Shown: positions 1 to 64,000 of the stretch, piece by piece
Position numbering within the stretch: the stretch's first letter is position 1
Layout: each line of letters starts with the position of its first letter
Assembly: GCF_040812015.1 (NCBI RefSeq)
Contig: NZ_JBFNXJ010000004.1
Span: forward strand, 124,001 to 188,000
Source of the DNA: Chitinivorax sp. PXF-14
GTDB taxonomy: Bacteria > Pseudomonadota > Gammaproteobacteria > Burkholderiales > SCOH01
Length of the DNA: 64,000 nucleotides
Reading direction: 5' to 3'
Program-made: the position numbers and the translations under genes
The notes under the pieces: generated by a model
What the model was told of the DNA's origin: nothing
Databases searched by the model: none
The model's input: only the letters and a program-made list of their open reading frames with translations

Positions 1-1527
1 TCGGCGATGGCCGTGATGGACCTGCTGCCGCACGAGAATACCGTCATCGCGCCGGAGAGCCGACTGGTATTCGACGGCAAGAACCTGCTGGGCGAATCGA
101 GAAACCAGCGCCGCGACCGCTGCGGCGCGCAAATGTCGATGATCTTTCAGGAACCGATGTCGTCGCTGAACCCGGTCTACACCGTCGGCAGCCAGATCGC
201 CGAGGTGCTGCGCCTGCACAAGGGCTTGGGCAAGCGCGAGGCGCTCAGGCGCGCGGTGGAGCTGTTGCGCGAAGTCGGCATCCCCGAGCCGGAAACCCGC
301 GCCAACAGCTATCCGCACGAGATGTCGGGCGGCCAGCAGCAGCGCGTGATGATTGCCATGGCGATCGCCTGCGAGCCCAAGCTGCTGATCGCCGACGAGC
401 CGACCACGGCGCTCGATGTCACCATCCAGAAGCAGATCATCGAGTTGCTGATGAGCCTCAAGTCGCGTCACGGCATGTCCATCCTGTTCATCACGCACGA
501 CCTGGCGCTGGTGAAGGAGATCGCCGACCAGGTGGTGGTCATGCAGCACGGTGTGATCCGCGAGCAGGGGCCCGCCGCCGAGGTGTTCAGCGCGCCGAAG
601 GACGCCTACACGCGTGCGCTGCTCGCCTGCCGGCCGACGCTCGACCGTCGCCCGCTGCGGCTGCCGGTGGTCGACGATTTCCTGCAAGGGCGCGAGCATG
701 AATTGCCGCAAGGCGAGCGTGCGCGCGGCGTGGCGCCGAACGACCCGATCGTGCTCGAGGTGAAGCACCTGAAGAAGGTGTTCACGCAAAAGCGCGGCCT
801 GTTCGGCAAGCACGAGATCCACGCGGTCAAGGATGTATCGTTCAAGCTCGCGCGCGGCAAGACGCTCGGCGTGGTGGGCGAGTCGGGCTCCGGCAAGACC
901 ACCATGGGCAAGTCGCTGATCCGCCTGCATGCGGCGCAGGGCGGCGAGGTGATCTACAACGGCAAGAACCTGCTCGGCCTGAGCGAGCGCGACTTCCTGC
1001 CGTACAAGAAGAAGCTGCAGATCATTTTCCAGAACCCGTATGCCTCGCTCAATCCGCGCTTCACCATCGGCCAGATCCTGATCGAGCCGATGCAGATCCA
1101 CCGCATCGGCGCATCCGACGACGAGCGCGTGGCCAAGGCGCACTACCTGCTCAAGCGCGTGGGGCTCAACGAGCAAGCCTTCCACAAGTACCCGCACGAG
1201 TTCTCGGGCGGACAGCGTCAGCGCATCGGCATCGCGCGCTGCCTGACGATGGAGCCGGAAATCGTGATCTGCGACGAATCGGTCTCCGCGCTCGATGTCT
1301 CAGTGCAGGCGCAGGTGCTCAACCTGCTGCAGGAGCTGCAGGACGAGATGGGGATGAGCTATATCTTTATCTCGCACGACCTGTCGGTGGTGAAGTACAT
1401 CTCCGACGAAGTGCTCGTGATGAATCAGGGCGAGATGGTCGAGTACGGCAACTCGGACGCGATCTACCACGACCCCAGGCACCCGTACACGAAGAAGCTG
1501 CTGGCGGCGATCCCCGGGCGAGTTTGA
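1..1527 (+). CDS. Tandem peptide-type ABC transporter ATPase (5' partial)
   Basis: This protein powers import of oligopeptides or similar solutes at the cytoplasmic face of an ABC importer. It has two nucleotide-binding domains in one chain, like YejF or a DppD-DppF fusion. The reading frame is open to the first base, and the Walker A loop of domain 1 is missing, so the gene starts upstream of the window. Visible in domain 1 are the Q-loop ([10 protein letters not shown]), the signature MSGGQQQR and Walker [13 protein letters not shown]. Domain 2 is complete: Walker [10 protein letters not shown] near nt 880, Q-loop [12 protein letters not shown], signature FSGGQRQR and Walker [13 protein letters not shown]. 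The C-terminal HPYTKKLL is typical of the oligopeptide subfamily. An 84-bp near-copy of its 3' end lies just downstream. Family confident; substrate unknown. Confidence 0.93.
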
Positions 1528-1550
1528 CCTCGTTGATCGGGTGTCGGAGA

Positions 1551-1782
1551 ACTAAGGCAGAGTTCTAGGCTCGCAGGCTCGCCAAGAACTTGCGGGGTTC
1601 CTGGCGGTGCCAGGAACTAAGGCAGTTCTAGGTTCGTAGACTTGCCAAGAACTTGCCTTAATCTCCGACGAAGTGCTGGTGATGAACCGGGGCGAGATGG
1701 TCGAGTACGGCAACTCGGACGCGATCTATCACGACCCCAAGCACTAAGGCAGTTCTAGGCTCGCGGGCTCGCCGAGAACTTG
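1551..1782. repeat. Three copies of a 40-bp repeat around a gene-end fragment
   Basis: Imperfect copies of a unit beginning ACTAAGGCAG and ending AAGAACTTG lie at 1551-1592, 1616-1655 and 1743-1782. Each can fold through GTTCT/AGAAC and GGC/GCC arms. The first and third copies are followed by GTTCCTGG. In copy 3 the TAA of ACTAAGG is an in-frame stop for the gene fragment that precedes it. The structure looks like an intergenic repeat family that recombined and left a partial duplication. Confidence 0.75.
1661..1744 (+). pseudogene. Duplicated 3' end of an ABC ATPase gene
   Basis: These 84 bp match 1399-1482 of the upstream ABC ATPase at 79 of 84 positions by eye. The fragment encodes the stretch around [16 protein letters not shown] and runs into a TAA stop. 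Of the five differences three are silent and two are conservative (Gln to Arg, Arg to Lys), so it looks like the tail of a once-functional paralogue rather than a decayed copy of the neighbour. No start or upstream portion remains. Confidence 0.7.
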
Positions 1783-1826
1783 TCACGTTCCTGGCCGGGC
1801 TTGCCTCATGTAAAGAAGCCGCACTG

Positions 1827-1850
1827 CAGGGGCCGCAATCGCGGCCCCTG
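1827..1850. terminator. Hairpin terminator candidate
   Basis: A perfect 10-bp stem (CAGGGGCCGC with GCGGCCCCTG) and a four-base AATC loop precede the peptidase gene. There is no clear T-tract, so it may act with Rho or simply as a transcript end barrier after the ABC ATPase gene. Confidence 0.5.
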
Positions 1851-1934
1851 TCGTAAGGTTTGAACGGCCATATCAGAACAGGCCACCCGCGAAGGCGGCG
1901 CCACATCGATCATTCGACTGCTATTGGAGACGCC

Positions 1935-3806
<1,872 letters not shown>

Positions 3807-3913
3807 TCGGCCCCGGCCAGGGCGGCCCTGTGTCGCCCCGTCTTACCCTGTCATGATCGAAACGGCGGTGGCCTGATGCTGCCGCCGCTGCCGTCGGCGT
3901 GACACCATAACGC

Positions 3914-5197
3914 ATGCTCGATTCGATACGAACCCAATACCGGCTGCTTGGCCGGCCATTTTCATTGTTCCTGCTGCAGGACTGGCTCACGCTGATCAGT
4001 ATGCTCAGCGGCAAGGTCGGTCTCGCCTGGTGGATCGCCAGCCATGGCGGCGCACGCGACCTGGCCTGGTATGGCGCCTGCGTGTCGGGAGCGATCCTGG
4101 TGCTGACGCCGATACTCGCCCCCTTCGGCGACCGTTTCGACAAGCGTCTGGCCATCGCCTGGGCGCTGGTGGTGATGACGCTCAACGCGCTGGTGGTGGC
4201 GACCCTGTGCCAGCTCGGCATCTATCGCATCGGCCTGATCATCGGCCTGCAGCTGATCCACGCGGTGACGCTGGCGGTGATCATCCCGGCCACGCTGTCG
4301 GTCGCGGCCGACGTGGTCGAGACCACGCACCTGCAGCAGGCGCTGGCGGTGCAGAAGACGGCGCAGGCGCTGGGCCGCACCATTGGCCCGGCGCTGGGCG
4401 GGGCCGCCCTGGCCATCGCCGGCGAGGCCAGCGCCTTGTGGCTCGCGGCGCTGTTCGCGGGCATCTCGGCGTGGGCCACCTTCCGCGTCCCGCCGTTTGG
4501 CCGCAAGCCGCGTGCGGCGCCAACGCTCACACAGTGGTGGCACGATTTCCGCATCGGCATCCTGATGCGCTGGCGCATCCCGCTGGAGCGCTACTGGACC
4601 ACGCTGTCCTTCCTCTTCATCCTGTTCTTCGCCCCGGCCACCGGCATGCTGATGCCCTTGATGGTGAAGGCGCGTGGGTTGTCGGGCGGCTGGCTTGGCG
4701 TGATGGAGATGGGCCTGTCGATCGGCATGCTGGTCGGGCCGCTGGCGCTGTCGCGCCACCTCAATGCGCGTTTTGGCCGCTACCGCGCCAATATCTTCTG
4801 CATCTGCGGCGAGGCCGTGGGCGTGTTCGTGGCGGGGCTGATCCATGTGCCGCTGGCGCTGGCCCTGTGCTTCGTGTTCATCGGCCTGTGCCTGTCCTGC
4901 TACGTGCTCAATGGGCAGACCCACCGCATGCTGGCCGTGCCGGACGATTTCCGTGCCCGGCTGATGGGCGTGAACATGGCGATCTACGAGTCGGGCTCGG
5001 CGCTCGGCGTGACGATCGCCGGCGTGGCGCTGCTCAGGTTGCCTGTCGATCAGCTATACCTGGTCTACGGCGTCATCATGGGCGTGCTGGCACTGGGGTT
5101 TACCGTTATTCCGGGTTACCGCCAGTTCATCAGCCTGCCGCACGAAGCCGTCAAGGATTACTACCGCCGTACTTATCCGCAGGCCTTTCAGGCCTGA
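3914..5197 (+). CDS. Major facilitator superfamily transporter
   Basis: The 427-aa product is an integral inner-membrane protein with about 11-12 hydrophobic helices. An MFS-type loop with basic and acidic residues (APFGDRFDKRLA) follows the second helix, and the overall layout resembles the MFS_3/enterobactin-exporter-like group. It would move a small solute or drug by proton coupling; the substrate cannot be read from the sequence. The ATG at 3914 has only a weak ribosome-binding site. The gene is separated by about 110 bp from both neighbours and appears to be a single transcription unit. Confidence 0.8.
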   Translation: MLDSIRTQYRLLGRPFSLFLLQDWLTLISMLSGKVGLAWWIASHGGARDLAWYGACVSGAILVLTPILAPFGDRFDKRLAIAWALVVMTLNALVVATLCQLGIYRIGLIIGLQLIHAVTLAVIIPATLSVAADVVETTHLQQALAVQKTAQALGRTIGPALGGAALAIAGEASALWLAALFAGISAWATFRVPPFGRKPRAAPTLTQWWHDFRIGILMRWRIPLERYWTTLSFLFILFFAPATGMLMPLMVKARGLSGGWLGVMEMGLSIGMLVGPLALSRHLNARFGRYRANIFCICGEAVGVFVAGLIHVPLALALCFVFIGLCLSCYVLNGQTHRMLAVPDDFRARLMGVNMAIYESGSALGVTIAGVALLRLPVDQLYLVYGVIMGVLALGFTVIPGYRQFISLPHEAVKDYYRRTYPQAFQA

Positions 5198-5309
5198 GAC
5201 GCGGCCCTTGTCGTGCCGTGATCAGGCGCCATGCGCGCCGCCTGGCTGACCACGACACGCGGGCAATCGACGACAGATTCAACAGGCAGTTAAAACAAAA
5301 GAGGAAAAC

Positions 5310-6752
5310 ATGATCGAGGAAATTAAACAACGCTTCCGGGCACTCAAGCCCGGCACCGCGTTCTGCGCGCTGCGCTTTGTCGAGGAAACCGGCGAGCGCC
5401 TGGAGGTACGGCAGGACGTCGAACAGCCGCTGACGAGCCAGACCGACCGGGGTGTGATGATCACGGTGATCGACGGTGGCGGATACGGCTACGCCGCCAC
5501 CTCGGACCTGTCCACCGCCGGCCTGCAGGCCGCGCTGGATCGTGCCCGCGCCTGGGCGGCGGCGACGCGCAGCCATTCGGTGTTCGACTACGGCAAGGTT
5601 GCCCTGCCGCGCCCCACGGGCCGCTACCAGAGCCCCTCGCTGAGCCAGTCCCCGCGCTGGACGCGGCGCGAGCTGCTCGACCTGCTGATGGCCGAGTCGC
5701 GCGCCTGCAAGCTAGACGACCGCATCGTCGACTGGCATGCCTTCATCGAGCGCAAGCAAAGCCGCCAGCTGTACCTGACGCACGACGGCGCCGAGGTCGA
5801 GCAGCTGTTCGACTTCGTCATGCCGGGCCTTGCCGTGACCGCCTATGGCGACGGCGACAGCCAGACGCGCAGCCTCGGCGGCCAGTACAACGGTTATTGC
5901 CGCCAGGGCGGGTTCGAAATCCTGCAACAGGCCGGACTGATCGGCGCCGGCCGCCGCGTGGCGGAAGAGGCGATCGAGCTGTTGACGGCACCCAACTGCC
6001 CGAGCGGCACGATGGACCTGCTGCTGAAGCCCGAGCAGATGATGCTGCAGATCCACGAGTCGATCGGCCATCCGCTCGAGCTCGACCGCATCCTGGGCGA
6101 TGAGCGCAACTACGCCGGCACCAGCTTCGTCACGCTCGACATGTTCGGCCAGTATCAATACGGCTCCGAGCTGCTCAACGTCAGCTACGACCCGACGCTG
6201 GCCCATGAATTCGCCGCCTTCGGCTGGGACGACGACGGCACGGCTGGCGCCAAGACCTTGCTGATCAAGCGTGGCAAGCTGCTCAAGCCGCTCGGCGGCG
6301 CGATCAGCCAGGCGCGCGCCGGCATCGACGGCGTCGCCAACTCGCGTGCCTGCTCGTGGAACCGCGCGCCGATCGACCGCATGGCCAACCTCAACGTCGA
6401 GCCGGGCGACAAGACGCTCGCGGAGATGATCGCCGGCATCGAGCGCGGCGTGATGATGGATACCAACGTCAGCTGGTCCATCGACGATTCGCGCAACAAG
6501 TTCCAGTTCGGCTGCGAGCAGGGCTGGCTGATCGAGAATGGCGAGATCAGGCATGTCGTCAAGAACCCCAACTACCGCGGCATCTCGGCCACCTTCTGGC
6601 GCTCGCTGAAAGCCGTCGGCAACATGAGCACCTTCGACGTGATGGGCACGCCGTATTGCGGCAAGGGCGAGCCTTCGCAGGTGATCCGTGTCGGCCATGC
6701 CTCGCCGGCCTGCCTGTTCGGCAATGTCGATGTGTTCGGTGCGGAGGAATAA
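5310..6752 (+). CDS. TldD-family metalloprotease subunit
   Basis: This is the metal-bearing half of a TldD/TldE-type protease, a heterodimer that degrades unfolded peptides and, in some bacteria, trims microcin precursors in the cytosol. The 480-aa product has the family metal motif HESIGH (His249, Glu250, His254) followed by PLELDRILGDE. The N-terminal part carries the usual GVMITVIDGGGYGYAATSD strand region. It is followed 3 bp later by the partner-type gene, so the two form an operon. The pair is divergent from E. coli TldD/TldE and matches the subfamily often annotated simply as TldD/PmbA family, so I give no gene symbol. Start supported by AAAGAGGAAAAC upstream. Confidence 0.9.
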   Translation: MIEEIKQRFRALKPGTAFCALRFVEETGERLEVRQDVEQPLTSQTDRGVMITVIDGGGYGYAATSDLSTAGLQAALDRARAWAAATRSHSVFDYGKVALPRPTGRYQSPSLSQSPRWTRRELLDLLMAESRACKLDDRIVDWHAFIERKQSRQLYLTHDGAEVEQLFDFVMPGLAVTAYGDGDSQTRSLGGQYNGYCRQGGFEILQQAGLIGAGRRVAEEAIELLTAPNCPSGTMDLLLKPEQMMLQIHESIGHPLELDRILGDERNYAGTSFVTLDMFGQYQYGSELLNVSYDPTLAHEFAAFGWDDDGTAGAKTLLIKRGKLLKPLGGAISQARAGIDGVANSRACSWNRAPIDRMANLNVEPGDKTLAEMIAGIERGVMMDTNVSWSIDDSRNKFQFGCEQGWLIENGEIRHVVKNPNYRGISATFWRSLKAVGNMSTFDVMGTPYCGKGEPSQVIRVGHASPACLFGNVDVFGAEE

Positions 6753-6755
6753 ACC

Positions 6756-8081
6756 ATGATCAAACAATACTTCCACGACCTCGCCGACCATCTCGCGGCC
6801 CAACTCCAGCGCGGCGAGGACTACACCGCCTGGCTCGCCGGCGAGCGCTCCGACTTCGTCCGCTTCAACCATGGCAAGGTGCGCCAGGCGGGCGAGGTGA
6901 GCCAGCTCTACCTGACACTGCGGCTGATCCAGGGGCAGAAACATGTCAGCAGCCAGCTCACGCTGGCTGGCCGGCTCGATGACGACCGCGGTCAGCTCTC
7001 GGCAGAAGTCGCCAGGCTGCGCACCATGCTGGCCGATGTCGCCGCCGACCCGCACCTGTTACTGAACACCGCGCCGCAGTCAGGCGAGCATATCGAGCCC
7101 TCACGGCTGCCGGCCGCCGAGGCGATCGTCGACGACGTGGTGAATGCCGCCAACGGCTTCGATTTCGTCGGCTTTCTCGCCTGCGGGCCGGTGTTCAACG
7201 GCTTCGCCAATTCCTGGGGGCAGCGCAACTGGCAGGAGAAAGCCAGCTTCAGCCTCGACTGGAGCCTCTACGCCGGCGGCGACAAGGCGGTCAAGGCGGG
7301 TTACGCCGGCACCGAATGGGATCGTGACGCCTTTCGCGCCAAGTTCGACCATGCTGCCGCGCAGCTGTTGCTGTTGCAGCGCCCGGCCAAGACCATCGCG
7401 CCGGGCAGCTACCGTGCCTACCTGACGCCCGGCGCGCTGGCCGAGGTCATCGGCATGCTCAACTGGGGCGGTTTTTCCGAGAAACAGCTGCGCAGCAAGC
7501 GCAGCTCGCTGATCCGGCTCGCCGATGGCGAGCAGGCGCTGAATCCGATGGTATCGCTGCTCGAACATACGGCCGAAGGCCTGGCACCGGCTTTCCAGAG
7601 CGAGGGCTTCATCAAGCCGGCCAAGGTCGATCTGGTCAGGGAAGGCCGCTTCGCCGGCAGCCTGATCTCGCCGCGCAGCGCCAAGGAATACGGCATCGCG
7701 GCCAATGGCGGCAACGAGGGCGAAATCATGGAGTCGCTGCAGATGGCGGGGGGCGAGCTGGCGCAGGCGCGCATCCTGGCCGAGCTGGGCACCGGCCTCT
7801 ACATCAGCAACCTGTGGTATCTGAACTTCTCCGACCGCATGAACTGCCGGCTCACCGGTATGACGCGCTTCGCCACCTTCTGGGTCGAGAACGGCGAGAT
7901 CGTCGCGCCGCTCAACGTGATGCGCTTCGACGACAGCGTCTACCGCATGCTGGGCAAGAACCTCGAAGCGCTGACGCGCGAACGCGAGCTGCTGGTCGAA
8001 ACGCAGACCTACGGCAGCCGCCAGACCAGCAGCCAGCTGTTGCCCGGCGCACTGCTGAGCGAGATGGCCCTGGTGCTCTAG
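6756..8081 (+). CDS. TldE/PmbA-family partner protease subunit
   Basis: This 441-aa protein has the same overall fold as its upstream neighbour but lacks the HExxxH metal motif, as expected for the TldE/PmbA-type partner that completes the proteolytic cavity. Recognisable family stretches include SDFVRFNHGKVRQAGEV near the N-terminus and LYISNLWYLNFSDRMNCRLTGMTRFATF toward the C-terminus (quoted here as landmarks around nt 7800-7890). GGAGGAATAAACC provides a strong ribosome-binding site, and only 3 bp separate it from the TldD-like gene, so the two should be co-translated in similar amounts. Confidence 0.87.
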   Translation: MIKQYFHDLADHLAAQLQRGEDYTAWLAGERSDFVRFNHGKVRQAGEVSQLYLTLRLIQGQKHVSSQLTLAGRLDDDRGQLSAEVARLRTMLADVAADPHLLLNTAPQSGEHIEPSRLPAAEAIVDDVVNAANGFDFVGFLACGPVFNGFANSWGQRNWQEKASFSLDWSLYAGGDKAVKAGYAGTEWDRDAFRAKFDHAAAQLLLLQRPAKTIAPGSYRAYLTPGALAEVIGMLNWGGFSEKQLRSKRSSLIRLADGEQALNPMVSLLEHTAEGLAPAFQSEGFIKPAKVDLVREGRFAGSLISPRSAKEYGIAANGGNEGEIMESLQMAGGELAQARILAELGTGLYISNLWYLNFSDRMNCRLTGMTRFATFWVENGEIVAPLNVMRFDDSVYRMLGKNLEALTRERELLVETQTYGSRQTSSQLLPGALLSEMALVL

Positions 8082-8165
8082 GGCATTGCCCTGAGCGCAA
8101 ATACCGGTGCGGCCTGCAGCGGCCTTGCAGGCCGCGCCGGTATTGCTTTCCAGGCCATCGGTAGC

Positions 8166-8887
8166 TCAACCGCTGGCTGGCCACGCCGCCGCCAGCCGCG
8201 CCGGCAACACCTCGCCGGCCTTGCCGTGCAAATTGAAGCTGGCCGTCGCATCGAGCGGCGTCGGCCTTGGGTTGACCGACACCACGGCGGCGCCGCTGTG
8301 GTCGGCCAGATAGGGCGCCGCCGCCGCCGGGCAGACCCGGCTCGACGTGCCGACCGACAGCAGTACGCTGCAATCCGCCGCGGCCTGCCGGGTAGCATCC
8401 AGCACAGCCTCCGGCAGCATCTCGCCAAACCACACGACATCGGGCTCACCGTGCGGGCAGGCCGGTGGCGAGCCGGCCTGCCCGCACCAGTTATCAGCCC
8501 GGTGATGCCGGACGAAGCGCTTCACCCGCCGGATATCGCCGTGCACTTCCAGCCATCCGGGCTGCCGACCTGCTGGTGCAAGCCGTCGACATTCTGCGTG
8601 AGCAGCGCCGGCTTCGGCACCCGGCGTACAAGCGCCGCAATCGCGCGGTGGACGAAGTTGGGCTGTACTGTTTCCATTCGCTCGCACCGCATACCACGCC
8701 CCCACCCGTTGCGAGTTGCGCTGGAAGGCGTCAGGTATTGCCAGGCCCTCCACGCGGTATTGCGACCACAAGCCGGTCAGCGCATCGCGGAAGGTTGGGC
8801 CGATTCGGCCGACTCGCCTGCACCGGTGAACACGACGACATGCTGGGCATGGCGGAGCTGATCGAGCTGGGGCGGGGGGAGGGCCAT
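8166..8887 (-). pseudogene. Decayed Sir2 NAD-dependent protein deacylase
   Basis: The remains of a sirtuin gene are spread over shifted frames. From an ATG at 8887 the N-terminus reads MALPPPQLDQLRHAQ then VVVFTGAGESAES, where a functional enzyme has GAGxSAESGIPTFRD. About four bases are missing before TFRDALTGLW, so the first frame hits a stop. After WYAVR the frame shifts again to give ALLTQNVDGLHQQVGS, the sirtuin NAD/His motif, and then shifts back for LEVHGD and the C-terminal half with PDVVWFGEMLPEAV. The second zinc cysteine pair is also reduced. At least three frameshifts make a working protein unlikely, unless the assembly is wrong here. Confidence 0.85.
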
Positions 8888-8926
8888 CGGTGATCCTCGG
8901 TCTAGGCAATGGCTTAGATGCAATTA

Positions 8927-8941
8927 ATAGTAATTAACTAT
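8927..8941. promoter_or_regulatory. OxyR-like site upstream of the catalase gene
   Basis: ATAG-N7-CTAT sits in a sharply AT-rich stretch 180 bp before the catalase start, matching one half-module of the OxyR consensus (ATAGnTnnnAnCTAT) at nine of ten fixed positions. A TATAAA element follows at 8957-8962. A second adjacent OxyR module is not evident. Inferred role: peroxide induction of the catalase. Confidence 0.5.
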
Positions 8942-8981
8942 TATTATTGAAATAAATATAAATTAGATAAATCGTGGCTCG

Positions 8982-9101
8982 ATGGCTAAAGTGAAAGTCG
9001 TTATCACTCACGACACAGAGACGGCCATGACATCACTGCAACAGCTCTTTGCTCATGAAGACTGGATCACGCTCTGGTCACACTTCGCTGCCAACGCCTG
9101 A
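8982..9101 (+). CDS. Possible 39-aa leader ORF before catalase
   Basis: A small open frame starts MAKVKVVITH and ends LWSHFAANA, stopping 21 bp before the catalase ATG. An internal ATG at 9027 has a somewhat better ribosome-binding site (AGAGACGGCC) and would give a 24-aa peptide, MTSLQQLFAHEDWITLWSHF and four more residues. I recognise no family. It lies between the OxyR-like site and the catalase gene and would be on the same transcript, so it may be a translated leader or chance. Confidence 0.3.
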   Translation: MAKVKVVITHDTETAMTSLQQLFAHEDWITLWSHFAANA

Positions 9102-9122
9102 ACGCCCAAAGGAGACCCGTAC

Positions 9123-10580
9123 ATGAACCCCGCCCAGCACCTCACATCCAGCAACGGCGCCCCTGTCGCCGACAACCAGAATTCGCTCTCGGCCGGCCCG
9201 CGTGGCCCGCTGTTGCTGCAGGACTACCATCTGGTCGAGAAGCTCGCCCAGTTCAACCGCGAGCGCATCCCCGAGCGCGTGGTGCATGCCAAGGGCTCCG
9301 GCGCCTATGGCACTTTCACCGTCACGCAGGACATCAGCCGCTATAGCTACGCCAAGTTGTTCAGCCAGGTCGGCAAAGAGACGCCGGTTTTCCTGCGCTT
9401 TTCCACCGTCGGCGGCGAAAAGGGCTCGGCCGACACGGCGCGCGACCCGCGCGGCTTTGCGGTCAAGTTCTATACCGAGGAAGGCAACTGGGACGTGGTC
9501 GGCAACAACACACCGGTATTCTTCCTGCGCGACCCGAGCAAGTTCCCCGATTTCATCCACACGCAGAAGCGCGACCCGCAAACCAATATGAAGAATCCCG
9601 ACGCGATCTGGGACTTCTGGTCGCTGTCACCCGAGGCGCTGCACCAGGTCACCATCCTGTTTTCCGACCGTGGCACGCCGGATGGCTATCGCTTCATGCA
9701 TGGCTTCGGCAGTCATACCTTCAGCCTGATCAACGCGGCTGGCGAGCGCTTCTGGGTCAAGTTCCACTTCAAGTCGAAGCAGGGCGTGAAGAACCTGAGC
9801 CCGGCCGAGGCCGACCGGCTCGCCGGTGTCGATCCCGACTATGCGCAGCGCGACCTGTTTGCCGCCATCGAGCGCAAGGCATTCCCGCAATGGCGCGTCT
9901 GCATCCAGGTGATGCCCGAAGCCGATGCGGCGAACTACCGCATCAACCCCTTCGACCTGACCAAGGTCTGGCCGCACCAGGATTACCCGCTGATCGAGGT
10001 GGGCACGCTGGAGCTCAATCGTAACCCGGTCAACTACTTCGCCGAGGTGGAGCAGGCTGCCTTCGCGCCGACCAATATCGTGCCCGGTATCGGCTTCTCA
10101 CCCGACCGCATGTTGCAGGGGCGCATCTTTGCCTACCCGGATGCACACCGCTACCGCATCGGCGCCAATTTCGCGCAACTGCCGGTCAATGCGCCGCGCT
10201 GCCCGTTCCACGTCAACCACCGCGACGGTGCGATGAGCGTGGGCGACAACGGCGGGGCAGGGCCGAACTACGAGCCGAACAGCTTCGGCACGCCGACGCA
10301 GAACCCGGCGGTCAAAGAGCCGCCACTGGCACTCGCCGGCGCTGCCGATCGCTACGACCATCGCAATGATGGCGACTACTACAGCCAGCCCGGTGCGCTG
10401 TTCCGGCTGATGAGCCCGGCGCAGCAGCAGTTGCTGATCGACAATATCGTCGCTTCGATGAAGGGCGTGACCCGGCGCGACATCGTGCTGCGCCAGCTCA
10501 AGCACTTCCATCTGGCCGACCCGGCCTACGGCATGGGCGTGGCGGCGGGCCTGGGCATCCCGGCGAGCGATTTCGCCTAG
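9123..10580 (+). CDS. Haem catalase (clade 3 small-subunit type)
   Basis: The enzyme converts hydrogen peroxide to water and oxygen in the cytoplasm. The 485-aa length matches small-subunit monofunctional catalases. The distal His55 is in [12 protein letters not shown], the catalytic Asn is in VGNNTPVFF (residues 127-135) and the proximal haem ligand Tyr338 is in [12 protein letters not shown]. The NADPH-binding type core ([20 protein letters not shown]) is intact. There is no signal peptide. AAAGGAGACC gives a strong ribosome-binding site for the ATG at 9123. An OxyR-like palindrome upstream suggests peroxide induction. Family certain; the choice between katA and katE-like names is not made. 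Confidence 0.97.
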
Positions 10581-10610
10581 CCTCGCCGCGCCACGGCGGC
10601 TGGATCGGGC

Positions 10611-11366
10611 TCAGCCCCGGTCCAGCCGTTTCTTGTGCTTCGCGATATTGTCGTTGAGCTGGTGGATGATCTCGGTCGCCGTGCTGATGATCTGCTTGGG
10701 ATTGAAGCCGGCCTTTGCCAGCTCGCGATAGAAGGTCTTGGCCAGCAGCTTGGCCATCTGGTCCGGGTGTTGCACGGCCGTGGGGGAAAACGGCGAGCGG
10801 CCTTCTTCCTGTTCCTGCGCCAGCGCCATCTGGGTGAAGCGCGAGTGCAGGGCGCTCTGCAACTGCATCACCTGGATCGACTTGCCGATGAACAGTGCGG
10901 CGATGTCGAGCAGGTTCTGGTCGTCGATATTGAACGGCCGGTTGTGGCGATTACCGCTGACATTGATGACGCCGATGATTTCGCCATTGAGCATGATCGG
11001 CGACGCGATCATTGATTTGCGCGGGTCGTCGCGCCGTCTGGCCGTCTTGGCATACGGGCTGCGTTCGATATCCTCGATCAGCAGTGATTTACCCGTGGCC
11101 AGCACCTGGCCGTCGATACCCTCGCCCTTGCGCACATTGCTGTCATAGGCCTTGGGGTCGATCGGGCCGAAGGTGGCGGCGAGCTTCAGGTGCAGCTCGG
11201 CCAGCTCCTCCTCCTGGCTCAGCAGCATGATCGAGCAGTAGTCGGCATGCAGCATGCGGGCCGCCAGCGCGACCAGCTCCTGCAGCTTGTCATCCTGGTT
11301 GCTGCCGGTATCTACGGCTGCCGTGATCGTCGCTAACTTGTCGAGCAGGCGGGCGGTGTTTTGCAT
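10611..11366 (-). CDS. GAF domain protein
   Basis: The 251-aa cytosolic protein has an N-terminal GAF domain (about residues 20-170) with the typical ARMLHADYCSIMLL and GEIIGVINVS strands and the loop GEGIDGQVLATGKSLLIEDI. The C-terminal 80 residues are helical and hydrophilic and carry no output domain that I recognise. GAF domains bind small ligands or sense redox state, and this one may act through a partner. The start at 11366 is preferred over the longer open frame, which runs back through the fadD terminator and fadD itself. It lies downstream of fadD on the same strand but behind a strong terminator. Confidence 0.85.
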   Translation of the reverse strand: MQNTARLLDKLATITAAVDTGSNQDDKLQELVALAARMLHADYCSIMLLSQEEELAELHLKLAATFGPIDPKAYDSNVRKGEGIDGQVLATGKSLLIEDIERSPYAKTARRRDDPRKSMIASPIMLNGEIIGVINVSGNRHNRPFNIDDQNLLDIAALFIGKSIQVMQLQSALHSRFTQMALAQEQEEGRSPFSPTAVQHPDQMAKLLAKTFYRELAKAGFNPKQIISTATEIIHQLNDNIAKHKKRLDRG

Positions 11367-11392
11367 GGAGTCCGTCCGGGTTCGGGAAAAGA

Positions 11393-11414
11393 AAACCGGC
11401 CCTGCGGCCGGTTT
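11393..11414 (-). terminator. Rho-independent terminator of fadD
   Basis: On the minus strand a 9-bp perfect stem (AAACCGGCC/GGCCGGTTT, loop GCAG) is followed by TTTTCTTTTC. It lies 33 bp after the fadD stop and separates it from the GAF gene. Confidence 0.85.
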
Positions 11415-11446
11415 CAGTATAGGCACAAGCTGCCTTTGCGGCGAGC

Positions 11447-13138
11447 TTATGCCGGGACCGCTTCCTTCTGCGGTTTGGCCTGCTGCTTGGCCTCCTCGCG
11501 CAGATCCTTGCGCAAGATCTTGCCGACGTTGGTCTTCGGCAGGTCGGTGCGGAACTCGATCTGGCGGGGTACCTTGTAGGCGGTGAGCAATTTCCGGCAA
11601 TGCTCGATCACGGCCTTCTCGGTCAGCCCCTGATCTCTTTTGACTACATAGGCACGCACCAGTTCGCCCATTTCCTCGTTCGGAATGCCGATCACGGCAA
11701 CTTCGAGTACGCCCGGATGCTGGGCGATCACGTTTTCGACTTCGTTCGGGTACACATTGAAGCCCGACACCAGGATCATGTCCTTCTTGCGGTCGACGAT
11801 GCGGATGCGGCCGTCTTCTTCGACCTGGGCGACGTCGCCGGTCAGCAGCCAGCCATCGGGCGTGATCACCTTGTGAGACTCTTCCGGGCGGTGCCAGTAG
11901 CCCCCCATGACATTCGGGCCGCGCACGCACAGCTCGCCAGGCTCGCCAATGCCAAGCTCGCGGCCTTCCTCGTCGCGGATGCTGACTTCGATCGACGGCA
12001 ATGGCAGGCCCACGGTGCCGGTGAAGCTGCCGGTCTCCTGCGGGTTCACCGATACCACCGGCGAGGCTTCGGTCAGGCCATAGCCTTCGAGAATGACGCA
12101 GCCGGTGCGCTGTTGCCAGCGGTCGGCCACCGCCTCTTGCGTGGCCATGCCGCCCGACAGCGAGAATTTGAGGCGCGAGGTATCCACCTGCGCGAAGCTC
12201 GGGCTGTTGAGCAGCGAGTTGAACAGCGTGTTGACGCCGATGATCGCCGTGAACTTGGAGTCCTTGATGACCTTGATGAAGGTTTCCGCGTCGCGTGGGT
12301 TGGTGATCAGGATGTTCTTGCCGCCGACCATGAAGAAGGTGATGCTCGCGACCAGCGCAAACACGTGATAGATCGGCAGCGCCGTCACCATCACCTCATC
12401 CGCGCCGACCTGGGCGAGCGAGGTCACCTGCAGCACGTTGGCGATGATGTTGCGATGGCTCAGCATCGCGCCCTTCGACAGGCCCGTCGTGCCGCCCGTG
12501 TATTGCAGGAAGGCGAGGTCGGTGTTCTTCAGCGTCGGCTCATCGAGCTTCTGCCTGGCACCCGCCGCCATCGCGTCATTGAACTTGATCGCGTTGGGCA
12601 GGCTGTAGGCCGGTACCATCTTCTTCACGCGCTTGATCAGGAAGTTGACGAGCCAGCGCTTGGGCGCCGGGCACAGGTCGGCCAGCTCGGTCACGATCAC
12701 GTGTCGCACCGGCGCTTTGCGCATGGCTTCCTGCAGCGTGGCGGCGAAGTTGGCCGCGATCAGGATGGTCTGCGCACCCGAATCAGTGAGCTGATGCGCG
12801 AGCTCGCGCGCGGTGTAGAGCGGGTTGACGTTGACCACGACCATGCCGGCACGCAGCACGCCGAACAGCGCGACAGTGTACTGCAGCAGATTGGGCATCA
12901 TCAGCGCGACGCGGTCGCCCTGCTTGAGCCCGAGATCCTTTTGCAGGTACGCGGCAAAATCGCGCGAACGCTGGTCCAGCTCGCGGTAGGTCATCGGTGT
13001 CATCAGGTTGACGAAGGCAACCTTGTCACCGTGCTTGTCGACGGCGTCTTTCAGCATCGCCACCAGCGACGGGTAACGATCCGGATCGATTTGCTCGGGC
13101 GCCCCTTTCGGATAGCTCTTCAGCCAGATTTTCTCCAT
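11447..13138 (-). CDS. fadD: Long-chain fatty acid-CoA ligase
   Basis: FadD activates long-chain fatty acids to acyl-CoA with ATP at the inner membrane, feeding beta-oxidation. The product is 563 aa, close to E. coli FadD (561), and opens MEKIWLKSYPKG much like it. The AMP-binding loop YTGGTTGLSKGAM, the GYGLTEASPV motif and the C-terminal GWLLTGDVAQ...DGRIRIVDRKKDMI region are intact. The start at 13138 is chosen because GAGGAG lies 7 bases upstream; a further in-frame ATG at 13159 lacks such a site. A GntR regulator gene 300 bp upstream on the same strand and a palindrome between them point to local fatty-acid control. A strong terminator follows. Confidence 0.95.
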   Translation of the reverse strand: MEKIWLKSYPKGAPEQIDPDRYPSLVAMLKDAVDKHGDKVAFVNLMTPMTYRELDQRSRDFAAYLQKDLGLKQGDRVALMMPNLLQYTVALFGVLRAGMVVVNVNPLYTARELAHQLTDSGAQTILIAANFAATLQEAMRKAPVRHVIVTELADLCPAPKRWLVNFLIKRVKKMVPAYSLPNAIKFNDAMAAGARQKLDEPTLKNTDLAFLQYTGGTTGLSKGAMLSHRNIIANVLQVTSLAQVGADEVMVTALPIYHVFALVASITFFMVGGKNILITNPRDAETFIKVIKDSKFTAIIGVNTLFNSLLNSPSFAQVDTSRLKFSLSGGMATQEAVADRWQQRTGCVILEGYGLTEASPVVSVNPQETGSFTGTVGLPLPSIEVSIRDEEGRELGIGEPGELCVRGPNVMGGYWHRPEESHKVITPDGWLLTGDVAQVEEDGRIRIVDRKKDMILVSGFNVYPNEVENVIAQHPGVLEVAVIGIPNEEMGELVRAYVVKRDQGLTEKAVIEHCRKLLTAYKVPRQIEFRTDLPKTNVGKILRKDLREEAKQQAKPQKEAVPA

Positions 13139-13358
13139 GAATTTCTCCTCGTTGTTCAAACCTGTCGGTGGATGATTATTGTTATGGAATATTTAGAGCG
13201 CTTGCTTTAGTCGGGCATCATATGCCAACCCTGCTGATTTGATAAGACTTTTCGGCTCATCAGGCGGGGGCTGAGCGGGGCGGCAGCCACCGAGCCCGCA
13301 ACCATGTCGGCGGGTGATCGTAACAAATTAAGCCCAGCCCAGGCTATTTTGTTCGACA

Positions 13359-13373
13359 GTAAAACTGTTTTAC
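13359..13373. promoter_or_regulatory. 15-bp palindrome between the GntR gene and fadD
   Basis: GTAAAACTGTTTTAC is a perfect inverted repeat (7-1-7) in the spacer of about 309 bp between fadD and the GntR-family gene. Apart from this element I see no gene in the spacer. It is a candidate operator for the GntR protein or another fatty-acid regulator acting on fadD, and lies about 220 bp before the fadD start. Confidence 0.45.
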
Positions 13374-13447
13374 ATGGTGTATTGGGTCAAGCCGGAACCC
13401 GGCGGGCGTGCCGGGGGCCGCGCCAGTAGGGCCGCGAAGATACGTGT

Positions 13448-14200
13448 CTAGAGGGGGGAGCCGACCAGCTTAGGCTCGGGCGGCAGCGATTTCAGGTACT
13501 GGCGCAGCGGCAAGGTGTGCTCGCTGAGGTAGTCGCGGTAGTGGTCCATCAGGGCATAGCCAACCAGCTCCTTGGCCAGCACCCGCTTGAGCAGTGCCTG
13601 GTGAAAGCGGATATGCGCGGCGACGTCGATGTGCTCGAAAAACAGCTGCACGATGCGCCGGCGCAAGAGCGAGGTCGAGTTGCTGATCAGCTGCATCATC
13701 GTGCTGCCTTGCTGGCGCGACAGCCGGTTTTGCAGCTCCACCTCGATATCGACGACCTTGGCCATATTGCCGGGGCTTTCCAGCAGATGCAGCTGTTGCC
13801 GGAAGGTGTCTTCCAGCTCGTTGGAGGTGGCACGGTTGCCTTCGCGCTTGGCGGCAAACATGATCGATAGCGGCAGGAAGAAGGTCCACTGATCCAGCGC
13901 TTCCAGCAGGAATTTGCCACCGAGATCGAGCTCCTTGATGCTGAACACGCAGGCGAGAAAGTCGATCCCGCTGCATTCCTCGTAGTTCTCGATGGTGATG
14001 CCCGACCCCTGTACCGAGCGTATCAGGCCCATGCGCGCCAACTGCTTGAGGGCCATGCGTAACGAGGTACGGTCCACCCCAAGCTGATCCGCATACAGCC
14101 GCTCCGGTGGCAGGCGATCACCGGCCTTGAGGTCGCCAATGAAAATCTTGGCAATCAGATAGTCGGCAATCTGGTCGGGGAGGGTGCGGTTGGGGCTCAT
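13448..14200 (-). CDS. GntR-family transcriptional regulator
   Basis: The 250-aa protein has a GntR winged helix at residues 1-75 (ADYLIAKIFIGDLKAGDRLPPERLYADQLGVDRTSLR as landmark region, ending in the wing GLIRSVQGSGI). The remaining 170 residues are helical, resembling the effector domains of the FadR/FCD group but without clear metal ligands. The gene lies directly upstream of fadD on the same strand, so control of fatty acid use by acyl-CoA sensing is a reasonable inference. The ligand is unknown. The ATG at 14200 is the first plausible start. Confidence 0.82.
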   Translation of the reverse strand: MSPNRTLPDQIADYLIAKIFIGDLKAGDRLPPERLYADQLGVDRTSLRMALKQLARMGLIRSVQGSGITIENYEECSGIDFLACVFSIKELDLGGKFLLEALDQWTFFLPLSIMFAAKREGNRATSNELEDTFRQQLHLLESPGNMAKVVDIEVELQNRLSRQQGSTMMQLISNSTSLLRRRIVQLFFEHIDVAAHIRFHQALLKRVLAKELVGYALMDHYRDYLSEHTLPLRQYLKSLPPEPKLVGSPL

Positions 14201-14296
14201 GGCGAAGCATCATAGCAACTTGGCGACCGCGCTGCATCGCCATGTTCCTGTTTTAGCAATAACTTATGAAGCACGGTGGCGTACGCGCCCGGCTTG

Positions 14297-14632
14297 CTAT
14301 TGCGGCCTGAGCCGCGCCAACACCGCTTGCAGTGCCTGCGACTGCGAGGTGAACCTGACGCCGCTGCGAAACTGGCTGATGTTGCCAACCAGGGTCGAAT
14401 GGACGACCTGGCACGCCAATTCGATTGCCTGGCGGCTGCCACGCGCCGGATCGGTCACTTCGAGGAAGAGCTGGTAGCGCATGCCGATCGGCAATGCCTC
14501 GTCGGACAGCAGGCCGGCACCACTTTGCGATATCTCGATTGCCCTGGCGTGAATGATGTTGCGCTTGCCGGCTTCCACGAGGGCGGCGCGCCAGCTGATC
14601 GTGGAGCGCGGGTGGGTACGTTGGTTGGTCAT
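14297..14632 (-). CDS. PilZ-domain protein
   Basis: A 111-aa single-domain protein with the cyclic-di-GMP type PilZ signature: an N-terminal arginine motif (RTHPRSTISWRA) and a second motif EISQSGAGL in place of D/NxSxxG. Such proteins bind c-di-GMP and adjust motility, pili or surface polysaccharide through partners. There are no membrane segments. It is flanked by the GntR gene (same strand, 97 bp away) and by the divergent ArsR-type gene. The first motif lacks one of the usual adjacent arginines, so nucleotide binding should not be taken for granted. Confidence 0.75.
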   Translation of the reverse strand: MTNQRTHPRSTISWRAALVEAGKRNIIHARAIEISQSGAGLLSDEALPIGMRYQLFLEVTDPARGSRQAIELACQVVHSTLVGNISQFRSGVRFTSQSQALQAVLARLRPQ

Positions 14633-14864
14633 TGCTGCTATGTGGAGCGATTAATGTCGGAAAACGGAGCTGCGCGCGAGCGCAGCGGGAAGATTACCTC
14701 AAGCCAGGCGCCGCTGCATGGGTAAACGCGCAATGCTTGTCCCTGCGTAAGATTGGGGGGAAGCGCCTGCCGGTCTCAAAAGGGATTGTCAGGAGTTGTG
14801 CCATTCAATATATGTTTTGGTATAGTGACGATCATGCCCAAGGTCATTTCTTGAAGCTCAGTAA

Positions 14865-15215
14865 ATGGACAGTACACAGATTGATGCGATGCGCGGCGCA
14901 GCCGACCGCGCGACCAGCCTGCTCAAGACGCTGGCGAACGAAGACCGGCTGATGCTGCTGTGCCAGATGGTCGGCGGCGAAAAGTGCGTGGGCGATTTCG
15001 AGGCGCTGCTCGATATACGGCAGCCTACCTTATCCCAGCAACTGGGAGTGTTGCGCAACGAAGGCCTCGTCAGCACACGTCGGGACGGCAAGCATATCTA
15101 CTACTCGCTGGCGAGTAGCGAGGCCGTGCGTGTGCTCGAATTGTTGTACAGCCTGTATTGCCCGATCGCGGCGGCGGCATCGCCCGAAGAAAAAAGAAAC
15201 CCCGGCCAGAGGTGA
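14865..15215 (+). CDS. ArsR-family regulator with a BigR/SqrR-like cysteine pair
   Basis: This 116-aa winged-helix repressor has the ArsR recognition helix region QPTLSQQLGVLRNEGLVSTRRDGKHIYY. Cys33 and Cys99 are spaced by 66 residues, as in the redox pair of BigR and SqrR that senses persulfides; a further Cys41 is present. The arsenic-type ELCVC motif is absent. A -10 like TATAGT at 14821 and an AT-rich stretch precede the gene. No sulfide-detoxifying gene lies beside it, so its targets may be elsewhere. Reading it as a sulfide or reactive-sulfur sensor is inference from cysteine spacing. Confidence 0.8.
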   Translation: MDSTQIDAMRGAADRATSLLKTLANEDRLMLLCQMVGGEKCVGDFEALLDIRQPTLSQQLGVLRNEGLVSTRRDGKHIYYSLASSEAVRVLELLYSLYCPIAAAASPEEKRNPGQR

Positions 15216-15225
15216 GGACCGGGGT
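15199..15225 (-). terminator. Rho-independent terminator
   Basis: On the minus strand ACCCCGG and CCGGGGT form a 7-bp stem followed by TTTCTTTTTTC. It would end transcription of the minus-strand exported-protein gene at 15404-16000 and overlaps the last codons of the convergent ArsR gene. Confidence 0.7.
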
Positions 15226-15242
15226 AAAGGTCAGACGGAGAG

Positions 15243-15283
15243 CCGGGGCTGGCTTGAGTCCAGCCCCACTAAGCCAGCCCCGG
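15243..15283. terminator. Long hairpin in convergent spacer
   Basis: CCGGGGCTGGCTT and AAGCCAGCCCCGG form a 13-bp perfect stem with a 15-base loop in the spacer between two convergent genes. There is no T-tract; it may reinforce the neighbouring terminator on either strand. Confidence 0.5.
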
Positions 15284-15403
15284 GGAAGAAGCCGGCAAGC
15301 CCTGATTGCCGTGCGGTTAGATTGTCGGACAATCTGGCTTTTGTGTCAATAAACATTCCGCATGTCATATGCTGTGCCAGCTGGCGTGCGGCTGCCTGCT
15401 TGC

Positions 15404-16000
15404 TCAAGAAGGGGTTAGGTCGAACACTAGCTCGTGCCGCACCACCCAATCGGTGCCTTGCTGGACAAGAATCCTGACCTTCACGCCACTCGGCTCGACC
15501 AGGCACGGGAAGGTCGCCGGCGTGGCGCAACGGCGTGCCTGCTGGATCAGCCCAGGGCTGGCGTTGGGCAGTTTGCCCGCAGCAGCGGCGATATCGTCGG
15601 CACCCAGTGCGGAAAACTGCTGCCTCTCGTCGTCGCTGAACTGTGGCGCGGTGAAATCAGTCCCGTTCGCCATCTCTAGTGGGTGCCACGGCGATTGCTG
15701 CTGCTGGGCTGGCAGGGCAATGGTTGCCCCTTCGTAGATCAGGTTCAGCTTGTTTTCCAGCGCCGCTTCGAGCTTTATCCTGGCGCCTGGCGAATCGATG
15801 TGAAACCGATAATGCGAGAAGCTTTCGAGCGACTCGACGGAAAAGCGATAGCTTGGGCGATTCAGCTCGGTGAGCCGAATATTGCTGAAGCTGGCGCCGA
15901 TGCCCCTGGTGTTGATTTCCAGGGAGCGGATTTCCTGAGCATGGGCCGACGCGGCACATAGGCCGGCCAGCGCGGCAAGGCGGACGAAACGGAGTAGCAT
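15404..16000 (-). CDS. Exported protein of unknown function
   Basis: I do not recognise this 198-aa protein. It begins with a clear signal peptide (MLLRFVRLAALAGLCAASAHA, cut before QEIRS), so it should be periplasmic or outer-membrane associated. The mature part has a strand-rich first half, a glutamine run (QQQQ) near the middle and two cysteines (RRCATPATFPCLVEP) that could form a disulfide. It is monocistronic, with a terminator after it, and converges on the ArsR gene. Confidence 0.75.
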   Translation of the reverse strand: MLLRFVRLAALAGLCAASAHAQEIRSLEINTRGIGASFSNIRLTELNRPSYRFSVESLESFSHYRFHIDSPGARIKLEAALENKLNLIYEGATIALPAQQQQSPWHPLEMANGTDFTAPQFSDDERQQFSALGADDIAAAAGKLPNASPGLIQQARRCATPATFPCLVEPSGVKVRILVQQGTDWVVRHELVFDLTPS

Positions 16001-16080
16001 GGCGGTTATAGATGTTGTTATGAAGATGCACGGCTATCATAGCATCTCGCTGTCATATTTAATTCATAGAGGAATAGCCG

Positions 16081-16488
16081 GTGGGGCACAAGCAGCAAGC
16101 GCCAGCGCACGACGAACGGGTGCGGATCGACAAATGGCTGTGGGCCGCGCGCTTCTTCAAGACGCGTTCGCTGGCTGGTGAGGCGGTCGAGCTGGGCCGC
16201 GCCTGGATCAACGGCGAGCGGGTGAAACCGGCGCGTGCGGTCAAGGTGGGCGACCGTGTCACCATCCGCCGCGGCGAGGATGAAGCCGATGTGCTGGTGC
16301 TGGGATTGTCCGAGGTTCGCGGGCCGGCACCCGTGGCGCAGCAGCTCTATGAAGAGACGCCGGAGAGCCTTGCCCGGCGGGCAGATCGCCGCGAGCAGGC
16401 GCAATGGCAGGGCGATGGCGGGTTCGAAGGCAAGGGCCGTCCGACCAAGCGTGACCGACGGCAGATGGGGCGCCTGACGGGCGGCTGA
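16081..16488 (+). CDS. hslR: Heat-shock protein 15-like S4 RNA-binding protein
   Basis: The 135-aa product has an S4 RNA-binding domain from about residue 14 (VRIDKWLWAARFFKTRSLAGEAVELGRAW) and a basic C-terminal tail, the layout of Hsp15. Hsp15 binds free 50S subunits that carry a nascent chain and helps recycle them. Translation starts at a GTG (16081), with GAGG nine bases upstream. The gene is followed by trxA on the same strand. Length and motif order match the family. Confidence 0.9.
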   Translation: MGHKQQAPAHDERVRIDKWLWAARFFKTRSLAGEAVELGRAWINGERVKPARAVKVGDRVTIRRGEDEADVLVLGLSEVRGPAPVAQQLYEETPESLARRADRREQAQWQGDGGFEGKGRPTKRDRRQMGRLTGG

Positions 16489-16665
16489 GCGACGCATTGG
16501 GCGCATGCGGCTTTTCACCTGCGTCGATTTCGGCTACGATTTTTTTACATGGCCAAGGCTTGGCCGGGTTTCTCCATCGCGATTTGCCTATTGCAATTTC
16601 TGCCATCGCGCACCATTTTTTTTTTATCCCGCATGTCTGCGGCTACCCAATTTAGCGAGGAACGT

Positions 16666-16992
16666 ATGAGCGAACATATCCACCATGTGACCGATTCCAC
16701 TTTCGAGGCCGAAGTGCTGCAATCGTCGACGCCGGTCATGGTTGACTACTGGGCTGACTGGTGCGGTCCGTGCAAGATGATCGCTCCCATCCTCGACGAA
16801 ATCGCTCAGGAATATGCCGGTCGCCTGAAAGTTGCCAAACTCAATATCGACGAAAATCAGGGTACGCCCCCGAAATTCGGCATCCGCGGCATTCCGACCC
16901 TGATGATCTTCAAGAACGGCAATGTGGAAGCCACCAAGGTCGGCGCACTGTCCAAGTCGCAGCTGACCGCGTTCATTGACAGCCATATCTAA
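16666..16992 (+). CDS. trxA: Thioredoxin
   Basis: A 108-aa cytosolic thioredoxin that reduces protein disulfides, itself recycled by thioredoxin reductase. The active site WCGPC is at residues 32-36, with the cis-proline loop RGIPTLMIF intact. The start at 16666 follows GCGAGGAACGT; an earlier in-frame ATG lies in a T-rich leader and is unlikely. It is followed by rho and rpmE, an order common in Betaproteobacteria. A CCGGGAAG/CTTCCCGG hairpin without a T-tract (17031-17063) lies in the trxA-rho spacer. Confidence 0.97.
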
Positions 16993-17137
16993 ACCGGCTA
17001 TCTTCCCCTCATAAATCGCATAAATCCGCCCCGGGAAGTCGATTCACAAGACCCGCTTCCCGGTCCGCAGAAGCCCTCCCGCGTTTACAAGCCGTTTTCC
17101 AACACCCTTCCCAATTCCGTTTTGTCACGGACACACC

Positions 17138-18394
17138 ATGCATTTATCCGACCTGAAGCATTTTCACGTCTCGCAACTCGTGGACATGGCGATTGCCAAC
17201 GAGATTGACGGCGCTAACCGCTTGCGCAAGCAGGATCTCATTTTTGCTCTGCTGAAGAACCAGGCCAAGAAAGGCGAGAGCATTTTTGGCGAGGGTACGC
17301 TGGAAGTGTTGCCCGATGGCTTCGGATTCCTGCGTTCGCCCGATACCTCGTATCTGGCCGGTCCGGACGACATCTATGTGAGTCCATCGCAGATTCGTCG
17401 TTTCAACCTGCATACCGGTGACACGATCGAAGGCGAGATCCGCACGCCGAAGGAAGGCGAGCGCTATTTTGCGCTGGTGAAGGTGGACAAGGTCAACGGC
17501 GAAGCGCCGGAGCATGCGAAGCACAAGATTCTGTTCGAGAACCTGACGCCGCTGTTCCCGACCGAGCCGCTCAAGCTCGAGCGCCCCATTCTCGGCGAGG
17601 AGAACACGACCGGCCGCGTGATCGACATGATCGCGCCGATCGGCAAGGGGCAGCGCGGCCTGTTGGTGGCGCCGCCGAAGTCCGGCAAGACGGTGATGCT
17701 GCAGCACATTGCACACTCGATTGCGCAGAATTACCCGGAGTGCTACCTGATCGTACTGCTGATCGACGAGCGCCCGGAAGAAGTGACCGAAATGCAGCGC
17801 TCGGTGAAGGGCGAGGTCGTCAGTTCGACGTTCGACGAGCCCGCCGCACGCCACGTACAGGTTGCCGAAATGGTGATCGAGAAGGCCAAGCGGCTGGTCG
17901 AGCACAAGAAGGATGTGGTGATCCTGCTCGACTCGATCACCCGTCTCGCGCGCGCCTACAACACCGTCGTACCGGCCTCCGGCAAGGTGCTGACCGGTGG
18001 TGTCGATTCGAATGCATTGCAGCGCCCCAAGCGCTTCTTCGGCGCCGCCCGCAATATCGAGGAGGGCGGCTCGCTGACCATCATCGCGACGGCCCTGATC
18101 GATACCGGCTCGCGCATGGACGACGTGATTTACGAAGAGTTCAAGGGCACCGGCAATATGGAAATTCACCTGGATCGCCGTATGGCTGAAAAGCGCTTGT
18201 ATCCGGCGATCAACGTCAACCGTTCCGGCACCCGCCGCGAGGAACTGCTGATCCAACAGGACCAGCTGCAGAAGATCTGGGTGCTGCGCAAGCTGCTCTA
18301 TCCGATGGACGACCTCGACGCGATGGAGTTCCTGCTCGACAAGATCAAGGGCACCAAGAACAACGGCGATTTCTTCGACTCGATGCGTCGTTGA
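17138..18394 (+). CDS. rho: Transcription termination factor Rho
   Basis: Rho is the hexameric RNA helicase that ends untranslated transcripts. The 418-aa product carries the N-terminal helix bundle, the cold-shock RNA-binding region ([22 protein letters not shown]), Walker [11 protein letters not shown], Walker [17 protein letters not shown], the Q-loop ([18 protein letters not shown]) and the R-loop KGTGNMEI. No insertion is seen. The usual length is 419, so it is complete. A 145-bp leader with a hairpin separates it from trxA and may allow autoregulation, as known for rho in other bacteria. Confidence 0.98.
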
Positions 18395-18502
18395 AATCCG
18401 CGCAAGGTGCCCCCACTTGCAAATGGTGGGCATCTCACCCATAATCACGCGTTTTAAAGCGGCCCAGGTAAAACCCCTGTGCCCGCGTACTGAGGAAAAA
18501 TC

Positions 18503-18715
18503 ATGAAGCAAGGCATTCACCCGGAATACAACGAGATTACCGTTACCTGCTCCTGCGGTAATACTTTCCAGACTGGCTCGACCATGAGCAAGAATCTGCA
18601 CGTGGAAGTGTGCTCGGCTTGCCACCCGTTCTACACCGGCAAGCAGAAGATCGTCGACACCGCTGGTCGTATCGACAAGTTCAAGCAAAAGTACAGCATG
18701 CTGGGCCGCAAGTAA
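18503..18715 (+). CDS. rpmE: 50S ribosomal protein L31
   Basis: The 70-aa protein is the zinc-binding (C+) form of L31, with Cys16, Cys18, Cys37 and Cys40. It bridges the large and small subunits near the central protuberance. TGAGGAAAAATC gives a good ribosome-binding site. It follows rho and ends at a strong terminator. The C+ form can release zinc when the cell lacks it; no C- paralogue is in this window. Confidence 0.97.
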
Positions 18716-18736
18716 GCGTCCATCTGCGTACCCGAG

Positions 18737-18766
18737 AAAGGCAGCCTTGGCTGCCTTTTTTGTTTT
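18737..18766 (+). terminator. Rho-independent terminator after rpmE
   Basis: An 8-bp stem AAAGGCAG/CTGCCTTT with a CCTTGG loop runs into TTTTTTGTTTT, 20 bp after the rpmE stop. Confidence 0.9.
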
Positions 18767-18858
18767 GCGCCACCTGCCTGGCGGGCTGGCCGCTGTCCAT
18801 GCCGGTGGCGGCTAGGCCCTGCCTGCTATAATCGCGCCAACCTATCGATCGATCGCGC

Positions 18859-20517
18859 ATGCTTACTTACACTCCCAGTACCGAAGCCCTGCCCCCCAAG
18901 GCCGATGAGCGGCCGTGGGCGCTATTCCTGTTGTGCATGTTGTGGCTGCTGCCCGGCATGATCGGGCATAACCCGTGGAAGCCGGATGAGCCGCACAGCG
19001 TCGGCATCGTCTACGGCATGTTGCGCGATGGCAACTGGTGGGTGCCCAGGCTGGCCGGTTTGCCGGTGCTGGAGGACGGCCCGCTGTACTTTCAGTTGTC
19101 GGCTTTTCTGGCGCGCCTGACAGCCGGCTGGCTGGCGGTACACGATGCGGCGCGCGTGGTGGCGACGGCCTTCGTGGCATTGGCGCTGACGTTTTGCGGC
19201 GGGATCGGGCGGGAGCTCGGTGGCCGCCGCTACGGGCGCGTCGTGGTGGTGCTGATGATAGGCTGCCTCGGCCTGCTGGTGCTGGGACATACGGCTACCA
19301 ACGGCGTGGCGGCATTCTGCGGCTTTGCTGCGGCGTTTTACGGCATGTCGCTGTTTGCCCGCAACCCCTTGTGGGCGGGCGTCGCACTGGGGGGCGGGGC
19401 GGCGGTGTCGGCGATGTCGGCCTCGCTGTTCGAGCCGATTGTGCTTACCCTGATCGCGCTGGCGCTGCCGCTGTGTTTCCGCCACTGGCGCAGCCAGCGC
19501 TATGCCATTACCGGCCTGACTGCGCTGGTGACGGGCGGGCCGGCCATGCTGCTATGGTTTCTCGGTCTGCGGGCGAGCGACCCCGCCATGTTCGCGCAGT
19601 GGCTCGCACATGGCGCGTGGTTCCGCTTCGATGGCTTTGCCCACCCCTCCCGTCTGTCCGAAATCAGCTTCTATCTGCGCACCCTGCCGTGGTTCGCCTG
19701 GCCGGCCTGGCCGCTGGCGGTGTGGACGCTCTGGGACAGCCGCCTGACCGGCTATGCCCGCCCGCCCGTGCAGTTCTCCCTGCTGGTGCTCGGCATCATG
19801 CTGTCGGCGCTGGCCCTGTCGCCGGCGGTGCAGGATGACTACCTGCTACCCTTGCTGATTCCCTGCTCGGTGCTTGCCGCGATCGGGATCGACCGCCTGC
19901 GCCACGGCGCCGCGGCCGCGCTGAACTGGTTCGGCGTGATGACCTTCGGCATGCTGGGGCTGTATATCTGGCTTGGCTGGACGGCCGCGATGACCGGCAT
20001 CCCGCCGCAGCTGGCGCGCCGTGGCGATACCGTGATTCCTGGCTTCCACGCCCGGTTCAGCTGGTTCGAGCTGATCGTTGGTGCGCTGCTGACGGCCGCC
20101 TGGGTATGGGCCGTGTCGCGCCGCCGCCAGATGGGACGCCAGGCGGTCAGCAGCTGGGCCGCCGGTCTGGCGCTGTGCTGGAGCTTGCTGATGTTGCTGT
20201 GGCTGCCGGCGATCGACTGGGTCAAGGGCTACCAGAAGGTGGCGGTGGAGCTGGCTCAGGCATTGCCTGGCCAGTATGACTGCATCGCGGCAGAGGGCAT
20301 GTCGCCCGAGCAGGCCACGTTGTTCGCCTATCACGGCAATGTCGCATTGAAGCCGGATGCGGCAGGCCAGTGCCAGTTGCTGCTGGTGCAGGGCACCGGG
20401 GACGAGGTTGCGCCGCAGGGCGACTGGCGCAAGATATGGGAGGGCGCGCGCCCAGGTGATCGGCGCGAGCGTTTCAGGCTGTACCAGCGCTTCACCCCGG
20501 CCTCGATCCGCTTATGA
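18859..20517 (+). CDS. ArnT-like membrane glycosyltransferase
   Basis: The 552-aa protein is a polytopic inner-membrane enzyme of the lipid-linked sugar transferase superfamily (ArnT/PMT-like, GT83 type). Its first periplasmic loop carries the acidic motif WKPDEPHS and further on LEDGPLYFQLS, which match the catalytic loop of ArnT-type enzymes. I see about 11-12 membrane helices and a soluble C-terminal domain of about 100 residues. It would transfer a sugar from polyprenyl phosphate to lipid A or another envelope acceptor; the sugar is not predictable. The last 4 bp overlap the start of mobA (ATGA), which suggests translational coupling despite unrelated roles. Confidence 0.82.
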   Translation: MLTYTPSTEALPPKADERPWALFLLCMLWLLPGMIGHNPWKPDEPHSVGIVYGMLRDGNWWVPRLAGLPVLEDGPLYFQLSAFLARLTAGWLAVHDAARVVATAFVALALTFCGGIGRELGGRRYGRVVVVLMIGCLGLLVLGHTATNGVAAFCGFAAAFYGMSLFARNPLWAGVALGGGAAVSAMSASLFEPIVLTLIALALPLCFRHWRSQRYAITGLTALVTGGPAMLLWFLGLRASDPAMFAQWLAHGAWFRFDGFAHPSRLSEISFYLRTLPWFAWPAWPLAVWTLWDSRLTGYARPPVQFSLLVLGIMLSALALSPAVQDDYLLPLLIPCSVLAAIGIDRLRHGAAAALNWFGVMTFGMLGLYIWLGWTAAMTGIPPQLARRGDTVIPGFHARFSWFELIVGALLTAAWVWAVSRRRQMGRQAVSSWAAGLALCWSLLMLLWLPAIDWVKGYQKVAVELAQALPGQYDCIAAEGMSPEQATLFAYHGNVALKPDAAGQCQLLLVQGTGDEVAPQGDWRKIWEGARPGDRRERFRLYQRFTPASIRL

Positions 20518-21116
20518 ACGCACGCGGTATCACTGCCCTGGTGCTGGCCGGCGGCCGTGCCGAGCGCATGGGCGGGATGGACAAGGGCTGGGTCGAGCTG
20601 GCAGGCAGGCCGCTGATCGAGCGCGTGATCGAGCGCATTGCACCGCAGGTCGGCTCGCTTTGCATCAGCGCCAACCGGCATGCGGATCGCTACGCCACGC
20701 TCGGCTACCCGGTCTTCGCCGACGACGAGGCTGGCTATCTAGGCCCGCTGGCCGGTGTGGTGACCGCGATGCGCCGGCTGGCGAGCTCGCACTGGCTGGT
20801 CGTGCCGTGCGACACGCCATTCCTGCCCTTGGACCTGGTGGCGCGCCTCGCGGCAACGCAGGCGGCCAGCGGGGCGGACATCGTGGTCGCCGCGGATGCT
20901 GCCCATCAGCACAATGCGGTGTTTCTCGCGAGCGCGTCCGTCTTGCCCGGGCTGGAGCAGCACCTGGCCAGCGGCAAGCGCAGTATCGGCGGCTGGCAGG
21001 GGGGCTGCCGCCATGCCTACTGCCTGTTCGACGATGAGTCGGCCTTCGCCAATGTCAATTCGCCAGATGAACTGGCCCGTTTCGCGGCCGGACCGGGCTC
21101 AGCCGCCGCGTCCTAG
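20514..21116 (+). CDS. mobA: Molybdenum cofactor guanylyltransferase
   Basis: MobA joins GMP to molybdopterin to make the MGD cofactor of DMSO-reductase-family enzymes. The 200-aa product has the nucleotidyltransferase loop LAGGRAERMGGMDKGW at residues 11-26 and the metal-binding region VPCDTPFLP. It overlaps the upstream glycosyltransferase by 4 bp and its 3' end overlaps the convergent dadA-like gene by 18 bp. Together with the mod cluster near 54-58 kb it shows that the organism uses molybdoenzymes. Confidence 0.93.
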   Translation: MNARGITALVLAGGRAERMGGMDKGWVELAGRPLIERVIERIAPQVGSLCISANRHADRYATLGYPVFADDEAGYLGPLAGVVTAMRRLASSHWLVVPCDTPFLPLDLVARLAATQAASGADIVVAADAAHQHNAVFLASASVLPGLEQHLASGKRSIGGWQGGCRHAYCLFDDESAFANVNSPDELARFAAGPGSAAAS

Positions 21117-22361
21117 CCACGCGAAATCCACTTCCGGCGCCTTGCCGCCGACGATATCAGCCAGCAGCTGCGCCGAGCCACAGCTGTGCGTCCAGCCCAG
21201 CGGGCCATGTCCGGTGTTGAGGAACAGATTGCGCAGGCGCGTCTTGCCGATCAGCGGGATGTTGTCGGGCGTGGCGGGGCGCAGGCCGGTCCAGGTTTGA
21301 ATGCTGTGGCGCGGGCCGATGTCGGGGAACAGCTCGTAGGCACGATCGATCAAGGCCTGCAGGCGCACCGGGTTGAGCGTGGTGTCGTAACCGTTGAGCT
21401 CGGCCGTACCGGCCATGCGCAGGCGTTGTCCGAGCCGCGAGATCACCAGTTTTCGGCCCTCGTCGGTCAGGCTCACGCTTGGCGCCACCTCGGGCTTGGC
21501 GATGTCGATGGTGATCGAATAGCCTTTGGCCGGGTAGACCGGGATGCGGATGCCGAGCGGGCGCAGCAGCAGCGGGCTGTAGCTGCCCAGGGCGAGCACG
21601 TAGCTGTCGGCCTGCAGCGTGCGGCGGCGCCCGCCTGCCGCCTCGATTTCGACGCCGCCGAGCCGGTCGCCGTTCTTCACCAGCTTGAGGATCTGCGTGT
21701 CCAGGCAATATTCCACGCCGTTTGCCGCATTGCGCGCCGCCAGCGCCAGGGTGAAACGGTGGGCGTCGCCGGATTCATCCGCAGCGGTGTAGATCGCCCC
21801 CTGCAGCTGTTGCCGGATTGGCGCCAGTGCCGGCTCGATGCGCAGCGCTTCGTCGACGGAGACGACGCGGCGGTCGTTGCCGAGGGAGCGCATCCATTCG
21901 GCGGCCTTCACGCCGCCTTCAAGCTCATGCGGGTCGGTGAAAAAGGTCAGTATGCCATTCTCTAGGTGGTCGTACTGCAGCCCCAGCTCGCGCCGCAGTG
22001 CCTGCAGGCAGCGCCGGCTGTGTATGCCGAGCGTCACCAGCTGGCGGATGTTGGTGCGTGCGCGGCTGGCGCGGCACTGCAGCAGGAATTGCAGGCCCCA
22101 TTGCCATTGCCGCGGGTCTGCCCGCAAGCGGAACAGCAGCGGCGCATCTTCCCGGCCCAGCCAGCGCAGTATCTTGTGGATGGCCTCGGGATTGGCCCAG
22201 GGCTCGGCCTGGCCGACTGAGATCTGGCCGCCGTTGGCGAAGCTGGTTTCCATGCCGGCCGCCGGCTGGCGGTCGACGACGGTTACCTCGTGGCCGGCCT
22301 GGCGCAGATACCAGGCGCTGGTGGTGCCGACCACACCGGCACCGAGAACGATCACCTTCAT
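21099..22361 (-). CDS. dadA: D-amino acid dehydrogenase (DadA-like)
   Basis: This FAD enzyme oxidises D-amino acids to 2-oxo acids at the inner membrane and passes electrons to the respiratory chain. The 420-aa product starts with the Rossmann motif VLGAGVVGTTSAWYLRQAGHEVTVVD and contains FANGGQISVGQAEPWANP, very typical of DadA. The C-terminal FAD motif GLRPATPDNIPLIG and the GHGPLGWTHSCGSAQ segment are intact. The alanine racemase gene that often follows dadA is not present here. The substrate range is inferred from the family. Confidence 0.92.
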   Translation of the reverse strand: MKVIVLGAGVVGTTSAWYLRQAGHEVTVVDRQPAAGMETSFANGGQISVGQAEPWANPEAIHKILRWLGREDAPLLFRLRADPRQWQWGLQFLLQCRASRARTNIRQLVTLGIHSRRCLQALRRELGLQYDHLENGILTFFTDPHELEGGVKAAEWMRSLGNDRRVVSVDEALRIEPALAPIRQQLQGAIYTAADESGDAHRFTLALAARNAANGVEYCLDTQILKLVKNGDRLGGVEIEAAGGRRRTLQADSYVLALGSYSPLLLRPLGIRIPVYPAKGYSITIDIAKPEVAPSVSLTDEGRKLVISRLGQRLRMAGTAELNGYDTTLNPVRLQALIDRAYELFPDIGPRHSIQTWTGLRPATPDNIPLIGKTRLRNLFLNTGHGPLGWTHSCGSAQLLADIVGGKAPEVDFAWLGRGG

Positions 22362-22565
22362 GCTGACATCCTGAACTGCCCACGTAGCAACAAGAGCTGG
22401 CGGTGGGGGCTAGATGGTAGCCCAGACGGGGCCGTGCGCGCGAGTACAAATACGCCCGGCCACGGCAAAACTGTACCGCACCGATTTGGTGAAGCCTGTC
22501 ACTGTTATGTTCCACCGCGTGGGCATAAGCTGTGCCGATCGTATCCTCCACCCCGGCGCGCCGCC

Positions 22566-23468
22566 ATGAACAATCTATCGCTGTATCTCGCCACGGTCCT
22601 GATCTGGGGGTCTACCTGGCTCGCCATCAAGTTTCAATTGGGGGCGGTGCCCGTCGAGTGGTCGGTTGTCTATCGCTTCGGCCTCGCGGCGCTGCTCTTG
22701 CTGGCTTATTGCCTGGCACGTGGCCTCAATCTGCGCTTTTCCCGCCGCGACCATGCCTTCATGGCCTTGCAGGGCTGCCTGTTGTTCTGCCTCAACTATG
22801 TGCTGATCTACCACTCGGAGATGCATCTGAGCTCGGGGCTGGTGGCGGTGCTGTTCTCCAGCATCGTGTTCCTCAACACGCTCAATACGCGCCTGTTCTT
22901 TGGCACGCCGATCGAGCCCAAGGTCGTCGTCAGCGCGGCGCTTGGCTTTACCGGCATCAGCATGGTGTTCTGGCCGGAGCTGGCCAGCTTCAACGGACAG
23001 CAGGGGATGGCCGGCGTCTGGTTTGGTCTTGCGGCCACCACCTCGGCGTCGCTTGGCAATATGGTGTCGAGCCGCAACCAGCGCGCACAGATCCCGGTGA
23101 TCCAGGGCAACGCCTTCGGCATGCTGTATGGCGCGTTGGCGGTGGCCGTCTATACCGTGCTGGCGGGCAAGCCGATGGTGTTCGACTGGGGCGGCGGCTA
23201 TGTGTGGTCGCTGGTCTACCTGGCGGTATTCGGCTCGATTCTGGCGTTTGGCGCCTACCTCACGCTGATCGGCCGTATCGGTGCGGATCGCGCGAGCTAC
23301 GCCGGCGTGGTGATCCCGATCGTGGCGCTGCTGCTGTCGACGGTGTTCGAGGGCTTCCAGTGGCATGCGAGCACGATCATCGGCATCGCCCTGTGCCTCA
23401 GCGGCAATGTGCTGATCCTGCAAAAGAAAAGGCCGACTCCCGTGCTGAAGCCGGCCGCGCAGGTCTGA
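22566..23468 (+). CDS. EamA-family (DMT) exporter
   Basis: The 300-aa protein has about ten membrane helices in two EamA repeats, the second starting near GVWFGLAATTSASLGNM. The first helix region ATVLIWGSTWLAIKFQLG is typical of drug/metabolite exporters of the YdcZ/RhaT-like group. It would export a metabolite or amino acid; the substrate is unknown. The start at 22566 is preferred over the longer open frame from 22290, which overlaps the divergent dadA start region and has no membrane character. It converges on the ABC-F gene. Confidence 0.82.
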   Translation: MNNLSLYLATVLIWGSTWLAIKFQLGAVPVEWSVVYRFGLAALLLLAYCLARGLNLRFSRRDHAFMALQGCLLFCLNYVLIYHSEMHLSSGLVAVLFSSIVFLNTLNTRLFFGTPIEPKVVVSAALGFTGISMVFWPELASFNGQQGMAGVWFGLAATTSASLGNMVSSRNQRAQIPVIQGNAFGMLYGALAVAVYTVLAGKPMVFDWGGGYVWSLVYLAVFGSILAFGAYLTLIGRIGADRASYAGVVIPIVALLLSTVFEGFQWHASTIIGIALCLSGNVLILQKKRPTPVLKPAAQV

Positions 23469-23478
23469 GGCCGTCCGG

Positions 23479-25371
<1,893 letters not shown>

Positions 25372-25430
25372 GGGGCGCGAGTGTAGCAGAAACCCGGCAG
25401 CCGAGCCGGCCGCACGCCCCGGCAAGGATG

Positions 25431-26009
25431 TCAGGCGATCAGCTTGGCCGTGGTCTCCACCATCTGCTTGCACAGCGATTCGAGCGTGGACTGCTGGCGC
25501 GCATCGGCCAGCTTGCCGTCCGTCCCGAAGGCCTTGTGCGCGGCCGATACTGCGAGCTGTCCGGGCAGCACGAACACCTGCAGCGCATTGAGGATGTTGC
25601 GCAGATGAACCAGCCCGCGCAGCCCGCCCAGGCCGCCCGGCGAGGCGGCCAGCAGCAGCGCCGTCTTGCCGCTGTAGGGCACGAGGCCCGATTCGCCGTC
25701 AAGCTCGCGCGAGATCCAGTCGAGCGTGTTCTTCAATGCGGACGACACCGAGGCGTTGTTTTCGGGCGAAGCGATTACAAAGCCATGATGGCCCTTGAAC
25801 AGCTCGCGCAGGCTGCGCGCGTGCGCCGGCATGCCTTGCTCGGTTTCGAGATCGCCATCGTAGACGGGCATCGGGTAGTCGCGCAGGTCGACGTAGCTGG
25901 CCTCTGCCCCCGCGGCGCGCACGGCCTCGGTCGCGGCACGGGCCAGTTGCTTGTTGTAGGAGCCGGCACGCGTGCTGCCGGCAAAGATCAGGATGCGTGG
26001 CGTGGGCAT
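25431..26009 (-). CDS. NAD(P)H-dependent FMN reductase family protein
   Basis: The 192-aa flavodoxin-like protein has the FMN phosphate loop GSTRAGSYNKQLA at residues 10-22 and the family motif SPENNASVSSALKNTLDWISR (positions about 75-95). It should reduce FMN, quinones, chromate or azo dyes with NAD(P)H in the cytoplasm. The start at 26009 agrees with the family N-terminus MPTPRILIFAGS; the open frame extends further but without coding character. The OsmC gene lies 11 bp upstream on the same strand, so the two probably form an oxidative-stress operon. Confidence 0.9.
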   Translation of the reverse strand: MPTPRILIFAGSTRAGSYNKQLARAATEAVRAAGAEASYVDLRDYPMPVYDGDLETEQGMPAHARSLRELFKGHHGFVIASPENNASVSSALKNTLDWISRELDGESGLVPYSGKTALLLAASPGGLGGLRGLVHLRNILNALQVFVLPGQLAVSAAHKAFGTDGKLADARQQSTLESLCKQMVETTAKLIA

Positions 26010-26020
26010 AGGCGGCTTCC

Positions 26021-26404
26021 TCAGCTCAGCTGGCTGGCGATCTTGAACTGGCCGCTCAGTGCCTTGTGGATCGGGCACTTCTCGGCCACCGCCAGCAGCC
26101 GTGCGCGCTGCTCGTCATCGAGACTGCCGTCGATACGGATCTGGCGCGTGAGCTCGTACAGGCCCGGCGATTCCGCATGGGTGACCTCGACATGAATGTT
26201 GTCGATCGGCCAGCCCTTGCGCTGGGCGTATAGGCTCAGGGTCAGCGCCGTGCACGAAGCCAGCGCGGCATCGAGCAGATCGTGCGGGCTGGGGCCTGAA
26301 TCGGCACCGCCTACGCTGGCATCCTCATCGACAGTCAATTGATGTGAACGAATCTCGACCCGTTTTGCGAGTGGGGTCAGCCCTCCATGTACGACCACGG
26401 CCAC
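26021..26404 (-). CDS. OsmC/Ohr-family peroxiredoxin-like protein
   Basis: OsmC-type proteins reduce organic hydroperoxides with a cysteine pair. Cys51 (AALASCTALTL) and Cys110 (AVAEKCPIHKAL) are the expected pair in a 127-aa protein. The GTG at 26404 is chosen as start because AGAGGAGGC sits six bases before it; the ATG at 26422 lies upstream of that ribosome-binding site. The gene is 11 bp ahead of the FMN reductase gene. A GATTCAA-N5-TTGAATC palindrome about 110 bp upstream (26514-26532) is a possible operator. Confidence 0.88.
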   Translation of the reverse strand: MAVVVHGGLTPLAKRVEIRSHQLTVDEDASVGGADSGPSPHDLLDAALASCTALTLSLYAQRKGWPIDNIHVEVTHAESPGLYELTRQIRIDGSLDDEQRARLLAVAEKCPIHKALSGQFKIASQLS

Positions 26405-26513
26405 GATGCCTCCTCTGTTCAAGTATGCCCGGCCCCGCTGTATTGCCTGGCCGGTAGAGCTTGCAGTGTAGTGGATGGCCGCCGCCGCGGGAAACGGAAA
26501 AAGCCGGCCAACA

Positions 26514-26532
26514 GATTCAATAATTTTGAATC
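26514..26532. promoter_or_regulatory. Palindrome upstream of the OsmC gene
   Basis: GATTCAA-TAATT-TTGAATC is a perfect 7-bp inverted repeat in a 225-bp spacer that otherwise shows no gene. Position before the OsmC-FMN reductase pair suggests an operator for a MarR/TetR-type peroxide regulator, though none is nearby. Confidence 0.35.
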
Positions 26533-26629
26533 GGTTGATTGGGCGGCAATTCAGTCAGTCCGGCTGGCAAATGGTGGGGAGGGGCGCCCGCCTCGGGGCT
26601 GGGCTCGGCCCTGGTAGCCGCGTGGGTGC

Positions 26630-27646
26630 TCAGGCTGCCGGCAGGTTATGCAGATCCCAGCGTGGCTTGACGGTGAAGCTGCCGTCGCCATGCGCGGCAT
26701 GCTTGAGACGCTGCGCGCCGGCAAAGGCAATCATCGCGCCGTTGTCGGTGCAGAATTCCAGCGGTGGGTAGAACACCTGAAAACGGCGCTTGGCTGCGGC
26801 CGCATCCAATTGCTCGCGCAACTGGCGATTGGCGCCGACACCGCCGGCGATCACCAGCTGCTTGAACCCGGTCTGCTTCAGCGCCTTGAGCGACTTGCCG
26901 ACCAGTACGTCGACGATAGCCTCCTGGAACGCGGCGCAGATGTCGGCGCGGGTCTGCTCATCGAGCTGGGGCTGTTCCCGCACCAGTGTCAGCACGGCCG
27001 TCTTGAGGCCGGAAAAGCTGAAATCGAGGTCCGGCGAATGCAGCATCGGGCGCGGCAGCTTGAAGCGCGTCGGATCACCCTTGTCCGCGAGCTTCGACAA
27101 CGCTGGCCCGCCTGGGTAGCCGAGGCCGAGCAGCTTCGCCGTTTTGTCGAAGGCCTCGCCGGCGGCATCGTCGAGTGTCTCGCCCAGCAGGGTGTAGTGG
27201 CCGACGCCATCGACTTCCATCAACTGGCTGTGGCCCCCCGATACCAGTAGGGCAACGAATGGAAAGGCCGGTGCCGGTTGCGCCAGCAGCGGCGAGAGCA
27301 GGTGCCCTTCAAGGTGGTGCACGCCAATGGCGGGCTTGTCGAGCGCAAAGGCCAGTGCATTGGCTACGCTCGTGCCTACCAGCAGGGCGCCGGCGAGGCC
27401 CGGCCCCTGGGTGTAGGCGATGGCGTCGATGTCCCCGAGTCGCTTGCCGGCTGCCGCCAGGCATTCCTCCGTCAGTGGCAGCACGCGCCGGATGTGGTCG
27501 CGCGAGGCGAGCTCCGGCACTACGCCGCCGTATTCGGCATGCATGGCCATCTGCGTATGCAGCCGGTGGGCGAGCAGGCCCTGCTCGGTGTCGTAGAGCG
27601 CGATGCCGGTTTCGTCGCAGGAGGATTCGATGCCAAGGACAAGCAT
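26630..27646 (-). CDS. tsaD: tRNA N6-threonylcarbamoyladenosine transferase subunit TsaD
   Basis: TsaD moves the threonylcarbamoyl group to A37 of ANN-decoding tRNAs, together with TsaB and TsaE. The 338-aa product begins [19 protein letters not shown], has the metal-binding HHLEGH motif and the phosphate loop [10 protein letters not shown], and ends with the usual [13 protein letters not shown] stretch. It is divergent from rpsU, an arrangement common in Proteobacteria. It is relevant here because A37 of the interrupted and replacement tRNA-Ile genes would be a substrate. Confidence 0.96.
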
Positions 27647-27751
27647 GATGGGTATCAGCGGGGGATCAACAGGGCCGCATATTTTATGCCCGGACCCCTT
27701 GCCGCGCCAAATCCTGTTGCCCTAACGTCTTGCCCTGACTGGAAGTTTTTC

Positions 27752-27780
27752 TTGGAAAAGGTGGCTTGGCGTGCTAACAT
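27752..27780 (+). promoter_or_regulatory. Sigma-70 promoter of rpsU operon
   Basis: TTGGAA (27752-27757) and TAACAT (27775-27780) are 17 bp apart and 48 bp before the rpsU start, fitting a vegetative promoter for the macromolecular synthesis operon. Confidence 0.6.
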
Positions 27781-27827
27781 CGCTTTTTTCCGTTTAACCC
27801 ATTTTTTGGAATTGAGGTCGATTCATA

Positions 27828-28040
27828 ATGCCTAGCGTCCGCGTCAAGGAAAATGAGCCGTTCGAAGTGGCTCTGCGCCGTTTCAAGCGTACTGTCGAAA
27901 AAACCGGTCTGCTGACCGAGTTGCGCGCTCGTGAGTTCTACGAGAAGCCGACCGCTGAACGTAAGCGCAAACTTGCTGCGGCCGTCAAGCGTCACTACAA
28001 GCGTCTGCGCAGCCAGACCTTGCCGCCGAAGATGTACTAA
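27828..28040 (+). CDS. rpsU: 30S ribosomal protein S21
   Basis: The 70-aa basic protein is S21 of the small subunit, with the conserved opening [21 protein letters not shown] and an arginine/lysine-rich tail. It is the first gene of the rpsU-yqeY-dnaG-rpoD operon that links translation, replication priming and transcription initiation. Confidence 0.97.
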
Positions 28041-28115
28041 GCCGGCGTTCGACGCGATGGTCCCGAGGCCGCGAGCGCAAGCTCTGCGGCCTTTGTCTTT
28101 GATGGGAGAGATTGA

Positions 28116-28562
28116 ATGAGCCTGAAGCAACGTATTCAAGAAGACATGAAGTCCGCCATGCGCGAGAAGCAGGCGCAACGCCTCGGCGCGATCCGCCTGC
28201 TGACGGCGGCGATGAAGCAGAAAGAGGTCGACGAGCGCATCGAGCTCAGCGACGAGCAGATCGTCGCGATCATCGACAAGATGATGAAGCAGCGCCGCGA
28301 CTCGATCAGCCAGTACGAATCGGCTGGCCGCCAGGATCTGGCCGATCAGGAAAAATTCGAAATGACGGTGCTCGAGGCCTATATGCCGGCCCAGCTGTCG
28401 CAGGCCGAAATCGAGGCCGAGATTACCGCCGCCGTTACCGAGACGGGCGCCGCAGGCCCGCAGGACATGGGCAAGCTGATGGGCGTGTTGAAGCCAAAAC
28501 TGGCAGGCCGTGCCGACATGTCCAGGGTGTCGCAGCTGATCAAGCAGAAACTGGCTGGTTAA
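28116..28562 (+). CDS. GatB/YqeY domain protein
   Basis: The 148-aa protein matches YqeY, a free-standing relative of the tRNA-binding tail domain of GatB. It opens MSLKQRIQEDMKSAMREK and ends with the GKLMGVLKPKLAGRADM...VSQLIKQKL region typical of the family. It lies between rpsU and dnaG, its normal place in many bacteria. The cellular role remains unclear; tRNA binding is assumed from GatB. A terminator follows, so dnaG may depend on readthrough or its own promoter. Confidence 0.92.
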   Translation: MSLKQRIQEDMKSAMREKQAQRLGAIRLLTAAMKQKEVDERIELSDEQIVAIIDKMMKQRRDSISQYESAGRQDLADQEKFEMTVLEAYMPAQLSQAEIEAEITAAVTETGAAGPQDMGKLMGVLKPKLAGRADMSRVSQLIKQKLAG

Positions 28563-28586
28563 ATTCGTTGTCTAAGATGTAAAGGT

Positions 28587-28619
28587 CGCCGCACACGGTT
28601 TGACGTGCGGCGCTTTTTT
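28587..28619 (+). terminator. Terminator between yqeY and dnaG
   Basis: CGCCGCAC/GTGCGGCG forms an 8-bp stem with a 10-base loop followed by TTTTTT. An internal terminator before dnaG is a known trait of this operon and keeps primase levels low. Confidence 0.85.
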
Positions 28620-28637
28620 ATTGCTTGTTGAGACAAC

Positions 28638-30428
28638 GTGGCCCGTATTCCCGATAGCTTCATCCAGGATTTGCTCAACCGCGTCGATATCGTCGACGTG
28701 GTGGATCGCTACGTGCCACTGAAGAAGGGCGGCGCCAATTACATGGCGTGCTGCCCGTTTCACAACGAGAAGAGTCCGTCATTCACCGTCAGCCCGACCA
28801 AGCAGTTCTATCACTGCTTCGGCTGCGGCGCCCATGGTACGGCGATCACCTTCATGATGGAACACGCCGGCCTGGGCTTCGTCGATGCGGTCAAGGAGCT
28901 GGCTCAGGGTGCCGGCATGCAGGTGCCGCAGGAAGAGCCGACCGTGGCCGACATCAAGGCCGCGCAGCAGCGCGCGGTGGTCGAGTCGCTCGACCTGCCG
29001 GGGGTGATGCGGCGTACCTGCGAGTATTACCGCGAACAGCTCAAGCGCAGCCCGCGCGCCATCCAGTACCTGAAGAAGCGCGGCCTGTCGGGCGAGATCG
29101 CCGCGAGATTCGGCCTCGGCTACGCACCGGAAGGCTGGCAGGCGCTCGAACAGGCTTTCCATGACTACGGCGCCAATCCGGCGCTGGTGGAGTCGGGGTT
29201 GGTCAAGGAAAAGGACGGCCGGCGCTACGACGTGTTCCGTGACCGTGTGATGTTCCCCATCGTCAATCAGCGCGGCGCCATCATCGGCTTCGGCGGGCGC
29301 GTGCTCGACGGTGGCGAGCCGAAATACCTGAACTCGCCCGAGACGGTGCTGTTCGAGAAGGGGCGCGAGCTGTATGGCCTCTATCAGGCGCGCCAGGCGA
29401 TTCGCGATGCGGGCCGGGTGATCGTGGTTGAGGGCTATATGGACGTGGTGTCGCTGGCCCAGTTCGGGGTCGGTTACGCGGTGGCCACGCTCGGCACCTC
29501 GACGACGCCGTTTCATATCCAGAAGCTCATGCGCCAGTCCGATCGCATCGTGTTCTGTTTCGACGGCGACAAGGCCGGGCGCAAGGCCGCCTGGCGGGCG
29601 CTGGAGAATGCGCTGCCGATGCTGGCGGACGACAAGCGGCTGGAATTTCTGTTCCTGCCCGAAACCGAGGACCCGGACACCTATGTGCGCCATTTCGGCA
29701 AGGATGCGTTCGAGGACCTGATGGAGCGGGACGCCTTGCCGCTGACGGCGTTCATGTTGCGCGAGCTGGCGTCGCAGGTCGACCTGCAGAGCGACGAGGG
29801 GCGGGCCAGGCTGGTCAAGCTGGCGCAGCCGCTGGTCACGCAGATACAGGCACAGGCGCTGAGCCTGATGGTGCGCAAGCGCTTGGCCGAGCTGCTGGGG
29901 ATCGAGGCCGACGAACTCGATCGCCTGTTCGGTATCCGCGTCGCGCGCCCATCCAAGCGTGGGAAATCCGCCCCGGCAGCGGGCGGCAAGCGCCAGCCGC
30001 TGTCGCGCACGCGCCAGATCATCCAGTGGCTGTTGCGCCGGCCGGGCTGGGCGCAGCACATCCGCCTGCCGGCGACCACGCAGGAAGACCCGGAAACCCT
30101 CGCCATGATTGCCTTGCAGCGCGCGCTGGCGGCCCAGCCGGGGATGGTGCATGCCGCCCAGGTGCTAGAGCATTTTCGCGATACGGAACATGAAGGCCTG
30201 CTCAGGCACGTCGCGGCGCAGGCGATGGACGAGAAGGACGCGTTCAGCGACGACGAGGCCTGGTCCGACCTCAATGGTTTGCTCGATCAGCTCACGCTGG
30301 GCGCCTTCGACGAGCGCATCGACTGGCTTCGCCGACGCTCGCAGAGCGCAGACTTCACGCTCGACGAGATGAAGGAACTCAACCAGCTGCTGGTCGAGAA
30401 AGACAGGGCACGACAGGGTGCCAGATGA
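28638..30428 (+). CDS. dnaG: DNA primase
   Basis: DnaG makes RNA primers at the replication fork. The 596-aa product has the CHC2 zinc motif (Cys39, His42, Cys60, Cys63), the RNA polymerase-like core and a TOPRIM region with VVEGYMDVVSLAQ and FCFDGDKAGRKAA. The C-terminal helicase-binding domain begins after a basic linker at about residue 440. Translation begins at a GTG (28638) with a weak ribosome-binding site, fitting low expression. It follows the yqeY terminator and precedes rpoD. Confidence 0.97.
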   Translation: MARIPDSFIQDLLNRVDIVDVVDRYVPLKKGGANYMACCPFHNEKSPSFTVSPTKQFYHCFGCGAHGTAITFMMEHAGLGFVDAVKELAQGAGMQVPQEEPTVADIKAAQQRAVVESLDLPGVMRRTCEYYREQLKRSPRAIQYLKKRGLSGEIAARFGLGYAPEGWQALEQAFHDYGANPALVESGLVKEKDGRRYDVFRDRVMFPIVNQRGAIIGFGGRVLDGGEPKYLNSPETVLFEKGRELYGLYQARQAIRDAGRVIVVEGYMDVVSLAQFGVGYAVATLGTSTTPFHIQKLMRQSDRIVFCFDGDKAGRKAAWRALENALPMLADDKRLEFLFLPETEDPDTYVRHFGKDAFEDLMERDALPLTAFMLRELASQVDLQSDEGRARLVKLAQPLVTQIQAQALSLMVRKRLAELLGIEADELDRLFGIRVARPSKRGKSAPAAGGKRQPLSRTRQIIQWLLRRPGWAQHIRLPATTQEDPETLAMIALQRALAAQPGMVHAAQVLEHFRDTEHEGLLRHVAAQAMDEKDAFSDDEAWSDLNGLLDQLTLGAFDERIDWLRRRSQSADFTLDEMKELNQLLVEKDRARQGAR

Positions 30429-30457
30429 GTTTTTGTGCCGGGTGAGTGAATCAAACG

Positions 30458-30488
30458 TTAACTATTCGGTCTATAACTCCGTTATAAT
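30458..30488 (+). promoter_or_regulatory. Probable rpoD promoter
   Basis: TATAAT at 30483-30488 with TTAACT at 30458-30463 (19-bp spacer) precedes the rpoD start by about 38 bp. The -10 is perfect; the spacer is longer than ideal. Confidence 0.5.
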
Positions 30489-30526
30489 CAACAGCTTTTT
30501 CAGTCAGGAACTCGGGATCACACGAT

Positions 30527-32476
<1,950 letters not shown>

Positions 32477-32538
32477 GGCCCAGGCCGCGTCGGTAGCATG
32501 GCGCGGCATGGAAAGCTGCTATACAATGCGCGGCTTTC

Positions 32539-32580
32539 GGGCCTGTAGCTCAGTTGGTCAGAGCAGAGGACTCATAATCC
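32539..32580 (+). pseudogene. 5' half of host tRNA-Ile(CAU), split by island
   Basis: These 42 bases give the acceptor 5' strand GGGCCTG, D-arm and anticodon arm up to CTCATAATCC, then leave tRNA homology. The missing T-arm and acceptor 3' strand are found 19 kb away at 51646-51680. Joined, the halves make a perfect cloverleaf: acceptor GGGCCTG with CGGGCCC, anticodon stem GAGGA with TCCTT, T-stem CAGGG/CCCTG and encoded CCA. C4-G69 and C5-G68 pairs favour the lysidine-modified tRNA-Ile2 rather than elongator tRNA-Met. A -10-like TACAAT at 32522-32527 should still drive transcription. Confidence 0.93.
32570..32580 (+). other. Left attachment core (attL)
   Basis: ACTCATAATCC covers the anticodon loop and part of the anticodon stem and is repeated exactly at 51635-51645. 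Bases on either side differ, so the crossover lies within these 11 bp. Confidence 0.85.
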
Positions 32581-32655
32581 ACTGCTGCCACGGGCGACGA
32601 AGGCCCAAGATAGGTACGCAAGACCGGACGAAGAAGCCGGGTAAAATTAGAAAAA

Positions 32656-32732
32656 GGGCCGTTAGCTCAATAGGTTAGAGCAGTCGACTCATAATCGATT
32701 GGTAGCTGGTTCGAATCCAGCACGGCCCACCA
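32656..32732 (+). tRNA. tRNA-Ile(CAU), island-borne replacement candidate
   Basis: A complete 77-nt tRNA with encoded CCA: acceptor GGGCCGT/ACGGCCC, D-arm GCTC/GAGC, anticodon stem GTCGA/TCGAT, loop CTCATAA (anticodon CAT), T-arm GCTGG-TTCGAAT-CCAGC. C4-G69 and C5-G68 are present, as in tRNA-Ile2 that TilS converts to read AUA; E. coli elongator tRNA-Met differs at these pairs. It lies 76 bp inside the island and differs clearly from the broken host gene, so it is not a simple restored copy. The host tRNA promoter could read through into it. Methionine identity cannot be wholly excluded. Confidence 0.93.
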
Positions 32733-32754
32733 ATACCCCTCGTAGTTGTCCATT

Positions 32755-32797
32755 CGGTACAGTTTCGGTACAGTGGCGGAACGCACGCACTGTACCG
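32755..32797. repeat. CGGTACAGT repeats at left end of island
   Basis: CGGTACAGT occurs at 32755-32763 and 32766-32774, with an inverted copy ACTGTACCG at 32789-32797. The second and third form a 10-bp stem just before the integrase start. The same word occurs at 51496-51504 with a near-copy at 51507-51515 by the right end, so these are likely integrase arm sites, and may also autoregulate the integrase gene. Confidence 0.65.
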
Positions 32798-32804
32798 AGG
32801 CCCT

Positions 32805-33875
32805 ATGGCAACCATCGTCAAGACACCTTCCGGAACGTGGAAGGCCGTCATTCGCAAGACCGGCTTCCCGTCTGTCATCAAGACCTTTCGGCTGAAGAAG
32901 GATGCCGAGGACTGGGCGCGGCGCACCGAAGATGAGATGGTGCGGGGCATGTTCGTCCAGCGCGCGCCGTCGGAGCGGCTTACCTTCGAGAAGGCGATGC
33001 AGCGCTATCTTGCGGAGGTCACCCCGACCAAGCGCCTACTGACTCAAAACGGGGAGCGCAAGCGCTGTGTGCCGCTCGTGGACTTCTTCGGCAAGTATTC
33101 GCTGGCGGCGATTACGCCCGACCTCATTGCTGAGTATCGAGACAAGCGACTTGCCGGCGAGGACCGTCTGAAGGACGGCGAGCCACAGCCGAGGGCCGCC
33201 AACACCGTGCGCCTGGAATTGGCGTTGCTCGGACACCTGTTCACGATTGCGGTGAAGGAGTGGGGGCTGGGGTTGACCTTCAATCCGGTGTTGAATATCC
33301 GCCGGCCCGCTCCGGGGCCTGGCCGCAACAGACGCTTGACGCCGGACGAGGAGACGCGGCTACTGGCCGCCGTCGATCAGCACTCGAACCCGATGCTGGG
33401 CTGGATCGTGCGAATCGCTATCGAAACCGGCATGCGCTCGTCCGAGATCGTTACGCTGCGGCGTTCTCAAGTAGACATCGGTAGGCGCATCGTGCGCTTG
33501 ATCGAGACGAAGAACACATTGCCGCGTACAGTCCCGTTATCCTTGGCCGCGACCGAGCAATTTCGTTCGGCGCTAGGCAATCCTGTTCGGCCTGTCGATA
33601 CCGACCTGATTTTTTTCGGGGAGCCGGGCAAAGACGGCGCGCGTCGGCCATACAACTTCAATAAGGTGTGGCTGGACATCAAGAGGAAGGCCGGCGTTAC
33701 CGATTTCAAATTTCACGACCTTCGGCACGAGGCGGTAAGCCGGTTCGTCGAGTCCGGCCTGAGCGATCAAGAAGTGGCATCGATCAGCGGCCACAAATCC
33801 ATGCAAATGCTCAAGCGCTACACGCACTTGCGCGCGGAAGACTTGGTCGCCAAGCTGGACCGCTTGACTCGTTGA
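32805..33875 (+). CDS. Tyrosine recombinase (island integrase)
   Basis: The 356-aa enzyme would insert and excise the island at the tRNA anticodon loop. It has an N-terminal arm-binding domain, a core-binding SAM-like domain (about 70-170) and a C-terminal catalytic domain with Arg211 (ETGMRSSEI), His304 and Arg307 in HDLRH, a later SGH histidine and the nucleophile Tyr339 (LKRYTHL). All catalytic residues are present, so it may be active. It points inward from the left border, directly after the island tRNA, and follows the CGGTACAGT repeats. ATG at 32805 with AGG nearby. Confidence 0.95.
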   Translation: MATIVKTPSGTWKAVIRKTGFPSVIKTFRLKKDAEDWARRTEDEMVRGMFVQRAPSERLTFEKAMQRYLAEVTPTKRLLTQNGERKRCVPLVDFFGKYSLAAITPDLIAEYRDKRLAGEDRLKDGEPQPRAANTVRLELALLGHLFTIAVKEWGLGLTFNPVLNIRRPAPGPGRNRRLTPDEETRLLAAVDQHSNPMLGWIVRIAIETGMRSSEIVTLRRSQVDIGRRIVRLIETKNTLPRTVPLSLAATEQFRSALGNPVRPVDTDLIFFGEPGKDGARRPYNFNKVWLDIKRKAGVTDFKFHDLRHEAVSRFVESGLSDQEVASISGHKSMQMLKRYTHLRAEDLVAKLDRLTR

Positions 33876-33944
33876 CCTCTGTTGCGGCGGCTGACCCGCC
33901 GAGCATCGATCTGAGGCATCGCTTCAATGTTGGCGTACGGACAA

Positions 33945-34190
33945 TCAGTCCGGCGCCATTCGCACTTCTGTGGCTTCGAAATCGAATAGTTCGCCTACCG
34001 GCACCTCAAGTGTCGCCGCCAGCTTGCAGATATTGACCAGTGCAATGTTCCGCTGCCCGCGCTCGACGCCACCGAGATAACTACGGGCGATGCCACTCTC
34101 CAGCGCCAGTTTCTCCTGCGGCCAGCCTTTTTGTTTCCTGACCTGCGCCAATCTTTTCCCGAACAAAATGCGCGGGTCCTTTTCGGTCAT
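33945..34190 (-). CDS. XRE-family helix-turn-helix regulator
   Basis: An 81-aa protein that is almost all Cro/cI-type helix-turn-helix (FGKRLAQVRKQKGWPQEKLALESGIARSYLGGVERGQRN). The start at 34190 follows GCGAGGAAAAG; an ATG five codons earlier overlaps that site. It is divergent from the lipoprotein-led operon, and the 137-bp spacer has paired operator-like repeats, so it probably represses itself and the cargo operon. Confidence 0.88.
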   Translation of the reverse strand: MTEKDPRILFGKRLAQVRKQKGWPQEKLALESGIARSYLGGVERGQRNIALVNICKLAATLEVPVGELFDFEATEVRMAPD

Positions 34191-34247
34191 CTTTTCCTCG
34201 CCCAAATGGAAAAGATGCTATGAATCGAGCCACTATCAGGCCACGCC

Positions 34248-34310
34248 CTATGAGTGACAATGACGTACAAATATGGCATGATCCGATCGGGAAATGTCAC
34301 TCATAGTGAC
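34248..34310. promoter_or_regulatory. Twin operator in XRE/cargo divergent promoter
   Basis: CTATGAGTGACA (34248-34259) and its exact inverse TGTCACTCATAG (34295-34306) are 35 bp apart; the second lies in a local palindrome GTCACTCATAGTGAC (34296-34310). They sit between the XRE gene and the cargo operon and suit a dimeric repressor that binds two sites. Confidence 0.6.
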
Positions 34311-34327
34311 CTTCAATCGGAGGATTC

Positions 34328-35446
34328 ATGGCGTTGATGCGTAGAGGAATGAAGGTAGATCGCTTGGTGCGGACCTTGGGCGCGGCGATCGTTGTCTGTG
34401 GTCTGGGCGGCTGCGCCACGACCCAGTCGCAACCCGACGGTTCTACCCGCGTGAGGCTGTCGCTCGCAGACGCCCTCGGCGTCAAAGCCCCACCCACCAA
34501 CGCTGGATCGGTGTCGCCGCCGGCTCCGCAGCAGTCCGCTCCGGGGCCGAGCACTCCGTTGCCGCCATCGATTCGCAGCAGCACACTGGCCAGCCTCTTT
34601 GCAAAGCACCCTTATGACGGCACATCCAAGACCTATTTCCCGCGCGTATCGGTGACCGTGACCGACTGGTCGCGCAATGACTGCTGGAACGCCGTGGCGA
34701 CGATCTGGTGGAGCAAGGCCAGGTCCGAGCCTGTCGCGCCGTTCTCGGTTTGCTGGGGACAGTCGGTCGGCTTCGCCGTCAACAACGCCGCCAGCCTGCA
34801 CCTGTTCATGCAGCAGATGGCGGTCGAGCATAGCGGCAACGTGCGCACCCCCGGCCCCAAGCCACCGATGCTCGCCATCCCGGACAGGCAGCCGTTCGGT
34901 GAAAGCAAGCAGCTCGCCTTCCAGGGCTTCATCGAGCAGCTCTTGCTCGATACCGGCTGGCAGGCCGGCGCGCCGACCAATCTCTGGCTGGTCGGTTATG
35001 ACCAGAACGCCTTGAAGGCTGCGCCTGCCGACACGCCGGCGAAGGCATCGAACAAACCCCTGGACGGCAAGGCTAGGGCGTTGCTGGAACGGGCGCTCTC
35101 CTGCACGGGCATCGGCAAGCGCTTCGATTTCGCCGAATCCGCACTCAAGCAGGCGGGCTGGCGGCCCGAGCAGGGCGTCTCCCCGATTGCCCTCCCGGAG
35201 CCACTCAAGGTGTACGGATTGAACACCACGAAGATCGCCATCTCGCGCGACGGCGGCGAGCAGACCTATCGCAGTTTCCTGCCCGGCGTGAATTCGCAGC
35301 AAGTGGTCAAGGCGGCATCGCTAAAGCTCGGTAAGGACGGCAAGAGTTACGGTCGCGCGACCAAGCTGGGGGTGTTGACTCTCGGCACCGAGAACGGCGA
35401 AACCACGCTGACCTGCACGGTCGATACCGAAGGCGCGGAGGGCTGA
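34328..35446 (+). CDS. Predicted lipoprotein of unknown function, first gene of cargo operon
   Basis: I do not recognise this 372-aa protein. It has a signal sequence with a lipobox (VCGLGGC), then a Pro/Ser-rich linker to about residue 85 and a soluble domain with SVTVTDWSRNDCWNAVATIWWSK. Two other cysteine positions (FSVCWGQS, LSCTGIGK) could form a disulfide. The GGAGGATTC ribosome-binding site supports the ATG at 34328. It is followed after 2 bp by a zinc-ribbon membrane protein. A placement in the envelope is inferred from the lipobox; the product could be linked to a surface or secretion role. Confidence 0.7.
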   Translation: MALMRRGMKVDRLVRTLGAAIVVCGLGGCATTQSQPDGSTRVRLSLADALGVKAPPTNAGSVSPPAPQQSAPGPSTPLPPSIRSSTLASLFAKHPYDGTSKTYFPRVSVTVTDWSRNDCWNAVATIWWSKARSEPVAPFSVCWGQSVGFAVNNAASLHLFMQQMAVEHSGNVRTPGPKPPMLAIPDRQPFGESKQLAFQGFIEQLLLDTGWQAGAPTNLWLVGYDQNALKAAPADTPAKASNKPLDGKARALLERALSCTGIGKRFDFAESALKQAGWRPEQGVSPIALPEPLKVYGLNTTKIAISRDGGEQTYRSFLPGVNSQQVVKAASLKLGKDGKSYGRATKLGVLTLGTENGETTLTCTVDTEGAEG

Positions 35447-35448
35447 AC

Positions 35449-35919
35449 ATGCAATTGCGGTGTCCTTGTTGTGGCAGCACCCAGGTTCAGCCGCACGCGG
35501 TCGTGCATGCGGACGGCACCCAGCGCGTCCGGCTCGATCATGCCGGCACCGTCGGCGGGGAATTCGCGCAAGTCACCAGCTACGGCACCCAGGCCACGGC
35601 GCTGGCCCAGCATTGCGCGCCGCCTGCGCCACCGTCGCCGATGCCGTTCGTGATCGCCTACGGCATCGCTGGCATTGTGATTTACAGGGCGATGACGGCT
35701 TGCGACGTGTTCGAGCGTGGCTGCCGGCTTGGCATGTCCGTGCTGGCAATGCTGGTTTACAACTGGAAGCAGGCCGCAGTCGGCCTGGGCGTCATCGCTG
35801 TGGGTTGGTTGCTGATGAAGGCTTGGTACCAGCAGGCTCAGGCGTACAACGTCTCCAAACGGCAGTGGCAGAACACCTGGTTCTGCCATGCCTGCGGTCG
35901 GAGCCACGTGCGAAGTTGA
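35449..35919 (+). CDS. Zinc-ribbon membrane protein of unknown function
   Basis: The 156-aa protein begins with LRCPCCGSTQVQ and ends with WFCHACGRSHVRS, so two CxxC pairs sit at opposite ends and may form one zinc ribbon when the chain folds back. Two hydrophobic helices lie between them (about 75-92 and 104-122). It starts 2 bp after the lipoprotein gene. I know no functional assignment for this layout; a membrane-tethered zinc ribbon suggests a regulatory or chaperone role but that is a guess. Confidence 0.65.
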   Translation: MQLRCPCCGSTQVQPHAVVHADGTQRVRLDHAGTVGGEFAQVTSYGTQATALAQHCAPPAPPSPMPFVIAYGIAGIVIYRAMTACDVFERGCRLGMSVLAMLVYNWKQAAVGLGVIAVGWLLMKAWYQQAQAYNVSKRQWQNTWFCHACGRSHVRS

Positions 35920-35939
35920 ACCGGCGACCCGGCCGGTTA

Positions 35940-35986
35940 TGGTAATTACCGTAATCGTAATTATCGTAATTGCGGTAACCGCCGCC
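35940..35986. repeat. Short GTAATT-rich tandem repeat
   Basis: GGTAATTACC is followed by CGTAATCGTAATTATCGTAATT-type reiterations at about 6-9 bp period in the spacer before the 36,064 gene. AT-rich repeats of this kind can be regulatory or replication-type sites. On the minus strand it reads as a Tyr/Asn-rich peptide, which I do not take as coding. Confidence 0.45.
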
Positions 35987-36063
35987 CGTCGGCATGTCGG
36001 CCCTTGCATTTGGGTCTTTTTTGGACAAAAGTTAATTCAACTAGTGATTTAAATAAAACGCAC

Positions 36064-37044
36064 ATGGCCCGCCCCCGCACTGGACGACAGACCCCCGCCG
36101 AATATCAGCGTCGCTACCGCGAACGCAAGAAGGCCCAGCAGGCGCTGGCGCAGACCAACTGGATGCTGGATGCACGGCTCACCGACGCAATTCGGGACGA
36201 GGCGAAATCTCGTGGCATCCACGAGTCGCAGCTCGCGACGGAAATCCTCGAACGCTGGTACGAGGCGCGCTTCGGCGGCCCGCTGCCGCCGCTGGAAGAA
36301 CCGGCCGCACCCACGCCATCCGCGCCGCAACCCGAACCGGAGGTCACCATGAACGCGCTGACTGAACTGCTGCTGGGCAAGCTGGAAGAACTCGGCTTCG
36401 TCATCCCCCTCCAGGGTATGGCCCGCCAGAGCCTGCGCGGCGACGCCGACAATGGTCTGACCGCCACAGTGGCACTGAACGACGCGACGGTGATCGAGTT
36501 TGGCCTGACCGAGCGCGTGGACGGCGCGACCTGCAACGTCCTGCATTGCGTGGTGGATACCATGACCCGCCGCGCTTGGCTCAGCAGCGAGGCGTATCCG
36601 GACCTCAACGGCGAGCGCGACGTGGACGCCCGTGGCCTGAATTCGCTCGCCGACGTGTTCGGCCGGCTACGCGACTTCATCATGGCCCGCCGCCGGCCGC
36701 TGCGGCTGGAGCAGATCATGGCCGGCTTGCCTGGCTGCCTGAGCAGCCCGCTGCCGCGCACGCTGCTGGCACGAGTGTTTCAGCGTGTAGGGCTGGAGCT
36801 GGTGTATTTGCCACCGCTCGGCGTGCCACGCGAGCCGATGCCGCTACCCGAAGTCGCGCTACATGACTTGGTTGAGCTGGCCAGCTACGCGCGTCGCGAA
36901 ATGCTGCGCACCGGCAACGATCTGTGCCGGATCGAGCTCGACGATGGCAGCGAGTTGCTGGTTTTCCCGCCGGAAGCACGCGCCTTGGTGCATGCCGCGA
37001 CCGGGGTGCGCGAACCGGCGATTGCGGCAGGGGCGAGATCATGA
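36064..37044 (+). CDS. DNA-binding-like protein of unknown function
   Basis: A 326-aa protein with a basic N-terminus (MARPRTGRQTPAEYQRRYRERKK) and a following helix pair (DARLTDAIRDEAKSRGIHESQLATEILERWYE) that resembles a ribbon-helix-helix domain. A Pro-rich linker (residues 80-95) leads to a 230-residue domain I cannot assign. An in-frame ATG at 36349 has an excellent ribosome-binding site (CCGGAGGTCACC), so a second, shorter product of 231 aa lacking the DNA-binding part may be made. It overlaps the next gene by 4 bp. Confidence 0.65.
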   Translation: MARPRTGRQTPAEYQRRYRERKKAQQALAQTNWMLDARLTDAIRDEAKSRGIHESQLATEILERWYEARFGGPLPPLEEPAAPTPSAPQPEPEVTMNALTELLLGKLEELGFVIPLQGMARQSLRGDADNGLTATVALNDATVIEFGLTERVDGATCNVLHCVVDTMTRRAWLSSEAYPDLNGERDVDARGLNSLADVFGRLRDFIMARRRPLRLEQIMAGLPGCLSSPLPRTLLARVFQRVGLELVYLPPLGVPREPMPLPEVALHDLVELASYARREMLRTGNDLCRIELDDGSELLVFPPEARALVHAATGVREPAIAAGARS

Positions 37045-37334
37045 AGCCGGCGTTCGACGCCGCGCGGCTCGCCACCGAACTGCGCGGCACCGCCCACGAT
37101 CTCCGTCTGTGCCTGGCCGAGCTGCTCGCCGAGGACCGCTCGCTGCTCGCCGACCTGCTATGCCATTTCCCGACGCGGATCGAGGAGCTGGCCGACGGGA
37201 TCGCCGAGCGCCCGATCCCCGAGTTCACGCCTGGGTGGCCGGCGCGGGAGGCGTCCGCCGAGATGCATTTCGCGGCGCTGCTGGCGAGGCAGCGCTGGTG
37301 GGTGAACCGGCACGAAGTCGGGAGGCGGGCATGA
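37041..37334 (+). CDS. Small helical protein of unknown function
   Basis: A 97-aa protein, mostly helical and acidic, starting MKPAFDAARLATELRGTAHD. It overlaps both neighbours by 4 bp (ATGA at each junction), so it is translationally coupled within the cargo operon. No family recognised; the overlaps are the main evidence that it is real. Confidence 0.6.
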   Translation: MKPAFDAARLATELRGTAHDLRLCLAELLAEDRSLLADLLCHFPTRIEELADGIAERPIPEFTPGWPAREASAEMHFAALLARQRWWVNRHEVGRRA

Positions 37335-37903
37335 CGATCCGCGCCATCGCTTTCGATGCTTTCGGCACCCTGATCGGTTACGGCGGGCGGCGGATCAATC
37401 CGTATCTGCGGCTGGTGGACACCGCTCCCGGCAAGAAAGCGGCGCGTTTGCCGTTCCTCACCCGCAACGTGCCGGTGGACGTGTTTGCCGACGAATTGGG
37501 CCGGACGCACCTGCTGCCGGTCATCCAGCGCGAACTCGCCCAAGAAGTGGCCGGATTGCGACTGTTCGACGAGGTGGGCGTGACGCTGCGCAAGCTGCGC
37601 GCCGCCGGCATGCAAATCGCGGTGTGCAGTAACCTCGCCTACGAGTATGGAACGGCCGTGCGCCGGCTGCTGCCCGATCTGGACGCCTACCTGTTCAGCT
37701 ATGAACTCGGGGCAGCGAAGCCGGACCCGACGATTTACGCGGCGACGTGTACGGCGCTTGGGTGCCGGCCACGCGAAGTGCTGTTCATCGGCGACAGCAG
37801 GCGCTGCGACTTCGAGGGACCACGGGCCTTCGGCATGCAGGCCGGGTGGCTGGACCGCAGGAGTGGCCTGACGCTGCTCGACGCATTGCAGGGAGTAGTT
37901 TGA
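37331..37903 (+). CDS. HAD-family hydrolase
   Basis: The 190-aa protein belongs to the haloacid dehalogenase superfamily. Motif I reads AFDAFGTLIG (Asp nucleophile and acid/base Asp), motif II is VCSNLAYEY, the Lys of motif III is in ELGAAKPDPTIY and motif IV is FIGDSRRCDFEG. It should act on a phosphorylated small molecule or other substrate in the cytoplasm. It overlaps the upstream ORF by 4 bp and lies 1 bp before the next gene. Its presence with unknown proteins suggests an enzymatic step in an island-encoded pathway. Confidence 0.85.
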   Translation: MTIRAIAFDAFGTLIGYGGRRINPYLRLVDTAPGKKAARLPFLTRNVPVDVFADELGRTHLLPVIQRELAQEVAGLRLFDEVGVTLRKLRAAGMQIAVCSNLAYEYGTAVRRLLPDLDAYLFSYELGAAKPDPTIYAATCTALGCRPREVLFIGDSRRCDFEGPRAFGMQAGWLDRRSGLTLLDALQGVV

Positions 37904-37904
37904 A

Positions 37905-38390
37905 ATGCGCTGGCGGCCCTTTCTGATCGCAGGCGCGCTGCAACTGGCCATGAGCCTTGCCTGGGCCGAGATGCCGGCGGCGCTGATCGAAGCCAATGCA
38001 CCGTCTGCCAGCGACTGGGCTCGCGCCGCGCCGCTACTGCGTGCCGCCATCGAGTGCCGGGCATCGCTGCCGCCGAGCATCCCGGTGCGCGCCGTCTTTC
38101 GGCTGACCAATGGCCGCCTGGGTGGACATCACGCCTTCCCAGAGCCGTTGACCGTGTTCGACTCGCTTCGGGTGTCGGCCATGGCCATCGTCGAAGGAGC
38201 AGAAGGTGACGGCAGCAGTTATGCCGTCCAGCCCGAAGGGGTAACGAAGGCCGAAGTGATCCAGGCGGCGCGACTCCAGAAGTCCGGCGCGCGCTACATC
38301 CGCCGCGTCGAGGAAGGACTCCTCATGGCCAGCATGCCGCAGCCTGGTGTCGTGCGGTTGGTCTGTGTTCGGGATGGGCACCATGTGTGA
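37905..38390 (+). CDS. Exported protein of unknown function
   Basis: The 161-aa product has a signal peptide (MRWRPFLIAGALQLAMSLAWA) and a mature domain with a single strong feature, PVRAVFRLTNGRLGGHHAFPEP. I do not recognise a family. It starts one base after the HAD stop codon, so it belongs to the cargo operon. It should be periplasmic. Confidence 0.65.
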   Translation: MRWRPFLIAGALQLAMSLAWAEMPAALIEANAPSASDWARAAPLLRAAIECRASLPPSIPVRAVFRLTNGRLGGHHAFPEPLTVFDSLRVSAMAIVEGAEGDGSSYAVQPEGVTKAEVIQAARLQKSGARYIRRVEEGLLMASMPQPGVVRLVCVRDGHHV

Positions 38391-38543
38391 CGAATTCTGC
38401 GCACTTCGGCGACCACCCCACGATGCGACTCTCGACGAGCCGTCTCGACCTTCGGTGGCGACGCATGGCCGTGCAAGTCGCTCAGCGCGTTCACGTGTGA
38501 GCGTTTCAGCGTGCAACCTCCTTCCCTCTGCCGGAGTCATGTC

Positions 38544-38774
38544 GTGATCGTCGCCGAGTTGATCGCCAAGCTGCAAACCTTGCCACCCGATCTCCCGGTC
38601 ATGACGGCCGGGGAGTACGGCTACGATCGCATCAAGGGCGTGCAGATCGCCGAAGTCGTGTACCAGCCGCGCGGCTGGTCTGGCGACTATTGGCCGAGGG
38701 AGGACGCAATCGGCGATACCCGTGAGGGCGAGCCGCTGTCAGCGGTCATCCTGCACTGGGGGGAGGTGCCGTGA
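38544..38774 (+). CDS. Small ORF typical of mobile elements
   Basis: A 76-aa protein starting at GTG (38544) with GGAG upstream; it reads MIVAELIAKLQTLPPDLPVMT. Similar short VxELIxxLxxLPxDxPV proteins occur on phages and plasmids, of unknown role. Its last 4 bp overlap the GTG of the truncated HAD gene. A longer start at 38511 is possible but lacks a ribosome-binding site. Confidence 0.55.
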   Translation: MIVAELIAKLQTLPPDLPVMTAGEYGYDRIKGVQIAEVVYQPRGWSGDYWPREDAIGDTREGEPLSAVILHWGEVP

Positions 38775-38913
38775 TCATCTTCCTCGATTTCGATGGGGTA
38801 CTGCGCCCGGACGCCGTGTACCTCGAATGGGGCCGTCCAGTGCTCCGGGCTGAGGGCGAACTTTTCATGTGGACGGGTTACCTCGTCGAAGCGCTGGCCG
38901 GCCATCCCGGGGT
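38771..38913 (+). pseudogene. HAD-type gene fragment cut by group II intron remnant
   Basis: From a GTG the frame reads MIIFLDFDGVLRPDAVYLEW, a clear HAD motif I of the kind found in phage/ICE HAD proteins, and continues to about GHPGVR. There the sequence changes to the tail of a group II intron maturase in another frame, so motifs II-IV are missing. The hybrid frame stops at 39004 and would give a 77-aa product without function. Confidence 0.75.
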
Positions 38914-39178
38914 GCGTACTTCAATTACCACGCGGTACCGGACAACATGCGCCGGTTGGCTGGTTTCCGTAGCGAGGTGTGCCGCGCATGGCGGCACGCC
39001 CTGATGCGACGGAGCCAGCGCCATCGGATGCCATGGGTCAGATTCAACCGCTTGGTACGCAAATACCTACCGCCATGCCGGGTCGTCCATCCTTACCCGT
39101 CCGAGCGGTTTCACGTCAGAACCTGAGGCAGGAGCCATATGCGGTAATGCTGCACGTACGGATCTGTGCGGGGGGGCG
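38914..39178 (+). mobile_element. 3' remnant of a group II intron (maturase tail and domain V)
   Basis: Nt 38914-39126 encode YFNYHAVPDNMRRLAGFRSE and on to MPWVRFNRLVRKYLPP, HPYPSERFHVRT, which match the C-terminus of group II intron reverse transcriptases. Directly after it, 39132-39164 folds as domain V (GAGCC...GTAA...GCACGTACGGATC) and is followed by the G-rich 3' end. All of the ribozyme 5' part and most of the maturase gene are gone. It joins a broken HAD gene on the left to the interior of an RHS gene on the right. Confidence 0.85.
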
Positions 39179-42168
39179 GGGGGTACCTGCTGTATACCGC
39201 CACGAGTTACGGCATCGCGGTGCGGAGTAGTGGCGCGCAGGACAAGCTGTTGTTGCGAGACAACCTGGAGCGCGACATCGGCTGGAGTTCTTATGGCGTC
39301 AGTGGCAATGCCGGAGACAGCTTCCAGCAAGCCAAAACCTATGATGGCTGGGGGCGGCTGACCAGCGTTCTGACGCGATCGGTGATGGGCGGCACCAATG
39401 TGCTGCAGAACACCCAAACCCAGTATGCCTATGACGCGCTCGGCCGGCCGACCAAGATCACCGATCCTGCGGCAGGTAGCACATCGATTGCCTATCAAGG
39501 GCTGACCACTCAAATCAAGGACAGCGCAACCGGCCACACCTGGACCAAGGTCAGCGACGTCATGGGCCGCTTGCGCACCGTCACCGATCCGCGCACCAAA
39601 ACCCAAACCTACACTTACGATCCGTTTGGTAACCTGTTGACGGTGTTGGATGCCAAGGGCAATCAGGTAAGCATGACCTATGACGGGCGGGGCCGCATGA
39701 CCTCGCGCACCGACCCGGATCTGGGTTCCTTGCAATACAACTATGACGGGCTGGATGAACTGGTTCAGCAAACCGATGCCAAGCTGAATACGGTGAAATT
39801 CGAGTACGACGTACTGGGCCGCGTAACCAAGCGGACTGAATCCGACCTGATCAGCCAGTGGACATATGACACGGCCGCGAATGGTATTGGCAAACCGGCC
39901 CAGCTGACGGCCAGTAACGGCTTCCAGCGAACCTACCAATACGACGGCTATGGCCGGCCGACTAGCCTGACCAACCTGATCGGCAGCAGCTTCACCACGT
40001 CCGTCGCCTACGACAGCGCGGGTCGCTTGGCCTCGCTCACCTATCCGACCGGCGTCAGCCTCGGCTACGGCTACCAGAACGGCTACCTGACCGAGGTGCG
40101 GCGAACCGATGCCGGCAACCAACTCTTGTGGCAACTGCAATCGCTGGACGCCTCGGGCCGCGTGCGCCAAGCCCGCCTTGGCAACGGCATGGTCGTCAGC
40201 CGTAGCTATGATGCGGTCAGCGACCGCCTCGGCGCCATCGTGTCCGGCCTGAATGGCGGCAACGAGGTACAGAACGAAAGCTACGGTTTCGACGACTCCG
40301 GCAACCTCTCGTGGCGCAAGGACGGCAACCGCTCCCTGATCGAAACCTTCGGCTACGACGAACTCGATCGCCTCACCAGCGCCCAGGTGATGGGAGCGGT
40401 GAACAAGACCTACAGCTTCGCTTACGACGATATCGGCAATCTCACCAGCAAGACCGATATCGGCAACTACAGCTACCCCACCGCCGGCAGCCGCTACCCG
40501 CATGCACCGACCAGCATCGGCAGCATGAGCGGCTCGTTCTCTTATGACGCCAATGGCAACCTGCTATCCGGTGCCGGTCGCACATACACCTGGACCAGCT
40601 ACAACATGCCGCTGCACGTCACGCGGGGCACCAACGCGAGCGACTTCTGGTACGACGGCGAGCACAACCGGGTCAAGCAGGTCGCCAGTGATGGTACCAC
40701 CACCATCTACCTCAACCCGCGCATCGACCTGGGTGCTCACTTTGAGCAGGTGAGCAATGGAGGGCAGACCTTCAACCGCCACACCATCTACGCTGGTAGT
40801 GAAGTCGTCGGCCAGATCGTTACGGGCAGTCAGAATGCCACCCGTTACTTCCACCATGACTATCTCGGCAGCGTGGTGGCCGTTTCGGATGCCAGCGGCA
40901 GCGTAGTGGAACGCTACAGCTACGACAGCTGGGGCAAGCGCCGCAACCTGGACGGCAGCGACGACGTGGCTGGCGGCTTGAAGTCGACTGCAGTGGATCG
41001 TGGCTATACCGAACACGAGGAACTGGATAACCTCGGGCTGGTGCACATGAATGCGCGGCTGTATGACCCGGCGGTGGGCCAGTTCGTGAGTGCTGACACG
41101 ATGGTGCCGCACCCGGACAGCACGCAGGGGTTCAACCGCTATGCCTATGTGAACAACAATCCGCTGGTGTTTACCGATCCAAGCGGGCATGAGGACCGGT
41201 ATGACCTGACATATTGGCGGGACGGGCCTTCGCATGGCATCGCCTACAATACTGGCCCTAACGGGTCTGGCGTGTATCAAATCGTATGCACCAACTGCTT
41301 GCGTGGTAGCGACCTTGGCGGCTTGTACTCCTCGCCAGGGACGGGTGGGGGCTCGCTACAATCGTGGCTCGATCAAGGCCATGGCTACGGCTACAGCCAG
41401 ATCGGCTTCAACACCGGCAGCAACCTGTCGATCGTGCGCAACGGCGGTTTCACCGGTGGCGTGTCGACGATCATCTACACCAACACGACACCGGTGGCGC
41501 AGTCGTCTACCGGCGGCAGTACCGGTAGCAGTGCGCCACCCCCGCGACAGTTCGCGCCGGTGGAGGGGGCGTACAAGCCGGGGTCGATCCAGCTGACGGC
41601 CGTGGCGGGGTCCATAGCGAAAAACCTGCTGCCGGGTGTGGATTTTGCGCATAATGGCTGGCTGGCGGCCAAGGAAGGCGACTACGCCATGGCTGGCGTG
41701 TACGGGATTGGAGCGATCTCCGACGTCTTCCTCTTCGCGGTGACCGGCGGGCAGGAGAAACTGGTTGAGTCGGCGCTCAAGGAGGCGGTCGAGTACACGG
41801 TCGAGCATGGCGCAAACTATATTGCCAAGGAGGCGGGGGAGCATGCGGCTACGAATTTGGCGGCAAAGGAGGGTGTTGTATATCTGCGCAAAGATATCAT
41901 CACCGGTGGCGAGTATGTCGGACAGGCAGAATCAGAGGCCCGGTATCTCGTTCGGCAATCGGAGCATGCTCGCGCAAACCCAAATGCTGATTTTGAGTTC
42001 CATATTCTGGAAAGAGCGCGTGCTGGCAAGGATTTGAACGTTGCTGAGGAAAGTTGGATTCGTGCTGGTGGAGGTCCAAAGTCGGCGGGTGGACGCCTTG
42101 AAAATGGGCGTTGGCAAATGAATGAGGCAGATTATCGTGCGGCAGGAGGAAAAGTTGACAGACCATAG
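39179..42168 (+). CDS. RHS-repeat toxin, 5' truncated, with GIY-YIG/URI-like tip
   Basis: The frame opens to about 990 residues of RHS/YD repeats (YDALGRPTKITD, YDPFGNLLTVLD and many more), then the conserved RHS core and the boundary motif TDPSGH near nt 41,190. The variable C-terminus (about 320 aa) has a pre-toxin segment and ends in a domain with VVYLRKD, EYVGQA, RYLVRQSEHAR and AEESWI, the order of tyrosines, Arg, His and Glu seen in GIY-YIG/URI-type nucleases. The N-terminal export part is missing; the frame begins inside the group II intron remnant (GTG at 39166). It is followed by an overlapping immunity gene. Nuclease activity is inferred. Confidence 0.85.
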
Positions 42169-42685
42169 CAGCCTGAATATAGGAACAAAGGCAATCGTTG
42201 GTGACGTGTTCCAAGTTCCTATTTCCGAGGAATGTGTAGGATTTGGCCAGATTCTCGCTATATACAAGGAGGAAATGCTGCTAATGGCCATTTTCGATAT
42301 GCGAGCTGGGTACGATGAGGTCCCATCGATTGAATCGATTATCTCTGCTCGCCCAATTTTTATTTGCAACTCACTTGATGCGAAAATATGGCATGGTCAG
42401 TGGAAGATCATCGGAAACCATCCCCCTGACAGCGCAAAAATTCTACTTCCGAACTACAAAGTGAAGGTCGGTGATGGGTTCTATGTAGAGAACTATGCGG
42501 CAGACAAGACTCGTCTATGCAAAAATGAAGAGTTGGCCTCCTTGGAATTCCGCAGTTGTGTAGCGCCAATTCGTCTTGAAAATGCGCTCAAGGCTCATTG
42601 GGGATTTGTGCCGTGGAATGACGCCTACAATGCCCTACTTGCGGAGAATGCATTAAAGTCGACCTTGGTGGTAGTTGATCAATAA
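42155..42685 (+). CDS. Imm26-like immunity protein
   Basis: The 176-aa protein would neutralise the toxin tip of the RHS gene that it overlaps. It begins at TTG (42155), five bases after a strong CAGGAGGAAAAG, and so overlaps the RHS stop by 14 bp. It contains the Imm26-type pattern KAIVGDVFQVPISEECVGFGQIL and later WKIIGNHPP. Base composition is AT-richer than the surrounding RHS body, typical of toxin-immunity modules moved between strains. Toxin pairing rests on position. Confidence 0.75.
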   Translation: MTDHSSLNIGTKAIVGDVFQVPISEECVGFGQILAIYKEEMLLMAIFDMRAGYDEVPSIESIISARPIFICNSLDAKIWHGQWKIIGNHPPDSAKILLPNYKVKVGDGFYVENYAADKTRLCKNEELASLEFRSCVAPIRLENALKAHWGFVPWNDAYNALLAENALKSTLVVVDQ

Positions 42686-42695
42686 GCCATCGTAA

Positions 42696-43016
42696 TACGA
42701 ACCAACGCTTTCCGCGTACGCGGCAAAGGGGGGTACTTACGTTCTAAAGGACGCTGAAGGCACGGTTGTTAAGACCGGTCGAACAAACGACTTGGCGCGA
42801 CGTGAAGCCGAGCATGGCCGCAATCACCCCGACAGGACCTTTGAAGTTGACAAACGTACAGACAACCGAGCGGCGCAACGAGGTCGGGAGCAAGATTTGC
42901 ATGATGCGAATCCGAGTGCGCACGCGGCAAACGGTGGAATGGACAAGATCAATGGGATTAGCCCAACCAATCCAAGACGAGACGAGTATTTGATGGCCGG
43001 TAGGGAACTGCCATGA
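42696..43016 (+). pseudogene. Orphan RHS toxin tip 2 (GIY-YIG/URI-like), no start codon
   Basis: An open frame of 106 codons after a TAA reads GGTYVLKDAEGTVVKTGRTN and DLARREAEHGRNHPDRTFEV, then a tail ending YLMAGRELP. Tyr, Gly-Arg-Thr, Arg and His match the opening of GIY-YIG/URI-type nucleases. No ATG with a ribosome-binding site precedes this part, so it is probably a silent tip that could be joined to the RHS core by recombination. Its TGA overlaps the next immunity gene start (ATGA). Confidence 0.75.
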
Positions 43017-43465
43017 AGAAGCTGACCATTAATAATGGGACTGTGGTTCTGGTTCCCGTAGTCCCCGCGGGATTCGCGATAGGTGTTGTCATTCGAGCGG
43101 ACGGTAAAGGACGTGCAGTCGGAGCCTTCTTCGGACCGAGGGTGAACAGTGCTTCGGATGTGAACGCATCCGAGTTGCAGCTGGAGTCTGCTGTGTTGGT
43201 ATGTCGCTTCGGGGATCACGGCCTGCACACGAAGCGGTGGCCCATGATAGGCGTGATCCCGAGTTGGGGTAGCGCTCCATGGCACGTCACGAAGTTCTCC
43301 AGGCGACACGACAATCCTGATCTCTGCTACGTCACCGAGTACGACGAGTCTTTGAACGTAATCTCTGAGGTTGTCTTACCTGCTGCCGAGGGTAAGGCGT
43401 TGCCGGATGAAGCGCAGTACGGTTCTGGCGTCGTCGAGGCGAAGCTAGCCAAGCTCTTGCAGTAG
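43013..43465 (+). CDS. Second Imm26-like immunity protein
   Basis: A 150-aa protein with VVLVPVVPAGFAIGVVIRAD, AVGAFFGPRVN and RWPMIGVIPSWG, similar in layout to Imm26-type immunity proteins but clearly different from the first. It overlaps orphan tip 2 by 4 bp, so the two moved together as a cassette. It may protect the cell against siblings that use toxin tip 2. No own promoter was identified, but TAGGGAACTGCC precedes the ATG. Confidence 0.65.
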   Translation: MKKLTINNGTVVLVPVVPAGFAIGVVIRADGKGRAVGAFFGPRVNSASDVNASELQLESAVLVCRFGDHGLHTKRWPMIGVIPSWGSAPWHVTKFSRRHDNPDLCYVTEYDESLNVISEVVLPAAEGKALPDEAQYGSGVVEAKLAKLLQ

Positions 43466-43713
43466 CGGCAAAGATTGCAGAAGCTGCAGCAGATGCTGCG
43501 CTTGCCGCAGGTAAGCGGTCCGGGGCGGCTGCCGAGTTGAGAGTCGGAGACCGAGTATTTACTGGTGTTAGCGGTGAGGCAGTACCGCACAATCCTAGCG
43601 GCCAACTTGCCCGGGGCACGCGATCGCGTGTTCCCTGGATCGGGGCGGTTGGCGGCAAAAGCAGCAGGCGATTGCTGAAATGTCATGCAATCAGCCCTGG
43701 TGGGGGGCTGTGA
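43465..43713 (+). pseudogene. Decayed toxin tip 3 (deaminase-like)
   Basis: A frame that overlaps the end of the second immunity gene reads AAKIAEAAADAALAAGKRSG then AAELRVGDRVFTGVSGEAVP and ends LLKCHAISPGGGL. The block VGDRVFTGVSG followed by PW and KCH resembles YwqJ-type or BURPS668_1122-type deaminase toxins in polymorphic toxin systems. The usual PWHGKCxE motif is disturbed, there is no start codon and no immunity gene follows. Assignment to the deaminase fold is tentative. Confidence 0.5.
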
Positions 43714-43764
43714 ATATTGGGGAACACGGATTTAGGTTAATGAAAAGCGAAAGAAAACTTCAAG

Positions 43765-45669
43765 ATGTTTAAACCCTCAAAAATTCTGTGCGCTATGGTG
43801 TGTATGCTCCCGCTCTTTACTGCATGTAATAGCGGTGGTGGCGGAGACAATGGTTCGAGTCAGTCACCGTCCACCGCTATTACTGCCGTGAGCATCAGTG
43901 CCGACCAGAATTTGTCTGTTGATCCCAAGAATGGTTTTCCGGTGGTATTCGCAGCAGCCGGTGTACAGGGTGGTGTGGCGCCCATTCAATACAACTGGGA
44001 TTTCGGCGAACCAGCAAGCGGGGTGCAAAACGGCGCGTCCGTTGCACAGGCGACGCATAACTTTGCGATACCTGGCGTGTATAACGTCAAGTTGACCTTG
44101 ACTGATGCCAGGGCTCAAACTTTTCAAACGAGTAAAGCAGTAACGGTTATCGACCCAACTACAAATCCGAATCCAAACCCATCTCCAAATTTGCCGCCCG
44201 TTGCGAGCGGCGTGGTATCGCCGAGCACTGCGACGGCTGGCCAAACGCTCACCTTTGATGCGTCTACGGCGTCAGCCGGCACAGCGAACCAGCAAATCGT
44301 GTCATATTCATGGAAATTCCAAGATGGACAGGTGCTGAACGGAAAGGTCGTCAGCCGCACGTTTTCGGCAGTCAGCTCATATAGCGTGGAATTGACTGTC
44401 ACTGACAATACCGGCTTGTCCGCTCGCACGTCCATGAACTTCGTGATTCAGGCTGCCGCGCCGACACCGTGCCCTGTACCGTCAGCCGGCTCCTTGGGCG
44501 CACCTGTGAGTGGGGTAGGAAATACGTTAGCGGCCGGTAGCGGACACAGCCTGGTACTTAAAAGCGATGGCACGTTTTGGGCCTCGGGGCTGGCTGCGAA
44601 TGGTCAGCTCGGTGCGGGTTCAATGCAAAATTGCAGTCAGTTCATCCAGGTTCTCTCCGGTGTCAAGTCTGTCGCTGCGGGTGGCTTGCACAGTCTTGCG
44701 TTGAAAGCAGACGGTAGCCTATGGGCGACCGGAGACAATTCTTACGGTCAGCTTGGTACGGGAGACAAAACGAGCCATTCCAAATTTTTCCAAGTAATGA
44801 CTGGTGTCAAAGAAATCGCTGCAGGTCGCTTTCAGAGCTTTGCAATCAAGGATGACAATAGTCTTTGGGCTGTTGGCGAAAACGGTGTTGGACAGCTTGG
44901 CGCTGGCAACACCGTGGACCAGTATCAGTTCGTCAAAGTTCTCGCCGATGTCAAAGCGGTGTCGTCGGGTGGGTTGCACACGCTTGTGCTGAAAATGAAT
45001 GGTAGCCTCTGGGCGGCGGGTTGGAACGGCTTCTATCAGCTTGGGACCGGAGACACCGCGGACCAACATCAGTTTGTACAGATACTCGGGAGCGGCGTAC
45101 AAGCCATTGCGGCCGGCTATCTGCATAGCCTGGTGGTGAAAACCGATGGTAGCCTGTGGGTGGTCGGGGCCAACGGCAATGGCGTCAGCGGTGGAGGAGC
45201 GGCGACCTATGGCCAGCTTGGCGTGCAAGCGCTACTGTCCGATCAGAATACGATTTGTACATCCGCTTACTGTAAGCAGCTTTTCCAGGTAATGAGCGGC
45301 GTGAAAGCGGTTTCTGCAGGGTATGGCCATAGTCTTGCGCTAAAAGCAGACGGTAGCCTGTGGGCGGCGGGATTCAACGAGTTTGGCCAGCTTGGAAATG
45401 GGAGCAACAACAACCAAGGCCAGTTTATGCAAGTGGCCACCGGTGTGCAAGGCATGGCGGCCGGATACCTTCACACACTTGCTGCGAAGACCGACGGAAG
45501 TCTCTATACGGTCGGCGCGAATAGCAATGGTATCGACTGTGGCGTTGTGCATTGTGATGCTAACTCCGGGGCGCCTCGGGTTGTATATGGGCAGCTTGGG
45601 ACCGGCGATACTATGGACCACTCGACATTTGTCCGCGTAATGGCTGCGATTGCCATTGCGGGCCAGTAA
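43765..45669 (+). CDS. PKD and RCC1-repeat lipoprotein
   Basis: The 634-aa product has a lipobox (LPLFTAC, Cys21) and a Gly/Asn/Ser linker, then two PKD-type beta-sandwich domains (about 30-130 and 140-230) and a run of seven or so RCC1-type repeats (LHSLALKADGSLWATGDNSYGQLGTGD) that should form a beta-propeller. Likely an outer-membrane-anchored, surface-exposed binding protein. The two domains and lipid anchor suggest adhesion. It follows the toxin array but has its own spacer. An IS481-like remnant lies immediately downstream. Confidence 0.85.
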   Translation: MFKPSKILCAMVCMLPLFTACNSGGGGDNGSSQSPSTAITAVSISADQNLSVDPKNGFPVVFAAAGVQGGVAPIQYNWDFGEPASGVQNGASVAQATHNFAIPGVYNVKLTLTDARAQTFQTSKAVTVIDPTTNPNPNPSPNLPPVASGVVSPSTATAGQTLTFDASTASAGTANQQIVSYSWKFQDGQVLNGKVVSRTFSAVSSYSVELTVTDNTGLSARTSMNFVIQAAAPTPCPVPSAGSLGAPVSGVGNTLAAGSGHSLVLKSDGTFWASGLAANGQLGAGSMQNCSQFIQVLSGVKSVAAGGLHSLALKADGSLWATGDNSYGQLGTGDKTSHSKFFQVMTGVKEIAAGRFQSFAIKDDNSLWAVGENGVGQLGAGNTVDQYQFVKVLADVKAVSSGGLHTLVLKMNGSLWAAGWNGFYQLGTGDTADQHQFVQILGSGVQAIAAGYLHSLVVKTDGSLWVVGANGNGVSGGGAATYGQLGVQALLSDQNTICTSAYCKQLFQVMSGVKAVSAGYGHSLALKADGSLWAAGFNEFGQLGNGSNNNQGQFMQVATGVQGMAAGYLHTLAAKTDGSLYTVGANSNGIDCGVVHCDANSGAPRVVYGQLGTGDTMDHSTFVRVMAAIAIAGQ

Positions 45670-45733
45670 TACGAATTCGCCGTAACAAGGCGATAGCTTT
45701 TGCGGGCTGCGTAGAGCGGCAAAGACAGCAGCG

Positions 45734-45925
45734 ACGGTAGAGAAGGACTTCTTCGCTGGCACGAAATACACGGACAAGGTGTTGGAGCAGGATCTGGATG
45801 ATTGGATGGTCTACTACAATGAAAAGCGCACGCACCAAGGGAAGATGTGCTGTGGGCGAACACCCCTGCAGACCCTGATCGACGGCAAAATCCAATGGAA
45901 GGAGAAAGTAGGTAACCTGAACTGA
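45734..45925 (+). pseudogene. IS481-type transposase C-terminal remnant
   Basis: The 63 codons read TVEKDFFAGTKYTDKVLEQD, then WMVYYNEKRTHQGKMCCGRT and end before TGA. This is the catalytic-core tail (with the DDE glutamate region) of an IS481-family transposase. No start or N-terminal part exists. A likely terminal inverted repeat lies at 45926-45985 with CTGATCTGACAATCGGGCACC and TCTGAACTTCTACACA. Confidence 0.8.
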
Positions 45926-46044
45926 TCTGACAATCGGGCACCGTCAAAACGGGCGACTGTCAGATCAAGTCTGAACTTCTACACATAAGGCATGCGCGCC
46001 GTGGCCGCCGACGCCGGCTGTTTCGGTTTGTTCCGGTCTTGTTG

Positions 46045-46221
46045 ATGTCCCGTTGCGAAATTCCGAGTGAGTCGCTAGCCAAGGGCGCTATCGGTGTAAT
46101 CGTCGAGGAATTCTCTGAACCAGAGGAGGCTTACGAAGTCGAGTTCTGTGATGAAGATGGTGTCACTATTGCTCAGATTGCTCTACGCCCAAATCAATTT
46201 ACTTGGCTCTGTTCTCGTTAA
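46045..46221 (+). pseudogene. DUF4926-like fragment truncated by an IS
   Basis: The frame encodes AKGAIGVIVEEFSEPEEAYE followed by VEFCDEDGVTIAQIALRPNQF, the core of DUF4926 proteins that often sit in toxin or nuclease contexts. The N-terminal lead (EHGLxxG part) is lost and the C-terminus runs into the IS1595 left repeat at 46203. Confidence 0.45.
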
Positions 46222-47244
46222 CTGTTGATATACTGTAACTGTTAACAGTATTGGGGCGGCAAACATGGACACCCAAGAGTTCAAGACTCTGCTGACAACC
46301 TTGCAACAGTTGACGCAAACCCAACGCAGGAAGCTTGCGGCGGCATTGGCACGCAGCCAGCAAGGCGATGCCGTCTCGGTCATCGAGCAGTGTCTGGGTC
46401 AACCAACCCAGTGCCCGCACTGCGCCGCCGATCATCCTGTGCGTTTCGGTCGCGCTAACGGTCTGCAGCGTTATCGCTGCCACGCTTGCCGACGCACGTT
46501 CAACGCGCTCACCGGCACACCCATGGCAAGACTGCGCCAGCGTGACAAGTGGCTCGGCTACGCCGAGGCGTTACGCGATGGCCTGAGTGTGCGCAAAGCG
46601 GCGGCGCAGTGTGAGGTGCATCGCACCACCGCGTTTCGCTGGCGCCACCGCTTCCTCAGTAACCCCAAGGATCGCATGGCTGCTCATCTCACCGGCATCG
46701 TCGAGGCTGACGAAACCTTCCTGCGCGCTTCCCGTAAGGGCGATCGGCAGGTCAAGCTCACGCGCAAGCCACGCAAGCGTGGCGGTAGCGCCAAGAAGCG
46801 CGGCTTATCGGGCGAGCAGGTGTGCGTCCTGATCGCACGTGATCGCGGTGGCGCCACCCTCGATGCGGTCTTGCCCAACATGACCGATGCGGCATTACAG
46901 CAAGTCCTGGCGCCCATCGTCGATCGCGACGCCGTGCTATGCAGCGACGGCCGCCCCGCCTATGCACACTATGCGGCCGCGACGGACACGGCACATAAAC
47001 CGGTGAATCTGTCGGCCGGCATTCGCGTCGTCGACAAGGTGTTTCATATCCAGCACGTCAATGCCTATCACAGTCGCTTCAAAGGCTGGATGGCACGGTT
47101 CCATGGTGTGGCGAGCAAGTATCTGCCCAACTACCTGGGCTGGCGACGCTTGCTGGAGAGTGCGCCAGGCGCTTGCCCGTCGCCCAGAACCGTCATGGAT
47201 TGGGCGCTGGGGATTTGATCAATAGTTAATGAGAACAGAGCCAA
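46203..47244. mobile_element. IS1595-family insertion sequence
   Basis: A 1.04-kb element with about 25-bp imperfect terminal inverted repeats beginning TTGGCTCTGTTCTC at each end (left 46203-46230, right 47218-47244). It holds one intact transposase gene. The 8-bp target duplications usual in the family are not visible, so flanks may have been rearranged after insertion. Confidence 0.85.
46265..47218 (+). CDS. IS1595-family transposase (ISPna2/ISXO2-like)
   Basis: A 317-aa transposase with an N-terminal zinc finger (CPHCAADHPV...RYRCHACRRTFN) and a DDE-type core starting at GIVEADETFL, with second Asp in AVLCSDGRPAYAH and an Asn/His/Glu-type third position in HVNAYHSRFKGWM. It appears complete and could be active. 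Its stop lies at the inner edge of the right inverted repeat. Confidence 0.92.
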   Translation: MDTQEFKTLLTTLQQLTQTQRRKLAAALARSQQGDAVSVIEQCLGQPTQCPHCAADHPVRFGRANGLQRYRCHACRRTFNALTGTPMARLRQRDKWLGYAEALRDGLSVRKAAAQCEVHRTTAFRWRHRFLSNPKDRMAAHLTGIVEADETFLRASRKGDRQVKLTRKPRKRGGSAKKRGLSGEQVCVLIARDRGGATLDAVLPNMTDAALQQVLAPIVDRDAVLCSDGRPAYAHYAAATDTAHKPVNLSAGIRVVDKVFHIQHVNAYHSRFKGWMARFHGVASKYLPNYLGWRRLLESAPGACPSPRTVMDWALGI

Positions 47245-47334
47245 ACAAATCGACACAAGAAATTCTCGCCATATCCGATCCCTCAAACGATTCCTCGGCA
47301 CCTCTGCGCAACGTCTGCAAATCTTTCGGTTTGC

Positions 47335-47541
47335 TCATGATTCGTTCGCCTTTACCGATGGCGCGTTATCTGACGCACCGCCTGCCCGTACCCAGACATC
47401 CACATCTTCTTTTTTGAATTTCCAGAAGCGGCCGACTTTGTGCCCCGGCATACCTTTGTTGGTCACCCAGGCATAAATAGTGTCTTTGGCCACGCCGCGG
47501 CAATCGGCGATTTCATCGACGGATAGCCAGCGGTCTTCCAT
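47335..47541 (-). CDS. AlpA/excisionase-like helix-turn-helix protein
   Basis: A 68-aa MerR-like DNA-binding protein (DRWLSVDEIADCRGVAKDTIYAWVTNKGMPGHKVGRFWKFKKED), the form used by AlpA regulators and recombination directionality factors. I chose the ATG at 47541 because the domain begins there; an ATG at 47583 is also in frame. It may control excision of the island. Confidence 0.8.
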   Translation of the reverse strand: MEDRWLSVDEIADCRGVAKDTIYAWVTNKGMPGHKVGRFWKFKKEDVDVWVRAGGASDNAPSVKANES

Positions 47542-47716
47542 ATCTGCATCCAAATGGAATGCGCCGACCGGATGGGCGGCCACTTTACGGCAGTATACGT
47601 CATGACGTGGCTACAAGCCAGGTTGAGACTGGTTTGACCTAGTTTGACCGGGTAAAGGCCAAGCGAACGGGGTCAGTGCCGACTCGGAGGTGCCAAATGA
47701 CTCGTCCACGGCGAAA

Positions 47717-48532
47717 TCAACGTGATGGCGGCTCCGGCTCTTCCGATGAGGAATCGAGAGCATCGAACTTCAGAAGATAACGCTCCGCTTGCGAGAGCGT
47801 GCGTCGAGCGAGTTCGGAGAGACGTTCTTCACGCATCCGCACGTCTTCCAGCTTGGCGCGCACCGCTTGCATGGTGGCTGCCTGGGCTCGAAGGTCGGCT
47901 TGCTCCTGCGCCCATTCTTCCCGCGTCAGTCGCCGTCGCCGAGGGCCGATTCGCGCGAGAGCCGTGGGGCCGCCCACGTGTTCCCAGTATTCATCTTGGA
48001 ATGTCTGCATTGCCTCGGTGTATGCCTTTCGCTGGAGCGCTGGATTTGCCGCACCTTTGGCGGCGGCGAATCCAGGGTGCAGACTTTTTACGTTCCCCGC
48101 AACGGGATCGACGATGTAGAAATGCAAGTGCGGATGAGGCTCGTCGAGGTGTTCGACGACGGCGCGGAGATTGCCTCCGAATTCGGCACGCAGCCACTCG
48201 ACGGTGAGCCGCTTCCACTCTTCATAGCCGCTTCCATCTGACGGATAGCTCGCGACGCCGGCCAGTAGCACGGTCGCGTCCTTGCGCAGCCGGCGGCCGG
48301 CGGCGTCGCGGGCGTTCGCCTGTATGTCGATGAGCTCGGCTTCGACCTGCGCCAGGCTGAATCCATGAACCAGTGTCGGCGGCAACGGCTCGGTGACGTG
48401 ATTGCACGCACCCGGTCTGCGGGCTGCTTCCGCCAAAATGTCGCCCGCCGACCACTTTGCCGCTGTGTTCTTCCTGGTCTTTTTCGGTGGCGTCAGCGAA
48501 TAGCATTCGATGTGGACAAACTGCGAGGGCAT
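47717..48532 (-). CDS. MobV/Pre-type relaxase
   Basis: The 271-aa protein resembles plasmid mobilisation (Mob/Pre) relaxases, which nick one strand at oriT during transfer. The metal-binding HxHxH-like motif DEPHPHLHFYIVD (nt 48,115-48,145) is clear; the C-terminal third is a coiled coil rich in Glu/Arg/Gln. The upstream region at 48,533-48,837 contains an inverted repeat and iterons, fitting an oriT. The presence of a relaxase with no transfer apparatus marks the island as mobilisable. The domain spread is somewhat short for MobV. Confidence 0.8.
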   Translation of the reverse strand: MPSQFVHIECYSLTPPKKTRKNTAAKWSAGDILAEAARRPGACNHVTEPLPPTLVHGFSLAQVEAELIDIQANARDAAGRRLRKDATVLLAGVASYPSDGSGYEEWKRLTVEWLRAEFGGNLRAVVEHLDEPHPHLHFYIVDPVAGNVKSLHPGFAAAKGAANPALQRKAYTEAMQTFQDEYWEHVGGPTALARIGPRRRRLTREEWAQEQADLRAQAATMQAVRAKLEDVRMREERLSELARRTLSQAERYLLKFDALDSSSEEPEPPSR

Positions 48533-48560
48533 GATTTCAGCCCCGGCGCACTGTGGACAA

Positions 48561-48581
48561 AATATAGTGACCGACTATATT
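48561..48581. promoter_or_regulatory. Inverted repeat upstream of relaxase gene
   Basis: AATATAGT-GACCG-ACTATATT is a perfect 8-bp inverted repeat 29 bp before the relaxase start. It may be part of oriT or an operator. A second hairpin, CCAGGGGC-TCGCT-GCCCCTGG, lies at 48612-48632. Confidence 0.5.
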
Positions 48582-48644
48582 TGTTCCGCGTGAACGCTCC
48601 ACAAATGTCGGCCAGGGGCTCGCTGCCCCTGGACCCCGCCGGAC

Positions 48645-48767
48645 AATGTGCGAACACTGTGTAAAGATGTCGCCGTCGATTGTGCTGCTATGTGGCGACT
48701 CGATGCCGAGGAATGTGCCGACAGTGTGTGATCTCGATGGCGAGCAATGTGTGAAGACTGTGCCATC
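48645..48767. repeat. Iteron-like direct repeats near relaxase
   Basis: AATGTG-type units of about 18 bp occur at 48645, 48712 and 48746. The last two lie in a tandem pair of 34-bp repeats starting CTCGATGCCGAGGAATGTG (48700-48733) and CTCGATGGCGAGCAATGTG (48734-48767). The spacer of about 305 bp has no gene. The arrangement suits an oriT or replication-control region. Confidence 0.55.
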
Positions 48768-48837
48768 TGTGTGTGAAGCACGTGGCAAAAACGGTGTCAC
48801 GCCCGTCCAATCGCTCCCAGCGACGCGGAGGTGAAGG

Positions 48838-49230
48838 TCAAACACGGCCGATCACCTTCGTGCGCGTGAGCAGCTCTTCTTTCTCCGGCTTGTCGAGTAA
48901 GGCGTCCGCTGCGACGCCGACCTTATGGCTGTCATCCATTAGCAATATCTCGACGACTTGGCCGAGGCTGGCGGCGACCGCGAAATCGACCCGGCGCGCA
49001 TCGGTGTATTGCCGAGTCAGCAGACAAGTTCCATCACTCACGACCATTACGTGGAGGCCGTGAGCACCGGACGACATGAAGTCCGGTTGCGGATCGGACC
49101 AGATGCGCAAGTGGTCGGCAGCGACACAAATCGACTGACTCCAACCGATCCCAGGAAGGACTCCGCCTTCGGTGACATCTCGCCAGACGAAGCGAGCATG
49201 CAACTCGGCGACCTGATCATGATTCAGCAT
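48838..49230 (-). CDS. Island protein of unknown function
   Basis: A 130-aa protein read from an ATG at 49230 with GAGGAGTAATTC upstream; an earlier ATG gives a basic, low-quality extension. The sequence (HARFVWRDVTEGGVLPGIGW) is not recognised. It lies between the relaxase upstream region and the winged-helix gene on the same strand, so it may belong to a maintenance or mobilisation operon. Confidence 0.55.
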   Translation of the reverse strand: MLNHDQVAELHARFVWRDVTEGGVLPGIGWSQSICVAADHLRIWSDPQPDFMSSGAHGLHVMVVSDGTCLLTRQYTDARRVDFAVAASLGQVVEILLMDDSHKVGVAADALLDKPEKEELLTRTKVIGRV

Positions 49231-49454
49231 TGAATTACTCCTCTGCGGTTGTCCGGCCATCCGTACCCGGCTTCCTGCCAACATGTAGGACTTTCGAAGC
49301 AGGCCGTTCTTAATAGAAAATTTCCTTCTCTTTGGTGGCTCATCCATGAGCCGCAACTCGCCCGGAACCGGCTCACCGATGCACCATCGACGTCAACGAC
49401 GAGGCGCATAGGTGACCTGGTTCATGGGTGAGCTGTGGATAAACTGCTGTCGCC

Positions 49455-50072
49455 TCACGTGCTGGTATCGCTCTCGTCGGATGTGGCTCGCCATTTCCCG
49501 GCACTGCTCAGCAGCCGCTCCAATGACTTTCGCAGGTCGCCCGACATCGACCCGAGATCGATGTCGCCGATCTGCACGCCTTGACTACCTCGTTCGATGA
49601 CCTGCACTTGCAGCTTGTCGATGCGGATCAGCACGGAGTTGTTCATCGATTGCGCTGCCACTGACTGTTTGAGCTCTTCCGTGACGGCCGAGACTTTGGC
49701 AGGGACGTAGTCCCAACGTCCCATCGCCACCGGCGTGCCATCCGAGCCGACGAGGGGGAAGTGTTCGACGAGCTGATAGACGTTGTGCCGTCCGGATTTC
49801 TGCTTTCGGATCAAACCGCTTTTGCCGAGCGACGCGAGCTCGCGCTTTACCTGGGCGAGCGAGAGGCCGGATTTCGTGGCGATGGTTGCAATCGCTGGCC
49901 CGGCCAGGCCGGTCTTGTAGTTGGCATGCGACTTGATGACCAGGTAAACCTTGCAGGCGGAGCCGCTCATCCGCGCAAGTTGCCCTCCATCGATGAGCGT
50001 CCGGAAGCAGTGGAACCACCAGCCATCGGCCTGCCACTCGTCTTGAGGGGCCTGAAGGGTGGGCAACTGCAT
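49455..50072 (-). CDS. Winged-helix DNA-binding protein, replication-initiator-like
   Basis: The 205-aa protein has a helix-turn-helix region (SGSACKVYLVIKSHANYKTG and GLSLAQVKRELASLGKSGLIRKQ) common in small plasmid and island replication or partition proteins. The C-terminal half is unassigned. Its ATG overlaps the stop of the preceding small ORF (TAATG), which indicates coupled translation. It may help to replicate an excised island; that is inferred. Confidence 0.7.
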   Translation of the reverse strand: MQLPTLQAPQDEWQADGWWFHCFRTLIDGGQLARMSGSACKVYLVIKSHANYKTGLAGPAIATIATKSGLSLAQVKRELASLGKSGLIRKQKSGRHNVYQLVEHFPLVGSDGTPVAMGRWDYVPAKVSAVTEELKQSVAAQSMNNSVLIRIDKLQVQVIERGSQGVQIGDIDLGSMSGDLRKSLERLLSSAGKWRATSDESDTST

Positions 50073-50290
50073 TACGCCACTCCTTCATCGACGATTCGTG
50101 CAATATCCTCGGTACGGAAATGAACTCGGCGCCCAATCTTGCGTCGAGCCTTGCGCAGTAGCAGCCCCAAATCGGACTTGCCGTGCATCGTCATGCGCAG
50201 GCCGTCCTGGCTGCGATTCAGCACCCCCGCCAAGTCCGCCAGTGTCATCAATACGCCGAATTTTTGTACCAGCCGGTCCTCGGTCCGCAT
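50072..50290 (-). CDS. Small DNA-binding protein
   Basis: A 72-aa protein with the region LADLAGVLNRSQDGLRMTMHG followed by basic residues (RKARRKIGRRVHFRTEDIARIV), as in plasmid-type helix-turn-helix proteins. It precedes the winged-helix gene with a 1-bp overlap and so heads this minus-strand pair. Confidence 0.65.
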   Translation of the reverse strand: MRTEDRLVQKFGVLMTLADLAGVLNRSQDGLRMTMHGKSDLGLLLRKARRKIGRRVHFRTEDIARIVDEGVA

Positions 50291-50399
50291 TCCTTGCCTC
50301 CGCTGCGCTCAATTGATCTGAGGTCAGCTTATCTGCGGTGGGCCGGCGATCGGTTTCACGTTATCCTTCAAAAAATGAGGCATTCATGAAACCACGGCT

Positions 50400-51506
50400 A
50401 TGGCAAAACGTGATCTCGCCACCGACGCACTACGAACCAAGGGTTGGTATCGCCAGTTACAACATATCCTGCTCGGTGAAGTGACCGGACGTCCGGACGT
50501 GCCACGGATGCTGCATGCGATGGCTCTCAAGGGGCTCCCGATGCGGGAGGGCAGGGCTACCTATGGGCGATGGTATGACGGTAAGTGTCGGCCGGACGCT
50601 GATTATGTGAAGACGCTGACCGACCACCTCAAGGCTCTTGAATCGGCAGACAAGCTCGCGGCATCCGAGCGCAAAGTAGACGCTCGAAGGGGCCAGAATC
50701 CTGATGAGAATCAGGTGGCTTCCAAGCTGGAATACTGGTGGAGGGAGGTGGCTCCGGACTCACTTGCGGTCAAAGACAATCAGATTCGTCTGCTGGGCCA
50801 TATCGACTGGTGGGCTGCCGCGACTGTGGACGCGGGGACGCTGCAAGGGCTGCTTCTTCCGATTTGGGATCGATGGGAACCCAAGATGCGGGGCGTTTGG
50901 TCGACTGCCGAAGGTGGTGAGCGCCAAAGATGGGAAATTGCGTCTTGGAAAGGGGAGCCGTCTCCCGGCCGAGTTCATTATGAACTGGCTCATTGTTTCG
51001 ATCTCACAAGTATGGCTGTGTTCTTGGTCAGCCTATGCAACTTACCTTGGCCCAATCCGGAGATGGCGGCACACGACCTTCCATATCAACACGATACGGC
51101 CTTTTCGACCTGGTGCGTTGACACCGTATCGTGCTGCATGCTGGTCGAGCGTCTGTATCAGCAGCGGGGCGGCTCTTCCTACAGTTTGGCATCACCAGGA
51201 GTCGATGTGGCATCGAGGGTGTTGCGCCTAGTCATGGCAGATGACGAACGCAGCATGATGAAGCCCTCGTCCAGTCCCTACATTCCGCAGAACCGGCTAC
51301 GCCAGTTGACTGACATCTTCAAGCGCAGCGGCGTGCCGGTAGACGATCCCATTCAATTCCATCGATCATTTTCCGCCCTCTCTGCGCTCATCGGGAAAAT
51401 GCTGGAGGAATGCGGGAGCTCAACGACCGAAGTGGCCAGACTTCGGAACACCCAAATTCGCTGGCACTGGCCCCTCCCCGGTCGCGCGGAACAGTCGGTA
51501 CAGTGA
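50400..51506 (+). CDS. Unknown 368-aa protein at right end of island
   Basis: I do not recognise this cytoplasmic protein. It starts MAKRDLATDALRTKGWYRQL, has a positively charged N-terminal quarter with a helix-turn-helix-like region (GREGRATYGRWYDGKCRPDADYVK region) and a tryptophan-rich centre (YWWREVAPDS, HIDWWAAATVD). It is divergent from the small DNA-binding pair and extends to within 130 bp of the right attachment site; its stop overlaps a CGGTACAGT repeat. Phage defence or island maintenance are possible roles, neither shown. Confidence 0.65.
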   Translation: MAKRDLATDALRTKGWYRQLQHILLGEVTGRPDVPRMLHAMALKGLPMREGRATYGRWYDGKCRPDADYVKTLTDHLKALESADKLAASERKVDARRGQNPDENQVASKLEYWWREVAPDSLAVKDNQIRLLGHIDWWAAATVDAGTLQGLLLPIWDRWEPKMRGVWSTAEGGERQRWEIASWKGEPSPGRVHYELAHCFDLTSMAVFLVSLCNLPWPNPEMAAHDLPYQHDTAFSTWCVDTVSCCMLVERLYQQRGGSSYSLASPGVDVASRVLRLVMADDERSMMKPSSSPYIPQNRLRQLTDIFKRSGVPVDDPIQFHRSFSALSALIGKMLEECGSSTTEVARLRNTQIRWHWPLPGRAEQSVQ

Positions 51507-51515
51507 CGGTACATC
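51496..51515. repeat. CGGTACAGT repeats at right end of island
   Basis: CGGTACAGT at 51496-51504 and CGGTACATC at 51507-51515 have the same orientation as those at the left end (32755-32774) and lie about 120 bp inside the right attachment core. The following AT-rich stretch has several GTAAC/GTAAG words. Likely recombinase or Xis binding sites. Confidence 0.6.
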
Positions 51516-51634
51516 GCTCAGCTTCGTTGCGCTTCTGTAACGTTCTGTAAGCTACTGATAAATAATGATTTATTGCTCTCGGTAACTTCGGTCGATTTCG
51601 CTTAGATATCAGTAACTTATTGATTTGTAAGCAA

Positions 51635-51645
51635 ACTCATAATCC
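51635..51645 (+). other. Right attachment core (attR)
   Basis: ACTCATAATCC, identical to 32570-32580; the bases to its left (GCAA) differ from the tRNA while those to its right continue the host tRNA. Confidence 0.85.
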
Positions 51646-51680
51646 TTTGGTCCAGGGTTCAAGTCCCTGCGGGCCCACCA
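51635..51680 (+). pseudogene. 3' half of host tRNA-Ile(CAU)
   Basis: From the repeated core it continues with anticodon stem TCCTT, variable loop, T-arm CAGGG-TTCAAGT-CCCTG, acceptor CGGGCCC and ACCA. Together with 32539-32569 it rebuilds the pre-insertion tRNA. Cut off from the 5' half, it cannot make a tRNA. Confidence 0.93.
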
Positions 51681-51686
51681 TTAAAA

Positions 51687-51718
51687 AACAAGGGGTTAGC
51701 GTATGCTAACCCCTTGTT
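51687..51718 (+). terminator. Original tRNA terminator
   Basis: A 14-bp perfect stem AACAAGGGGTTAGC/GCTAACCCCTTGTT with loop GTAT stands 6 bp after the tRNA 3' end. It would have ended the host tRNA transcript before the island arrived. Confidence 0.75.
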
Positions 51719-51832
51719 CCATTCAGAATTTAGCCTTCAGGCTCCCTATGGGCTACTTTGCAAATGAATCAAAAGCCCTCTTTTGCCATCGAGACCCTAC
51801 AGGGGAATATCCCTCACGGAGTTGACCCTTGA

Positions 51833-52090
51833 TTGCCTCCTGTTTTGGTGGCAAAAATTATCGGTGTCGATGAGACGTGGCTTGCAAACACCAGGGGCGT
51901 CCACAAAAACATTCAGGATCCCCCTTACATTAAGCTCGGGGAAGGTCGCACCGCCCCAATTCGATACAAGCTGAGCTCGCTAGTTAGCTGGATGAACTCG
52001 TTTGAAGAGAAGTTGAGTGCCGTCCATAGGGTTGCTTGCGATGCACTGGCTGCATACGGAACAGCGTTTGATGTTAAAGAGTCATTTTAG
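51833..52090 (+). CDS. AlpA-like small DNA-binding protein (possible)
   Basis: An 85-aa frame starting at TTG has VAKIIGVDETWLANTRGVHK then PYIKLGEGRTAPIRYKLSSLVSWMNSFEE, which fits an AlpA/MerR-like DNA-binding domain from a prophage or island. It lies outside the right border of the main island, so it may belong to an older insertion at the same tRNA. Start and expression uncertain. Confidence 0.5.
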   Translation: MPPVLVAKIIGVDETWLANTRGVHKNIQDPPYIKLGEGRTAPIRYKLSSLVSWMNSFEEKLSAVHRVACDALAAYGTAFDVKESF

Positions 52091-52107
52091 TATCTCTAAA
52101 TAGCGCC

Positions 52108-52131
52108 TATACTGTGATTCTGAAATCACAG
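52108..52131 (+). promoter_or_regulatory. hip promoter with overlapping operator
   Basis: A -10 like TATACT (52108-52113) is overlapped by a perfect inverted repeat CTGTGATT-CTGA-AATCACAG (52112-52131), ten bases before the hipA ATG. It should bind HipB or the HipAB complex. Confidence 0.6.
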
Positions 52132-52140
52132 AGTATTTCA

Positions 52141-53424
52141 ATGCAGCTGACACTGGAAAAATTCCTCGACGGCGCCTGGCACCAAGCTGCCACCGTCGTG
52201 ATAGATGCGCCACAGCGCGGTATCGTGTCCCCGTGTACGGTGGAATATCTGCCGGCGTATGCCCTTGCCCATCTCGATGCCAAGGGCCTTCCCGCGTTAT
52301 CTGCGCATCTAGCAGTGTCGTTTAATCATCAACGCTTGCCGCACTGGGTGCCTTTCCTGCTGGACATCTTGCCCAACGGTTTCGGTCGTGACCTTTTGGT
52401 GGCTCAGGAAAACTGGCCCCGCCCCGATGGCCCGCACAATGATGCAAATGTATTGGTTCACGGCGCCAGCAACCCGGTCGGCAATCTTCGCATCGCCGAG
52501 GCTCATGCCTGGCTAACGGCTCAACTGCCGCAACCCGCTCAAGGCTGGCCGCTGGATGAGATGCGGCAAAACGATGCAGACTTTCTGGAATATGCGCGAG
52601 TGCATGGCACATTGGTCGCTGGGACCAGTACCCAGGGGCAAGCTGCCAAGCTATGGCTTACCTTACGGCAGGATGGTCTTTACTACGCAGACATCCTGGT
52701 GCCAGATGCGGAAGCCGCTGCGCACTATCTGCTGAAGATGCCGCGCAATGCGCGCGACGCGGTGCTGCTGCGGCATGAGTTCCACTGGCTGCAGTTGGCA
52801 CAGACAGCAGGGCTGGATGTCCATGGCGAGCCCTTCATGTCGGGCGATCTGTTATTTATTCCGCGCTTCGACCGCCAACTTTTGAATGGTGGCGTACGCC
52901 GCCGTGCGGTCGAGAGCGCGTTCAGCCTAATGGGGATTGCTGCACATGCCCAACCACTCCGGCATGAGGACATCATTGAAGCATGGGTAAACCACGCGGA
53001 TATGGATGCGCTGGGCTTTGGATTGCTGGAATACCTGAAGCGGGACATGCTGGGGTACTGCCTGCGCGTCGAAGACAATCATGGACGCAACACGGCGTTC
53101 TTCCTGGGTGAGCAAGGCATTAGCCTGACGCCGCTCTTCGATTTCTCGCCGATGTTCCTGGACGATGACCCGCCGGTACGTTCGACCTTGTGGCGGCAGT
53201 TTTCGCTGGGTTCGCACACCGAATGGCTAAAGCTATTCGATGTCTGGTTGCCAGGCATCATCGGTACTGACAACAGTGAAGACTTGCGCGCTCAGCTGGT
53301 AGCTTGGCAACCAAGCCTGAAGGCGACCTACGAGCAATTCCAGGCGCTAGCCCTGGACCCACGCACGGCGCCATGTGGCCAGCGCTTTGAAATCGCATTG
53401 GGGGTGCTCAATGCGCTACGCTAA
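52141..53424 (+). CDS. hipA: HipA-like serine/threonine kinase toxin
   Basis: HipA-type kinases phosphorylate targets such as GltX and cause growth arrest. The 427-aa product has an N-terminal subdomain (AHLAVSFNHQRLPHWVPFLLDILPNGFGRDLL), the P-loop-like GTSTQGQAAKLWL, the catalytic-loop-like EDNHGRNTAFFL and LFDFSPMF metal-binding motif. The ATG at 52141 is used because an ATG at 52114 lies within the operator and upstream of the likely RNA start. It overlaps hipB by 14 bp and precedes it, the reverse of E. coli. Confidence 0.85.
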   Translation: MQLTLEKFLDGAWHQAATVVIDAPQRGIVSPCTVEYLPAYALAHLDAKGLPALSAHLAVSFNHQRLPHWVPFLLDILPNGFGRDLLVAQENWPRPDGPHNDANVLVHGASNPVGNLRIAEAHAWLTAQLPQPAQGWPLDEMRQNDADFLEYARVHGTLVAGTSTQGQAAKLWLTLRQDGLYYADILVPDAEAAAHYLLKMPRNARDAVLLRHEFHWLQLAQTAGLDVHGEPFMSGDLLFIPRFDRQLLNGGVRRRAVESAFSLMGIAAHAQPLRHEDIIEAWVNHADMDALGFGLLEYLKRDMLGYCLRVEDNHGRNTAFFLGEQGISLTPLFDFSPMFLDDDPPVRSTLWRQFSLGSHTEWLKLFDVWLPGIIGTDNSEDLRAQLVAWQPSLKATYEQFQALALDPRTAPCGQRFEIALGVLNALR

Positions 53425-53788
53425 GAAATCGCCAGAAGAACTGCAGGCCTTGCGTCGCACCCTGGTCAGCCGGCTGGCACAGTCCCAGCCTGGCGTGGCG
53501 GAAGCGGCCCGCTGGATAAGAGATTCGCTTGGCCTTAACCAGCGTGAGTTTGCCAAGCTGGTCGGGCTTAGCACGCCGCAGGTTGCACGGCTTGAGCGGG
53601 GAGAGGCCAATCCCACACTGGAGACGCTGCTGGCTGTCGGTAAACCCTATGGTTTGGGCATTGGGTTCAGCCATCCGGATATGCTGGTACAACAGTCAGC
53701 GCCAGCAACCGACATAACACCCAGTCAGGCGGTGGAGCCGAAAGTGAAAATCCCGCGGCTAAATTTCAACAAGCCTGCAGATGGCTAG
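53411..53788 (+). CDS. hipB: HipB-like antitoxin
   Basis: The 125-aa XRE-type protein has a helix-turn-helix (DSLGLNQREFAKLVGLSTPQVARLERGEANPTLETL) at residues 35-72 and a longer tail than E. coli HipB, ending with KIPRLNFNKPADG. It would neutralise and co-repress with HipA. Its start lies in the last 14 bp of hipA. Identification as antitoxin rests on pairing with hipA. Confidence 0.82.
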   Translation: MRYAKKSPEELQALRRTLVSRLAQSQPGVAEAARWIRDSLGLNQREFAKLVGLSTPQVARLERGEANPTLETLLAVGKPYGLGIGFSHPDMLVQQSAPATDITPSQAVEPKVKIPRLNFNKPADG

Positions 53789-53999
53789 TGTAGGTCAGAT
53801 GGTTTCCAGCCCCACGAAATGAAGCCTAGTTCTCGAGAAGCGCGAAATGACGATAGTGAATGGGTATCGACCTGGAAATTGCCTTGAATAAGCTTCATGA
53901 GCTTTCCATGCAGGATGGAGACCTTGGTTTCGAGTATTGGTACAGCATCAGTCACTTGCTCAAGCGAGCCGCAGGTACGCAGGCTGGCCGGCCAACGGA
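53789..53999 (-). other. Spacer with possible gene remnant
   Basis: On the minus strand an open stretch reads PILETKVSILHGKLMKLIQG then a short tail to GWKPSDLH and a stop. It has no start and no recognised family. I list it as a possible remnant between hipB and modC and otherwise see nothing here. Confidence 0.25.
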
Positions 54000-55076
54000 T
54001 TAGTGGATCAGGCTCATCGCCTTGATCTGCAGCCATACCTGGAGGCCGGGGCGCAGCGCCAGTGCGTCGAACGAGCGCCGTGTGATGCGGGCGACGATGT
54101 GGCCGCCGGCCAGCTCGCAACGGATCAGCATGTGGCCCGGCTGGGTGGCCGGCGCGAATGTCGAGACGACGGCGGGCAGGCGATTGAGGATGCTCGAGTC
54201 GGCATGCTCGGTCAGCGCAAGGCTGACGTCGCGCGCGTGGATGCGCACGCGGCTGGCCTGGCCCGCCTGCAAGCCGGAGGCGGGCAGCCACAGCGTGCCG
54301 CCGGCAAAGCCGAGTTGCGCCAGGCTGTAATGCGGATCGACGGCGTCGACATGGGTATCGAGCACCACGCTGGCCTCGTCGCTGAACTGGGCGGGCAAGT
54401 CGAGGCGAGACAGGGTGTCGGTCGGGGAGCCGGCAGCGACTACCCGGCCCTGGTCGATCAGCACTAGGTGATCGGCGAGGCGGATGACTTCCTCGATGGC
54501 ATGGCTGACATAGACGATGGGCAGGTCGAGCTCGGCCTGCAGCCGCTCCAGATAGGGCAGGATATCCTGCTTGCGGCGGAAATCGAGCGCCGACAGCGGC
54601 TCGTCCAGCAGCAGCAGGCGAGGCGAGGTCAGCAGCGCGCGCGCGATGGCCACGCGCTGGCGTTCGCCGCCCGACAGCTTGGCCGGCGAGCGGTCGAGCA
54701 GATGCTCGATGCCGAGTAGCACCAGTGCCTGCTGCCAGCTCACGCGCCGGGCTGCGGGCGGGGTCCGCCGCAGGCCGTATTCGAGGTTGCGGCGCACCGA
54801 CAGGTGCGGGAACAGGCTGGCCTCCTGGAACACCATGCCGAGCTCGCGCTGGTGCGGCGGCAGGCACAGGCCTTGGGCATCGTCCTGCCACACCTGCTCG
54901 CCCACCTGCAGCCGCCCGCGTGCCTTGGGCTCGAGCCCGGCCAGGCAGCGCAGGATCGTCGTCTTGCCCGAGCCCGATGCGCCGAACAGCACCGATACCC
55001 CGCTCAAGGGCAGGGCCAGGTCGACATCGAGGCGGAATTCGCCGTGATCGAGCGTGAAGCGTGCCTGGATGCTCAT
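54000..55076 (-). CDS. modC: Molybdate ABC transporter ATPase
   Basis: ModC energises molybdate uptake. The 358-aa product has Walker [12 protein letters not shown], signature [14 protein letters not shown] and Walker [13 protein letters not shown], then a C-terminal TOBE/Mop domain (about 290-355) that binds oxyanion. The start at 55076 overlaps the modB stop by 4 bp (ATGA); the longer open frame continues into modB and is not used. Confidence 0.96.
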
Positions 55077-55750
55077 GACCGGGCCCCGCTGCGGTTGAGC
55101 AGATGCAGTGCCAGCAGCACACTGAAGCTGAACGCCAGCAGGCCGCCCGCCAGCCAGTGGGCCTGTGTGTATTCGAGCGCCTCGACGTGATCGAATATCT
55201 GCACCGATACGACGCGCGTGCGGCCCGGAATGTTGCCGCCTATCATCAGCACCACGCCGAATTCCCCCACGGTGTGGGCGAAGCTCATCACCGCCGCAGT
55301 GATCAGGCCGGGCCGTGCCAGCGGCAGCGCCACGCTGAAAAAGGTATCGAGCGGCGAGGCGCGCAAGGTGGCGGCGACCTCCAGCGGCCGTGTGCCGATG
55401 GCCTTGAAGGCTTGCTGCAAGGGCTGCACGGCGAACGGCAGCGAATAGAGCACCGACGCGATCAGCAGGCCGCTGAAGCTGAACGGCAGCAGCCCCCAGC
55501 CGAGGTGCCGCGTCAGCTGCCCGATCGGCCCCTGTTCGCCCATCAGCACCAGCAGATAGAAGCCGATCACGGTGGGCGGCAGCACCAGCGGCAAGGTGGT
55601 GACCACACCGACGATGCTGCCGGCCAGGCTGCGGCTGCGCGCCAGCCACCACGCAAGCGGGGTGCCGGCCACCAGCAGCACGAGCGTGGTGCTGGTGGCG
55701 AGCTTGAGCGTGAGGAGGATGGCCGACCAGTCGTCCGCGCTGAAACCCAT
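55073..55750 (-). CDS. modB: Molybdate ABC transporter permease
   Basis: The 225-aa inner-membrane protein has about five helices and the EAA-type loop ([25 protein letters not shown]) that docks ModC. It lies between modA (10 bp away) and modC (4-bp overlap), so the three genes form one operon. Confidence 0.95.
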
Positions 55751-55760
55751 CGGTATGCGC

Positions 55761-57367
<1,607 letters not shown>

Positions 57368-57377
57368 GGTCAGGATC

Positions 57378-57401
57378 CGATATATAATTTTGTATATAGT
57401 T
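57378..57401. promoter_or_regulatory. ModE box between modE and molbindin gene
   Basis: CGATATAT-N8-ATATAGTT has the 8-8-8 spacing of the known ModE operator (CGTTATAT-N8-ACATAACG in E. coli modA). It is 10 bp before modE and 128 bp before the divergent molbindin gene, so it may control both. Confidence 0.75.
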
Positions 57402-57528
57402 TAACGGGCATCGCGGCATGGTGGAATAGTCCTTTAGCGCTATTCCTCCGCTATGGTGGCGGCGCCAACACCGGCGCGCGTATAGTGACGGCGCCGTTTC
57501 TGTTCAACCAATAAAAAGGACCCAGACA

Positions 57529-57957
57529 ATGAATATCAGCGCGCGCAACCAGTTCAGCGGTACCGTCGCCAGCCTCCAGGCCGGTGCGGTGAATGCCGAA
57601 GTGATCGTCGATCTCGGCGGCGGCACGCAACTCGCCGCCATCATCACCAACGCCAGCGTGCAGTCGCTCGGCCTGGCTGCCGGCAAGCCGGTCGTGGCCC
57701 TGGTGAAGGCATCGTCGATTTTGCTGATGACTGACGGTGGCGGCTTCAAGCTGTCCGCCCGCAATTGTCTCGCCGGCACGGTCAAGCAGGTGCGCGATGG
57801 CGCGGTGAACGCCGAAGTCGTGCTGGCTCTGCCGGGTGGCACGGAAGTCGTGGCGATCGTGACGCAGGAGTCGGTCGCGTCGCTCGGCCTCAAGGCCGGT
57901 GTGGCGGCGACGGCGGTGATCAAGGCCTCGGCCGTGATTCTCGGCGTACAGGGCTGA
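57529..57957 (+). CDS. Di-Mop molbindin (molybdate storage)
   Basis: A 142-aa protein made of two tandem Mop domains (MNISARNQFSGTVASLQAGA; LSARNCLAGTVKQVRDGAVN). Molbindins of this ModG type bind molybdate in the cytoplasm and buffer its concentration. No DNA-binding part is present. It is divergent from modE across a ModE box. Confidence 0.92.
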   Translation: MNISARNQFSGTVASLQAGAVNAEVIVDLGGGTQLAAIITNASVQSLGLAAGKPVVALVKASSILLMTDGGGFKLSARNCLAGTVKQVRDGAVNAEVVLALPGGTEVVAIVTQESVASLGLKAGVAATAVIKASAVILGVQG

Positions 57958-57970
57958 TCCAGCCCCTGCA

Positions 57971-58001
57971 AGGCGCCGGCCGTGTCGCGCGGCCGGCGCC
58001 T
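57971..58001. terminator. Bidirectional hairpin
   Basis: AGGCGCCGGCCG and CGGCCGGCGCCT form a 12-bp stem with a 7-base loop between convergent genes. No T-tract follows. Confidence 0.55.
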
Positions 58002-58007
58002 GGTTCA

Positions 58008-58553
58008 TCAGTTGAACAGCTTGATCACCTCCAGCGATTGCAGCCATTTGACGTGACGCGGCCCGGCGCGCAGGTCCTTGGCGGAAATCAGCGCGATCTG
58101 GCCCTCGTCGTCGTCAAGCAGCTTGCCGTTCTTCTCGAAGAACACCACCACCTCGTCGCCCAACGGCGAGTTGTATAGTTCCTGCCAGGAAAACACCGCC
58201 TTGTAGCCATCGCTGGCGGTAGCGACGATCACCATCTTCTTGGTGTCGTTGTGATCGCGGCTGACGATCTCGGCGCGATCGAGCACATCCTTCAGCTTCA
58301 CCCCCTTGTATTGCTTGATCTCTTCCATGGTGGCGCCGCTCTGGCAGACGATTGGCATGGCGCCGATCTCGGCGGCCGGCATTTTCTTCAGGTCGGCCAC
58401 CGTCAGCGTGAGCTGCTTGGCGACCGCACCGCTGACACTGACCGAGTGCGTGACATATTGGGCCGGGTTATCGACCTTGCCCGCCGCCTGGGCGACCAGT
58501 GGCAGCACGGTGAACGCGGCGGCAAGGCAGAGTTGTTTGAATGTGAGCATCAT
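58008..58553 (-). CDS. Periplasmic molybdopterin-domain protein
   Basis: The 181-aa precursor has a signal peptide (MLTFKQLCLAAAFTVLPLVAQA) and a domain that fits the sulfite-oxidase-type molybdopterin fold: PIVCQSGATMEEIKQYKGVKLKDVLDRAEI then YKAVFSWQEL and a C-terminal VKWLQSLEVI. The Cys in PIVCQSG stands where sulfite oxidase has its metal ligand, though many short homologues do not bind cofactor. It follows the TonB receptor gene on the same strand by 12 bp and is in the mod locus, so a link with molybdenum is likely. Confidence 0.75.
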   Translation of the reverse strand: MMLTFKQLCLAAAFTVLPLVAQAAGKVDNPAQYVTHSVSVSGAVAKQLTLTVADLKKMPAAEIGAMPIVCQSGATMEEIKQYKGVKLKDVLDRAEIVSRDHNDTKKMVIVATASDGYKAVFSWQELYNSPLGDEVVVFFEKNGKLLDDDEGQIALISAKDLRAGPRHVKWLQSLEVIKLFN

Positions 58554-58565
58554 GTGTTCCTCGGA

Positions 58566-60560
58566 TCAGAATCGGTATTGGCCGTTGACGAACCAGCCAC
58601 GACCCGGCGACGGGTAGCCGTCCACCAGCTGGTAGTTGCGGTCGAACAGGTTGCTGGCGCCGGCCTCGACGGTGACGGCCTTGATCGGCGACCACGCGAG
58701 CTTGAGGTCGGATGTGGCATAGCTGCCGAGTTCGACCGTGTTCGAGCTCCAGCGGCTGCTCTCGTACTGGGTGAACCACACCGCGTGCCAGCCGGGCAGG
58801 AAGCCCCAGTCGGCGTAGCCGGTGAGCTTGTTGCGCGGCGTGCCGGTCAGCCTGTCGCTGCTCGAACGGTTGTCGCGCGACAGCAGGGTGTAGCTGCCAC
58901 CCAGCGTGGTGTCCTGGCCGACGCGCTGGCGCAGGCCGAGCTCGAGGCCGCGCGCGACGACATGGCCGACGTTCTGCATCTGGCCACGGCCCGGCTGCAC
59001 GTTGGAGACCATCTGGATCAGGTCGCGGATATCGCTGTAAAACACCGCCGCATCGACACTGCCGTTGGCCCAGGGCTCGCCCTGGAAGCCGATCTCGTAG
59101 TTGCGCGAGCGCTCCGGCTGCAGGTCCGGGTTTTCAATGGTGCTGCCCATGCGCAGCGAGTAGCGGTCTTTCAACGTCGGCAGCCGTGATTTGCCGGCGA
59201 TGCTGGCGTAGACGCGGCCAGCGGCGATGTCCTGATAAAGGCCGAGCTGTGCGTTATTCAACGACTTGGCCGAAGGCAGCTGGTAGATGCCCGATTCGGT
59301 CGGTTTCAGTGTGTCGCGCGACAGGCCTGCGACCAGCTGCGTCGCTTCGCCCAGCGCGTAGCGGTCTTCCAGCGCGAAGGAGTGGATGTCGTCGCGGAAG
59401 GTCGCACCGCTGTTTTGCCCGTCGCTCTCGCGGTGGGTGTCGCGCTTGACGTAGAGCAGCGCCTTCAGCGTGTGGCCCTGCAGGCGGTCGCTCGACAGCT
59501 CGGCCGAGGCGCCGTTGCTGCTGTCGTCGTAGTAGCTCTCGCCGGTGGTGGTGTTGAGCACCTTGGCCTGCACCTGGCTGTAGCTCGCGTCCTTGTAGTT
59601 GATCACCGCGTTGGCGTAGGTGTCGTGATAGACGCGCAGCTTGATGGCTTCATTGCCCGTCAGCCGCGTGGTCGACAGCAGGTAGACGCTTTCCTTGTCC
59701 CAGTAGGGCCAGCGCCAGTAGCGTGGACTCTGGGTCGGGTCGGTCACTGGCGGCTGACCCTTGGCGCCGTGCTGGTAGACGTAGCCGAGCGCATACTCGT
59801 CGCCCTCGCGGGGCAGCCAGCCGAGCTTGACCGATTTCTTGATGTCGAGATGGTCCGAGTTCAGGCGGTGGCCGCCGTCCTCGACCGCGGTAGGCTGGAA
59901 ATCGCCCGACAGCTTGAAGAAATCCTGGCTCTCGTAATCGGCGCCGGCCTGCAGATACCAGTTGTCCTGGCGCGTGCCGAGGTTGACGCTGCCGGTCCGC
60001 AGCTGGCCGCTGCCGACACCGGCGCGCACATCGCCCTCGAATGGCTTGGTCGGCTTGCGCGTCAGCAGGTTGATCGCGCCGCCCATGGCGTTGGGGCCGT
60101 ACATCATCGAGCTCATGCCCTTGGCCACCTGGATGGCCGACAGATCGGCGGTGCGGAAGCGGCCGAGATCGACATAGCCATCGTAGGGCACATAGAGCGG
60201 GATGCCATCGACGAAGATCGGCATCTGGCGCGAGTCGTAGCCGCGCACATTGATCGTCTTCTCGTTGCGGCCGTTGGTCGCGATCATGACGCCCGGCAGC
60301 AGGTTCAGCGCATCGGCGACCGTGTCGCGGTTGAAGGTCTGGAAGTCGCGGCGGGTGACGACCGATGCTGCCTGGTCCTGGTGTAGCGTGCTGCGGTTGA
60401 CGATGCGGCTGCCGGTGACGACGATGGTGCCCAGGTCGTTGGTGGCGTCGCTATCCTCGGCTGCTGCGTTCGATGCGAGGCCGAGCGAGGCGCACGCCAG
60501 CAGGACTGCATGGGCGAGCGCCCGCTGGCGCGGGAAGGTGGGTTTCTTATTGTGTTGCAT
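58566..60560 (-). CDS. TonB-dependent outer-membrane receptor
   Basis: The 664-aa protein has a signal peptide (MQHNKKPTFPRQRALAHAVL to ASNAAAE), a plug domain starting near GTIVVTGSRIVN and containing DALNLLPGVMI and NVRGYDSRQMPIFVDGIPLY, and a beta-barrel ending in ...GRGWFVNGQYRF with the terminal Phe. The ATG at 60560 follows AGGGAG; the longer frame adds a non-signal lead. It is flanked by mod genes on both sides, and its upstream region has a perfect ModE half-site (60653-60660). Uptake of a molybdenum or tungsten complex is a reasonable inference. Confidence 0.88.
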   Translation of the reverse strand: MQHNKKPTFPRQRALAHAVLLACASLGLASNAAAEDSDATNDLGTIVVTGSRIVNRSTLHQDQAASVVTRRDFQTFNRDTVADALNLLPGVMIATNGRNEKTINVRGYDSRQMPIFVDGIPLYVPYDGYVDLGRFRTADLSAIQVAKGMSSMMYGPNAMGGAINLLTRKPTKPFEGDVRAGVGSGQLRTGSVNLGTRQDNWYLQAGADYESQDFFKLSGDFQPTAVEDGGHRLNSDHLDIKKSVKLGWLPREGDEYALGYVYQHGAKGQPPVTDPTQSPRYWRWPYWDKESVYLLSTTRLTGNEAIKLRVYHDTYANAVINYKDASYSQVQAKVLNTTTGESYYDDSSNGASAELSSDRLQGHTLKALLYVKRDTHRESDGQNSGATFRDDIHSFALEDRYALGEATQLVAGLSRDTLKPTESGIYQLPSAKSLNNAQLGLYQDIAAGRVYASIAGKSRLPTLKDRYSLRMGSTIENPDLQPERSRNYEIGFQGEPWANGSVDAAVFYSDIRDLIQMVSNVQPGRGQMQNVGHVVARGLELGLRQRVGQDTTLGGSYTLLSRDNRSSSDRLTGTPRNKLTGYADWGFLPGWHAVWFTQYESSRWSSNTVELGSYATSDLKLAWSPIKAVTVEAGASNLFDRNYQLVDGYPSPGRGWFVNGQYRF

Positions 60561-60633
60561 GACGTTGATTGGCTCCCTTTGAGGTTGGCTGGCTTGATGG
60601 GCTCCACCCTCGCTGCGGTTTCCCGCAGTGTTT

Positions 60634-61125
60634 TTATTTGATGTTGTTGTGTATATAGCGATGGGCGAGCGAAGCACGCTCGTCCACCCAGGCCGCCGGC
60701 GGCGAGCTGCCCGGGCCTGTGGCGGGCAACGGCCATTCGACCGTGTCGTCGTCGGCGGCAGGCTGCTGCGCGTCGTCGTCGTCGAGCGTCAGCAGCAGCT
60801 CGGACAGGCGGTTCCAGCCCGAGCGGGGATTACCCATGCCGAGCAGCTCGCGCGCCGAGTCGCCGCCAGGGCCGATCAGGCCCAGCAGGCGGCAGGCCTG
60901 CACGCCCGCGCTATAGCGCTCGCCGTCGCAGCCGAGCCAGTTGAGCCCGGCCAGTTGCGGCAGGAAGGCCGCCAGATGTTGTCGATTGAGGCGCATCGCC
61001 GCGGCGATCTCGTCCTGGCTGGCCGGGCCGCGTTCCAGCAGCCATTCGAACAGGCCCAGTTCGAGCGCCGCGCGGACCAGCTGGAAGTGCCGGAAGCTGC
61101 AGATCAGTTGGCTGGCGTAGTCCAT
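60634..61125 (-). CDS. Methyltransferase-dimerisation-type winged-helix protein
   Basis: A 163-aa protein that matches only the N-terminal dimerisation/winged-helix region of O-methyltransferases (FRHFQLVRAALELGLFEWLLERGPASQDEIAAAMRLNRQHLAAFL); no SAM-binding domain follows. It may be a regulator or a truncated enzyme. The ATG at 61125 follows GGGAGGTGCC. It begins 34 bp after an excellent ModE box, so it is likely under ModE control together with the TonB receptor downstream. Confidence 0.7.
   Translation of the reverse strand: MDYASQLICSFRHFQLVRAALELGLFEWLLERGPASQDEIAAAMRLNRQHLAAFLPQLAGLNWLGCDGERYSAGVQACRLLGLIGPGGDSARELLGMGNPRSGWNRLSELLLTLDDDDAQQPAADDDTVEWPLPATGPGSSPPAAWVDERASLAHRYIHNNIK
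60637..60660. promoter_or_regulatory. Weak ModE-type site before the TonB receptor gene
   Basis: The right half ATATAGCG (60653-60660) is intact and identical to that of the strong site at 61159-61182; the left half TTTGATGT is poor. It lies about 80-100 bp before the TonB receptor start, overlapping the stop of the small winged-helix gene. Confidence 0.35.
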
Positions 61126-61158
61126 CTCGGCACCTCCCTCATCATCAATCATCTGTAA

Positions 61159-61182
61159 CGTTATATTGTAAAAGATATAGCG
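61159..61182. promoter_or_regulatory. Strong ModE box
   Basis: CGTTATAT-TGTAAAAG-ATATAGCG has the 8-8-8 layout of the E. coli modA operator and shares its left half and following TGT exactly. It precedes the winged-helix and TonB receptor genes. Confidence 0.8.
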
Positions 61183-61307
61183 AGGCGGCAATAGTCCAAA
61201 CGGAGGAGCCCGCGCCTGTCGATTGGCGGGGGCGCCTTGCAATGCCAGCTCTTGCTGCCGACACTGAAACCATCGGCAAGCCGCCTGCCATGGCGAAGGA
61301 GGGGGAG

Positions 61308-61958
61308 ATGAAGTTTCGCGACCGGATGCACGCCGCCGCATTGCTGGGCCAGGCCCTGCAGCGCTATCGCGGACAACGGCCGCTGGTGCTGGCCATCCCG
61401 CGCGGGGCGGTGCCCATGGGCCGTGCGCTGGCCGATGCGCTCGGCGGCGAGCTCGATGTGGTGATGGTGCGCAAGATCGGCGCGCCGTTCCAGCCTGAGT
61501 TTGCGCTGGCGGCAGTCGACGAGGCCGGCTGGGTGTACCGCAATCCGCATGGCGGCAGCGATGCGCAGACACTGCGCTACATCGAGGCCGAGCGCGAGCG
61601 GCAACTGGCGCTGATCCGCGAACGGCGTGCGCGCTACACGCCGGGCCGGGGGCCGGCCGATCCGCGCGGCCGCGTGGTGATCGTCGTCGACGATGGCTTG
61701 GCGACCGGCGCCACGATGATCGCCGCGCTGCATGCGCTGCGCGACAAGCAGCCGGCGCGGCTGGTGTGCGCGGTGCCGGTGGCGCCGTCCGATGTGCTGA
61801 GCAAGATCGGGCCGCTGGCGGACGAGGTGGTCTGCCTCGCCACACCCACCGACTTCAGCGCGGTCGGGCAGTTTTACGAGCGTTTCGACCAGGTCGAGGA
61901 TGCCGAGGTGGTGGCTGTGCTGCACGGCACGGCGGGCGGGCCTGCCGGGCAAGACTGA
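61308..61958 (+). CDS. Phosphoribosyltransferase family protein
   Basis: The 216-aa protein has a PRT fold with the PRPP-binding loop VIVVDDGLATGATMIAAL. It opens MKFRDRMHAAALLGQALQRYR and includes VLAIPRGAVPMGRALADAL, the layout of ComF-unrelated PRTases that often sit beside stress hydrolases. The start at 61308 is preferred since AGGAGGGGG ends five bases before it; ATGs at 61242 and 61290 are poorer. Substrate unknown. Confidence 0.85.
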   Translation: MKFRDRMHAAALLGQALQRYRGQRPLVLAIPRGAVPMGRALADALGGELDVVMVRKIGAPFQPEFALAAVDEAGWVYRNPHGGSDAQTLRYIEAERERQLALIRERRARYTPGRGPADPRGRVVIVVDDGLATGATMIAALHALRDKQPARLVCAVPVAPSDVLSKIGPLADEVVCLATPTDFSAVGQFYERFDQVEDAEVVAVLHGTAGGPAGQD

Positions 61959-61971
61959 CGCGGCCCTGGGC

Positions 61972-62133
61972 TCAAGGCCTATGGCCGAGCCTGAGGCCGG
62001 CGATTTCCAGGCCCGCGCCCACGGCGAGCAGCAGGTAGCCCACGCCGCCCGCGGTGGCGGACCAGATCAGGAAGGCCCCGGCGATCAGCAGGGTGACGAC
62101 GGCGGTGCGTCGTTTGGCTGGGTGTCGCAGCAT
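61972..62133 (-). CDS. Small membrane protein
   Basis: A 53-aa protein with a basic N-terminus (MLRHPAKRRTA) and two hydrophobic helices. AAGGAG nine bases upstream supports the ATG at 62133. Function unknown; the short hairpin-like topology is common in stress-related membrane peptides. Confidence 0.6.
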   Translation of the reverse strand: MLRHPAKRRTAVVTLLIAGAFLIWSATAGGVGYLLLAVGAGLEIAGLRLGHRP

Positions 62134-62319
62134 GGTCGTTCTCCTTGCCTGGGGAGGTTCATGCTCGTTTAGACCGCCGAACCGGAAAACGGTTGGCTGC
62201 CCCGTGCAACGTGCCGTGTGCGGCATCGCACCGTTTTCTCGACCAAGCCCCGCCCGGCGGATGGGCGAGGCCTGCAGCTTTTCCTTGATGCCTTTTTCCA
62301 CCCGATCGTCAGCGCGCGA

Positions 62320-64000
62320 TCAGCCCCGCTCGCTGCCGGCATCGACCACCGCGAGCGCCGTCATGTTGACGATGCGGCGCACGGTCGAGCTGTTGGTGAG
62401 GATATGCACCGCGCGCGCCGCGCCGAGCAGGATGGCGCCGACCGTGACGCCGCCGCCCGCGGTCACGCGCAGCAGGTTGTAGGCGATATTGGCCGCATCG
62501 ACATTGGGCATGATCAGCAGGTTGGCCTCCTGCGTCAGTGCCGAGTCGGGGAACACCGAGTTCAGGATGTCGCGCGACAGCGCCGCATCGCCGTGCATCT
62601 CGCCATCCACCATCAGCTCCGGGGCGGCCTTGCGGATCAGCTCGAGCGCGGCGCGCACCTTGGCGGCGCTAGCCGAGGTCGAGGTGCCGAAGTTGGAGTG
62701 CGACAGCAGCGCCACCGATGGCAGCACGCCGAAGCGGCGCACCTCGGCGGCCGCGAGCAGCGTGATCTCGGCCAGCTGTTCGGCCGTCGGCTCGTGGTTG
62801 ACGTGGGTGTCGCAGATGAACAGCACGCGCTCCGGCAGCATCAGCATCTGCATCGCGCCGAAGGTGTTGACGCCCGGCTGCGGGCCGATCACCTGGCGCA
62901 CGTAGTTGAGGTGCTCGCGGTAGATGCCGTGGGTGCCGCACAGCATCGCGTCGGCATGGCTGGCGCGCACCAGCATGGCGCCGATCAGCGTGGTGTTGCT
63001 GCGCATGCGCTCCTGCGCCAGCGCCGCCGTCACGCCCTGGCGCCGCGCCAGCTGGTAATAGCCCTGCCAGGCCTCGCGGTAGCGCGGGTCGTCGAGAATG
63101 TTCACACACTCGACATCGTCGTCGAGCCGCAGCCGCAGGCCGAATTTCTCGATGCGGCTCTCGATGATGTCGCGCCGGCCGATCAGCATGGGCCGCGCCA
63201 GCCCTTCGTCGACGACGATCTGTGCGGCGCGCAGCACGCGCTCGTCCTCGCCCTCGGCGTAGACCACGCGCTTGGGCGACTTGCGCGCCGCGTCGAACAC
63301 CGGCTGCATGGTGGTGCCGCTCTGGTAGACGAAGTGGTGCAGCCGCTGGCGGTAGGCCTCCATGTCCGCGATCGGGCGCGTCGCCACGCCGCTGTCCATC
63401 GCCGCCTGCGCCACGGCCGGCGCGATCTTGACGATCAGGCGCGGGTCGAAGGGCTTGGGGATCAGGTATTCGGGGCCGAAGCGCAGGCTGTCGGCGCCAT
63501 AGGCGTCGACCACCTCGTCGGGGATCTCGGCATGGGTGAGGTCGGCGATCGCGCGCACGGTGGCGAGCTTCATCTCCTCGTTGATCGTCGTCGCGCCGAC
63601 GTCGAGCGCGCCGCGGAAGATGAACGGAAAACACAGCACATTGTTGACCTGGTTCGGGTAATCCGAGCGGCCGGTGCCGATGATCGCGTCGGGTCGCACG
63701 GAGAGCGCGTCCTCGGGCATGATTTCGGGGTTCGGGTTGGCCATGGCCAGGATGATCGGCCTGGTCGCCATGCCCTTGACCATCTCAGGCTTCAGCACGC
63801 CGCCGGCCGACAGGCCGAGGAAGATGTCGGCGCCGTCGATCACCTCGGCGAGCCGGCGCGCCGACGTATCCTGCGCATAGCGCGCCTTGTTCGGGTCCAT
63901 CAGCTCGGTGCGGCCCTGGTAGACCACGCCGGCGATATCGGTGACGGTGATGTTGGCCATCGGCAGGCCGAGCCGCACCAGCAGGTCGAGGCAGGCCAGC
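62320..64000 (-). CDS. maeB: NADP-dependent malic enzyme with phosphotransacetylase domain (5' partial)
   Basis: The part in the window covers the end of the malic enzyme domain (TDIAGVVYQGRTELMDPNKARYAQDT, ANPNPEIMPEDAL, GTGRSDYPNQVNNVLCFPFIFRGALDVGA) and the whole phosphate acetyltransferase-like domain (KRVVYAEGEDERVLRAAQIVVDEGLA to LLGAARAVHILTNSSTVR). MaeB makes pyruvate and NADPH from malate; the PTA-like domain is regulatory in E. coli. The N-terminus lies beyond the window. Confidence 0.95.
   Translation of the reverse strand, partial: LACLDLLVRLGLPMANITVTDIAGVVYQGRTELMDPNKARYAQDTSARRLAEVIDGADIFLGLSAGGVLKPEMVKGMATRPIILAMANPNPEIMPEDALSVRPDAIIGTGRSDYPNQVNNVLCFPFIFRGALDVGATTINEEMKLATVRAIADLTHAEIPDEVVDAYGADSLRFGPEYLIPKPFDPRLIVKIAPAVAQAAMDSGVATRPIADMEAYRQRLHHFVYQSGTTMQPVFDAARKSPKRVVYAEGEDERVLRAAQIVVDEGLARPMLIGRRDIIESRIEKFGLRLRLDDDVECVNILDDPRYREAWQGYYQLARRQGVTAALAQERMRSNTTLIGAMLVRASHADAMLCGTHGIYREHLNYVRQVIGPQPGVNTFGAMQMLMLPERVLFICDTHVNHEPTAEQLAEITLLAAAEVRRFGVLPSVALLSHSNFGTSTSASAAKVRAALELIRKAAPELMVDGEMHGDAALSRDILNSVFPDSALTQEANLLIMPNVDAANIAYNLLRVTAGGGVTVGAILLGAARAVHILTNSSTVRRIVNMTALAVVDAGSERG

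Follow-up and report, generated by a model that had tools for sequence, protein, structure and literature searches.

A gene for a TonB-dependent receptor lies beside the molybdate transport genes of Chitinivorax sp. PXF-14, although molybdate is usually thought to pass the outer membrane through porins. This raises the question of what such a receptor does next to mod genes, and whether it belongs to the same regulon. We analysed a 64,000 nt stretch of the genome (here called the window) and compared the locus with those of related receptors. The minus-strand run at 61125-58008 is probably a ModE-controlled outer-membrane molybdenum uptake module that is made under scarcity.

The run contains, in this order, the genes for a winged-helix protein, the TonB-dependent receptor and a sulfite-oxidase-fold protein, which presumably are transcribed together; the genes for ModE, ModABC and a molbindin adjoin it (Table 1). 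Pfam and NCBIfam searches bore out the ModE, molbindin and TonB receptor identities given in the first-pass annotation. Its small winged-helix gene indeed encodes a winged helix, and the identity could be refined to an O-methyltransferase dimerisation domain; a methyltransferase domain was not found in this protein with Pfam. The sulfite-oxidase-fold gene between receptor and molbindin had been absent from that annotation. The recognition region of the window ModE closely matches that of E. coli ModE in an alignment to 1b9m and 1o7l (144 bits to 1b9m).

Table 1. Genes and ModE-type sites of the locus, with positions in the window.
Feature	Position	Strand	Evidence and remarks
modC, molybdate ABC transporter ATPase with TOBE domain	54000..55076	-	NCBIfam TIGR02142, 446.7 bits (cut-off 285.05); start codon by inspection
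modB, molybdate ABC transporter permease	55073..55750	-	NCBIfam TIGR02141, 234.1 bits (cut-off 182.6)
modA, periplasmic molybdate-binding protein	55761..56513	-	NCBIfam TIGR01256, 226.5 bits (cut-off 62.5)
modE, HTH and two Mop domains	56534..57367	-	TIGR00637 above cut-off; TIGR00638 in two stretches, above cut-off
ModE-type box CGATATATAATTTTGTATATAGTT	57378..57401	.	12/16; between the divergent modE and molbindin genes
molbindin, two Mop domains	57529..57957	+	TIGR00638 and PF03459, two stretches each
stand-alone sulfite-oxidase-fold protein, 181 aa	58008..58553	-	PF00174, 4.8e-14; last gene of the receptor run
TonB-dependent receptor, 664 aa, plug and barrel	58566..60560	-	PF07715 and PF00593 above cut-off
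winged-helix protein, 163 aa, O-methyltransferase dimerisation domain	60634..61125	-	PF08100, 2.8e-8; first gene of the run
weak ModE-like site TTTGATGTTGTTGTGTATATAGCG	60637..60660	.	11/16; ahead of the receptor, overlapping the end of the winged-helix gene
strong ModE box CGTTATATTGTAAAAGATATAGCG	61159..61182	.	15/16; about 33 bp ahead of the first gene of the run

Residues 6-112 of the winged-helix protein match a longer O-methyltransferase-type protein on contig C8 of the same genome (33%), and an orthologue (58%) is encoded in the sister genome L010. As a general marker of such loci the protein was rejected: within the class it was found in one of 143 genomes, its own, and elsewhere only at the L010 locus; a search among plasmids gave no match.

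ModE operators were scored against CGTTATAT-N8-ATATAACG (16 scored positions, 8-8-8 layout), which we take to be the consensus. The three boxes noticed earlier are all present in this layout, and one half of the strongest presumably is that of the E. coli modA site. When the window is modelled as an order-2 Markov chain, 3.1 sites of at least 11/16 are expected by chance in 64 kb, 0.24 of at least 12/16 and 0.015 of at least 13/16, and simulation of 50 Mb yielded no site of 15/16 or better. The box ahead of the run is thus beyond chance, whereas the 12/16 box is notable only for its position in the short gap between modE and the molbindin gene, and the 11/16 site on its own is not significant and within the chance expectation. 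The sister genome L010 carries a 15/16 box and a 12/16 site at the places equivalent to the strong and the weak site of the window, respectively. A form of the ModE operator consensus is quoted in a passage of PMC545781.

In the complete genome five sites have at most two mismatches to the operator, with 0.09 expected at 14/16 or better. These five best boxes precede the receptor run, a DUF2325 gene, a molybdopterin oxidoreductase gene, a gene for an assimilatory-type nitrate reductase, where the box lies ahead of the likely start codon but inside the longest frame, and a TpsA/ModA-like pair. The genome encodes 11 plug-domain receptors, of which the one in the window alone has a box of at least 13/16 in its fetched stretch; another has one of 12/16. 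We also considered a ModE-linked NRPS metallophore and rejected it: the three condensation domains found in the genome all lie on contig C3 at 29-37 kb, a stretch without any box at up to three mismatches. In the window, the scanned genes included none that we recognised as serving metallophore synthesis.

The search for the same pairing of box and receptor elsewhere, suggested in the first-pass annotation, was carried out with the 80 closest receptors of at least 401 relatives, a non-random sample from named genomes. Fifty-eight of the 80 receptors, from many proteobacteria, are preceded by a box scoring 13/16 or better within 600 bp. The same score was reached in 19 of 2076 control tiles (0.9%), which probably are mostly coding and GC-richer than upstream DNA; motifs with permuted half-sites are the better control. 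Of 244 permuted palindromes none reached more than 7 of the 80 loci, and in another set of 200 the maximum was 3, which speaks against chance palindromes as the source of the boxes. Within 1 kb, 66 of the 80 receptors have such a box; of the 14 that do not, eight also lack a ModE, ModB or ModC gene in the fetched stretch. With the reading frame set for 79 of the 80 receptors, the median gap between the best box and the start codon of the receptor is 30 bp, and two or more boxes are present at 30 of the 65 box-bearing loci. A gene with ModE as its best BLAST label was found in 34 of the 80 stretches. The box-marked family occurs in Oxalobacteraceae, Chromatiaceae, Azonexaceae, Comamonadaceae, Gallionellaceae, Acinetobacter and deltaproteobacteria. 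In an order-wide search nine of 17 receptor loci, including the one studied here, have a box of at least 13/16, and ModE scores above the curated cut-off in 10 of the 17 receptor-bearing genomes of the order versus 64 of the 382 others. Control of the receptor by a predicted ModE operator is thus well supported by sequence, and the earlier proposal that the receptor belongs to the ModE regulon, and hence to molybdenum nutrition, gains strong support from comparative genomics.

While the receptor keeps its box, its partners differ: it stands with a sulfite-oxidase-fold protein, with an SBP_bac_6 protein and a di-haem protein, or with a FecCD-type importer, and on a tree of 86 receptors the partner labels require 19 changes. 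Importers of the FecCD type are found with many sister receptors and with the second system of the Chitinivorax genome itself. Many of the receptor loci contain mod genes or FecCD-type importers, and DUF364 genes were found with some of the sister receptors.

The structure model of the sulfite-oxidase-fold protein (pLDDT 86.7; signal peptide recognised by eye) matches SoxC, SorA, SUOX and PruR in Foldseek/VIA comparisons, with Z scores of 15.0-15.9 to SoxC and to the Starkeya and chicken enzymes, and of 14.8 and 14.7 to the PruR structures 7kom and 7kou (rmsd 2.0-2.2 A over 123-124 residues). The Moco-binding-domain fold expected of the sulfite oxidase enzyme family is therefore present. The Mo-ligating cysteine, likewise expected, is not conserved across the 37 aligned members: Cys70 of the window protein aligns with it, and a cysteine is present in 26 members and missing in 11, where R, G, L, T, K, S or a gap is found, with no Trp in this column. 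PruR binds pterins in the periplasm of Agrobacterium and Vibrio and is, like the window protein, a stand-alone sulfite-oxidase fold (about 170 aa) with a secretion signal. The two differ at the cysteine position, for which a passage in PMC13259868 gives Trp in PruR. They also differ in their partner genes: PruR is paired with DcpA/DTB, whereas here the partner is the TonB receptor, and no DcpA or DTB regulator gene lies beside the sulfite-oxidase-fold gene, which is flanked by the genes for the receptor and the molbindin. An hmmsearch with the alignment listed sulfite oxidases and nitrate reductases; PruR was not among the matches listed, and the link to it is thus a structural one only.

We propose that with plentiful molybdate inside the cell, ModE-molybdate would bind the strong box at the promoter and shut off the run, and that the TonB-dependent receptor would be made when molybdenum is scarce. 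Driven by TonB/ExbBD energy, the receptor would take molybdate or a small molybdenum complex into the periplasm, where the sulfite-oxidase-fold protein may bind or process the molybdenum species, and molybdate would be handed over to ModABC. The position of the operators, with their median of 30 bp before the start codon, fits receptor expression under scarcity. ModE also activates genes in E. coli, among them moa and some molybdoenzyme genes, and expression of the receptor at high molybdenum is therefore possible. ModE-molybdate might then activate the run at an ample supply of molybdenum, and the receptor would import not molybdenum itself but something that molybdoenzymes require in addition, for instance a pterin or another cofactor precursor. 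The fold of the partner, that of sulfite oxidase and of the pterin-binding PruR (passage in PMC13259868), would suit such a cargo. However, the short gap between operator and start codon favours repression, and mod genes or FecCD-type importers are present in many of the same loci; we regard this alternative as unlikely.

For the uptake module itself, the match to the PruR fold keeps the idea of an organic complex as cargo plausible, and the SUOX/PruR-type partner together with the FecCD-type importers of the sister loci speaks somewhat more for a complex than for free molybdate. A possible, still tentative extension is a widespread TonB pathway for a small organic molybdenum complex, perhaps pterin-like or another molybdophore, with the receptor as the constant part under ModE. 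The receiving modules would then be interchangeable: ModABC with a PruR-like pterin-pocket protein in some loci, a binding protein and its di-haem redox partner in others, and in yet others a FecCD importer together with methyltransferase, DUF2478 and DUF364 enzymes. They would bind the complex, extract its molybdenum or transport the intact complex inward.

The receptor could also be an ordinary receptor for an iron siderophore or another metal that lies beside the mod genes by accident, with coincidental boxes. Its model (pLDDT 88.9) has BtuB, Cir, PirA and OprC among the nearest folds (15-20% identity; TMt 0.84 to BtuB), and most of its solved relatives are siderophore receptors or BtuB. 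It shares with these the plug and barrel and, judged by eye, a TonB-box-like segment (LGTIVVTG); TonB genes are located on contigs C8 and C5 of the genome and exbB and exbD on C5. The 25 NCBIfam matches listed for the receptor are generic siderophore, haem or B12 types, all below the curated cut-offs. The receptor is set apart by the ModE boxes, by the lack of an excess of strong Fur or Zur sites and by its own set of conserved barrel residues (among them Trp, Arg, Asp, Asn, Tyr and one His, with no Cys and no Met), which appears unlike a soft-cation site. Fur and Zur sites were scored with what we take to be their consensus strings. A Fur box across the family, as expected for an iron-siderophore receptor, was not found: sites of at least 13/19 precede three of the 80 closest receptors, and Zur sites of at least 14/22 precede two, no more than with permuted motifs. 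Weak Fur-like sites (at least 12/19) precede 24 of the 80, somewhat more than the average of 12 for 200 permuted motifs, three of which reach 24. Control of the receptor by iron or zinc was therefore rejected, although this mild excess means that some members of the family may also answer to iron. Measured against the ModE boxes at 58 of the 80 receptors, an accidental neighbour is quite unlikely, even if the weak Fur-like sites make it slightly more probable.

The cargo might instead be tungstate or vanadate, or a complex of either. Besides molybdate, ModE senses tungstate, which is bound by ModA as well. Genes for DUF364, found near some sister receptors, have been connected with the transport of tungstate, vanadium and molybdate on the basis of genome context, according to a passage of PMC2954201. 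Of the five best boxes in the Chitinivorax genome, however, two precede genes for molybdopterin enzymes, one of the nitrate reductase type, and we consider these cargoes very unlikely. That the sulfite-oxidase-fold protein is a working molybdoenzyme, whose substrate is imported by the receptor and which ModE matches to the cofactor supply, would agree with Cys70 and the PF00174 match, but the incomplete conservation of this cysteine, the single sulfite-oxidase domain found and the quite different partners of the receptor family make it highly improbable.

The window has in common with the ModE regulon and modABC of E. coli a ModE with a similar HTH, the operator layout and the molybdate ABC importer. 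To our knowledge, the E. coli regulon contains neither a TonB receptor nor a stand-alone sulfite-oxidase-fold protein. MolBCA of Haemophilus is a molybdate importer of the FecCD type; similar importers accompany many of the sister receptors, but the window locus has ModABC instead. An outer-membrane step for molybdate is common to the proposed module and to the T6SS-secreted ModA of Pseudomonas aeruginosa with the outer-membrane protein IcmP, as reported in a passage of PMC8602904. We noticed no TonB-dependent molybdenum receptor among the papers listed for molybdenum uptake, ModE and TonB, subscription papers, RegPrecise and preprints aside, and the sites may have been predicted earlier. The pairing of box and receptor suggests an undescribed outer-membrane route for scarce molybdenum.

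In some waters and soils, nitrogen fixation and nitrate respiration are held back by a shortage of molybdenum. Molybdophores have been described, and we know of no dedicated receptor identified for them; the receptor family marked by ModE boxes provides direct candidates. With them, the passage of very dilute molybdenum across the outer membrane becomes a testable question.

The ModE of the window aligns with E. coli ModE over most of its length (144 bits to 1b9m). The alignment includes the helix-turn-helix region, where a 23-residue stretch was aligned to ISQGAKDAGISYKSAWDAINEMN of the E. coli protein, and the E. coli operator is thus the right search motif. Boxes were scored over the 16 positions of the 8-8-8 palindrome, and the chance level was determined by simulating 50 Mb with an order-2 Markov model of the window (GC 63%). 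The simulated sequence contained 12 sites with at least 13/16, one with at least 14 and none with at least 15. The ModE-type boxes that the first-pass annotation had placed in the mod locus were confirmed, the strongest (15/16) being unmatched in the simulation. In the whole genome (4.42 Mb) five sites have at most two mismatches, while 0.09 are expected at 14/16 or better. Owing to its position directly before the gene for the 163-aa protein, the strong box heads three co-directed genes, which also code for the TonB-dependent receptor and a sulfite-oxidase-fold protein (PF00174). The 12/16 box is notable for its place only, and the 11/16 site alone is not significant; the sister genome (L010) has a 12/16 site at the place of the latter and a 15/16 box at the head of the run. 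The divergent phosphoribosyltransferase gene might also be controlled from the strong box.

Features of the window and of further loci with ModE-type boxes (G000, own genome; C5 and C8, its contigs; L numbers, fetched loci)
Feature	Position	Strand	Remarks
HipA-like kinase, then HTH protein	52114-53788		PF07804, PF01381
modC, modB, modA, modE	within 54.0-61.2 kb	-	Pfam, NCBIfam
ModE-type box, 12/16	57378		between modE and molbindin gene
Molbindin gene, double-Mop		+	Pfam, NCBIfam
PF00174 protein, 181 aa	58008-58553	-	Pfam, NCBIfam
TonB-dependent receptor, 664 aa	58566-60560	-	Pfam, NCBIfam
163-aa winged-helix protein, O-methyltransferase dimerisation domain	60634-61125	-	Pfam, NCBIfam
ModE-like site, 11/16	60637		overlaps 3' end of winged-helix gene
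Strong ModE box, 15/16	61159-61182		~33 bp before first codon of 163-aa protein gene
Phosphoribosyltransferase, divergent	61242-61958		starts ~60 bp beyond strong box, other side
Second ModE-box cluster	G000:C8:28496-51654 (L138, L027, L016)		boxes 16, 15, 14, 13, 13 of 16
C8-like receptors with box of at least 13/16	L048:15807, L055:7590, L105:7261, L109:2309		
TpsA/ModA-like locus	G000:C5:143351-151294 (L137:7352-15295); L141:4321-9053		15/16 box

The search for the same pairing elsewhere was successful. A scan of named genomes gave at least 595 matching stretches, at least 401 of which encode a relative, and the best 80 of the 401 were kept. Among these 80, the 600 bp preceding the match contain a box of at least 13/16 in 58 cases (at least 14 in 38, at least 15 in 22), compared with 19, 8 and 1 of 2076 other 600-bp tiles from the same loci. 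A first set of 244 permuted palindromes reached no more than 7/80 loci (mean 0.29), and for a further 200 the maximum was 3/80 (mean 0.14); none of the 200 reached the count of the real motif at any score tested. Within 1 kb, 66/80 receptors have a box, and for several of those gained the box sits before a co-directed gene preceding the receptor. Eight of the 14 receptors without a box within 1 kb also have no modE, modB or modC in the fetched stretch. The median distance from the end of the best box to the receptor start codon is 30 bp (start codons set for 79/80), two or more boxes are present in 30 of 65 box-bearing loci, and a ModE gene (best BLAST label) was found in 34/80 stretches.

The receptor occurs at E <= 1e-40 in 7/80 genomes (own and relatives) and at E <= 1e-80 in 17/399 genomes of the order, own genome counted in both; the latter search used alignment A2 with up to three candidates scored per genome. 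Nine of these 17 stretches carry a box of at least 13/16. ModE over the curated cut-off is present in 10/17 receptor genomes vs 64/382 others (p 2e-4, a value that ignores relatedness). Control of the receptor by ModE is well supported by this conservation. Three Chromatiaceae loci (L048, L056, L057) are molybdenum gene islands with mop, modE, the same receptor family, a TonB gene, two more TonB receptors, several ModE boxes and, further on, a ModAB pair.

The genome encodes eleven plug-domain receptors, and among their fetched stretches a box of at least 13/16 was found only at the receptor of the window. One receptor, on C8, has a 12/16 site, and its cluster holds five more boxes of at least 13/16. 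This cluster includes genes for a stand-alone ModE-type HTH protein, DUF2325, a molybdopterin oxidoreductase with an FeS/DmsC-like protein, DUF2478, a methyltransferase, radical SAM, the TonB receptor, a FecCD-type importer, a longer O-methyltransferase-type protein, DUF364, TonB and a nitrate-reductase-type molybdoenzyme fused to flavodoxin-reductase domains. Receptors of this second type have a box of at least 13/16 near the start in 4/14 cases. On C5, a 15/16 box precedes genes for a TpsA exoprotein (two-partner secretion), a ModA-like binding protein, TpsB, ExbB, ExbD and TonB, which could form a secreted molybdenum-capture system. TpsA (57%) and the ModA-like protein (67%) occur together again behind a 13/16 box in another genome (G202); the ModA-like protein is found at E <= 1e-25 in 2/399 genomes of the order (own counted).

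Strong Fur sites (at least 13/19; 3/80 receptor upstream regions vs 25/1008 tiles) and strong Zur sites (at least 14/22; 2/80 vs 32/1008) showed no excess. At a score of at least 12, Zur-like sites are present in 48/80 regions vs 293/1008 tiles, an excess equalled by permuted motifs. Fur-like sites of at least 12/19 occur in 24/80 regions (600 bp upstream, L046-L125) vs 124/1008 tiles; permuted motifs gave a mean of 12/80, and 3/200 reached 24. Weak Fur-like sites are thus mildly over-represented, at about twice the permuted mean. This suggests that part of the receptor family may also respond to iron, and dual control by iron and molybdenum is possible there.

Partner classes beside the 80 receptors were assigned by a script rule. 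The sulfite-oxidase-fold protein is found beside 36, SBP_bac_6, mostly with a di-haem protein, beside 14, and FecCD-type importer genes beside 12 without and 10 with DUF2478; three have mixed partners and five none of the classes. On a tree of 86 receptors, built with a quick method and with less than 80% support for 22/83 inner branches, the eight labels (including 'none') require 19 changes (minimum 7; shuffled mean 43.9). Partners are exchanged while the box is kept, and what the loci most simply have in common is the receptor's cargo rather than the chemistry of any single partner.

The model of the PF00174 protein (pLDDT 86.7) matches SoxC (Z 15.9), Starkeya sulfite dehydrogenase (15.7), chicken SUOX (15.0) and PruR (14.8 with 7kom, 14.7 with 7kou, 14.6 with 7rkb, a neopterin complex). 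PruR is described as a stand-alone, secreted protein that binds reduced pterins, has Trp instead of the Mo-ligating Cys and has DcpA or DTB regulators as partners (PMC13259868). The window protein, in contrast, has Cys70 at this position, and the Cys is absent in 11/37 aligned members; therefore, neither molybdoenzyme nor PruR fits as its class. As a working idea, the periplasmic ligand of the protein may be a pterin-like compound or a molybdenum complex. In L098, L104 and L123 the sulfite-oxidase-fold genes lie upstream of the receptor, and by eye their products have no obvious N-terminal signal peptide. For DUF364, present in several sister receptor loci, a role in making flavins, pterins or heavy-metal siderophores has been proposed on the basis of structure and context (PMC2954201).

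The nearest folds to the AlphaFold model of the receptor (pLDDT 88.9) include BtuB, Cir, PirA and OprC. In 63 sequences the conserved set includes RNE and YVPYDGY in the plug and RYW-WP-W and PT-KDRYS in the barrel; no Cys, Met (start excepted) or His other than His376 is at least 80% conserved. Judging from strand order, the WP-W and KDRYS segments would be extracellular. The conserved set would be better suited to anionic or aromatic ligands than to soft metal cations.

It had been proposed that the receptor may import chelated molybdenum under scarcity; this is partly supported, namely in the control by ModE, through the boxes before the relatives. Within the molybdenum reading, the probability that the cargo is a complex and not the bare anion is put at a little less than one half. 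With enough molybdenum, ModE-molybdate would shut the promoter of the receptor run. Under scarcity the receptor, powered by TonB/ExbBD, would import a molybdenum species, which the periplasmic sulfite-oxidase-fold protein would take over before ModABC finishes import. Routes described in reviews are ModABC for molybdate and the T6SS-ModA-IcmP route of Pseudomonas aeruginosa (PMC7759655, PMC8602904); we noticed no TonB-dependent molybdenum receptor in the literature searched on molybdenum uptake, ModE and TonB. The component parts are of known kinds. Within that literature, linking a family of TonB receptors with swapping partners to molybdenum seems new, and the genomic data support well that these TonB-dependent receptors belong to the ModE regulon.
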